From Phycisphaeraceae bacterium (GTDB lineage: Bacteria; Planctomycetota; Phycisphaerae; Phycisphaerales; Phycisphaeraceae), in assembly GCA_029260655.1 (NCBI GenBank), contig JAJDCU010000068.1, positions 1 to 34,668 of the forward strand: 34,668 nt of DNA, read 5' to 3'. Of this stretch, positions 1 to 34,668 are shown in pieces. Below the pieces are notes generated by a model. It had not been told where the DNA came from. It saw nothing but the letters and a program-made list of their open reading frames with translations, and made no database searches. Within the stretch, counting starts at the first letter, position 1. Every line of letters begins with the position of its first letter. A program made the position numbers and the translations under genes.

Positions 1-1686
1 GCCGAGCAGTTCCAATGCCAGGGATTGGCCCAACGCACCGGCGATGTCTTCGTCCGAAAGGTTCAGCGTGTAGGTCGCGCTGAACGAGCCGACGATGCTG
101 GTGTCGAAGCTGGCGCTGAAACCATTGGACGCCCCGGCGGCAAGGCCCGCAAACCCCGCGAGGTTGCTGCCAAGCGCGGCGGTGTCGCCCGAGCCAACGA
201 TCGAGTCGAGGTCAAGATCGGCGGTGAAGCCGAGGGTCGCGCTGAGGTTGTTGATGTCGAAGGCGCTGTTAAGCGTGCCGCCGACGCCGACCGTGCCGAA
301 GTCGATGGTCAAGAGGTCCTGGTCGAGCCCGGAGGCAAACGACGCGTTGGCGTGGTCCAGGACGTCGAGGTTGACGGATTGGCCGAAGACGCTGTTGGCT
401 GCGGACTGGCTGGCGCTGGTGACGTCGACCTGCCCGCTGACGGCCCCGGCCGCGCTCGTGTCGATCGAAACACTGTGGACGTTCCCGGCCGCAAGTGCGT
501 TCGCCACGCCGACCGCGTTACCCGACACACCGCCGGACCCGCTGACGCTGTAGTCCAGTTCATCCGCGCCGTTGGATGTCGCGACCGGCGCGGTGTTGGT
601 GACGGTCACGTCGGCGTTGACTGTCGCGCCTACGATCACGGTTAAGGGGGTCGCCGAGACGCTCACCCCCATCTTGGCGGGCAACTGATAGTCGGCGACG
701 ACCGGCAGGTGATCGCTGACATGGGCGAGGTCATCGAGGATGCTTCCGGCCAGCGGGTAGGTGTTGCTGCCGGAGTTGACGGCCTGGTTGAAGGTCGTGC
801 CGTTGTTCCCGAAAGCGTGGTACGACCCGGAGATGTAACTGAGCCCCTCGCTGTCCATCAGTTCCCCGGTAACGAGTTGGAAGTCGAATCGATCGTCGAT
901 GCCGCCGCCGACCAGCCCGTCGCTGCCGTCGTGGGGGCTCTGGGTGTGGATGTCGGCGAATCCGCCGTTGTTGTTCCAGGTTCCGGGCGAGCTGATCGGA
1001 TCGAACGCCTGGCCGTTACCTGCGCTTAGGAGGGTCTGGTACATCGCTTCGCTGCTGGAGCGGATGTTGAAGTCGCCGGCGTAGATCGCGTTGATGCCTT
1101 GGCCCAGCGCATCGGAATCGGTGCGGATGGTGTTGGCCTCGAAGTCACGGCGTGACTCGTTGGTCCCGCCGGTGCCGGCCTTGTAGTGGCTGTTATAGAC
1201 GTAGAAGTCGGCCGAGGCGTCGTACCCGACGGGTCGGAGTTGGAAGCGTGCGGTCTGACGTGCGGCCTTGCCGGAGCCCGTTTGACCAAACGCTATCTCG
1301 CCGATCAGGTTCAGTGTGTTGGTGTTGTAGACCAAGGTCTGCCGGATGTTGTCAGTGAAATTAGGCAGGGTGATGACCGTGCTTCGGCCGTAGGTCCCCG
1401 CGCCGTAGATCCCGTCGAGGAGGTCGACAAATTCCTGTGTCGTGGTGGACGGGTCGTCGTGCTCCTGGAAGACCAGCACGTCGATCGGGCGGGAAATTCC
1501 GTTAGTGACTTCGTTTGCGATGGCCTGGAGGACGTTGTCCATCCCCGTGCGTGGGCTGGGGTTGTTGCCGCCGGGGAACGTGCCATTGGCCGTGTTGTAG
1601 GTCACGATCCGTAACTGCGCCGACGCCGGGCCGACACACACCAACAGACCCACAAACGCCAGGTAAACCGGTAGCTTCCACTTCAT
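1..1686 (-). CDS. Secreted endonuclease/exonuclease/phosphatase-family protein (C-terminus outside window)
   Basis: The frame is open for 562 codons from ATG 1686 to the window edge, so the C-terminus is missing. Residues 1-24 form a signal peptide (basic start, hydrophobic core, ASAQ cleavage site). Residues 25 to about 335 match the EEP fold shared by DNase I-like nucleases and sphingomyelinase-like phosphoesterases. Visible motifs are VFQEHDDP (metal-binding Glu about residue 75), NSHYKAG, GDFNIRSS (about 205) and SDHLPVVADY (catalytic His about 326). The remaining 230 residues are low-complexity, rich in Ser, Ala, Gly, Asn and Asp, and read as extracellular beta-sandwich repeats. An AGAAGGA ribosome site sits 11 bases before the ATG. 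The substrate cannot be told: it could be extracellular DNA or a phosphoester. A C-terminal anchor such as PEP-CTERM may lie beyond the edge; this is a guess. Confidence 0.85.
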   Translation of the reverse strand, partial: MKWKLPVYLAFVGLLVCVGPASAQLRIVTYNTANGTFPGGNNPSPRTGMDNVLQAIANEVTNGISRPIDVLVFQEHDDPSTTTQEFVDLLDGIYGAGTYGRSTVITLPNFTDNIRQTLVYNTNTLNLIGEIAFGQTGSGKAARQTARFQLRPVGYDASADFYVYNSHYKAGTGGTNESRRDFEANTIRTDSDALGQGINAIYAGDFNIRSSSEAMYQTLLSAGNGQAFDPISSPGTWNNNGGFADIHTQSPHDGSDGLVGGGIDDRFDFQLVTGELMDSEGLSYISGSYHAFGNNGTTFNQAVNSGSNTYPLAGSILDDLAHVSDHLPVVADYQLPAKMGVSVSATPLTVIVGATVNADVTVTNTAPVATSNGADELDYSVSGSGGVSGNAVGVANALAAGNVHSVSIDTSAAGAVSGQVDVTSASQSAANSVFGQSVNLDVLDHANASFASGLDQDLLTIDFGTVGVGGTLNSAFDINNLSATLGFTADLDLDSIVGSGDTAALGSNLAGFAGLAAGASNGFSASFDTSIVGSFSATYTLNLSDEDIAGALGQSLALELLG

Positions 1687-1729
1687 GGATAAATAGTCCT
1701 TCTCCCGGAACCCTTGATGATTTACACGA

Positions 1730-1735
1730 ATTATA
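1730..1735 (-). promoter_or_regulatory. Candidate -10 element TATAAT for the secreted EEP protein
   Basis: On the minus strand a perfect TATAAT hexamer lies 43 bases upstream of ATG 1686. This leaves room for a leader of about 35 bases carrying the AGAAGGA ribosome site. No convincing TTGACA-like box is present at 16-18 bases, so this is a -10 match only. Confidence 0.4.
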
Positions 1736-1898
1736 CCCCATGGAGGGCGGAACTCAGAGGGTAACCACGTATTTTGCGGTGAAAACACGGTCCCGTCTGT
1801 GCCAATGAGGCAGGCTTGGGGAGCTGGGAAACGAGGCATGTGCCCGTACAAGCCTTGGGGCGTGTGATGCGATGTATCCATACGATCAGGCCGGTGCG

Positions 1899-3263
1899 TC
1901 ATTCAGCCTGCGGGATCGCGTCTGGCTCGTCGTCCGGCGCGATGCGTGTGACGATCCGGGCTCCGACGGCATCGCCCCAGACGTTGACCGTGGTGCGGCA
2001 CATGTCCAGGATCCGATCGACCCCGATGATCAACCCGACCGCCGCGATCGGGATGGTCGACGTCGTGGGGTCGGCGGACAGGACGTTCTGGTTCACAGCG
2101 GCGATGACGATGACCATGGTGACCAGGCCCGCTTCGGGGATGCCGGCGGCGCCGACCGCCGCGAGTGTGGCGGTGAGTGCGACGATCACGGCCAGTTCCA
2201 GACCCAGTTCAAGGCCGTAGACCTGCGCCAGGAAAGCGACGGCTACGGCCTCGTACAGCGCGGTGCCGTCCATGTTGATCGTCGCGCCCAGCGGCAGGAC
2301 AAACCCCGCGGCCTTCTTCGAACAGCCGGCCCGATCTGTGGCGCATTCGATCGTGACCGGCAAGGTGGCGGAACTTGAGTCCGTCCCAAACGCGGTCAGC
2401 AGCGCCTCGCGCATCTTCGACGCGAAACGCAGCGGACTTGTCCCGGTGAACAGCCACAACACCATCGGGAGGATCACCAGGCCATGGACCGCCAGCCCGA
2501 GGATGACGGTCCCCATGTACCAGGCCATCGCGCCGAGAAACACGCCGACCCCGATCCGCGCGACGGTCCAGGCCAGCAGACAGAAGACCCCCACCGGCGC
2601 GAGCATGATGACGATGCCGACCATCTTCATCATGACCTCGAAGACGGCCCGGAAGAAATCAGCCACCACCTTGCCGCGCTGACCGATCGTGGTCAGCACC
2701 ACACCGAAGAACAGCGAGAAGGTGATCGTGGGCAGCGCGGCGATCCCGGGATCGGCGAAGGCGGCGATCGGGTTGGTCGGGATCATCTGCGCGACGATCC
2801 GAAGCAGTGCCGGGACGATCCCGGCGGGGCCTTGTTCGATCTGCTGCTGGCGAGCGCCGTAGGCGTGTTCTGCGGCCACCTGCTGCGCCTCGCCCAGGGC
2901 GAACCCCTCGCCGGGACGGATCAGCGTCACCAGCATAAGACCGATCGTGACCGCGATGAGCATGGTGGCGAAGTAGTAACCAAGCGTGGCGATCCCGACC
3001 CCGCCAAGCCGGCGGACATCACCCAACGACGTCACGCCCACGATCACGCTGGAGATGATCAGCGGGACGATCAACATCTTCAGCAGGCCCATGAACAGGG
3101 TCTTGCCGACGAAGGCGAAGTAGAACAGGGACGTCCCGTGCGCGTGCGCGGTATCGGGGTCCACGGCCGGGTCGAAAGTGGGATCAAACAGCCACTGGCC
3201 GACAACCACGCCGAAGGCCAGACCCGCGATGATGCCCAGCGTGATCCAGGTATGTGCTTTCAT
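1899..3263 (-). CDS. Dicarboxylate/amino acid:cation symporter (DAACS, SLC1-like)
   Basis: This inner-membrane secondary transporter couples uptake of an acidic substrate (glutamate, aspartate or C4-dicarboxylate) to Na+ or H+. The 454-residue length is normal for the family. It carries the serine-rich GTDSSSATLP signature (about 293-302) in hairpin HP1, the NMDGT cation-site motif (330-334) and GAAGIPEAG in HP2. The last helix reads DRILDMCRTTVN (416-427): Asp420, Arg423 and Asn427 match the substrate-binding residues of GltPh, and the Arg favours an acidic substrate over a neutral one. I chose ATG 3263 over the upstream in-frame codon at 3299 because MKAHTWITLG begins the first helix. It stands alone on the minus strand, 212 bases upstream of the EEP gene. 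Exact substrate is not determinable. Confidence 0.93.
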   Translation of the reverse strand: MKAHTWITLGIIAGLAFGVVVGQWLFDPTFDPAVDPDTAHAHGTSLFYFAFVGKTLFMGLLKMLIVPLIISSVIVGVTSLGDVRRLGGVGIATLGYYFATMLIAVTIGLMLVTLIRPGEGFALGEAQQVAAEHAYGARQQQIEQGPAGIVPALLRIVAQMIPTNPIAAFADPGIAALPTITFSLFFGVVLTTIGQRGKVVADFFRAVFEVMMKMVGIVIMLAPVGVFCLLAWTVARIGVGVFLGAMAWYMGTVILGLAVHGLVILPMVLWLFTGTSPLRFASKMREALLTAFGTDSSSATLPVTIECATDRAGCSKKAAGFVLPLGATINMDGTALYEAVAVAFLAQVYGLELGLELAVIVALTATLAAVGAAGIPEAGLVTMVIVIAAVNQNVLSADPTTSTIPIAAVGLIIGVDRILDMCRTTVNVWGDAVGARIVTRIAPDDEPDAIPQAE

Positions 3264-3366
3264 AGGGTGTCTCTCATGCGGATGGACTTGATCGGGCATG
3301 ACACAACTACGAGCCGGTAGTGTACACCCTCCACCGGCTGGGTCTGCCGGGTCGCCCGGCGGCGGC

Positions 3367-3372
3367 TATGAT
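3367..3372 (+). promoter_or_regulatory. Candidate -10 element TATGAT for ybaB
   Basis: TATGAT lies 38 bases before ATG 3411, leaving a leader of about 30 bases that holds the GGGAG ribosome site. No clear -35 box is visible. The 147-base region 3264-3410 is divergent, so it must also hold the promoter of the symporter gene; a TACACT hexamer on the minus strand near 3320-3325 is a weak candidate. Confidence 0.35.
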
Positions 3373-3410
3373 GGCAGGGCCTTCTAACCACTGTTCAGGG
3401 AGCACGACCG

Positions 3411-3779
3411 ATGTTTGACCAGTTGAAGAACCTTAAGGGCCTGGCGGGCCTGATGGACAACGCGGGAGAGATACGTGAGAAGATGCAGCAAATGCAGGAG
3501 GAGCTGGGCCGTCTTACCGCCGAAGCGGACGCCGGCGCTGGGGCGGTGCGCGTGGTGGTCAACGGGAAGATGCAGGTCTTGAAGGTGGATCTGGACCGGG
3601 CGATGCTCTCGTCGCTTGCCGGGGAGGGCCCGGATACGGACAAGCAGATGATCGAAGAGCTGATCACGTCCGCGACGAACGAAGCGCTCACCCGGGCACA
3701 GGAGTTGGTCCGTCAGGAGATGACGAAGCTGACCGGGGGGATGGACCTTCCCGGGATGGACGGCCTGCTGGGCGGGTGA
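3411..3779 (+). CDS. YbaB/EbfC family nucleoid-associated protein
   Basis: Small cytoplasmic DNA-binding protein of the YbaB/EbfC family, which forms homodimers shaped like tweezers and coats DNA. It starts MFDQLKNLKGLAGLMDNAGEI and continues with a helical coiled segment rich in Gln and Met (residues 22-40). The family core follows, with VRVVVNGKMQVLKVDLD and the EELITSATNEALTRAQEL helix. The tail is Gly/Met-rich (GGMDLPGMDGLLGG), as in many homologues. At 122 residues it is slightly longer than the usual 100-110. A GGGAG ribosome site sits 9 bases before the ATG. In many bacteria this gene lies between dnaX and recR; here neither neighbour is present and the gene stands alone. Confidence 0.93.
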   Translation: MFDQLKNLKGLAGLMDNAGEIREKMQQMQEELGRLTAEADAGAGAVRVVVNGKMQVLKVDLDRAMLSSLAGEGPDTDKQMIEELITSATNEALTRAQELVRQEMTKLTGGMDLPGMDGLLGG

Positions 3780-3790
3780 ACCGGAAATGC

Positions 3791-3832
3791 TTAGCCACTG
3801 CGGCGCGTTGCGGGCGTAGCCGCCCGGGCTAA
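3791..3832 (+). terminator. Two-tier hairpin downstream of ybaB
   Basis: TTAGCC (3791-3796) pairs with GGCTAA (3827-3832). Inside it, GCGGC (3800-3804) pairs with GCCGC (3819-3823), with matched three-base internal gaps on both sides. It starts 11 bases after the ybaB stop. There is no T-run after it, so it may stabilise the 3' end or help factor-dependent termination. It could also be a member of a dispersed intergenic repeat, which one window cannot show. Confidence 0.45.
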
Positions 3833-3855
3833 ACCCTTGGCAAAACGCGGCGAAC

Positions 3856-3905
3856 AAAGAAAAACGGCTCTAATCCCCCAATCTCAATCCCTAAAGACCG
3901 AGCCG
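3856..3905 (-). terminator. Long-loop terminator for the CBM48-like gene
   Basis: Read on the minus strand, CGGCTC (3905-3900) can pair with GAGCCG (3870-3865). The second arm is followed immediately by TTTTTCTTT (3864-3856). The loop is 29 bases, long for an intrinsic terminator. The first arm is also part of the larger inverted repeat 3899-3982, so the two pairings exclude each other. Confidence 0.45.
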
Positions 3906-3982
3906 CGGAGGTTACCAAGGCACCCCTTCAGTGTTTGAGGGTCTGACTTCACGTCAGAAGGGCCGGTTCGGTCCGCGGCTCG
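3899..3982. repeat. 11-bp perfect inverted repeat enclosing a second hairpin
   Basis: CGAGCCGCGGA (3899-3909) is the exact reverse complement of TCCGCGGCTCG (3972-3982). Between the arms lies TCTGAC (3942-3947) against GTCAGA (3953-3958), and CCCTTC near 3923 can pair with GAAGGG near 3957. The element sits between the stop of the CBM48-like gene (4004) and the U-tract at 3856-3864 on the minus strand. It is about 84 bases, tRNA-sized, but has no tRNA arms. Confidence 0.6.
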
Positions 3983-4003
3983 ATGACGGGGGATGTGTGC
4001 TGT

Positions 4004-4303
4004 TCAGGCCGGCTGTGCTTGCTCCAGGGGTTCGACGACGACGTTCCTGTCCGTGGGTCCAAGCCGTGTGCCGGCCAGCCCGACGGTGCCGCAGTTGAAG
4101 TAGGTACTGCCCTCGACGACGAAGTAGGTCATCCGATACCGCCCGGGCCTTAAACCCACACGCACGTCCCAGTTGCCTTGTCCGCTTGGCTTCATCAGAA
4201 GCCACGACTTGCCCGTGTCGTTGTATTCCTTGACCAGGTACACCCGCTCCGCGTGTGGGCAATTGACTTGGAATCGCCACAACTCCCCAGGCTGATCGTC
4301 CAT
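4004..4303 (-). CDS. Stand-alone CBM48/AMPK-type glycogen-binding domain protein
   Basis: This 99-residue protein is a single early-set (E-set) domain resembling the glycogen-binding modules of isoamylase, branching enzyme and AMPK-beta. The order WRFQVNCPHAERVYLVKEYND (about 9-29), NWDVRVGLRPGRYRMTYFVVEG (about 43-65) and the closing RNVVVEP follow the family pattern, in which a V.LVG.FN strand precedes W.v.v.L.pG.Y.YkF.vDG. The first aromatic usually found after the FN position is replaced here (NDTGKSW). No catalytic domain is attached, so a role in targeting a partner to glycogen, or sensing glycogen, is inferred. An alpha-glucan phosphorylase is encoded 20 kb away. A strong AAGGAAGGTGG ribosome site decides ATG 4303; longer upstream starts in this region lack one. 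Confidence 0.75.
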   Translation of the reverse strand: MDDQPGELWRFQVNCPHAERVYLVKEYNDTGKSWLLMKPSGQGNWDVRVGLRPGRYRMTYFVVEGSTYFNCGTVGLAGTRLGPTDRNVVVEPLEQAQPA

Positions 4304-4380
4304 GCCGCACCACCTTCCTTGGTATGCGTCCCCACAGAAAAACGTTCAGATACCTAACGGCACCCTCGACCCATTGAACA

Positions 4381-4408
4381 ATCATATCCCTCAGCCCCTC
4401 TATTACAA
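4381..4408 (-). promoter_or_regulatory. Sigma70-type promoter for the CBM48-like gene
   Basis: On the minus strand TTGTAA (4408-4403) is followed after 16 bases by TATGAT (4386-4381). This predicts a start near 4374 and a leader of about 70 bases ending in the strong ribosome site before ATG 4303. The stretch 4304-4480 is noticeably AT-richer than its surroundings and holds no gene. Confidence 0.5.
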
Positions 4409-4480
4409 TAGTAAAAGTAGGGGGGATGGGAACTTTTCGACGTCGGCCTGCTGGGCTAGCCGCTCAGTTGGTTGATGGGT

Positions 4481-4993
4481 CTACCCGGTGCCGATCCGGC
4501 CGATGACCGGCCCGTGCGGTGGGTCCGGCTGATCCGGTGGAGCCTGATCGTGCCCAGGTTCAGGTATTGGCGGGTCGGCCAGGTGATAGGCGTTGTCCAC
4601 GTCGCAAAGGGGGGTGATACGCCTGGCTCTCGATCGCCGGTTGTGCCACAACATCCCTATGAGGCTGAGGTTGTAAAGGCCGATGATGATCGCCAGCCCC
4701 AGCAGCGCCATCTCCTTAGGCTGGGCGTCCAGCGAGCGATGAAAGAAGAACAGATCCCCGATGCTGTGCAGCCAGACTTCCAGGTCTTTCGAGCCCAGGG
4801 CGGCGGCGAACGGCAGGGAAGTGAAGTCTTCCCGCCAGAGCCTGGGGGCATCGGGGATCAGGGCCAAGCACCCGCCGAGCGTCATCGCGAGGGGGATGTG
4901 CCGCCAGCCGCGGCGCAGGATCAGGCAGGGGACAGCCATCACGGCCGCGCCGCCACACATCCCCATGGCAAAGTGCATCGAGGTCCACGCCAT
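4481..4993 (-). CDS. Small integral membrane protein, unknown function
   Basis: I do not recognise the family. The 170-residue protein has hydrophobic segments at about 5-25, 34-50 and 92-114, charged loops between them, and a proline-rich soluble tail (PDQPDPPHGPVIG). His, Trp and Asp residues sit close to membrane edges (WHNRR, LIPDAPRLW). ATG 4993 is preferred over the TTG just upstream because AAGGAA lies 8 bases before it. It is the last of three genes on the minus strand, 36 bases after the stop of the glycosyltransferase gene at 5030, so cotranscription with the two glycosyltransferases is likely. Membrane placement would fit an envelope-glycan role; that is only context. Confidence 0.6.
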   Translation of the reverse strand: MAWTSMHFAMGMCGGAAVMAVPCLILRRGWRHIPLAMTLGGCLALIPDAPRLWREDFTSLPFAAALGSKDLEVWLHSIGDLFFFHRSLDAQPKEMALLGLAIIIGLYNLSLIGMLWHNRRSRARRITPLCDVDNAYHLADPPIPEPGHDQAPPDQPDPPHGPVIGRIGTG

Positions 4994-5029
4994 CAAGGGT
5001 TCCTTTGGGCGGATGCGAATTGACCAGGC

Positions 5030-6292
5030 CTATGCGGCATGACGCAGCGCCTCCTGTGTCACGCAGATGGACGCTTTGGCGAAGCTGTTAATGAACGCGG
5101 TGAGTTGCTTTGCCGCCGCGGGCCAGGTGTGATCGTCCTGGACCCACGACCGGGCGTCATGCCGCAGTCTTGCCGACAGCATGCCGTCATACCAGACGCG
5201 CTCGATCTGATGCACCCAATCATCGGGCCCCCTGCACAGCCGTACCGGTGTGGTGTGGTCTGGCCAGCTCAGTCCCTGGACGGCTTTATGTGAAGCCAGG
5301 ATCGGCAGGCCCATCGCCGCGGCCTCCAGCAGTTTGTTCTTGATCCCGCCGCCGCAACGCATCGGCAGGATGGTCGCCGCGGCTTGGTGTGCGTAGGGCC
5401 TGATGTCCTCGACCTCCCCGACGAACTCGATACCGGGGATAGCTCCAAGGCTGCGAACCTTCTCGCCGGCGCCTTTGCCGACGATCTGCCACTTCGCCTG
5501 GGGCTGGCGCTCAAGGAGTTTCGGCCAGACACGGCGGGCAAACCAGCGGACGGCATCGGCGTTGGGCTCGAAGTCAAGCCGGCCCCAGAACACCAGCGAG
5601 CCGCTGTGAGGCCGGGAGTTAGCGGGCTTGAAGTATTCGGTGTCGACGCCGTTGGGGATGGTAACAGTCCGGCGCACTTGGGAGGTGAGTTTCAGCAGGC
5701 GTGTATCCAGAGGGCTCACACCGATCGCGCCGTCCAGGCCACGGGCGAACAGGGTCTGCAACACCCCGTAAAGCCCGGCGAGGTAGGCACGGCGCTTGAT
5801 GGCGGTCACACCCTCGCGGCGCAGACATGAGAGCTGAAAAAAGATCGGCTCATCGGCGGCGTACCAGACAGTGGCGACCTCGGGGAACGCGCTGCGCATG
5901 CCGCGCAACATCATCGGGCCGTGCTGACCCAGGGCGATCACCGCTTTGGGGTTAAGCTCGCGCACCAGCGGGATCAGCCCGGCGAGTTCGCGCGGGTCGA
6001 TCGCCTGATGACCGGCGAGCTTGCGGCGTAGTCTTGCGCCCGGCCCGGACCAGCCTTGCATGAATCGTTCGTGGTCACAGTCGTCCGCTGTGGGCCAATC
6101 GGTGAGCATCTGGCCAAGCCACGGCCGAACGTCCCCGGTCGTCGGACGGAGGCTGGCCATGCGGACGTTTACCCCGTCATCGGCAAGCGCTCGGGCCATC
6201 TGGCAGCCGTGCACGCGGAAACCCTGGTCCAGCGGCCACAGCGGCAACTCGCTGATAAACAGGATATCCGTGTTGTTCGGCTTCGGCGTCAT
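5030..6292 (-). CDS. GT4-family glycosyltransferase
   Basis: A GT-B fold retaining glycosyltransferase of 420 residues that transfers a sugar from an activated donor to a glycan or lipid acceptor. The N-terminal domain begins ILFISELPLWPLDQG (10-24) and contains VHGCQMARALADDGVNV. The C-terminal donor domain has NGVDTEYF (214-221), LVFWGRLDFEPNADAVRWF (233-251) and GGGIKNKLLEAAAMGLP (314-330), whose Glu is the usual donor-binding residue. These strings resemble the glycosyltransferases tied to PEP-CTERM/exosortase loci, but no exosortase is visible here. ATG 6292 lies 10 bases after the stop of the upstream GT gene, with no clear ribosome site, so translation may be coupled. Acceptor and sugar are unknown. 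Confidence 0.88.
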   Translation of the reverse strand: MTPKPNNTDILFISELPLWPLDQGFRVHGCQMARALADDGVNVRMASLRPTTGDVRPWLGQMLTDWPTADDCDHERFMQGWSGPGARLRRKLAGHQAIDPRELAGLIPLVRELNPKAVIALGQHGPMMLRGMRSAFPEVATVWYAADEPIFFQLSCLRREGVTAIKRRAYLAGLYGVLQTLFARGLDGAIGVSPLDTRLLKLTSQVRRTVTIPNGVDTEYFKPANSRPHSGSLVFWGRLDFEPNADAVRWFARRVWPKLLERQPQAKWQIVGKGAGEKVRSLGAIPGIEFVGEVEDIRPYAHQAAATILPMRCGGGIKNKLLEAAAMGLPILASHKAVQGLSWPDHTTPVRLCRGPDDWVHQIERVWYDGMLSARLRHDARSWVQDDHTWPAAAKQLTAFINSFAKASICVTQEALRHAA

Positions 6293-6302
6293 AGCGTGTG
6301 GG

Positions 6303-7472
6303 TCAAGCCGCCTTACCTCTTTTGCCTTTGGTCGGGGGCCTGTCCTGTTGGTCTGATTGCTCGGCAAACTCCACCGCCTGGGCGAATCGCTCGGCGGCCT
6401 GGCGCCACGTGAACTGCTTCATTTGCGTCAACCCGCGCTTGATCAGCTCCCGGCGGTAGACCAGGTCGGTCAGCAGCTTGGTCAGGCCTTTCGTGATCGC
6501 GCAGAAGTCCTCGGGGTCGACCATCAGCGCGGCGTCGGCGGCGACCTCGGGCAGGCTCGTGCGGTTGCTGGTCAGCACCGCCGTCCCCGCCGCAAACGCT
6601 TCGAGGATCGGCAGGCCGAATCCCTCGGAAAGGCTCGGGTACGCCAGCACGTGGGCCAGCCTAAGCAGCGCCGGCACGTCCACCTCGTCGGCGAACCCGT
6701 GCAGGACCACGCTCGACTCGATCCCAAGCCGGGCGGTGCAGACGGCCAACTCCTGCTGGGCCTGAGCGTCCAGGCCGACGACCAGAAGCTTGACCTGGCT
6801 CTTGAGCTGTTTGCGCAGACCGGCCCAGGCCTCGATCACCCGGCGGGTGTTCTTGCGCGGCTCGGTTGCGCCGAAGTGCAGGACGAACGGCGGCTCGACG
6901 CGGTACTTTTCAAAAATATTAATCCGCCATGCCAGGTCGACGTGGGGGGCCTTGCCGAAGTCGGCCCAGGGGGTGACGAACACGCGCGCTGGGTCGGCGT
7001 CCATGTCCTGGATCAGACACGCGCGGGTGTAGTCGCTTGGGCAGGTGATTGCGGAGGCCTTCTGACAGGCGGTGCGGACCGATCGCTCGAACCGTGGGCC
7101 CAGACGGGGGTGACGCTCATCGGGCATCTGAAGCGGGATCAGGTCGTGGATCGTGACAACGGTGGGGATCGGCATCCATGTCGGGCAGTGGTTGGCTGGG
7201 CAGTGCAGCACATCCGCCCCGTCGCGCCGGCAGGCCAGCGGCAGGCGGAAGCGGTCCCAGGCGTTGAACCGGTCGCCGGGCATCTCGATCATCCGGGGCT
7301 GGACGAAAGGTTCGGGCAGCAGCGCCTCGACCTCGCCGGGGCTGCGGTGGTAGGCCGTCACGCTCCAGTCCGGCCTGACCAAAGCCAGGTGGCGGTACAG
7401 CTCCAGCAGGCTCTTGCCGATCCCTCGGCGCTGCGGGGCGTAGATCGTGCGTGCGTCCAGTGCGATGCGCAT
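6303..7472 (-). CDS. GT4-family glycosyltransferase (mannosyltransferase-like)
   Basis: A 389-residue GT-B glycosyltransferase. The N-terminus MRIALDARTI…RRGIGKSLLELYRHL (1-29) is the classic start of GT4 mannosyltransferases such as WbaZ/MtfB-type enzymes. TVVTIHDLIPLQMP (104-117) is the interdomain hallmark, ATEPRKN (202-208) precedes the donor domain, and SEGFGLPILEAFAAG (282-296) is the E-x7-E donor site. It is the promoter-proximal gene of a minus-strand trio with a second GT4 enzyme and a small membrane protein. This suggests assembly of a surface polysaccharide or glycolipid. ATG 7472 is preceded only by a weak CAGGG. The extreme C-terminus is Lys-rich. Sugar specificity cannot be read from sequence. 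Confidence 0.88.
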   Translation of the reverse strand: MRIALDARTIYAPQRRGIGKSLLELYRHLALVRPDWSVTAYHRSPGEVEALLPEPFVQPRMIEMPGDRFNAWDRFRLPLACRRDGADVLHCPANHCPTWMPIPTVVTIHDLIPLQMPDERHPRLGPRFERSVRTACQKASAITCPSDYTRACLIQDMDADPARVFVTPWADFGKAPHVDLAWRINIFEKYRVEPPFVLHFGATEPRKNTRRVIEAWAGLRKQLKSQVKLLVVGLDAQAQQELAVCTARLGIESSVVLHGFADEVDVPALLRLAHVLAYPSLSEGFGLPILEAFAAGTAVLTSNRTSLPEVAADAALMVDPEDFCAITKGLTKLLTDLVYRRELIKRGLTQMKQFTWRQAAERFAQAVEFAEQSDQQDRPPTKGKRGKAA

Positions 7473-7612
7473 ACGGATAAACCCTGTGAATAACCGGCCG
7501 TCTTCGCAGGTTTCATCGGGTGGTGGGGGGTGCGTATTAAGCCCTGGCCCCGCGCAATCGGCATAATCGCTACAGTCTGACGGCCCGGGCGAGCGTGCCC
7601 CCTCTGGCCGCT

Positions 7613-7618
7613 TAGAAT
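7613..7618 (+). promoter_or_regulatory. Candidate -10 element TAGAAT for the truncated synthase gene
   Basis: TAGAAT lies 41 bases before ATG 7654 in the 180-base region divergent from the glycosyltransferase operon. No good -35 box is visible, and the leader it would give has only TTGGAT as a ribosome-site candidate. Confidence 0.3.
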
Positions 7619-7653
7619 CAAGGCGTTTATCGGCCTGCTTGTTGGATGCTGTT

Positions 7654-8304
7654 ATGGACCGTGTGATGCAACTACTTGAAGTAAATGTCGATGCGCCGAC
7701 CGCCGGGCCGGGGACATGGGCTCAGTTGTTAGCTGACTGCATCCGTTGCGTCGCCCCGCAGAGGGAGCATCTCCACCAGGCGGGGGTAACCGATCCCAAG
7801 GCGCTTGAGTTATCTGACAAAGCCTGCGCCGCGGCGATGCTGGCCAACCTCTGGCGCGATGTCCGGGTGGACGTCATCGAAAACGGACTTATCTACCTGC
7901 CGGGTGACGTCGCCGCACGGCACGGGCTGGACCTGCCGTTGATGCGCAAGGCCGTCAGCCTGGACACCGATCGGGGCTGCGACGGGCGGACACACACCGG
8001 CTCATGCGACTGCGCCTCGATGCCCCAGGCCGGCCTGCGCGCGGTGATCAAACCGTTCTGCGCCGCCATGCGTGAACTGGTCGGCCAGACCCACGGTCTA
8101 AACAGAACAGGCCGAGACATACTCTCGAAAGCGTCGCCGGGGCTGCGTTGCTCGTATCGGCAGATGACCCTCCAGACCGATGCCGTGCTCCGGTCGATCG
8201 CCGGCCAGGGATACGACACGCTGACGGTGCGCCCGCAGCTTGGCGGCGCGACCCGCGCCATCCTCGCCGGACGCCTGCGCCTGGCGAGCTGGTTTGACCG
8301 GTGA
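7654..8304 (+). CDS. Squalene/phytoene synthase homologue lacking the N-terminal half
   Basis: The 216-residue protein matches the C-terminal part of trans-isoprenyl diphosphate synthases of the HpnC/phytoene synthase type. LSDKACAAAMLANLWRDV (about 54-71) followed by VDVIENGLIYLPGDV corresponds to the second aspartate-rich region (DxxxD) and the 'G-x-x-YLP' strand. The family's C-terminal pattern of a YR…L..D..L..IAGQGYDTLTVRP block follows. The usual protein is about 280-300 residues and has a first Asp-rich motif roughly 100 residues earlier. Here that half is absent, and an in-frame stop at 7564 closes the frame upstream. The residues before about 45 look unrelated. It is therefore either a decayed remnant with an intact frame or a non-catalytic derivative. 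No hpnD, hpnE or shc neighbours are visible. Start is uncertain (ATG 7654 or 7666). Confidence 0.65.
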   Translation: MDRVMQLLEVNVDAPTAGPGTWAQLLADCIRCVAPQREHLHQAGVTDPKALELSDKACAAAMLANLWRDVRVDVIENGLIYLPGDVAARHGLDLPLMRKAVSLDTDRGCDGRTHTGSCDCASMPQAGLRAVIKPFCAAMRELVGQTHGLNRTGRDILSKASPGLRCSYRQMTLQTDAVLRSIAGQGYDTLTVRPQLGGATRAILAGRLRLASWFDR

Positions 8305-8332
8305 TCCGGCCATCGGGCTCCAATACATGTAC

Positions 8333-8365
8333 TACAAAACCGGCGATGGTATCACCGGTTTTGTA
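8333..8365. terminator. Bidirectional intrinsic terminator
   Basis: TACAAAACCGG (8333-8343) and CCGGTTTTGTA (8355-8365) form a perfect 11-bp stem with an 11-base loop. The stem ends in TTTTGTA on either strand. It lies between the convergent synthase-like gene (stop 8304) and redoxin gene (stop 8399), so it can serve both. Confidence 0.75.
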
Positions 8366-8398
8366 TGAAGTAGCTGAATCACTTAACGGGCCACATCA

Positions 8399-9043
8399 TC
8401 ACTGCGCCTTAGGCACGCGCTTGATCGAGCAGCCCTTGCTGGTCGTCTTGGTGTACGGTAATTCCTCCCCGGCGAACAAGGCAGCCAGGACCGGTTCGAT
8501 ATAGTTTTCTTCCATCTCGCCGGCCTTCTCCGGGCTGGTGGGGATCTGCTCGATGCCGCCGATGTAAACGAGCGTCTGAGCTTCGTCCGCGGCCACCACG
8601 TAGATGTGCGGGGTGGTCTGGGCGTTGTACACGTCGGCGATGAGGTTGTCCGGGTCCTTGAGGATCGGGTAGGGCAGGCCGTGCTCTTCGTGGTACGAAG
8701 CGAGCTCCTCGGCCGACTCGTTGTGGTTCGAGTTGATCGCCAGGAAGACGGCCTCTTCCTCGTCGAACTGCTGGCTCAGCGGCGCGAGGTAGCGCTCGTA
8801 GCCGCCGCTTTCACGCATCACGTTCCACGGGCAATTGATGCTCTGGAACGCGATCACCACGACCTTGCCCTGGTGGTCGGCGAGGCTGATCGGCTCGCCG
8901 GTGACGACATCGTTGAGGACGAACTGCGGGGCCGGCTCACCGATCGCCGGGTCCTGACGCTCTTCTACTTGTTCAGCGAACACGGCCGAGGTGGTCAGTA
9001 GCGCCGCGGTAAACGTGGTGAGGATACTCAAATGTCTTTTCAT
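8399..9043 (-). CDS. Secreted redoxin/thioredoxin-like protein (AhpC/TSA fold)
   Basis: The 214-residue protein has a signal peptide (MKRHLSILTTFTAALLTTSAVFA) and then a peroxiredoxin/thioredoxin fold: IGEPAPQFVLNDVVTGE (34-50), KVVVIAFQSINCPWN (60-74), ILKDPDN and TTPHIYVV (cis-Pro loop). The active-site region holds one Cys (Cys71, NCPWN), not CxxC. A second conserved-looking Cys lies near the C-terminus in GCSIKR (Cys205), a feature of a family of exported redoxins whose members end GC(S/T)IK. A two-Cys mechanism using Cys71 and Cys205 is possible but inferred. The AAAGGGAGAG ribosome site 7 bases upstream fixes ATG 9043. It follows the MscS gene by 23 bases on the same strand and is probably cotranscribed. 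Confidence 0.82.
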   Translation of the reverse strand: MKRHLSILTTFTAALLTTSAVFAEQVEERQDPAIGEPAPQFVLNDVVTGEPISLADHQGKVVVIAFQSINCPWNVMRESGGYERYLAPLSQQFDEEEAVFLAINSNHNESAEELASYHEEHGLPYPILKDPDNLIADVYNAQTTPHIYVVAADEAQTLVYIGGIEQIPTSPEKAGEMEENYIEPVLAALFAGEELPYTKTTSKGCSIKRVPKAQ

Positions 9044-9066
9044 GGCGACTCTCCCTTTGAGGGTGG

Positions 9067-10197
9067 TTATGGCGATCCGGTGCTCTTGTCCTCCTGTACG
9101 ACACGCACGTTCAGCGGTTCGATTGTATCCAGGTGGACGTCCCGCTGGGGGAACGCGATCGTGATTTTGTTTTCTCGGCACAGCTCATCGATCCGGAAGC
9201 GCACGTCGCTCTGGATCTTACGCAGATCCATCGGCCGGGAGATCCGCGACCAGAAATAGGCCTCGAAGGTCAGGGCGTTGTCGCCGAAGTCTTGGAACAG
9301 CACCAGCGGCTCGGGGCGTTCGTGGATCAGGCTGTGCTCGTCGACGGCCTGCCGCATGAGACGGGCGACCAGATCCGTCGGTGAGCCGTAGGCCACCCCG
9401 ACCACGACCGAGCCGCGCACGTCCCGGTTCGACAGCGTCCAGTTGATCACCGGCTGTTCGAGGAACTGGCTGTTGGGCACCAGCACGTCGACCCCGTCGC
9501 TGCGCCGGATATAGGTGCAGCGGTTGCTGATCGCCTCGATCGTGCCTTCGTGATCCCCGACCTCGACGATGTCGCCTAAGCGGATCGGGCGTTCGAGCAT
9601 GATGATCAGCCCGGAGATCAGGTTGTTAAAAAGGTTCTGCGCCCCAAAGCCCACGCCGATCGCCACGGCACCGCCGAGCACCGTGAAGATCGTGGTCGGG
9701 ATCCCGGCGATCGGCATCGCAGCCAGGATGATGACCACGACCATCGTGTTGAAGATCACCGTCTGGATGACCGCGGCGGCGTGCGAATCGATCCGCGAGA
9801 TCTTCGCCAGCCGGTAGCGGACCAGCCGCGCCACGCGTTTGCTGACCCAGACGCCGACCAGGATGATCAGCAGCGCCAGCACCAGTTGGTTGAGCTTGAT
9901 CGGGCTGCCGCTTGCGCTGAAAAGCTCGGCGTTCCAGATCGTCAGGAACATCCCCGTGAGGCTCCAATGGTCTGTCTGGTCGGCCAGCGCCTGTGGGTTT
10001 TCGGCGGGTAGGTTGTCGCCGGGCGTCGGTTCGGTGACCTGCTCCAGGACCGGGGGGGCCTCGGTCTCGGGTCCGGCGGGGTCAGTGGGTTGGCCCCACG
10101 CACCGGCTGCCGAGGTCAGGATCACCCACAGCCCAAAGCCCAGCAACCAGCCGGACCGATGGCCAAAACGTGCAAGTTGTGCCGGGCGTGTCCACAT
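9067..10197 (-). CDS. MscS-family mechanosensitive ion channel
   Basis: A small-conductance mechanosensitive channel homologue of 376 residues, which releases osmolytes when membrane tension rises. It has a signal-like hydrophobic start (WLLGFGLWVILTSAAGAWG), an Ala/Pro/Glu-rich periplasmic linker and membrane segments at about 88-110 and 133-165. The pore helix and beta domain follow: AVAIGVGFGAQNLFNNLISG (about 178-197), ERPIRLGDIVEVGDHEGTIE and VDVLVPNSQFLEQPVINW. The C-terminal alpha/beta domain ends at VRVVQEDKSTGSP. The Gly/Ala repeat of TM3 and the LVPNS signature are diagnostic. The gene leads a two-gene unit with the secreted redoxin. A TATAAA hexamer lies 8 bases before ATG 10197, so the mRNA may have almost no leader. 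Confidence 0.93.
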   Translation of the reverse strand: MWTRPAQLARFGHRSGWLLGFGLWVILTSAAGAWGQPTDPAGPETEAPPVLEQVTEPTPGDNLPAENPQALADQTDHWSLTGMFLTIWNAELFSASGSPIKLNQLVLALLIILVGVWVSKRVARLVRYRLAKISRIDSHAAAVIQTVIFNTMVVVIILAAMPIAGIPTTIFTVLGGAVAIGVGFGAQNLFNNLISGLIIMLERPIRLGDIVEVGDHEGTIEAISNRCTYIRRSDGVDVLVPNSQFLEQPVINWTLSNRDVRGSVVVGVAYGSPTDLVARLMRQAVDEHSLIHERPEPLVLFQDFGDNALTFEAYFWSRISRPMDLRKIQSDVRFRIDELCRENKITIAFPQRDVHLDTIEPLNVRVVQEDKSTGSP

Positions 10198-10205
10198 CGG
10201 CCCTG

Positions 10206-10211
10206 TTTATA
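10206..10211 (-). promoter_or_regulatory. Candidate -10 element TATAAA next to the mscS start
   Basis: TATAAA on the minus strand is separated from ATG 10197 by 8 bases. This puts transcription start within two bases of the start codon. It shares the 84-base divergent region 10198-10281 with the ABC ATPase promoter. Confidence 0.4.
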
Positions 10212-10269
10212 GCCGACACCGCCGCGGCGTGAAAGATTGGGCGTAGCGGTGATGTGCCCCGCCGGGTGT

Positions 10270-10275
10270 TAGAAT
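10270..10275 (+). promoter_or_regulatory. Leaderless-type -10 element TAGAAT, ABC exporter operon
   Basis: TAGAAT is separated from ATG 10282 by the six bases CCCCCG. No Shine-Dalgarno sequence precedes the ATG, so the predicted mRNA begins at or next to the start codon. No good -35 box is seen. Confidence 0.5.
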
Positions 10276-10281
10276 CCCCCG

Positions 10282-11304
10282 ATGCCTACGGTCGCTGTCG
10301 AAAATCTGAGTAAGACCTTCCGGGTCGCCGACAAGCAGCCGGGCCTGGCCGGGACGCTGCGCCACTTCGTCAACCGCCGCCACCGGCTCATTGACGCGGT
10401 CAAGGATGTTTCCTTTACGATCGAGCCCGGGGAGGTCGTCGGGTTCCTTGGCCCCAACGGCGCGGGCAAGACCACGACCCTCAAGATGCTTACCGGGTTG
10501 ATCCACCCGACCGCCGGCTCGGTCCGTGTGCTCGACCAGGTGCCGTTTAAGCGCAAGCCCGATCTGCTGCGTCAGATCACGCTGGTGATGGGCCAGAAAC
10601 AGCAGATGATCTGGGACCTGCCCCCGATCGAGTCCCTGCGGATCAACGCCGCGGTTTACGGCGTACCCGACAGCGAAGCCAAACGCCGGATCGACGAGCT
10701 GGCGGACCTGCTCTCGATCTCCGACGAGCTGACCCGCCCGGTGCGCAAGCTGTCTCTGGGCGAGCGGATGAAGTGCGAACTGATGGCGGCGTTGCTGCAT
10801 CACCCCAAGGTTCTTTTTCTTGATGAGCCGACGCTGGGGCTGGATGTCAATGCCCAGACCGCGGTGCGCAACTTCCTGCGCGACTACAACCGCCAGCACG
10901 GCGCGTCGATCCTGCTGACCAGCCACTACATGGCCGACATCACCGCCTTGTGCGACCGGGTCGTGATGATCCACAAGGGCGGGCTGATCTACGACGGCAG
11001 CCTGTCCGGCGTCGTCCAGCGGTTCGCACCGTTCCGCGAGGTGAAGGTCGAGCTCGGCCATGAGTTCGATCACGCCACGATAAGCCGCTACGGCGAGGTC
11101 GAGTCGATCGACGGCCGGGTCGCACGGCTGCTGGTCAAACGCGACGGCCTGACAGCCGCTGTGAACCGGTTGCTCGCGGAGCTGGACGTCACCGACCTGA
11201 CCGTAACCGACCCGCCGATCGAGGAGGTGATCGGCCGGGTGTTCGATATGGACGCGGACGACTTGTCATCCGGGGGCCCGGCCCGTGAGGCGGCGGCGCG
11301 ATGA
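10282..11304 (+). CDS. ABC transporter ATP-binding protein (NatA/COG4586-like)
   Basis: The 340-residue cytoplasmic ATPase energises an ABC-2 exporter formed with the next two genes. Motifs: Walker A GPNGAGKT (57-64), Q-loop region VMGQKQQMIWDLPP (102-115), signature LSLGE (157-161, a variant of LSGGQ), Walker B plus D-loop VLFLDEPTLGLD (177-188) and H-loop LLTSHYM (about 210-216). A long insertion (KQPGLAGTLRHFVNRRH) between the first strand and the core, and a roughly 100-residue C-terminal extension after about 240, are typical of the COG4586 group. That group is found with paired COG4587/COG3694 permeases. The 3' end overlaps the first permease by ATGA, so translation is probably coupled. 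The substrate is unknown; this group is often linked to lipid, antibiotic or Na+ export. Confidence 0.93.
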   Translation: MPTVAVENLSKTFRVADKQPGLAGTLRHFVNRRHRLIDAVKDVSFTIEPGEVVGFLGPNGAGKTTTLKMLTGLIHPTAGSVRVLDQVPFKRKPDLLRQITLVMGQKQQMIWDLPPIESLRINAAVYGVPDSEAKRRIDELADLLSISDELTRPVRKLSLGERMKCELMAALLHHPKVLFLDEPTLGLDVNAQTAVRNFLRDYNRQHGASILLTSHYMADITALCDRVVMIHKGGLIYDGSLSGVVQRFAPFREVKVELGHEFDHATISRYGEVESIDGRVARLLVKRDGLTAAVNRLLAELDVTDLTVTDPPIEEVIGRVFDMDADDLSSGGPAREAAAR

Positions 11305-12137
11305 CGCAGTCGGCAGAGAAATTCTCCATTGGCTGGCCGCACAAGCTGCGGGTGATGCTCGGCGTGCAGGCCGCGGAAATGGCCCAATACCGCGCAGAGA
11401 TCGCGCTGTGGGCGATCGCGACCATGCTCCCCTTGATCATGATGGGCCTCTGGGCGCAGGCGGGCGAATCCGGATTGTTTCCGTTGAAGCGCGTCGAGAT
11501 GTTCCGATACTTCATCGCCGTGTTTATTGTCCGGCAGTTCACGATCGTCTGGATCATCCATCACTTCGAGTTCCTGGTTGTGACCGGCCGGCTCAGCCCT
11601 CTGTTGCTTCACCCGATCGACCCGGTCTGGCGGTTCATCATCATGCACATAAGCGAGCACTGGGTCCGTGTGCCGTTCGTATTTCTGATCATCGGCGGCT
11701 TCCTCTGGCTTTACCCCCAAACGCTGACAGGCGGGACGGACGGGACGGCGTGGTGGCCCGGCTTGGGCAACCTGGCGCTGGCGGCGGTGGCGATGTATAC
11801 CGCGTTCCTGCTGCGCTTCTTCATGCAGTACACCCTGTGCATGGCCGCCTTCTGGCACGAGCGGGTCGCCGCGATGGATGCGATCATCTACATGCCATAC
11901 CTCTTCCTCTCGGGGCTGCTCTTCCCGTTCGAAGTGCTCCCCGATTACGCCCGCGAGATACTGCTGTGGACCCCGTTCCCCTACATGGTCTGGTTCCCCG
12001 CCACCCTTGTCGTCAACGGCGAGGGCCCGATCCTGCGCGGCTTCCTCACCATGATCGGATGGATGATCCTCTTCTTCATCCTCTACCGCTGGCTTTGGCG
12101 CAAAGGCCTGAAACACTACTCGGCGATGGGCGCATGA
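11301..12137 (+). CDS. ABC-2 family permease, first subunit
   Basis: The 278-residue polytopic membrane protein has hydrophobic helices at about 38-56 (IALWAIATMLPLIMMGLWA), 75-95, 118-138, 155-183, 199-215 and 245-268. The topology and the pattern RLSPLLLHPIDPVWRF (about 97-112) match ABC-2 permeases of the COG3694/COG4587 type that partner the preceding ATPase. YMPYLFLSGLLFPFEVLP (about 197-214) is the typical late helix with an amphipathic turn. It overlaps the ATPase gene (ATGA at 11301-11304) and the second permease (ATGA at 12134-12137). A much longer frame starting at 11285 overlaps this gene in a different phase; its first 283 codons are a compositional shadow of this gene. Confidence 0.88.
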   Translation: MTQSAEKFSIGWPHKLRVMLGVQAAEMAQYRAEIALWAIATMLPLIMMGLWAQAGESGLFPLKRVEMFRYFIAVFIVRQFTIVWIIHHFEFLVVTGRLSPLLLHPIDPVWRFIIMHISEHWVRVPFVFLIIGGFLWLYPQTLTGGTDGTAWWPGLGNLALAAVAMYTAFLLRFFMQYTLCMAAFWHERVAAMDAIIYMPYLFLSGLLFPFEVLPDYAREILLWTPFPYMVWFPATLVVNGEGPILRGFLTMIGWMILFFILYRWLWRKGLKHYSAMGA

Positions 12138-12922
12138 CCCGATACCTCAATGCAATCCGAATCTTCTGGTCCGCCTCGATCTCGGCTGAGATGGAGTACC
12201 GCGCCAACTTCCTCATGGCCACGCTCTCCAGCGTCATGACGCTGGCCGGGACGATGTTCATGCTCTACCTGTTCTACCGCACCGGGTACGAGCTGGGCGG
12301 TTGGCCCTGGCGAGATGCGCTTGTTGTCGTCGGTGTGTTCACCTTTCTCGAAGGCATGCAGTCGACTTTCATGACCCCCAACCGCACCCGCGTTACCGAG
12401 CATGTCCGCGAGGGCACACTGGACTTCGTGCTGCTTAAGCCGATCGACAGCCAGTTCTGGCTTTCGGTGCGCACGATCTCACCCTGGGGCATTCCTAACA
12501 TCCTGCTTGGACTTGGCGTCGTAGTTTATGCCGCACTGACTCGGGATCGTCTACCGGGGATTCTTGATCTGCTTCCCGCAGCCGCCACGCTCATCTTCGC
12601 CGTGCTCATGCTCTACAGCCTCGGGTACCTGCTGAGCACCTTCTCCATCTGGTACGTCAAGCTCTACAACATCACCATGGCCATGCAGACCCTGGTCGAG
12701 ACCGGCCGATACCCCATCACCGCCTACCCAGCGGCGTATCAGGTCTTCTTCACTTTCGTCCTGCCCGTCGCCTTCATGACCACCGTCCCCGCCCAGTTCA
12801 TCACCGGCCAAGGCACCGCCGGCTGGCTGCTGGGCGCGGCACTCGTCGCCGCAGTGCTGCTGATACTGTCCATCGCCTTCTGGCGCTTCGCGCTGCGGTA
12901 TTACACCAGCGCGTCGAGTTGA
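12134..12922 (+). CDS. ABC-2 family permease, second subunit
   Basis: The 262-residue polytopic protein starts MTRYLNAIRIFWSASISAEMEYRAN, the usual N-terminus of COG3694-type permeases with an amphipathic helix before TM1. Membrane segments lie at about 28-48, 62-78, 112-135, 148-172, 195-212 and 226-248. EGTLDFVLLKPIDSQFWLS (about 97-115) is the cytoplasmic loop motif that docks on the ATPase and parallels RLSPLLLHPIDPVW in the sister permease. This supports a heterodimeric channel. It ends the operon; the next gene has its own promoter-like sequence. Start ATG 12134 is fixed by the 4-base overlap with the preceding stop. Confidence 0.88.
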   Translation: MTRYLNAIRIFWSASISAEMEYRANFLMATLSSVMTLAGTMFMLYLFYRTGYELGGWPWRDALVVVGVFTFLEGMQSTFMTPNRTRVTEHVREGTLDFVLLKPIDSQFWLSVRTISPWGIPNILLGLGVVVYAALTRDRLPGILDLLPAAATLIFAVLMLYSLGYLLSTFSIWYVKLYNITMAMQTLVETGRYPITAYPAAYQVFFTFVLPVAFMTTVPAQFITGQGTAGWLLGAALVAAVLLILSIAFWRFALRYYTSASS

Positions 12923-12934
12923 GTGGTGGTTTGT

Positions 12935-12963
12935 TTGACCTTGCGATGCCGACCCTCGATGAT
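12935..12963 (+). promoter_or_regulatory. Near-leaderless promoter of the zinc-ribbon membrane protein
   Basis: TTGACC (12935-12940), a 17-base spacer and GATGAT (12958-12963) form a recognisable sigma70-type promoter. The -10 is 8 bases from ATG 12972, so transcription would start within about two bases of the start codon. No Shine-Dalgarno sequence is present. Confidence 0.5.
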
Positions 12964-12971
12964 GGCAAGCC

Positions 12972-13919
12972 ATGATGTTGTTCAGTGCTATCCTCGGCAT
13001 ACTATTTCTGATCATCCCGCTGGCGTACCTGCTGACATCCTTGGTGGGGTTGACGTACCTGTGGTACCGGGTGTTGAAGGGGAAGCGGGGCGGGGATCTG
13101 CCGACGTGCGCCAAGTGTGGTTACGCGGTGCGCGGGTTGCCGGGACTTGACTGTCCGGAGTGCGGGGCGGACCTGCGCGAAGTCGGGATCGTCACGCCCA
13201 AGCAGCGCGGCGCTGTTTCGCCGGTGTTGTTTGTGCTGGTGTGGACGCTGCTGCTGCCCGGGCCGTCGTGTCTGGTGTCGGGGCTGCTGGTGTGGGTCGG
13301 GCCCAAGACCAAGGGGCAGATAAATGACACGCTCGACCTGACGCCAATCGCCTCGGGCGAGTACCAAAACGCGAATATCAATCAGATCGGTGGCATGTCC
13401 TGGTATGCCGGGACGAACTACACGCAACTGAACATTCTGGGCAACACGTCCCAGTTTGAGAATCTTCAGATCGATCCGGTGGCGATGACGTATGAGGACC
13501 AGTCGAGCATATCAAGCGGAAATACGACGGTGTACACGGGCGCGACCACCAAGCCGCTGGATCGCCAGGCCTTGCTCGACATGCTCAAGCGCGCCGGGGC
13601 GGACATCACCCGGCAGGACGTGATGGATGAGGCGGATGAGCTGCTTTCGATCATCCAAGGCATCCCGACCCAGGGGCTAGGCGGCCTCACACCGACGCAC
13701 TTTACTCAAAACTACTACAGCAACAGCTATGACCAGCCGGCGGGGTGGTTCATGCTTGTGCTGCTGGGGGTCTGGGTGTTGGTCTGGGTAGGGGGGCTCG
13801 TGTGGTTTTTCCGGATCCGCAGCAAGCAGATACCCACCGTGCAGCAAGGTCTGTCCGACCCGGCCCGATTCGCGCCCTCCAGCCCAAGCGGCCCGGCGGG
13901 TCCACCTTCGGCTTTCTAG
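12972..13919 (+). CDS. Membrane protein with planctomycete-type zinc ribbon
   Basis: The 315-residue protein is of unknown function. A helix at 3-32 is followed by a cytoplasmic zinc ribbon: Cys46, Cys49, Cys61 and Cys64 in CAKCGYAVRGLP…CPECG. This CxxCGYxxRGLP arrangement recurs in many paralogues in Planctomycetota genomes. A second helix follows at about 80-102. Then comes an Asn/Thr/Ser/Gln-rich exported region (about 105-245), a third helix at about 255-278 and a Pro/Ser-rich tail. The exported part contains a short helical segment (LDRQALLDMLKRAGADITRQ). ATG 12972 was chosen with the second ATG at 12975 as an equal alternative. The 3' end precedes the recA promoter by about 50 bases. 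Confidence 0.72.
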   Translation: MMLFSAILGILFLIIPLAYLLTSLVGLTYLWYRVLKGKRGGDLPTCAKCGYAVRGLPGLDCPECGADLREVGIVTPKQRGAVSPVLFVLVWTLLLPGPSCLVSGLLVWVGPKTKGQINDTLDLTPIASGEYQNANINQIGGMSWYAGTNYTQLNILGNTSQFENLQIDPVAMTYEDQSSISSGNTTVYTGATTKPLDRQALLDMLKRAGADITRQDVMDEADELLSIIQGIPTQGLGGLTPTHFTQNYYSNSYDQPAGWFMLVLLGVWVLVWVGGLVWFFRIRSKQIPTVQQGLSDPARFAPSSPSGPAGPPSAF

Positions 13920-13969
13920 GTCACCCGAACATCTCCCGAATATTTTTTCGATTCCGTTCAAGAAACCCC

Positions 13970-13997
13970 TTGACAGATGCCAAACATCTCCTAACAT
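13970..13997 (+). promoter_or_regulatory. recA promoter
   Basis: TTGACA (13970-13975, perfect -35), a 16-base spacer and TAACAT (13992-13997) form a sigma70-type promoter, with start expected near 14004. AACATCTCC occurs twice, at 13928-13936 and overlapping the spacer at 13983-13991, a direct repeat 55 bases apart. This could be an operator, but no recognised SOS box (GAAC-N4-GTTC or CTGT-N8-ACAG) is evident. An AAGGAG sequence at 14037-14042 lies 7 bases before an in-frame ATG at 14050, an alternative recA start. Confidence 0.6.
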
Positions 13998-14124
13998 GGC
14001 CGGTGCCTGACATTAACCGAACACATTGACGAAAACAAGGAGCATGACTATGGTAACAGCCTCAACACTATCCACGGGCTTCGGCAAGCGAAACGGGGCC
14101 GCCAAGCGAGAGAGAGGACTATCC

Positions 14125-15204
14125 ATGGCCAAGACACAGCCCCCCGTTGACAAGTCCGAGGCCGGCCGAAAGCAGGCCCTGGAGCGGGCGGTGGCTCAGA
14201 TCGAGCGGAACTTCGGCAAGGGCTCGATCATGCGGCTGGATGACGACCCGTCCAACGTCCCGGCGGGGATCTCGACCGGGGCGATCAGCCTGGACCTGGC
14301 CTTAGGCGGCAAGGGCATCCCGCGCGGCCGGGTCATCGAGGTGTTCGGCCCGGAATCCTCCGGCAAGACCACCCTGAACCTGCACATCATCGCCAGCGTC
14401 CAGAAATCGGGCGGCATCGCGGCCTTCATTGACGCCGAGCACGCCCTGGACCCGTCCTGGGCCAAGCGTCTGGGGGTCAACATCGACGACCTGCTGGTCA
14501 GCCAGCCGGACACCGGCGAGCAGGCACTGGAGATCTGTGAGCTGTTGGTCCGATCCAACGCCGTGGACCTGGTCGTGATCGACTCGGTCGCCGCCTTGAT
14601 CCCCCGGGCGGAGATCGAAGGCGAGATGGGCGATACCCACGTCGGACTTCAGGCCCGCCTGATGAGCCAGGCCCTGCGAAAGCTCACCGGTGCGATCAAC
14701 CAGAGCAAGTGCACCGTCAGCTTCATCAACCAGATCCGCGAGAAGATCGGCGTGATGTTCGGCAACCCCGAGACCACCCCAGGCGGCCGGGCGCTGAAGT
14801 TCTATTCCTCCGTCCGTCTGGACATCCGCCGCACCGGCAGCATCAAGGACGGCGACGTGGCGGTCGGCAACCGCGTCCGGGTCAAGGTCGTCAAGAACAA
14901 GGTCGCCCCCCCGTTCCGCATGGCCGAGTTCGACATCATGTTCGATGAGGGCATCAGCGCAACCGGGGACCTGCTGGACCTGGCGGTCGAGGCCGAGGTG
15001 GCGCAGAAGTCCGGCGCGTGGTTCAGCTTCGGCGAAGTCCGGCTGGGCCAGGGCCGGGAGAACAGCAAGCAATTCCTCAAGGACAACCCCGACCTGTTCG
15101 AGGAGATCAAACGTAAGGTCCTGGAGGCCAAAGGCATCGGCGAGCCCACCGCTGAGATCGCCGACGACGACGAGCTGGTCCCCGCCGAGGCTGACGACGA
15201 ATAG
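14125..15204 (+). CDS. recA: RecA recombinase
   Basis: DNA-dependent ATPase for homologous strand exchange and the coprotease that triggers SOS. Length 359. Motifs: [14 protein letters not shown] near the N-terminus, Walker A GPESSGKT (75-82), DAEHALDP, Walker B region [20 protein letters not shown], loop L1 [41 protein letters not shown] with loop L2, and an acidic C-terminal tail ([16 protein letters not shown]) that modulates DNA binding. I chose ATG 14125 because GAGAGG lies 7 bases upstream and the Walker A then sits where the family expects it. The alternative ATG 14050, preceded by AAGGAG, would add 25 residues. Those codons include CTA, AGA and TCA and have about 60% GC at third positions, unlike the gene body, so I read them as leader. 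recX and lexA are not adjacent. Confidence 0.97.
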
Positions 15205-15227
15205 AGGCGACAGGCAACGCGCGAGGG

Positions 15228-15255
15228 TTGACGGTGAAAACGTCAGGTTTAGCTG
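15228..15255 (+). promoter_or_regulatory. Weak promoter candidate for the propeller-like protein
   Basis: TTGACG (15228-15233) with a 16-base spacer and TAGCTG (15250-15255). The -35 is good and the -10 poor. A small dyad (TGACG…CGTCA) overlaps it. A GCGGT-GACG-ACCGC hairpin lies between this site and the start codon. Confidence 0.3.
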
Positions 15256-15320
15256 TGAGCCCGTCCGGCTTAGCGGCCTGCCCGATGCGGTGACGACCGC
15301 GTCTTGTGGAGAGCAAGAGG

Positions 15321-16400
15321 ATGAGATTTCGTGCTTTGGTGCCGGCAGTAGTGCGGATTAACGCTCTGGCAGTCGGCCCTATGGCCAAAGCCCTCGCCTT
15401 GGTTGTCGCTGTGACTGTCGCTTTTCTATCCGTTGTTGGCACGGGTTCCGTAGCGTGCGCGGATACGGTTCACGAGCCCGAGCCCAAGTCCCAGCCCGGG
15501 CCTGGGGGCGATGTCGAGACATTCTTGCAAGATGTGACTTCCGTGGCGCACCCGCCGCTCAGCGAGATCAGTGGGATCGTCCGCAGCCGCACTTATCCAG
15601 GCGTCTGGTGGGTCCACAACGACAGCGGCGACGAGCCTCGCCTGTTTGCGATCGACGCCCAAGGGCATGTGGTCATGCCGGCCAGGCTGCGCAACAGGTA
15701 CTATGCGCAAGAGTTCGAGGAAGGCAAGGAGCCCTGGCCGGGCATCTCGATGCTCAACAGCGCCCATGTCGACTGGGAAGACATCACGATCGACGACGGC
15801 CGGTTGTATATCGCTGACATGGGGAACAACGGCAACGCGCGGCGCGACCTGGGCTTCTACATCGTCAATGAGCCCAACCCGCAGGCGACGGACCGCGGGG
15901 CTCGTCCGATTTCTTTTATCCCCGTGGCCTACCCCGACCAGGAGAGCTACCCCCCGGAGGATTGGCGTTTCGATTGCGAGGCGGTCTTTGTTTCAGGTGG
16001 CCGGCTGTACCTGCTGACCAAGCATCGGGCTGAGGGACGGGTTGACCGGCTCACCTACGGCACGAACCTTTACCGTCTGGACACCACCCACAGCGACCGC
16101 GAAAACATACTCACACTTGTCAGCGCTGGCGGGGAATTGCCGTTGGTCCCGACCGCGGCCGACCTATCCCCCGATGGCAAGCGGCTGGCGGTGCTTAGCT
16201 ACGACGGGGTATGGATGTTTGAAGCACCGGACGCCAGCGACGACTGGCTGGGGGGCAAGGCGTGGCGGCTGGCGATCTCCCCGATGCGTTTAAGGCAGGC
16301 CGAAGGGATCTGCTGGGACGACGAAACGACCGTCAGGATCGTCAATGAGCAGCGCGATCTATTCACCCTGGATGTCAAGCATTTGAAGCCGGCGCCCTGA
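15321..16400 (+). CDS. Secreted beta-propeller-like protein, unknown function
   Basis: The 359-residue protein has an N-terminal hydrophobic export segment (ALALVVAVTVAFLSVVGTG, about 24-42). Its body is rich in propeller-like blades: LSEISGIVRSRTYPGVWWVHND (about 78-99), EPRLFAIDAQGHV, VDWEDITIDDGRLYIADMGNNG, FDCEAVFVSGGRLYLLTKH, PTAADLSPDGKRLAVLSYDG and AEGICWDDETTVRIVNEQR. The 'E-I-S-G…W.HND.GD' opening and 'EAE(G/A)I' closing blade recall SdiA-regulated or SMP-30-like propellers, but I cannot name a family with certainty. ATG 15321 has GGAG 8 bases upstream; the next Met (15381) has none. It may act in the periplasm or on the cell surface. The small zinc-ribbon gene follows after 22 bases. 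Confidence 0.65.
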   Translation: MRFRALVPAVVRINALAVGPMAKALALVVAVTVAFLSVVGTGSVACADTVHEPEPKSQPGPGGDVETFLQDVTSVAHPPLSEISGIVRSRTYPGVWWVHNDSGDEPRLFAIDAQGHVVMPARLRNRYYAQEFEEGKEPWPGISMLNSAHVDWEDITIDDGRLYIADMGNNGNARRDLGFYIVNEPNPQATDRGARPISFIPVAYPDQESYPPEDWRFDCEAVFVSGGRLYLLTKHRAEGRVDRLTYGTNLYRLDTTHSDRENILTLVSAGGELPLVPTAADLSPDGKRLAVLSYDGVWMFEAPDASDDWLGGKAWRLAISPMRLRQAEGICWDDETTVRIVNEQRDLFTLDVKHLKPAP

Positions 16401-16410
16401 AATCGCCGAC

Positions 16411-16416
16411 TAGTCT
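16411..16416 (+). promoter_or_regulatory. Leaderless-type -10 element TAGTCT
   Basis: TAGTCT is separated from ATG 16423 by six bases (ATTGAC). It matches the TANNNT pattern only loosely and has no -35 box. It is listed because the ATG lacks a Shine-Dalgarno site and the spacing equals that of the other leaderless-type genes here. Confidence 0.3.
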
Positions 16417-16422
16417 ATTGAC

Positions 16423-16674
16423 ATGGCAGGTCCGGATTACATCGTGGATATCGACGGGGTAGGGGCTCCCTCCTCCCGTGCCGGTGCAAACGGCGATACG
16501 CTGGTTGGCCGGCCGTGGCTGGCGGTGCAGTGGAAGTGCTGTGGGACCTACAGCCGGATCTACCGCAACAAGGTCGGGACACTTTATGAGGGCCAGTGCC
16601 CCAAGTGTGGCAGACCGGTGACCGCCCGCGTCGGGCCCGGGGGCACCACCCACCGCTTCTTCGAGGCCAGTTGA
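16423..16674 (+). CDS. Small zinc-ribbon-like protein, unknown function
   Basis: The 83-residue protein carries two cysteine pairs, Cys39-Cys40 (WKCCGTYSRIYRN) and Cys59/Cys62 (GQCPKCGRPVT), consistent with a zinc ribbon of the rubredoxin-knuckle type. The remaining sequence is aromatic and Gly-rich (RPWLAVQWK, GPGGTTHRFFEAS). A role in nucleic-acid or protein binding is possible; no family is recognised. It lies 22 bases after the propeller-like gene on the same strand and has no Shine-Dalgarno sequence, so it is either cotranscribed and reinitiated or made from its own leaderless mRNA. Confidence 0.6.
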   Translation: MAGPDYIVDIDGVGAPSSRAGANGDTLVGRPWLAVQWKCCGTYSRIYRNKVGTLYEGQCPKCGRPVTARVGPGGTTHRFFEAS

Positions 16675-16851
16675 ACCGTCGGGTACCTGTCGGCCGCTCG
16701 CAGGGGTCACGCCAGGGAGAGGGTTAAGCCAGCTCGACACATCGTAGATGCCCCTGGATGTCGGGCGTGGCCATACCTCTCATATAGATTCCGATCCACC
16801 CTCGGGACAAGCTCAAGCACAATTCCTACTCAGCCCAACTCAGCATTCCCG

Positions 16852-16924
16852 TGTTGGGATAAGTACGTGCCGCAATCACGAACTGTATCCTGCCCGCGGT
16901 ATTGTCTGTGGCCCCATCCCAACA
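16852..16924. repeat. 9-bp perfect inverted repeat in the 16675-16928 intergenic region
   Basis: TGTTGGGAT (16852-16860) is the exact reverse complement of ATCCCAACA (16916-16924), with a 55-base interval. It lies between the convergent zinc-ribbon gene and the APC fusion gene, ending 5 bases from the latter's stop. No T-run follows on either strand. The rest of the 254-base gap shows no coding frame or RNA that I recognise and is less GC-rich than its neighbours. Confidence 0.4.
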
Positions 16925-16928
16925 GTCA

Positions 16929-19064
16929 TCACGCGTCGGGACCGTGTCCGACAGCCCCTGGGGCCAGGTATTGAGCCCTTAACTGGGCGATACTTTCAGG
17001 CAGGCCGACGATGGTGAGGCGGTCCGCTCCCTGCAGGACGGTGTCGCCGCGCGGGAAGATCGTTTCCCCGGCCCGGTCGACGATCGCTACCAGGCAACCG
17101 TCGGGCAGGGAAAGCGAGCGCAATGGCTTGCCGACGAGTTGGGCGGTCGGGCCCTGGTCACTCAGCACCAGCGACAGGTAGCGCGCCTCATGGATCAGGA
17201 TCTCTTTGAGCTTGTGCTCGTCGTCGTTCGCCAACCACCTGGGCATGAACTGCTCGTCGTCGACGTGCTGGGCGACCTGGGCGAGGATACGCAGGTGCAG
17301 TGCGGCGTCGTCATCGGGGCTGATCAGGAAGATCACGGCGTAGATCGCCTGGTCGGTGCCGTGGACCGCCAGTTGTTGCTCGATCTCGATGCGTACGCCA
17401 CGTGGTATCCGCGCCAGCACCATCAGGGCGTGTTGCAGGCCCGGCAGGCGTACGTGGGGCAGCGCTACGCCCTTGGAGACCGGTGTTGCCCCGACGCGCG
17501 TTCCTTCCAGAATACTGTCCGCCAATTGCCCGGCGCTGATCGGCAGATGCACCGCCAGCTTGGCCGAGGCCTTGTGGACGACCTTCTCGAACGTGGTGGC
17601 GTCCAGGATGTTGATGACCGAGGCGCGTGCGACGATCTGGTCGTAGGGGTCGTCGGCGCGGAGGCCTTTTTCCTTGAGGATCCCGCGCAGCTCGCGGTCG
17701 AGCCCGGCGTACTGGCGCTGGCCAAGCCGGGCGAAGAGGTGGTAGATCGCGCCGCCGCGTTCGACCCGGCTCTTGGCGTAGTAGAAGTACCAGATCACCC
17801 CCACCAGGATCAGGCCCGCGGAGAACAGCATCGGCATCGGGCCCATCATCGCGATATACCCCAACGGCGCCGCGATCCCCGCCAGGTGCAGCCAGGGGTA
17901 CCAGGGCGAGCGGAAGCCCGGATCGTACGAGTCCAGCCGGCTCTCACGCATGACCAGCACCGCCAGGCAGTTGAGCGCAAACAGCAGCAGGATGAATGCG
18001 CTGGCGAGCTTGGCGATCTTGGTCGGGTCAAAGAAACACACACACAACAGCACGGCCACGACGGTGAAGATCACGGCATGGTGAGGCGCCTTGTGGCGGT
18101 TGAGCTTGCGGAGCGCCGACGGCAGCAGGTGGTCCCGGCTCATCGCCAGGGGGTAGCGTGAGGCGCTTAAGATCCCGGCATTGCCGACCGACAGAAACGC
18201 AAGCACGGCCGCGAAGGTCATCACCGCCGCGCCAGGCACGCCGGCCATCACCTCTGCGGCGTCGGCGACGGGAGTGAGGCTAGGGGTTTCTCCCGCGTAG
18301 AGCTGCTCGGGCCGGACCAGCCCCACGATCACATAGGTCCCAAGGCCGTAGACCACCACCGCGGTCAGCATGGCCAGGAATATCCCAAGAGGCAGATTGC
18401 GCTCGGGGTTCTTCACCTCCTCGGCGACGCTGGCAACCTTGGTGATGCCCATGTAGCTGATGCAGACCATCCCCGAGGCCGCGAAGATAGGCGCCCAGCC
18501 GCTTGCGAAGAAGTCGGCGAAGTAGTTCTGCTCGTGGGTGTGGATGTGGCTGACGCCGCTGGCGGAGAACCACAGAAGCAGGATCAGCAGCCCGACCACC
18601 AGCCATGTCTGCACGGCACCGGACTTGCTTGCGCCGAAAAGATTCAGGACACCGAACGCGACCGCCAGCGCCGCCGCGAGCGGGACCATCGGCAACTCCG
18701 GGAAAAATACATCCACGTAGGCGCCGATACCGATCAGCGCAAAGGCGGTCTTAAGCACCAGCGAACTCCAGGTCCCCATCCCGGCGATCGTGCCGGCCAG
18801 GGGCCCGAGGCTGCGGTCCAGGAAGTAGTACTCGCCGCCCGCCCGTGGCATCGCGGTCGCCAATTCGATCTTGGCCAGCACCCCCGGCAGCAACGGCAGC
18901 AGCGCCAGCAGGTAGCTGAGGATGACCGCCGGGCCCGCTTCCGCCGCCGCCAACCCGGGGAGCAGGAAGAAGCCCGAACTGAGCGTCGCCCCTGTCGCAA
19001 GCGTGTAAACGTTGAAAAGCGTCAGGCTTTTCTTGAGTTGTCTGGAGCGGTTCAAGATCGGCAT
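16929..19064 (-). CDS. APC-family permease fused to PTS EIIA-like and RCK_C domains
   Basis: The 711-residue protein has three parts. Residues 1 to about 435 are an amino acid-polyamine-organocation (APC) permease with about 12 helices: GATLSSGFFLLPGLAAAEAGP in TM1, MPRAGGEYYFLDRSLGP in TM3, and ITKVASVAEEVKNPERNLP in the TM6-7 loop. Residues about 485-625 resemble a fructose/mannitol-type PTS EIIA domain, with the phosphohistidine motif GVALPHVRLPG (His about 537) and the LISP…HL.IL core. Residues about 630-690 are a TrkA_C/RCK_C ligand-binding domain (VGKPLRSLSLPDGCLVAIVDR…LQGADRLTIVG). The domain order suggests a transporter gated by a regulatory module, possibly sensing nucleotide or PTS phosphorylation state. 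ATG 19064 has AGGA 6 bases upstream; a GTG at 19082 is an alternative. It is monocistronic. Confidence 0.88.
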   Translation of the reverse strand: MPILNRSRQLKKSLTLFNVYTLATGATLSSGFFLLPGLAAAEAGPAVILSYLLALLPLLPGVLAKIELATAMPRAGGEYYFLDRSLGPLAGTIAGMGTWSSLVLKTAFALIGIGAYVDVFFPELPMVPLAAALAVAFGVLNLFGASKSGAVQTWLVVGLLILLLWFSASGVSHIHTHEQNYFADFFASGWAPIFAASGMVCISYMGITKVASVAEEVKNPERNLPLGIFLAMLTAVVVYGLGTYVIVGLVRPEQLYAGETPSLTPVADAAEVMAGVPGAAVMTFAAVLAFLSVGNAGILSASRYPLAMSRDHLLPSALRKLNRHKAPHHAVIFTVVAVLLCVCFFDPTKIAKLASAFILLLFALNCLAVLVMRESRLDSYDPGFRSPWYPWLHLAGIAAPLGYIAMMGPMPMLFSAGLILVGVIWYFYYAKSRVERGGAIYHLFARLGQRQYAGLDRELRGILKEKGLRADDPYDQIVARASVINILDATTFEKVVHKASAKLAVHLPISAGQLADSILEGTRVGATPVSKGVALPHVRLPGLQHALMVLARIPRGVRIEIEQQLAVHGTDQAIYAVIFLISPDDDAALHLRILAQVAQHVDDEQFMPRWLANDDEHKLKEILIHEARYLSLVLSDQGPTAQLVGKPLRSLSLPDGCLVAIVDRAGETIFPRGDTVLQGADRLTIVGLPESIAQLRAQYLAPGAVGHGPDA

Positions 19065-19066
19065 AG

Positions 19067-19082
19067 GTGTCCTGTCGGACAC
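19067..19082. promoter_or_regulatory. Palindrome overlapping the ribosome site of the APC fusion gene
   Basis: GTGTCC-TGTC-GGACAC is a perfect 6-bp dyad with a 4-base centre, ending 2 bases before ATG 19064. On the minus-strand mRNA the AGGA ribosome site lies in the loop edge and 3' arm. A hairpin here could hide it, or the dyad could be a DNA operator. A TAAAGT hexamer (19086-19081) sits directly upstream as a -10 candidate. Confidence 0.5.
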
Positions 19083-19273
19083 TTTACCAAAGCGCCGCGA
19101 GTGTCACAGGTCACCGGCCAGGGGTTTTACGCCCGGGAACCTTCGCCGGGGATCAGCCCGGGTCGGGCCAGGTCATCACACCGGAGTTATGCCCTGTGCC
19201 GGTCATGGTGGTTGGGACGGGTAGGAAATGAGCCGTTATCAGGTGTCTGCGTCGCCCAGGCGTAAGGGTGTGC

Positions 19274-19279
19274 TAAAAT
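19274..19279 (+). promoter_or_regulatory. Leaderless-type -10 element TAAAAT, cyclase operon
   Basis: TAAAAT is separated from ATG 19286 by six bases (ACGGGC). No Shine-Dalgarno site and no clear -35 box are present. The spacing predicts a transcript that begins at the start codon. Confidence 0.5.
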
Positions 19280-19285
19280 ACGGGC

Positions 19286-19882
19286 ATGGCGGATGGGCCT
19301 TCTATGAGCCTGGGGACACAAGGATCGGGCACACGCTGTGTGGTGCTGGCCCCGCAGGGTGGATTGGCGCCTGCCGACCTGCTTAGCGGGCTGTCCCGGC
19401 GCGGTGTCAGCACGGCTGTGGTCGCTGACCCGGCGGCGGTGATGGTCGAGTTGGCCCGTTTTGCGACCGGGGCCCTGATCGTGGTCCAGCCGGATCTTCA
19501 GCCGGATCTGCCGGAGTTGATCCAAGCGGTGAAGGCCTACTACCCGCGGACCGTGCGCTGGTGCTACCGGGTGGATCAGGCTTCGGGCAAACCGCAGTTG
19601 GGCAAGCTTAACGGACATGTCTCTGACGCTGGGCAAGGGAACCTGGCGCTGACCGAAGCGGGCAACGACGGCCGGCTGGCGGCGCAACGTCAGTCAGAAC
19701 GCACGCCCCTGGCCCGGGTCGATCACGGCATGCCCAACGAGCGTGTACGTTCGCTGATCGTGAAGGTAGACGCCCTGCCTGGGGGGGACCAGCCGCTGAT
19801 CAGTGAGGAAGAACTGTCGATGCTGCTTGGGCCTGTGCCCGAGCCCGAAGCGCTGGACGATCCCAAGGGGGGGCAAGGATGA
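19286..19882 (+). CDS. Degenerate receiver-like protein, partner of the diguanylate cyclase
   Basis: The 198-residue protein has no family I can name. Residues about 17-95 alternate strands and helices in the manner of a response-regulator receiver: RCVVLAPQ, GVSTAVVADPAAVMVELARF, GALIVVQPDLQPDLPELIQAV and YYPRTVRWCY. The phosphoacceptor position is Gln/Pro-rich instead of Asp, so phosphorylation is unlikely. Residues 100-170 are polar and probably disordered, followed by a short acidic helix (LISEEELSMLLGP). The gene overlaps the GGDEF gene by ATGA (19879-19882), implying coupled translation and a joint function, perhaps as regulator of the cyclase. ATG 19286 is chosen because of the TAAAAT element; ATG 19304 is an alternative. 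Confidence 0.65.
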   Translation: MADGPSMSLGTQGSGTRCVVLAPQGGLAPADLLSGLSRRGVSTAVVADPAAVMVELARFATGALIVVQPDLQPDLPELIQAVKAYYPRTVRWCYRVDQASGKPQLGKLNGHVSDAGQGNLALTEAGNDGRLAAQRQSERTPLARVDHGMPNERVRSLIVKVDALPGGDQPLISEEELSMLLGPVPEPEALDDPKGGQG

Positions 19883-21252
19883 ATCCCCCCGCGACCGATC
19901 CCAACCCGCTAGCCAATAGCACGACAGACCCGCTTGGGATGCCAGACGGCCCGCGTGTATTGGTCGTGGGAGAGCCTGCGCTGGCGCGTCGTTTAGCGGG
20001 GTTGATCGATCCAAAGGGAAAAAGCAGTCCACGTTGCATGGGGGTGCCCAGCTACCTCTCGGCTCTGGGCGAGGCGTCGACCGGGCCGGTGGACGTGGTG
20101 ATTGGTCCCGTGGACAGGTTCCCGGGCTCGGCCGAATCGGTCGTCCGCGGCCTGCGTGCGCTGTCGCCGGGGGCCAGGCTGATCGCTCTGTGCAACCAGG
20201 ATTCGGCCGCGCGTGGCAAGCAGGCCGTACAGGCGGGGTTTGACCACTGCCTGGTGGAGCCGGTCGAAGCCGGCGAGCTATCTGAGTTGATCGGAGCCAC
20301 AGGCGCTTCGGCATCGGCACGCGCGACCGGCGAGATCACAGACAACGGCAACGGCGAGCAGCTAGATCAACACACGCAGGCCAACCCGCCGCCAGACGCA
20401 GACAACCAGGACCTGGGGGATATTGATCTGGTTGAGTCGTTGCTGACGTGCGATGGCGATCTGTGCGGCGTGGCGGTGCGTATCGTCTCAGCGAACTCGG
20501 GGATCGCCGGGGTGGGGCTTTGCCTTGTCGACGGGCAGCCGCCAAAGACGGATGTGTCTGTTTCGGTTGATTATCGCGGTCGGTGTTTCGGCCGATTGCA
20601 CGCCCCAGCTCCGGCGACGACTCAGCAGTTGGCCGCTTGGGCCGGCTGGCTGGGCAGGTGGCTTGCGCTGCAAAACCAGGTTGCTCAACTCGGTGACATG
20701 GCGTTACGCGACGAGCTGACCGGGATCTGGAACCGCCGATACTTCAACCGCTTTCTGGATCGGATCCTGCGCCGGGCCTCGGTCGACCGTTCCCCGGTCA
20801 CCCTGTTGGTTTTCGATATCGACGACTTCAAGGTCTACAACGATGCCTACGGCCATGGGATGGGCGACGAGGTGCTCTGCGAAACGGCCCGGATGATGGC
20901 CTCGGTCGTGCGCGAGCACGATGTGGTCGCACGGATCGGCGGGGACGAGTTCGCGGTCATCTTCTGGGATAACGACAAGCCACGAAGGCCCAACAGCTCG
21001 CATCCTCAGGATGTGGTCGCCGCCGCCCGGCGTTTTCAGGAGGCGATCTGCTCGCACCGCTTCCCCAAGCTGCTGGATAAGGCGCCGGGCCAATTGACTG
21101 TGTCCGGGGGGCTGGCCAGCTTCCCCTGGGACGGGCGGACCCCCGGAGAACTGATGGCGCGGGCCGACGCGATGGCGATGCAGTCCAAACGCCAGGGCAA
21201 AAATGCGATCACCTTCGGCACCGGCGCCAAGCGGCGTTGCCCGGATGACTGA
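19879..21252 (+). CDS. Diguanylate cyclase (GGDEF) with degenerate receiver domain
   Basis: The 457-residue protein is predicted to make cyclic di-GMP from two GTP. Residues 25-138 form a receiver-like fold (RVLVVGEPALARRLAGLI…VDVVIGPVDRFPG…LIALCNQDSAARGKQ…DHCLVEPVEAGELSEL) whose phospho-Asp position is occupied by Gly/Pro. Residues about 180-265 look GAF-like. The GGDEF domain starts at about 275: DELTGIWNRRYFNRFL, FDIDDFKVYNDAYGHGMGD, then the intact active-site GGDEF (354-358). The inhibitory I-site RxxD (Arg345-Asp348) sits exactly five residues before it, so product feedback is expected. No EAL domain and no membrane segment are present, so it is cytoplasmic. Translation is coupled to the preceding gene. 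Confidence 0.92.
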   Translation: MNPPATDPNPLANSTTDPLGMPDGPRVLVVGEPALARRLAGLIDPKGKSSPRCMGVPSYLSALGEASTGPVDVVIGPVDRFPGSAESVVRGLRALSPGARLIALCNQDSAARGKQAVQAGFDHCLVEPVEAGELSELIGATGASASARATGEITDNGNGEQLDQHTQANPPPDADNQDLGDIDLVESLLTCDGDLCGVAVRIVSANSGIAGVGLCLVDGQPPKTDVSVSVDYRGRCFGRLHAPAPATTQQLAAWAGWLGRWLALQNQVAQLGDMALRDELTGIWNRRYFNRFLDRILRRASVDRSPVTLLVFDIDDFKVYNDAYGHGMGDEVLCETARMMASVVREHDVVARIGGDEFAVIFWDNDKPRRPNSSHPQDVVAAARRFQEAICSHRFPKLLDKAPGQLTVSGGLASFPWDGRTPGELMARADAMAMQSKRQGKNAITFGTGAKRRCPDD

Positions 21253-21585
21253 TCCCCGACCAACGACCTCCGCCCGCGATGGGCTTTGGCACTGGCCTGA
21301 CGGGCGGAATCCGCCTCAGCGTGCAACGAGGTGAGCCACCCGTGGTTAGCCCAGCAGGCCACGGCCCACAGCAAGCCGCGGGACCGGGGGTGAACGTCCA
21401 AACCCTGCTCAATTTCCGGTGAATCCCATAGAATTACCCCGGTCTTTCCCAGGTCACCGCCCAAGCCGATGGCGGAAGGTGTAGAGTAGGGGCCGTGGGC
21501 GTTGCCGAAATGGGCAAACTGGTTGATAATCCCCCGCTCGCACCGAACACACCCGAACATCCCAAGCCAAAAAGGGCCAACCTCT
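21253..21585. other. 333-base intergenic region before transketolase
   Basis: No convincing gene. It contains GGCGGA-A-TCCGCC (21303-21315) and a CCGTGG/CCACGG hairpin (21340-21345 with 21359-21364, 13-base loop), both close after the cyclase stop and possibly 3'-end structures. A TAGAAT hexamer (21429-21434) and a GATAAT hexamer (21535-21540) are -10 candidates for transketolase; neither has a good -35. Confidence 0.4.
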
Positions 21586-23556
21586 ATGTCGTTTGATTCT
21601 ACCGTTCACGCCAAGGCCATTGAGCTGACCAAGCTGAGTTACGAGATGACCGCGGCGTCTGGCTCAGGCCATCCCACCACCAGCGCGAGCCTGGCACACC
21701 TCGTGGCCGTGCTGATGTACCAGCACATGCGTTACGAGCCGGCCAACCCAAGTCATCCCAGCAGCGACCGGCTGGTCCTGTCCGAAGGCCACGCCGTCCC
21801 GATCGTTTACGCCGCCTGCGCGGGCCTGGGGATCCACATCGGCAAAGACAAGGACAACCTCAGGGCGATGACCCGCGACGACGCGATGGCGCTGCGCGAG
21901 ATCGGCTCGGTCGTCGATGGCCACCCCAACCCCGCCGAGGGGTTTCCCTTCTTTGATACCGCCACCGGCTCGCTGGGCCAGGGCCTGTCACACGCCGCCG
22001 GCCTCGCCGCCGCCGCCAAGCTCGACGGACTGGACAAACGCATCTTCTGCATCATCGGTGACGGCGAGTCGCGCGAAGGACAGATCTGGGAAGCGGTCGA
22101 CTTCATCAAGGACCACGCGCTCGGCGCCGTCTGTCCGATCTTCAACTGCAACGTCTTCGGCCAGTCCGACGAAGTCAGCGAGCAGCAGTCGGCGGACACC
22201 ACCGCGAAGAAACTCGAAGCCGCCGGGTACGCGGTCCTGTCGATCGACGGGCACAGCCCCTCGGCGATCCAGGATGCGCTTTCCCAGCACGCCCAGGCGC
22301 AGTTCGACCCTGACGCTAAGCCGATCGCCATCGTCGCCAAGACCCAGAAGGGATGGGGAAGCCCGTCCCAGCAGGGCCACGGCCACCACGGCAAGCCCGC
22401 CGCGGGTGACGAGTTGACCACGGCTATCGAAGAACTCGAAGCGACCGGCCGATCGCTCGGGGCGGCGGGGGACACCCCCTTAAAGATCGGGATGATGTCT
22501 CCCAAGAAGCCTGACGGCCAAGAACCCCAGCCCGTGATGAGCTTCAACGACGCGATGCAGCAGTTCGGGCTTGGTGACGCGATCACCAAGGGCAAGTACG
22601 CCACCCGCCGGGCCTACGGCGTTGCGCTTAGAGCCCTTGGGCTGGCCGACCCGCGCATCGTCGCGCTGGACGCCGACGTCAGCAACTCGACCTTCGCCGA
22701 CATGTTCAAGAACGACGAGGCCCTGGCCGAGCGGTTCCTGGAGTGCCGCATCGCCGAGCAAAACATGTTCTCCGCCGCCGCCGGCCTCAGCGCCGCCGGG
22801 AAGATCCCGTTCTGCTCGACCTTCGCTAAGTTCGCTGTCCGCGGTTACGACCAGATCGAGATGGCGGTCAACAGCGGCGCGAACTTCAAGATCGTTGGCT
22901 CCCACGCCGGCATCAGCCTCGCAGCCGACGGGCCCAGCCAGATGTCACTGCCGGATGTCGCCTGGTTCCGATCCTTCGCCACCATGAAGCGTCAAAACGA
23001 CACGCCCGGGTTCTACGTCCTCCAGCCAAGCGACGCCTACCAGGCTTACGCACTGACACTGGAGATGGCCAAGTACCACGGCCCGTGCTACATGCGAACC
23101 CTCCGGCCCGACACCGAGTTCCTCTACGGTGAAAACGACACCTTCACCCTCGGCGGTCACGAGGTCCTCACCGAAGGCCGTGACCTGCTGATCGTCGCCT
23201 CCGGTTACATGGTCCACGAGGCCAACAAGGCGCTTGAAGACCTCGACGCACAGGGCATCGACGCCACGCTGGTCGACCTGTACTCGCTGCCTTTCGACGC
23301 CGACGCGATCCTGGACCTTGCCAACGAAAACAACGGCATGATCCTGACACTCGAAGACAACTACGGCGGGGGGATCGGCTCCGCGGTCGCAGACGCCGCC
23401 GCCGAAGATGGCGGGGGGTTCACCGTCCAGCAACTGTACGTCCGCCACCCCCCCAAGTCCGGCCGGACCACCGCCGACGTCATGGACTACTGCGGCGTCA
23501 GTTCAAAGCACATCGTAGCCAAGGCCCTGTCGATGCTCGAATTGTCCGCGACGTAA
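21586..23556 (+). CDS. Transketolase
   Basis: Thiamine diphosphate enzyme of the non-oxidative pentose phosphate pathway that moves two-carbon ketol units between sugar phosphates. Length 656, normal. The N-terminal TPP domain has GSGHPTTSASLAHL (about 26-39), DRLVLSEGHAVPIVYAA, FDTATGSLGQGLSHAAGLA and the TPP/Mg motif GDGESREGQIWEA (about 160-172). The pyrimidine domain has FADMF…FLECRIAEQNMFSAAAGLSAAGK with the catalytic Glu (about 392), and FAVRGYDQIEMAV. The C-terminal domain begins near PCYMRTLRP. FNCNVFGQSDEVS replaces the more common NRNRI-type loop, as in many planctomycete and archaeal-like transketolases; 1-deoxyxylulose-5-phosphate synthase is excluded by length and motifs. ATG 21586 has AAAGGG 11 bases upstream. 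A strong terminator follows. Confidence 0.94.
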   Translation: MSFDSTVHAKAIELTKLSYEMTAASGSGHPTTSASLAHLVAVLMYQHMRYEPANPSHPSSDRLVLSEGHAVPIVYAACAGLGIHIGKDKDNLRAMTRDDAMALREIGSVVDGHPNPAEGFPFFDTATGSLGQGLSHAAGLAAAAKLDGLDKRIFCIIGDGESREGQIWEAVDFIKDHALGAVCPIFNCNVFGQSDEVSEQQSADTTAKKLEAAGYAVLSIDGHSPSAIQDALSQHAQAQFDPDAKPIAIVAKTQKGWGSPSQQGHGHHGKPAAGDELTTAIEELEATGRSLGAAGDTPLKIGMMSPKKPDGQEPQPVMSFNDAMQQFGLGDAITKGKYATRRAYGVALRALGLADPRIVALDADVSNSTFADMFKNDEALAERFLECRIAEQNMFSAAAGLSAAGKIPFCSTFAKFAVRGYDQIEMAVNSGANFKIVGSHAGISLAADGPSQMSLPDVAWFRSFATMKRQNDTPGFYVLQPSDAYQAYALTLEMAKYHGPCYMRTLRPDTEFLYGENDTFTLGGHEVLTEGRDLLIVASGYMVHEANKALEDLDAQGIDATLVDLYSLPFDADAILDLANENNGMILTLEDNYGGGIGSAVADAAAEDGGGFTVQQLYVRHPPKSGRTTADVMDYCGVSSKHIVAKALSMLELSAT

Positions 23557-23582
23557 GACCTGCTCCGTCATACGAACCACCG

Positions 23583-23615
23583 AACCCATGCATCTTCTGC
23601 ATGGGTTTTTTCTTT
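23583..23615 (+). terminator. Intrinsic terminator of transketolase
   Basis: AACCCATGCA (23583-23592), loop TCTTC and TGCATGGGTT (23598-23607) form a perfect 10-bp stem. TTTTCTTT follows directly. It starts 27 bases after the transketolase stop. Confidence 0.92.
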
Positions 23616-23699
23616 GCCTCTTTTGGTTGGACCCGCGGCAGCTTCGCAGCTCTCGGCCTGATAGGGGAGGGCGTTTGGGTTGAGAGGTGCGGGGTGTGT

Positions 23700-23705
23700 T
23701 ATGCT
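23700..23705 (+). promoter_or_regulatory. Leaderless-type -10 element TATGCT, exbB-like gene
   Basis: TATGCT is separated from GTG 23712 by six bases (CTTGGT). No Shine-Dalgarno site precedes the GTG. TTGAGA at 23680-23685 is too close (14 bases) to be a standard -35. Confidence 0.45.
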
Positions 23706-23711
23706 CTTGGT

Positions 23712-24365
23712 GTGATTGAATTCATCGCTGAGACATTCCGTGACCTGATCTCACGCGGCGGCATGGTGATGTGGCCGTTGTTTGGGTTGAGCCTGCTGTC
23801 GGTGACGCTGGTGTTCGAGCGGTGCTGGTTCTTTATCCGGTCGAACAATTCAGGCCGGCTGGCGCGGGTGTCGCGGATGGCGTACCTGCTGCGCCAGGGC
23901 GACCGGGGCAGCGCCAAGCAGATCGCCCTGGCGGATCACAGCCTCTACAGCCGGGTGGTGCTTCGTCTTTTGGATGAACCGCCCAGCGAGGCGGCGGCGC
24001 TGAGCGCGGTCGAGTCGCAAAGGCCACGGCTTGAGCGGTTCATGCCGACGCTGTCGACGATCATCACGGTCGCGCCGCTGCTTGGCATCCTCGGAACGGT
24101 GCTGGGGATCATCTCGAGCTTCGAGCTGCTGTCTGATCAGGCGGCGACGGCGGACCCCAGGTCGGTTAGCCAGGGGATCGCCGAGGCCCTGCTCACCACC
24201 GCGGTGGGGCTGGTGATCGCGATCATGACGTTGTTTCCCTACATGATCTTCCGTGTCCAGGTCAATCGGACGCTAGCGGGGCTTGAGTCTCTGGCGTTCG
24301 GTTCGATGACAACACCGCCGGCGGAGGCAGGTTCGCCCAAGGGGCAGGCGGAAAGTGGGGCATAA
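23712..24365 (+). CDS. MotA/TolQ/ExbB proton-channel family protein
   Basis: The 217-residue inner-membrane protein has the ExbB/TolQ topology: one helix at about 18-38 (VMWPLFGLSLLSVTLVFERCWFF), a cytoplasmic helical domain, and two adjacent helices at about 118-140 and 160-182. The conserved core LSTIITVAPLLGILGTVLGIISSF (about 110-133) and VSQGIAEALLTTAVGLVIAI (about 149-168) is diagnostic. Such proteins form the pentameric stator of a proton-driven motor with ExbD/TolR. No ExbD gene is next to it; the following gene is glucan phosphorylase. The start is GTG 23712, since VIEFIAETFRDLI begins the family's N-terminal helix and a -10 hexamer sits six bases upstream. A longer frame upstream runs through the transketolase terminator and is not credible. 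Confidence 0.88.
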   Translation: MIEFIAETFRDLISRGGMVMWPLFGLSLLSVTLVFERCWFFIRSNNSGRLARVSRMAYLLRQGDRGSAKQIALADHSLYSRVVLRLLDEPPSEAAALSAVESQRPRLERFMPTLSTIITVAPLLGILGTVLGIISSFELLSDQAATADPRSVSQGIAEALLTTAVGLVIAIMTLFPYMIFRVQVNRTLAGLESLAFGSMTTPPAEAGSPKGQAESGA

Positions 24366-24503
24366 AAATCCGCCCGGGTGTGCAGAAATCCGTTATCGGG
24401 GCTGTTTGGCGTGGGGCGTTGGCCGATATATAAGATGGCCGGTTATGGCGAGGGGCGCGATCCCTGCTTCGGATTTTTGACCGATAAGACCCAAGGACCC
24501 GAC

Positions 24504-27134
24504 ATGCTCAATCCCAGTCAGGCACGCATCCGTTCGTTCGAGGTTGTTCCCTCGCTGCCCAAACCGTTGCAGCCGTTGATGGAGATCGCCAACAACCTGT
24601 GGTGGACCTGGCACCCCGAGGCGGTGGACCTGTTCGTCCGTCTGGACCGCGACCTTTGGCACACCAGCCACCACAACCCCGTGAAGATGCTGGGGATGAT
24701 CTCGCAGGACACGCTGGATAACGCGGCGAAGGACGAGGGGTACCTGGCGTCGCTGTCCGTGGCGGTGGAGAACCTGGCGAGGCACCTGGGCCGACCGTCC
24801 TGGTTGAAGTCGATCGGGCGGGACGCCAAGGACTGCACGGTCGCCTACTTCTGCGCCGAGTTCGGGATGACCGAATCGCTTCAGATCTACTCCGGCGGCC
24901 TGGGCTGCTTGGCGGGCGATCACCTCAAGAGCGCCAGCGAACTTGGCCTGCCCCTGGTCGCGGTCGGTCTGCTGTACCGCAACGGCTACTTCCAGCAATA
25001 CCTCAACGCCGACGGCTGGCAGCAGGAGTACACCCCGGACCTGGACTTCTCCAACCTCCCGGTCGACCCGGTCAAGGACGACGCAGGCAAGCAGGTCATC
25101 GTCAAGGTCAAGCTCCCCGGCCGGGAAGTGAAGATCGGTATCTGGAAGGTCATCGTCGGACGGATCCCCCTGTATCTGCTGGACACGAACCTGCCGGAAA
25201 ACTCCGACGCCGACCGGCAGATCACCAGCCAGCTCTACGGCGGTGACATGGAGATGCGGATCAAGCAGGAGATCGTGCTGGGCATCGGCGGGGTGCGCGC
25301 CCTGGAAGCGGTGGGCGTCCGCCCGGACGTCTGCCACATGAACGAGGGCCACTCCGCATTCCTGGCGCTGGAGCGCATCAGCCGGATCATCAAGGACAAC
25401 GACGTCAGCTTCGATCAGGCCCGCCAGCTCGCCGCCGCCAGCCACGTCTTCACCACCCACACGCCCGTCCCCGCGGGGATCGACCGGTTCCCACCGGAGA
25501 TGATCCAGCGATACTTCAAGCGTTACCACCAGGCCCTGGGCCTGGATATGGAGGGATTGCTCGCCCTTGGCCGGGAGAACGTGTTCGACAAGGAAGAGTT
25601 CTTCTCGATGGCCGTACTGGCGATCCGCACCAGCCGATGGGCCAACGGTGTCAGCCGGCTGCACGGCGAGGTCAGCCGGCACATGTGGAACGGCATCTGG
25701 AGCAAGTTCCCACAGGACGAAGTCCCGATCACCCACGTGACCAACGGCGTACATGCGCGGTCCTGGCTGTCCGGGGACCTGATCCATCTGTTTGACCGGT
25801 ACCTGGGAGCGCGTTGGCAGAACAGCCCCGCAGACCACGCCGTCTGGAAGGCCGTTGAGAACGTCCCCGATGAGGAGCTCTGGCGTGTCCACGAGCGCCG
25901 GCGCAGGCACCTGATCAACTGGACAGGCCAGAAGCTGCGTGAGCAGTTGACCGCACGCGGTGCCAGCCCCGATCAGATCCGCGAGGCCTGCGATGCGCTG
26001 GACCCCTCGGCGTTGACCATCGGGTTCGCCAGACGGTTTGCCACCTACAAGCGCGGCACCTTGTTCCTGCGCGACCTGCCCAGGTTGCAGAAATTGATGA
26101 GCGACGCCGACCGCCCGATCCAGTTCCTGATCGCCGGCAAGGCCCACCCGGCCGACGGCGGGGGCAAGGACCTGATCCGTCAGATCGTCCAGCTCGCCGC
26201 GCAGAACGACTTAGGCCACCGCATCGTCTTCCTTGAAAATTACGACATCCACGTTGCGCGCAACCTCGTGCAGGGATGCGACGTCTGGCTGAACACCCCG
26301 CGCCGCGGGATGGAAGCCTCGGGCACCAGCGGGATGAAGGCCGCGCTCAACGGCGTGTTGAACTGCTCGATCATGGACGGCTGGTGGGACGAGGCCAGCG
26401 AGCCCGAGCTGGGCTGGGCGATCGGCCGGGGCGAGGAATACGCCAACCCCTCCACCGCCGACCAGCTCGAGAGCCAGGCCCTGTACGACCTTCTGGAAAA
26501 CAGCATCGTCCCGATGTTCTACGACAGAGACAGCCACGACCTGCCGCGCAGGTGGATCGCCAAGATGAAGGCTTGTGTCACCGCTCTGGCGCCGCAGTTC
26601 AACACCAACCGGATGGTCCAGCAGTACACCGAGAAGCTCTATCTGCCCGCCCTGGATAAGACCCGTCAACTCGCAGAAGACGGGGCCCACGGCGCCTGTG
26701 AGCAGGCGAATCAGATCGGACGCCTAAGATCACATTGGGCGGCGCTCCGGATCGACGAGGTCCTGGCAGATACCACCGAACCGCTTGGCGTGCGTCAGTC
26801 TTTGGACGTGACGGCTACGGTCCACCTCGGCGAGCTGACCCCGTCGGATGTCCGCGTTCAACTTTACAGCGGCATGCTGGACAATGAGTCTCGATTGATC
26901 GACGCCAAACCTGCGGACATGGCTTATCAGCAGGAACTCGGTGACGGCAAGCACCGCTTCACGGGCAGCATCAGCACCTCAACCAGCGGCAGACATGGCT
27001 TTGCCGTCCGTCTCCTGCCAGGCGGAGAGATGTTCGATGACCTGATCGTCCCCGGGCTGATCCACTGGGATGCCCAGGAGGTCCCCCAACACAAGCCCAA
27101 GGCCATGCCCAAGCCCGAAAAAGTTGCCTCCTGA
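24504..27134 (+). CDS. Alpha-glucan (glycogen) phosphorylase, GT35
   Basis: PLP-dependent enzyme that releases glucose 1-phosphate from the non-reducing ends of glycogen or maltodextrin. The 876 residues start with a DUF3417-type N-terminal domain (LPKPLQPLMEIANNLWWTW, about 15-33, and HHNPVKMLG) typical of the archaeal/bacterial alpha-glucan phosphorylase branch. Catalytic-domain strings include VAYFCAEFGM, YSGGLGCLAGDHLKSASELG, HMNEGHSAFLALERI, THTPVPAGIDRF, HVTNGVHARSW, FARRFATYKRG and FLENYDIHVARNLV. The PLP-binding region is ASGTSGMKAALNG with Lys about 612. The last 150 residues contain a beta-rich extension (VTATVHLGELTPSDVRVQLYSG…HRFTGSIS). ATG 24504 has AAGGA 7 bases upstream; an in-frame start at 24378 is disfavoured. 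It pairs functionally with the CBM48-like protein at 4004-4303. Confidence 0.95.
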   Translation: MLNPSQARIRSFEVVPSLPKPLQPLMEIANNLWWTWHPEAVDLFVRLDRDLWHTSHHNPVKMLGMISQDTLDNAAKDEGYLASLSVAVENLARHLGRPSWLKSIGRDAKDCTVAYFCAEFGMTESLQIYSGGLGCLAGDHLKSASELGLPLVAVGLLYRNGYFQQYLNADGWQQEYTPDLDFSNLPVDPVKDDAGKQVIVKVKLPGREVKIGIWKVIVGRIPLYLLDTNLPENSDADRQITSQLYGGDMEMRIKQEIVLGIGGVRALEAVGVRPDVCHMNEGHSAFLALERISRIIKDNDVSFDQARQLAAASHVFTTHTPVPAGIDRFPPEMIQRYFKRYHQALGLDMEGLLALGRENVFDKEEFFSMAVLAIRTSRWANGVSRLHGEVSRHMWNGIWSKFPQDEVPITHVTNGVHARSWLSGDLIHLFDRYLGARWQNSPADHAVWKAVENVPDEELWRVHERRRRHLINWTGQKLREQLTARGASPDQIREACDALDPSALTIGFARRFATYKRGTLFLRDLPRLQKLMSDADRPIQFLIAGKAHPADGGGKDLIRQIVQLAAQNDLGHRIVFLENYDIHVARNLVQGCDVWLNTPRRGMEASGTSGMKAALNGVLNCSIMDGWWDEASEPELGWAIGRGEEYANPSTADQLESQALYDLLENSIVPMFYDRDSHDLPRRWIAKMKACVTALAPQFNTNRMVQQYTEKLYLPALDKTRQLAEDGAHGACEQANQIGRLRSHWAALRIDEVLADTTEPLGVRQSLDVTATVHLGELTPSDVRVQLYSGMLDNESRLIDAKPADMAYQQELGDGKHRFTGSISTSTSGRHGFAVRLLPGGEMFDDLIVPGLIHWDAQEVPQHKPKAMPKPEKVAS

Positions 27135-27206
27135 CCACGGCCACGAGCATCGGCATCACGCGCACAGGACGTACCTCGGCTCACGGGCAACATCAGCGCT
27201 GCGTCT

Positions 27207-27234
27207 TTGACCGCACGCTCTGACGTGGTAGCCT
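27207..27234 (+). promoter_or_regulatory. Leaderless-type promoter of the 143-residue protein
   Basis: TTGACC (27207-27212), a 16-base spacer and TAGCCT (27229-27234), then 7 bases to ATG 27242. Both boxes are recognisable, and no Shine-Dalgarno site precedes the ATG. This is one of the two better-supported leaderless promoters in the window. Confidence 0.6.
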
Positions 27235-27241
27235 CTGGCTG

Positions 27242-27673
27242 ATGAGTCAGGATGCGCTATTCGAGACTTCCGGAGACGAGCTGTTGATCAGTGTCTACAC
27301 CCGACAGGGCCGGACGCTGGATGATTTGCCGTACACCTGTGAGTTTGAAGCGATCTACACCGCGATAGCCGGCGACGATGAATCTCAGGCCGCGCTGCCT
27401 CGGCAAGCGTTGTTCCACCGCCTGCACAACCTCCGTAAGGCGGGCAAGCTCCCCCGGCTGGGCAAAGCGCAAGGCGAACGCCCGCGTTTGGATACCGACC
27501 AGGAAGGCATCCTCGCCGATCTGGTTTGCCGGCAGGTCGGCCAACTATCCAAGCGGGATCAACTGCTCTACACCGAGACCTTCGACACGGTCGTGACCAC
27601 CTTCAACGCCCGCGCCGGTCTGAGCCTCTCCGCCCACGACGCCTGGCGCATCATCGCAAAGCTGGCGAAGTGA
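27242..27673 (+). CDS. Conserved-looking hypothetical protein, helical
   Basis: A soluble 143-residue protein I do not recognise. It is mostly helical by composition, with a basic middle segment (LFHRLHNLRKAGKLPRLGKAQG, split by a Gly-Lys turn) that could bind nucleic acid. A C-terminal helical pair (LLYTETFDTVVTTFNARAG and AHDAWRIIAKLAK) follows. There are only two Cys residues and no signal peptide. Codon use matches the neighbours, with strong GC bias at third positions, and the promoter geometry supports the ATG, so it is probably a real gene. It stands alone between glucan phosphorylase and thiL. The start has no ribosome site. Confidence 0.65.
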   Translation: MSQDALFETSGDELLISVYTRQGRTLDDLPYTCEFEAIYTAIAGDDESQAALPRQALFHRLHNLRKAGKLPRLGKAQGERPRLDTDQEGILADLVCRQVGQLSKRDQLLYTETFDTVVTTFNARAGLSLSAHDAWRIIAKLAK

Positions 27674-27802
27674 CCGGGCTAACAGGGGGGACCTCTCACC
27701 ATCGACTTCCCGCCGCATCAAAGCCACTTGCGGCTTAGCGAGGCATCACCCCATGGTCTGAGGCTGACGCGCCTCGGTCATGTGATGATGTCTACCCTTG
27801 CC

Positions 27803-27808
27803 TACAAT
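27803..27808 (+). promoter_or_regulatory. Leaderless-type -10 element TACAAT, thiL operon
   Basis: TACAAT is separated from ATG 27816 by seven bases (AGCGCCC). No Shine-Dalgarno site or clear -35 is present. It favours ATG 27816 over the in-frame TTG at 27798, which lies upstream of the hexamer. Confidence 0.55.
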
Positions 27809-27815
27809 AGCGCCC

Positions 27816-28772
27816 ATGCGTGAGCTTGACCTGCTGTCTCACATCTACCGGTCTAACGCCGGGCTCCCCGCGGGGGTGACGATCCCCCCGGGCGACGACA
27901 TGGGCGCGGTCACCCTCGCCGGGGCGAACATGCTGGTCACCGTCGATCAGGTCGCAGACGGGGTGCATGTAGACTTGGCGAACACTCCGATCGAGAAGGT
28001 CGGCCGCAAAGCGATCACGCGCAACCTCTCCGACGTCGCCGCGATGGCGGCCAAACCCGTCGGTGCGGTCGCGGCGGCCTGCCTGCCAAAGGGGTTTGGC
28101 GAAGAGCGGGCCCAAGTGCTTTTTGACGCGATGCGTTCGACGGCCGAGTACTTCGGTTGCCCACTGATCGGCGGGGACATCTCGGCCTGGGACCAGCGGC
28201 TTATTTTGACCGTCACCGTTTTCGCCGAGCCGGCCGGGATCGACCCGGTGCTCCGCAGCGGCGCGCAGGTCGGGGATGTGGTTTACGTCACCGGCGCCTT
28301 GGGCGGCAGCCTGGTCACCTTGCAGGACCCGCCGGGGTACATACATCACCTGGATTTCACCCCACGGCTTGATCTGGCTCGCACGCTGGCGGGCAACCCG
28401 GCGACCAGGCCCCACGGGATGATCGACCTCAGCGACGGCCTGGCAAGCGACCTGACCAGGCTCTGCGAACAAAGCGGCGCCTGCGCCCGGATCGACGCCA
28501 GCCGATTGCCCATCAGCGCCGCCGCCGGGCTTGCCTCCATACAGTCGGGGCATCCCGCATGGCGGCACGCCATCGGTGACGGCGAAGACTACGAACTCTG
28601 TTTCGCCGCCCACGGTGAAATCCCCGGCGAGGTCGACGGCGTTGAGATCACACCCATCGGGGAAATAGTTCAGCGCGGGTCGGGCGACCAGTCCCAGGGG
28701 AAGGTTACGATGCGGCTGCCCGATGGATCGTTGCTCGATGTGGCGGGCCTGGGCTGGGAGCACAGCGGATGA
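27816..28772 (+). CDS. thiL: Thiamine-monophosphate kinase
   Basis: Phosphorylates thiamine monophosphate with ATP to give thiamine diphosphate, the cofactor of the transketolase in this window. The 318 residues belong to the PurM/ThiL/HypE fold. Motifs: MRELDLLSHI at the start, IPPGDDMGAVTL (about 23-34) with metal-binding Asp pair, VTVDQVADGVHV (about 42-53), RKAITRNLSDVAAMAAKPV (Asp cluster), CPLIGGDISAW, and MIDLSDGLASDLTRLCEQSG. IGDGEDYELCFA is near the C-terminus. The usual 'D.LVEGVHF' reads DQVADGVHV. The 3' end overlaps tsaE by ATGA, starting a thiL-tsaE-yacG unit. An in-frame TTG 18 bases upstream is rejected as start on promoter grounds. Confidence 0.93.
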   Translation: MRELDLLSHIYRSNAGLPAGVTIPPGDDMGAVTLAGANMLVTVDQVADGVHVDLANTPIEKVGRKAITRNLSDVAAMAAKPVGAVAAACLPKGFGEERAQVLFDAMRSTAEYFGCPLIGGDISAWDQRLILTVTVFAEPAGIDPVLRSGAQVGDVVYVTGALGGSLVTLQDPPGYIHHLDFTPRLDLARTLAGNPATRPHGMIDLSDGLASDLTRLCEQSGACARIDASRLPISAAAGLASIQSGHPAWRHAIGDGEDYELCFAAHGEIPGEVDGVEITPIGEIVQRGSGDQSQGKVTMRLPDGSLLDVAGLGWEHSG

Positions 28773-29302
28773 GCGCAGGCGATCAAACCCTTCGGCTCAT
28801 GTCCCACAGCGTCGAGCAAACCCTGGCGGTCGGCGCGTCTGTCGCCAAGGCGGCCATGGCCGGCGACCTGATCGGACTTGTCGGCGAACTGGGCGCAGGC
28901 AAGACCCAGTTTGTCCGCGGCATGGCCCAAGGTCTTGACATTTCACCCGCCCGGGTGTCCAGCCCGACGTTCGTGTTCCTTCAGGAGTACCAGGCGGATG
29001 AGGATGATGAAGGGTCGTTGGTGCTTGCCCACGTCGACGCCTACCGGCTACATGGGCCCGATGAACTTCACACGATCGGCTGGGAAGGTGACGGCCACGA
29101 GCTGCGCCGCGGCGCGGTGTTGGCGGTTGAATGGGCCGACCGCATCGCCCACGCCCTGGGTAACGACTGGCTCGAGGTCCGCCTGCAACACCATGCCCAG
29201 GGCCGGGCCGTCACCCTCTCGCCTCACGGCAACTGGTCGGCTAGGATGCAGGCGCTGCGTCAGAGCCTTGAGCCGCACGTCTCACTTAAAGAGCCCGAGT
29301 AA
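28769..29302 (+). CDS. tsaE: tRNA threonylcarbamoyladenosine biosynthesis ATPase TsaE
   Basis: ATPase that works with TsaB and TsaD in forming the t6A modification at position 37 of ANN-decoding tRNAs. Length 177, slightly above the usual 150-160 because of an acidic insertion (QADEDDEGS). Motifs: SHSVEQTLAVGASVA at the start, Walker A GELGAGKT (39-46), VRGMAQGLDI, SSPTFVFLQEY, AHVDAYRLHGPDEL and AVEWADRIA with the Glu-Trp pair of the family. The last 35 residues are a less conserved helix. The gene overlaps thiL by 4 bases and is followed by yacG after 3 bases, so the three are cotranscribed. tsaB and tsaD are not in the window. Confidence 0.93.
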   Translation: MSAGDQTLRLMSHSVEQTLAVGASVAKAAMAGDLIGLVGELGAGKTQFVRGMAQGLDISPARVSSPTFVFLQEYQADEDDEGSLVLAHVDAYRLHGPDELHTIGWEGDGHELRRGAVLAVEWADRIAHALGNDWLEVRLQHHAQGRAVTLSPHGNWSARMQALRQSLEPHVSLKEPE

Positions 29303-29305
29303 GCG

Positions 29306-29494
29306 ATGGTCGCCAACGCGAAAGACAGTTCCGAGAGCAAGTGCCCGATCTGCGATAAGCCGACCGGGCCTGACGCCCCGACGTTCCCTTTTTGTTGCGA
29401 ACGCTGCCAGAAGATCGACCTGGGCAAGTGGCTCGACGGCAAATACATCATCAGCCGGCCGGTCGAGCAAAGCGATCTGGAGGAAGGCGAATAA
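29306..29494 (+). CDS. yacG: DNA gyrase inhibitor-type zinc protein YacG
   Basis: The 62-residue zinc-binding protein belongs to the YacG family, whose E. coli member binds GyrB and blocks gyrase. CPICDKPTG (about 13-21) and [20 protein letters not shown] (about 28-47) supply the CxxC…CxxxC-type ligands, and YIISRPVE is the conserved end. The tail is acidic. It starts 3 bases after the tsaE stop with no room for its own promoter. Other bacteria often carry yacG next to coaE; the thiL-tsaE context here is different. Function beyond zinc binding is inferred from family membership. Confidence 0.9.
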
Positions 29495-29508
29495 AGGAAG
29501 TGTCGAAG

Positions 29509-29577
29509 TAGGAATGATGAGTGTTGAATGAGGCACGGTGCGATTGTCACCCGGAACTCAACACTTAATCATTCCTA
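29509..29577. terminator. Imperfect long inverted repeat between convergent genes
   Basis: TAGGAATGAT plus AGTGTTGA (29509-29527) faces TCAACACT plus ATCATTCCTA (29558-29577): an 18-bp stem with a 1-versus-2-base internal bulge and a 30-base loop. It lies between yacG (stop 29494) and the Fur-family gene (stop 29590). It is much more AT-rich than the surroundings. A T-rich stretch (CTTTTCTTCC) follows on the plus strand. Likely a bidirectional terminator, or a mobile intergenic repeat unit. Confidence 0.55.
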
Positions 29578-29589
29578 ATCCATCACTCA

Positions 29590-30081
29590 TCACTTTTCTT
29601 CCTCTGCCTGTTCGGCCTTCTGCGCCTCGGGGCTTATGCCGTAGATCACGAAGCGGTGGCTGACCGGCTCGAACCCGTGCTCCTTGCACAGCCGGTCGCG
29701 CAGGTCGGTGAGCTCGGCGGCGGGAAACTCGATGATCTGGTTGGTCTCGACGCAGACCAGGTGACCGATGGGTTCTTTGCCGAAGGATAGCCGGTAATGG
29801 GCCTGCCTCGAATCGATCAATACCTCGGAGATGATCTTGGCTTCCAGCAGGTGCTTGAGGGTGCGGTAGATCGTGGCCTTGCTCACACGGTGGTCGGCGG
29901 CACGCATCTCCTGTAGCAGTTCATCGGCCTCGAACACGCCGGGTTTGGCGAGCACCGCCTCGAGGATCAGCGCCCTTTCGGTGGTGAACTTCAGCCCCTG
30001 CCGCTTGAGGAACCGCCGGAAGATCGCGCACATCGGCAGGATCATCTGGTCGTCACCGGCGGCGGGTTGAGTGTGGCCCAT
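29590..30081 (-). CDS. Fur-family transcriptional regulator, atypical
   Basis: The 163-residue protein has the Fur/PerR layout. A winged-helix DNA-binding domain spans about 25-88 (LKFTTERALILEAVL, then EADELLQEMR…VSKATIYRTLKHLLEAKII), followed by a dimerisation domain (HYRLSFGKEPIGHLVCVETNQIIEFP). The second half of the structural zinc site is altered: where Fur has HxxCxxCG, this reads HLVCVETN (His107, Cys110, Thr113). The second C-terminal CxxC is absent too (IYGISPEAQKAEQ). His142 in VSHRFVIYG is kept. Metal binding, if any, must use a reduced ligand set, as in some Zn-independent Fur homologues. The target metal or signal is unknown. ATG 30081 has TACAAT six bases upstream and no ribosome site. 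The gene is divergent from homoserine dehydrogenase. Confidence 0.88.
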   Translation of the reverse strand: MGHTQPAAGDDQMILPMCAIFRRFLKRQGLKFTTERALILEAVLAKPGVFEADELLQEMRAADHRVSKATIYRTLKHLLEAKIISEVLIDSRQAHYRLSFGKEPIGHLVCVETNQIIEFPAAELTDLRDRLCKEHGFEPVSHRFVIYGISPEAQKAEQAEEEK

Positions 30082-30087
30082 GCCCTG

Positions 30088-30093
30088 ATTGTA
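30088..30093 (-). promoter_or_regulatory. Leaderless-type -10 element TACAAT, Fur-family gene
   Basis: On the minus strand TACAAT is separated from ATG 30081 by six bases (CAGGGC). Transcription would start at the ATG. CAGGG itself is too close to act as a ribosome site. Confidence 0.5.
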
Positions 30094-30192
30094 GCCGACC
30101 GCCCCCCGGCGGGACAGGCCGGGTGGCCGTTGGGCGCCCCGGGTGTTATCTTGCCAGACCTGCCATCGTGTTTCTGCTTAGGAGTACAGATC

Positions 30193-31509
30193 GTGACGGA
30201 ATCGGCCATCGGCGTAGGTTTAATCGGATGTGGGACGGTCGGCGGCGGCGTCGCGAAATTGCTGCGCGAGCAGGCCGAGGTCTACGCGCAGCGGACCGGC
30301 CGGCCGATCGTGTTACGGCGTCTGCTGGACAAGGAAAAAGATCGGGTCATCCAGTCGGGGCTGGTTGACGCACAGATCGTCACCGACGATGTCGATGCGT
30401 TTTTCGATACGCCGGATATGCAGGTGGTGATCGAGTTGGCAGGCGGCACGGGCGCGGCGAGCGTGTTCGTCCGGCGGGCCCTCGAAGGCGGCAAACACGT
30501 CGTGACGGCGAACAAGGCCCTGCTCGCGGCGCAGGGGGCCGAGCTGTTCGCCCTGGCGCGCAAGCACAAGGTAAGCATCGCGTTCGAGGCGTCCTGCGGC
30601 GGCGGGATCCCCTGCGTGACCGCCTTGATGTTCGGGCTGATGGCCAACCGCATCGACGCGCTCTACGGGATCCTCAATGGCACCTGCAACTACATCCTCA
30701 CGGAGATGACCGGCAAGGGCAAGACCTACGACAAGGCGCTGGCCGATGCTCAGGCGCTAGGCTACGCCGAGGCCGACCCGACGCTGGATGTCAACGGCAA
30801 GGACACGGCCCACAAGCTGGCAATCCTCGGGTCGCTGGGGTTCGGTGCCCACATCGCGTTAGACGACATCCCGGTCACGGGCGTGGACGGGCTGGACCTT
30901 GGTGACATCCGCTTCGCTGCGGAGATGGGCTACGACATCAAGCTCCTGGCGATCGCCGAGCGCGCGCCCGGGCAGCAGGCCGTGAGCGTCGGTGTCGAGC
31001 CCTGCTTCATCCACGACGACGAACAACTTGCGCAGGTCGGCGGGGCGTTCAACGCGCTGTCGGTGTACGGGCACGCGGTGGGGCATACGCTGTATTTCGG
31101 CGCAGGCGCCGGTCAGATGCCGACCGCCAGCGCCGTGGTCAGCGACCTGTTGAACATCGCCGTGGGCTGGTACCCGCAGGGGTTTGAGCGTATGAAGCTC
31201 ACCCCGGACCTGCACCCGCCGGTCAAGCTCGCCGACCCCGACGATCTTGTGAGCCGACACTACATCCGCATCAACGCCAAGGACGAGCCGGGCGTGATCG
31301 CTAAGGCGACCGGGGCGCTGGGCGACCAGAGCATCAGCCTGTCGGCGGTCTTGCAGCACGAGTCCCACGACGGCAGCTACGTCCCGATCGTGATCGTCAC
31401 GCATTTGGCCAGGCGAGGCGACGTGTCCGAGGCGGTCAAGCGCATCGGATCACTCGACGCGATCCAGGGCCGGCCCGTGGTATTGCGGATCGTAGATATG
31501 CCCGCTTAA
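30193..31509 (+). CDS. hom: Homoserine dehydrogenase
   Basis: NAD(P)H-dependent reduction of aspartate semialdehyde to homoserine, the branch point to threonine, methionine and isoleucine. The 438 residues show a Rossmann motif GVGLIGCGTVGGGVAKLL (about 7-24), DMQVVIELAGGTGAA (about 74-88) and VTANKALLAAQG (about 103-114, catalytic region). AFEASCGGGIPCV, GILNGTCNYILTEM and ADPTLDVNGKDTAHKLAIL (substrate-binding and catalytic Asp/Lys region) follow. The C-terminal ACT domain (HYIRINAKDEPGVIAKATGAL, about 355-375) suggests feedback by threonine. GTG 30193 is chosen because TAGGAG lies about 9 bases upstream and the Rossmann strand follows directly; an open frame extends 126 bases upstream but has no support. 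The stop overlaps the stop of the convergent 31506-31904 gene. Confidence 0.95.
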   Translation: MTESAIGVGLIGCGTVGGGVAKLLREQAEVYAQRTGRPIVLRRLLDKEKDRVIQSGLVDAQIVTDDVDAFFDTPDMQVVIELAGGTGAASVFVRRALEGGKHVVTANKALLAAQGAELFALARKHKVSIAFEASCGGGIPCVTALMFGLMANRIDALYGILNGTCNYILTEMTGKGKTYDKALADAQALGYAEADPTLDVNGKDTAHKLAILGSLGFGAHIALDDIPVTGVDGLDLGDIRFAAEMGYDIKLLAIAERAPGQQAVSVGVEPCFIHDDEQLAQVGGAFNALSVYGHAVGHTLYFGAGAGQMPTASAVVSDLLNIAVGWYPQGFERMKLTPDLHPPVKLADPDDLVSRHYIRINAKDEPGVIAKATGALGDQSISLSAVLQHESHDGSYVPIVIVTHLARRGDVSEAVKRIGSLDAIQGRPVVLRIVDMPA

Positions 31510-31904
31510 TCGTCGTGCCCGTGATGGGCGGCGGTCTGACCAGACAGTTCTATGAGGAGTTCGGGCAGTTGAGCGGAAAAAGCGCCTCGATGCATCACCC
31601 GATGGGCGCCGCGTTGCTTGGCGGTTTCAAGCAACTGCTCCTGCACATGCGGGCCGAACGCGACAACCACCGGCGTCGTCTCATGCCGGCTTGCCTGTTC
31701 GATCAACCCCATCGCGGCATCGCCCATCGTCACATCCACCAGCACGGCGCGGACCGTGTCGTTGGGTTTGCCGTCATCGACCCGGTCAAGACGGTTCCCC
31801 AGCGCGGCCTGGTCACGCGCCGGGCGGCTCACGATCCCAAGCGCCTGGGCCGTCGAGTGGATCTTGGTGGCGAAAATAAGGTCCGAGCAGCTATATACGA
31901 TCAT
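31506..31904 (-). CDS. Stand-alone receiver-like protein, unknown function
   Basis: The 132-residue protein resembles a single response-regulator receiver fold: MIVYSCSDLIFATKIHSTAQAL, VRAVLVDVTMGDAAMGLIEQA, ETTPVVVAFGPHVQEQLLETAKQRGAHRVMHRGAF and LPELLIEL. The strand-3 Asp is kept (VLVDVTM), but the N-terminal acidic pair is reduced to one Asp and the strand-5 Lys is replaced (VMHRG). Normal phosphorylation is therefore doubtful. No output domain is present. ATG 31904 is chosen over the in-frame start at 32003 because TATGAT lies six bases upstream. It is convergent with homoserine dehydrogenase; the two TAA stop codons share TTA/TAA bases. It is divergent from glutamate dehydrogenase (97-base gap). 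Confidence 0.65.
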   Translation of the reverse strand: MIVYSCSDLIFATKIHSTAQALGIVSRPARDQAALGNRLDRVDDGKPNDTVRAVLVDVTMGDAAMGLIEQASRHETTPVVVAFGPHVQEQLLETAKQRGAHRVMHRGAFSAQLPELLIELSGQTAAHHGHDD

Positions 31905-31910
31905 CCATAA

Positions 31911-31916
31911 ATCATA
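31911..31916 (-). promoter_or_regulatory. Leaderless-type -10 element TATGAT, receiver-like gene
   Basis: On the minus strand TATGAT is separated from ATG 31904 by six bases (TTATGG). No Shine-Dalgarno site is present and no clear -35 is seen. The opposite strand of the same 97-base region carries a TATATG hexamer near 31941 that may serve glutamate dehydrogenase. Confidence 0.55.
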
Positions 31917-32001
31917 CCAGCCGGCGCATTTAGCCGTTGGGGTATATGTAAACCTTAGTTCACGCCCGCGGCAAGCGAATGAGATAAGCAGGGAATCCGA
32001 C

Positions 32002-33309
32002 ATGACCGCCTACACGAATGAGTCCGTCCTGACCGAGTTGGGCTTCCGTTACGACCCGTCGGACCTGTACCAGCAGGTGATCGGGCTGGTGCTCAAGTCG
32101 GCGGAGATCCTCGACGCGCCCCGGCACCTGCGGCTGATCATGGCCCAGCCCATGAACGAACTGATCGTCCACTTCCCGGTGAGGATGGATGACGGGTCGT
32201 ACAAGCTCTACAAGGGCTACCGGGTGCAGCACAACAACATCCTCGGGCCGTACAAGGGCGGGATCCGCTTCCACCAGGATGTGAGCCTGGATCATGTCAA
32301 AGCGCTGTCGGTGCTGATGACGATGAAGGCGGCGCTGGTGCGTTTGCCACTCGGCGGGGCCAAGGGCGGGGTGCAGGTCGATCCGCGTGCGATTTCTCAG
32401 GACGAGCTGATGCGCCTGACCCGCCGGTTCACCAGCGCGATCGGCGACAACATCGGCCCGGACCACGACATCCCCGCGCCCGACGTCGGGACCAACGCCC
32501 AGGTTATGGCCTGGATGGCCGACACCTTCGTCAACTTCCTCCCCGGCACGCAGCGCTGGCTTGGACAGGCGGTCGTCACCGGCAAGCCGCTGGAGTTCGG
32601 CGGGTCGTACGGCCGAGAAAAGGCCACCGGCCAGGGGCTGGTCTACGTCCTGGACGAGCTGCTCCCGGAGTTGGGCCTGCGGTTCGATCAGACCACGTTC
32701 AGCCTGATCGGGTACGGCAACGTCGGGTCTTGGACCGGCCGACTGATGCAGGACCGAGGCGCCACGCTCAAAGCCGTGATGGACCACACCGGCTCGATCT
32801 ACAACGAGAAGGGGCTGGACACCCTCACGCTCGCCCAGCACGTTGTCTTCACCGGTGGCGTCGCCGGATACCCCGACTCCGAGCCGATCAGCGATAAGGA
32901 CTTTTACGGCATGCAGGTCGACCTGCTCATCCCCGCCGCGCTTGAGCAGATGATCGACGTCGAGCACGCAGAAATGATTAACTGCAAGGCGGTGGTGGAA
33001 GGCGCTAACGCCCCGACCACCCCGCAGGGCCAGCAGGTGCTTACCGACCGGGGGATCGCGGTGCTCCCGGCGGTGCTGTGCAACTGCGGCGGCGTGACGG
33101 TCAGCTACATGGAGTGGAAGCAGAACCGCGCGGCCGAGACCTGGGACGCTGAGACCGTTGACGAACGGCTGCGCCAGCACATGACCGCCGCCGCCGGCCG
33201 GGTCAAGCTCGCGTCACACCGCTACGGCTGCGACATGCGAACCGCCACCTACTGCGCCGCGCTGGAGCACATCGGCAAGGTCTATCAAATCCGCGGGATA
33301 TTCCCCTGA
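32002..33309 (+). CDS. gdhA: Glutamate dehydrogenase (Glu/Leu/Phe/Val family)
   Basis: Reversible oxidative deamination of glutamate to 2-oxoglutarate and ammonium. The 435 residues match the hexameric NAD(P)-dependent class of about 420-450. Motifs: GYRVQHNNILGPYKGGIRFHQ (split by the substrate-binding Lys), KAALVRLPLGGAKGGVQVDP with the catalytic Lys, and PDHDIPAPDVGTNAQVMAWM with the catalytic Asp. The Rossmann segment SLIGYGNVGSWTGRLM and VEGANAPTTPQG follow. It ends in CDMRTATYCAALEHIGKVY. Coenzyme choice (NAD or NADP) cannot be fixed by eye. ATG 32002 has AGGGAA 8 bases upstream; the long open frame before it is antisense to the receiver-like gene. The symbol is by function; the sequence is closest to the GdhA/RocG-type group. 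Confidence 0.94.
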   Translation: MTAYTNESVLTELGFRYDPSDLYQQVIGLVLKSAEILDAPRHLRLIMAQPMNELIVHFPVRMDDGSYKLYKGYRVQHNNILGPYKGGIRFHQDVSLDHVKALSVLMTMKAALVRLPLGGAKGGVQVDPRAISQDELMRLTRRFTSAIGDNIGPDHDIPAPDVGTNAQVMAWMADTFVNFLPGTQRWLGQAVVTGKPLEFGGSYGREKATGQGLVYVLDELLPELGLRFDQTTFSLIGYGNVGSWTGRLMQDRGATLKAVMDHTGSIYNEKGLDTLTLAQHVVFTGGVAGYPDSEPISDKDFYGMQVDLLIPAALEQMIDVEHAEMINCKAVVEGANAPTTPQGQQVLTDRGIAVLPAVLCNCGGVTVSYMEWKQNRAAETWDAETVDERLRQHMTAAAGRVKLASHRYGCDMRTATYCAALEHIGKVYQIRGIFP

Positions 33310-33324
33310 TTCACCCGGATGGCG

Positions 33325-33957
33325 CTACGGTTTGTACAGGCCGTGCTCACGGATGTAGCGCTTGACCGCCGGGTTCACCATCCCCGTGATCGACTCGCCC
33401 CGCGCGACACGTTCCCGGATACCGGTTGAACTGATCTCCACCGCGGGGACGTCGATCAGTCTGGGTGCCCAGGCCTGGCGCGCCGCGTCGTCCTCAAGCG
33501 ACGCCAGCAAAGACTCCCGCGTGTCCGGCGGACGCACCATCACCAACGGCTGGGCCAGTTCGATCACCCGCTCAGGCTCGCGCCACTTGTCAAAGATACG
33601 CACCTGGTCCGCGCCGATCAGCAGCCGCATCCGGGCCTGCGGAAGCAGTCTCTCGCGCAGCGTCTCAAGCGTGTCCACCGTGTAACTCGGTTTCCCGTCG
33701 GCCGCGCGGTCGAGCTCATCGGTGACGATCGCCGCATGCTCGGCCCCCTCAAGCGCCAGCCGCAACATCGCCAGCCGGTGGGTGGAGTCTGTCTGTACCT
33801 TGTCCAGCTTGTGCGGCGCTTTCGCCGCCGGCACATACGCCACCAAGTCCGCGCAGATCGCTTCCCTCGCCGCCATCGGCAACGCCACATGCGCCACATG
33901 CGGCGGGTCAAAGCTTCCGCCGAAGAGAATGATGTGCTGGGCGTCTTCTAGCTGCAT
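33325..33957 (-). CDS. nadD: Nicotinate-nucleotide adenylyltransferase
   Basis: Transfers AMP from ATP to nicotinate mononucleotide to give deamido-NAD. The 210-residue length is typical. Motifs: LFGGSFDPPHVAHV (11-24) with the HxxH-type nucleotidyltransferase site, YVPAAKAPHKLDKVQT (about 41-56), KPSYTVDTLETLRE, LLIGADQVRIFDKWREPE and VEISSTGIRERVARGES (ISSTxIR, about 173-179). It ends VKRYIREHGLYKP. ATG 33957 has no obvious ribosome site (CCCTTTTCCC precedes it). It is convergent with glutamate dehydrogenase, with only 15 bases between stops. The usual neighbour rsfS is not adjacent. A GGGATCAGGG repeat lies upstream. Confidence 0.95.
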   Translation of the reverse strand: MQLEDAQHIILFGGSFDPPHVAHVALPMAAREAICADLVAYVPAAKAPHKLDKVQTDSTHRLAMLRLALEGAEHAAIVTDELDRAADGKPSYTVDTLETLRERLLPQARMRLLIGADQVRIFDKWREPERVIELAQPLVMVRPPDTRESLLASLEDDAARQAWAPRLIDVPAVEISSTGIRERVARGESITGMVNPAVKRYIREHGLYKP

Positions 33958-33964
33958 GGGAAAA

Positions 33965-33991
33965 GGGATCAGGGTTCGGGATCAGGGATCA
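33965..33991. repeat. Short direct repeat, GGGATCAGGG
   Basis: GGGATCAGGG occurs at 33965-33974 and 33978-33987, followed by a partial third unit GGGATCA (33985-33991). The spacing is 13 bases and then 7. It lies in the 105-base gap between the nadD start and the dehydrogenase stop at 34063. It may be an intergenic repeat family or a binding site; nothing more can be said. Confidence 0.5.
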
Positions 33992-34062
33992 CAAGGCGAG
34001 GCGTGCTTCAGCACACCGGTATGCATCCTTTGCTAACGTCAAAAAAGCTCATAGCTAACGGA

Positions 34063-34668
34063 TCAAGAAACCACATTCACGGCTTCACCTTTCAGAAACG
34101 CGCGGATATTGCCCGTCACGATGTTCATCAGCCGATGGCGGGCTTCCCGCGCGGCCCAGGCGTTGTGGGGGGTGATGATACACCGCGGGGCGGTCAGCAG
34201 GGGGTTGTCGTCGGCGGGCGGCTCGGCGCTGAGGACATCCAGCGCCGAGCCGGCGATCCGGCCTTCATTCAACGCCGATGCCAGCGCCGGCTCGTCGACC
34301 AGCGGGCCGCGTGCGGTATTGACCAGGCAGGCCGACCGCTTCATCAGCGCCAGCCGGCGGGCGTCGACAAGTTGGTAGGTGTCGTCGGTCAACGGGCAGT
34401 GCAGGCTGACCACGTCCGATTGCTCGAACAGTTCATCAAGCGTGGCCCACCGAACCGGGACGTCGATCTCGCGCTTGGTTCGGCTGGCGACAAGGATATC
34501 CATGCCAAGCGCATGTCCGATCCGCGCGACACGCAGACCGATATCGCCCGCGCCGACAATTCCCAGAGTCTTGCCCGTTAGTTCCGTCAACGGCGAGAGC
34601 GTGAAACAAAAATCAGGACAGCCCGCCCAGTCGCCCTCGTGCACCGCGCGGTCGTGTTCTGCGACACG
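34063..34668 (-). CDS. D-2-hydroxyacid dehydrogenase, glycerate/hydroxypyruvate type (N-terminus outside window)
   Basis: The 201 residues present are the C-terminal two thirds of an NAD(P)-dependent D-isomer 2-hydroxyacid dehydrogenase. The frame is open to the edge, so the start is not in the window; a GTG at 34644 is internal to the family pattern. Strings: VAEH followed by EGDWAGCPDFCF, LTELTGKTLGIVGAGDIGLRVA (Rossmann GxGxxG), SLHCPLTDDTYQLVDA, LVNTARGPLVDEPALASAL (catalytic Arg), SALDVLSAEPP (catalytic Glu) and ITPHNAWAAREA (catalytic His). The PDFCF segment and ITPHNAW ending are those of glycerate dehydrogenase/hydroxypyruvate reductase, not of phosphoglycerate dehydrogenase. The exact substrate is inferred. 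Confidence 0.9.
   Translation of the reverse strand, partial: RVAEHDRAVHEGDWAGCPDFCFTLSPLTELTGKTLGIVGAGDIGLRVARIGHALGMDILVASRTKREIDVPVRWATLDELFEQSDVVSLHCPLTDDTYQLVDARRLALMKRSACLVNTARGPLVDEPALASALNEGRIAGSALDVLSAEPPADDNPLLTAPRCIITPHNAWAAREARHRLMNIVTGNIRAFLKGEAVNVVS

Follow-up and report, generated by a model that had tools for sequence, protein, structure and literature searches.

Fusion of a secondary carrier to an EIIA-type domain, and control of transporters by PtsN, are both known in kind from published work. LacS of streptococci and lactobacilli is a GPH carrier with a fused, C-terminal IIAGlc-like domain that is phosphorylated by HPr(His~P) (PMC10710835, PMC10703360; excerpts). In E. coli, unphosphorylated PtsN inhibits the RCK_C-bearing antiporter YcgO through the CorC domain, according to an excerpt of PMC11808508. 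The protein described here is similar to LacS in being a non-PTS secondary carrier with a cytoplasmic EIIA-type domain on the same chain. Unlike LacS, it has an APC permease, an EIIA of the Ntr/Fru/Mtl fold that lacks the active-site Arg, and a TrkA_C domain after it, and PTS_EIIC was not found above cut-off in the genomes searched. The protein is not itself of the LacS type, a GPH carrier with a IIAGlc domain, since Pfam assigned AA_permease_2 and PTS_EIIA_2; the comparison of how the two proteins might work is unaffected by this. With PtsN/YcgO it shares the pairing of an Ntr-type EIIA with a transporter having an RCK_C domain. PtsN, as described in that excerpt, is a separate protein that binds the CorC domain, whereas here EIIA and RCK_C are carried by the permease itself.

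A further likeness is to the SLC4 anion exchangers (band 3, AE2, BTR1), transporters with a cytoplasmic domain that matches the EIIA-like model. They belong to a different transporter family, and the match is one of fold only. In SLC4/band 3 transporters, this EIIA-like cytoplasmic part probably serves as a structural or docking domain. The literature covered (open-licence PubMed Central) showed neither the three-domain combination nor its spread, its altered active site or its linker.

Composition and spread of the three-domain protein

The window, the whole stretch of 34,668 nucleotides analysed from a Phycisphaeraceae bacterium, contains a minus-strand ORF that opens with an ATG at 19064 and whose stop codon ends at 16929 (table 1). 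An alternative in-frame GTG start at 19082 would give 717 aa instead of 711. Pfam placed three domains on the 711-aa chain in the order AA_permease_2 (residues 14-428, E 5e-48, 164.4 bits), PTS_EIIA_2 (residues 486-624, E 6e-15, 55.9 bits) and TrkA_C (residues 640-697, E 2e-13, 50.2 bits), each above its curated cut-off (gathering score 27 for all three). The initial annotation had read the gene as a permease, an EIIA and a TrkA_C domain on one polypeptide and had staked this on the PTS_EIIA_2 and TrkA_C profiles, both of which matched.

Table 1. Features of the permease-EIIA-TrkA_C gene in the window.
Feature	Position	Strand	Basis
Whole CDS, APC-EIIA-TrkA_C protein, 711 aa	16929..19064	minus	ORF, Pfam, homologues
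APC permease domain, residues 14-428	17781..19025	minus	Pfam; nearest structures 6f34/5oqt, mouse CAT1
Lys105, TM3 (third transmembrane segment)	18750..18752	minus	alignment of APC permeases
Conserved linker, residues 432-478 (GAIYH...ELRGILKEKGLR..DP)	17631..17771	minus	conservation, dN/dS
EIIA-Ntr-like domain, residues 479-628 (Pfam 486-624)	17181..17630	minus	Pfam, PDB matches, fold
Gly521, place of the EIIA-Ntr/Mtl active-site Arg (R51 N. meningitidis, R57 E. coli)	17502..17504	minus	alignment
His537, predicted phospho-acceptor, motif KGVALPH	17454..17456	minus	alignment: His in 99/100
Arg539, two residues past His537, equivalent of R69 of N. meningitidis IIANtr	17448..17450	minus	Arg in 88/100
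His590, equivalent of the EIIA second histidine (H120 of E. coli PtsN)	17295..17297	minus	His in 100/100
TrkA_C / RCK_C domain, residues 640-697	16974..17147	minus	Pfam, PDB matches, fold

Three close homologues, 74-82% identical, carry all three domains, and a fourth (77%; G002) ends with its contig after the permease. Together with its own genome, 41 genomes were compared, and 10 of the 40 relatives had an aligned full-length homologue (40-82% identical). Chance or an assembly artefact as the source of the three-domain chain was ruled out by full-length homologues in many independent assemblies. Whole-gene dN/dS in three close-homologue pairs was 0.13, 0.17 and 0.20 (Nei-Gojobori), values that are rough because dS ranged from 0.45 to 1.4, and indicates that the whole gene is under purifying selection.

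Two structure models, both of single chains, were used: a full-length model (AlphaFold2 on an alignment of 11; mean pLDDT 80, pTM 0.62) and a model of residues 436-704 (alignment of 55 chosen from 102; pLDDT 86, pTM 0.81). The C-terminal part was folded and searched alone because the 50 matches listed in the VIA table of the full-length model cover the permease.

A profile search of 392 Planctomycetota genomes gave matches at E 1e-60 or better in 56. Judged from the span of the match, the three-domain form was present in 21 of the 392 genomes (15 of them, plus the window, verified with domain HMMs or Pfam). An APC-EIIA form lacking TrkA_C was likewise present in 21 (8 verified). A third form, APC-Usp-EIIA, of about 900-1300 aa and with Usp ahead of EIIA, was seen in eight cases (L076-L083). 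In the seven scanned with Pfam, EIIA was above cut-off in all, and Usp was above it in five and just below it in two; the remaining case, L081, has permease and EIIA in two overlapping frames.

Among named genomes, at least 586 stretches matched and at least 546 encoded relatives. The best 80 of these at least 546 relatives all had the three domains, including one gene split by a stop (L138). Going by genome title, 18 of the 80 were Planctomycetota or Phycisphaera-type and 62 were other, among them Deltaproteobacteria/Desulfuromonadales, Bacteroidetes, Ignavibacteria/Melioribacteraceae, Calditrichia, SAR324, Gemmatimonadetes, Kiritimatiellae/Verrucomicrobia, Acidobacteriota, Latescibacterota, Myxococcales, Dadabacteria and Thermodesulfobacteriales, one Gammaproteobacteria MAG and a few unplaced. 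Since the 80 were picked by score, this spread of taxa is not a frequency, and nearly all of them are metagenome assemblies, of which some taxon labels may be wrong. Judging by these matches, bacteria from many phyla carry the three-domain protein.

A FastTree analysis of 81 permease domains comprised 54 from three-domain proteins, 9 labelled APC-EIIA, 8 APC-Usp-EIIA, 2 APC-Usp and 8 other APC permeases, which were checked as having no EIIA match. The EIIA-bearing permeases formed one clade with a support of 0.99. Within it, the three-domain permeases grouped at 0.997, including L086, which had been sorted automatically as APC-EIIA and is a three-domain gene cut short; the node uniting the APC-EIIA form with the three-domain form had a support of 0.147.

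Permease and linker

The permease part matched by sequence in the PDB a bacterial cationic amino-acid transporter homologue (6f34/5oqt). The model aligned to 6f34 with Z 44.3 and rmsd 2.2 over 419 residues (model residues 6-436) and to mouse CAT1 with Z 44.8, and by structure comparison the entire membrane region of the protein has the APC fold. The likeness to CAT/ApcT-type APC transporters is in the permease fold, over 417-419 residues at rmsd 2.2. The cut-off of the NCBIfam amino acid transporter subfamily TIGR00909 was not reached (208.3 bits vs 556.8).

The place of the TM5 Lys of 6f34/5oqt (K191, counted by hand), which has a role in proton coupling, is occupied by Leu159 in the window permease, and Lys105 in TM3 is fixed instead. 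Lys was found at the TM5 place in none of 71 EIIA-bearing permeases, as against 3 of 10 without EIIA, and at the TM3 place in all 71, as against none of the 10. Because Lys105 is fixed and the TM5 Lys is absent, the EIIA-bearing permeases are inferred to differ from the 6f34/5oqt structures in substrate or in ion coupling. Equating the permease with cationic amino-acid transporters was ruled out, since the TM5 and TM6 positions differ.

Residues 432-478, between permease and EIIA, had no Pfam match above cut-off and form the most conserved stretch of the three-domain protein. On average, the commonest residue at a position had a frequency of 0.73 in this linker (0.76 for residues 436-473), compared with 0.65 in the permease, 0.54 in EIIA and 0.56 in TrkA_C, and dN/dS was lowest there as well (0.035-0.042, vs 0.11-0.19 for permease and EIIA; three pairs). 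When compared by eye, the shorter APC-EIIA proteins have a similar linker, and the Usp form does not. The linker bears on the idea that EIIA acts in trans, with the permease anchoring a domain that buffers phosphate or relays it to other partners while transport itself goes unregulated. The single HPr of this genome, which two free ptsN-like EIIAs and this one would share, would suit such a role. A passive tether would not need so conserved a linker, however, and we regard action in trans as highly improbable.

The EIIA domain and the PTS around it

The GVALPH phosphohistidine motif reported in the initial annotation is present, as KGVALPH with H537. The assignment to the Fru/Mtl type held at the level of the family (PTS_EIIA_2) and gave way at the level of the nearest relative: in sequence and in modelled fold the domain is closest to EIIA-Ntr (PtsN), the regulatory branch, and Gly521 takes the place of the active-site Arg. 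Its PDB sequence matches were the PtsN entries 4gqx/3urr/1a6j, and this part of the model aligned to IIANtr 2a0j with Z 19.9 and rmsd 2.0 over 146 residues, and to 1a6j with Z 19.1. SLC4 cytoplasmic domains also matched the C-terminal model (Z 11.7-14.5 among the matches listed), a likeness that, in the model, is of shared fold only.

For the active-site counts, 102 three-domain sequences were aligned, which two identical pairs, each apparently one contig present in two collections, reduced to 100 distinct. The histidine on which the initial annotation had rested its case is retained in all of these except L169, where it is replaced by Tyr though enzyme I is encoded in that genome. Arg592 is Arg in all 100. 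At position 521, which lies 16 residues before His537, 85 of the sequences have Gly and 4 have Arg. According to an excerpt of PMC1201152, every IIANtr and IIAMtl protein conserves this Arg, and in IIANtr structures the second His points away from the active site; given that orientation, the conservation of His590 may be structural.

A joint alignment of EIIA domains, in which two added fragments brought the three-domain rows to 104 (duplicates kept), had the active-site Arg in 4 of the 104 and in 23 of 24 comparison EIIAs (APC-EIIA 7/8, APC-Usp-EIIA 8/8, exchanger-EIIA 6/6, the two ptsN-like EIIAs of the same genome 2/2). The Glu following this place was present in 3 of the 104 rows, and Arg and Glu occurred together in 23 of the 24 other EIIAs. 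From the alignments, the three-domain class has lost the first active-site Arg and has usually kept the second (Arg539). As the active-site Arg is Gly521 here, phosphorylation of His537 cannot be assumed. L088, which has no TrkA_C and carries Gln at the Arg place, was the sister of the three-domain clade (0.969), as if the Arg had been lost before TrkA_C was gained, a suggestion made by this single sequence. It was also observed that all six exchanger-EIIA proteins (L057, L058, L059, two in L066, L133) keep the active-site Arg and the phospho-His, and that the second His is Gln in five of them (L133 retains His), which is the opposite of what the three-domain permease shows.

The loss of Arg and Glu, the SLC4 match and the overall conservation of EIIA, slightly the lowest among the domains, all fit the main rival to a regulatory role for phosphorylation, namely that EIIA in the three-domain protein is a retired, non-phosphorylated structural or docking domain whose histidines are kept for structure or for another partner. 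We think this unlikely. Both histidines persist at the frequencies given in table 1 across many phyla, even in homologues no more than 40% identical to the protein of the window. Conservation in the stretch 521-539 far exceeds that of EIIA overall (0.75 vs 0.54), and enzyme I is encoded by 49 of the 50 carriers examined outside Planctomycetota.

The phosphate donor, left open in the initial annotation because none was visible in the window, does lie outside it, and is not missing. The genome (95% complete) has one enzyme I and one HPr, both on contigs other than that of the window, three EIIA_2 matches (this protein and the two free ptsN-like EIIAs) and one diadenylate cyclase (DAC) gene. PTS_EIIC (PF02378) was not found in this genome. 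HPr kinase was not found in it either, an absence that is weak because the same search was positive in only 3 of 14 controls and missed Bacillus subtilis, which has the enzyme. At G000:C16, about 30500-31800 (L004), a ribosome-hibernation-factor-like ORF (identified by eye), a ptsN-like EIIA and HPr lie in a row, which is likely to be the core of the regulatory PTS.

Enzyme I was detected in 369 and DAC in 361 of the 392 Planctomycetota genomes, and all 21 three-domain genomes of this draw have both (lists read by eye), a co-occurrence that is not diagnostic within the phylum because both are near universal. Regulatory enzyme I without PTS transporters had already been placed in Planctomycetes (PMC2405797, excerpt). 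The survey of the architecture and of PTS genes proposed in the initial annotation extended this beyond the phylum: in addition to the uniform architecture of the best 80 relatives, enzyme I was found in 49 of 50 carrier genomes with titles other than Planctomycetota. EIIC was above cut-off in none of these 50, with one weak match (PF02378 only; completeness unstated). In the 14 control genomes, enzyme I was present in seven and EIIC in the same seven.

RCK_C domain, gene neighbourhood and proposed mechanism

In other proteins, RCK_C domains dimerise and bind nucleotides, c-di-AMP among them. The TrkA_C part matched by sequence in the PDB Thermotoga TrkA 3jxo (E 4e-6) and the RCK domains 5f29/4ys2 (5f29, E 3e-3), with no KtrA chain at E up to 1. 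RCK_C entries were lacking among the 50 listed fold matches of the C-terminal model, yet Foldseek found 3jxo (E 2e-6) and 5f29 (E 5e-5) for its last part, with TM 0.78-0.80 by target length for 5f29/4ys2. The titles of the latter structures say 'with cda', taken to mean c-di-AMP. The protein resembles TrkA and 5f29/4ys2 in TrkA_C family and fold, and differs in that Pfam gave no TrkA_N match anywhere in the 711 residues. TrkA_C is weakly conserved (0.56), and its dN/dS exceeded that of the other parts in both pairs that allowed the calculation (the third did not). The BusR pocket residues given in an excerpt of PMC8517857 were compared with this domain by eye only, and an excerpt of PMC12453120 describes the nucleotide-binding residues of the KtrA RCK_C as less conserved among TrkA proteins.

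These data bear on whether RCK_C is the main switch, such that a nucleotide like c-di-AMP binds the dimer and shuts an osmolyte or amino-acid transporter, with EIIA merely tuning it. The TrkA_C score, the fold match, and DAC in this genome and in every one of the 21 three-domain Planctomycetota genomes agree with such a switch, as does KimA, an APC-fold protein (Z 38.5 vs the model) that is inactivated by c-di-AMP according to an excerpt of PMC10284832. The presence of DAC says little, however, in view of its frequency in the phylum, the sequence is nearer to Thermotoga TrkA than to 5f29, and the domain is the weakly conserved one just described; we consider a primary RCK_C switch improbable. 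c-di-AMP as a proven ligand of RCK_C was rejected as unsupported, DAC being nearly universal in the phylum.

The permease gene seemingly stands alone in the window. The upstream ORF 19286-19882 is divergent from it and has a GGDEF gene next to it, and ORF 15306-16400 is convergent with it, with recA beyond; neither flanking ORF had a Pfam match. The first of these encodes 198 aa directly ahead of the GGDEF protein (19286-21252). No gene neighbourhood was common to carriers across phyla. An operon partner conserved across phyla was also considered and rejected, as the largest clusters apart from the permease were, judged by position, other frames over its gene, and the next occurred in at most 14 loci. 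One scanned member each of four later neighbour clusters was a sensor kinase, a cytochrome c, an NrfD protein and an aldehyde dehydrogenase.

Na+/H+-exchanger-EIIA genes were found near the permease gene in five loci (L057, L058, L059, L066, L133; Pfam-supported). In L066 (4861-11186, genome G013) an exchanger-EIIA, the APC-EIIA-TrkA_C and a second exchanger-EIIA gene are consecutive on the same strand. Such a gene lies on the same strand directly upstream of the permease in L059 (8774-10534), and upstream at about 1.8 kb in L057 (6564-8360) and L058 (6988-8742). These three loci come from genomes of the same genus; the window differs, its upstream ORF being divergent. Long same-strand ORFs near these genes, at L057 4779-6560 (594 aa), L058 5245-6978 (578 aa) and L059 6850-8721 (624 aa), had no Pfam match. 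In L133 (850-3177), one chain of exchanger, TrkA_N and EIIA is encoded directly ahead of the APC-EIIA-TrkA_C gene. L063 (7030-11491, genome G018) holds a tandem pair of APC-EIIA-TrkA_C genes, and in L075 (10906-13101, genome G121) a transporter of the CitMHS type that bears TrkA_C lies some 1.6 kb away from the three-domain gene.

The reading preferred here, with moderate confidence, is that a regulatory, sugar-free PTS acts in cis, by way of His537 and the linker, on a CAT/ApcT-like APC protein that is a secondary carrier for amino acids, and that RCK_C serves as a dimer or ligand module. PEP would feed enzyme I, and HPr would hand the phosphoryl group to His537. The phosphorylation state would then act through the linker helices to shift the seating of EIIA on the permease, and transport would in this way track the cell's PEP/nitrogen state. 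The most likely role of RCK_C is to hold the dimer, and it may supply a second input. The rebuilt site, with the Arg 16 residues before His lost, Arg539 usually kept and Arg592 always kept, would probably alter the stability of the phospho-His or its rate rather than abolish phosphorylation.

Regulation in cis is supported by the near-invariant EIIA histidines, the conserved linker, the presence of enzyme I and HPr where EIIC was not found, the single clade of EIIA-bearing permeases, the exchanger-EIIA genes nearby in five loci and the precedents of LacS and of PtsN with YcgO. What counts against it is that the active-site Arg is missing in 96 of 100 sequences, a loss that might leave the domain unable to take phosphate, that L169 has Tyr for His despite enzyme I in its genome, that no neighbourhood is common across phyla, and that enzyme I is near universal in Planctomycetota. 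More tentatively, the PTS may, in many phyla, have lost its sugar transporter and have EIIA-carrying secondary transporters as one of its end points. The three-domain form, with its rebuilt phosphohistidine site, fixed linker and K+-channel-type RCK_C dimer, might then be a two-input amino-acid transporter reading both the PEP state and a small ligand.

In our judgement, the targets of regulatory PTS chains without sugar transporters seem poorly known outside Proteobacteria, and a conserved cis fusion is a direct candidate for such a target. The altered active site poses a clean question, whether an EIIA without the 'universal' Arg still accepts phosphate. If regulation in cis is true, carbon/nitrogen signalling would be tied to the transport of amino acids in many groups known chiefly through metagenomes.
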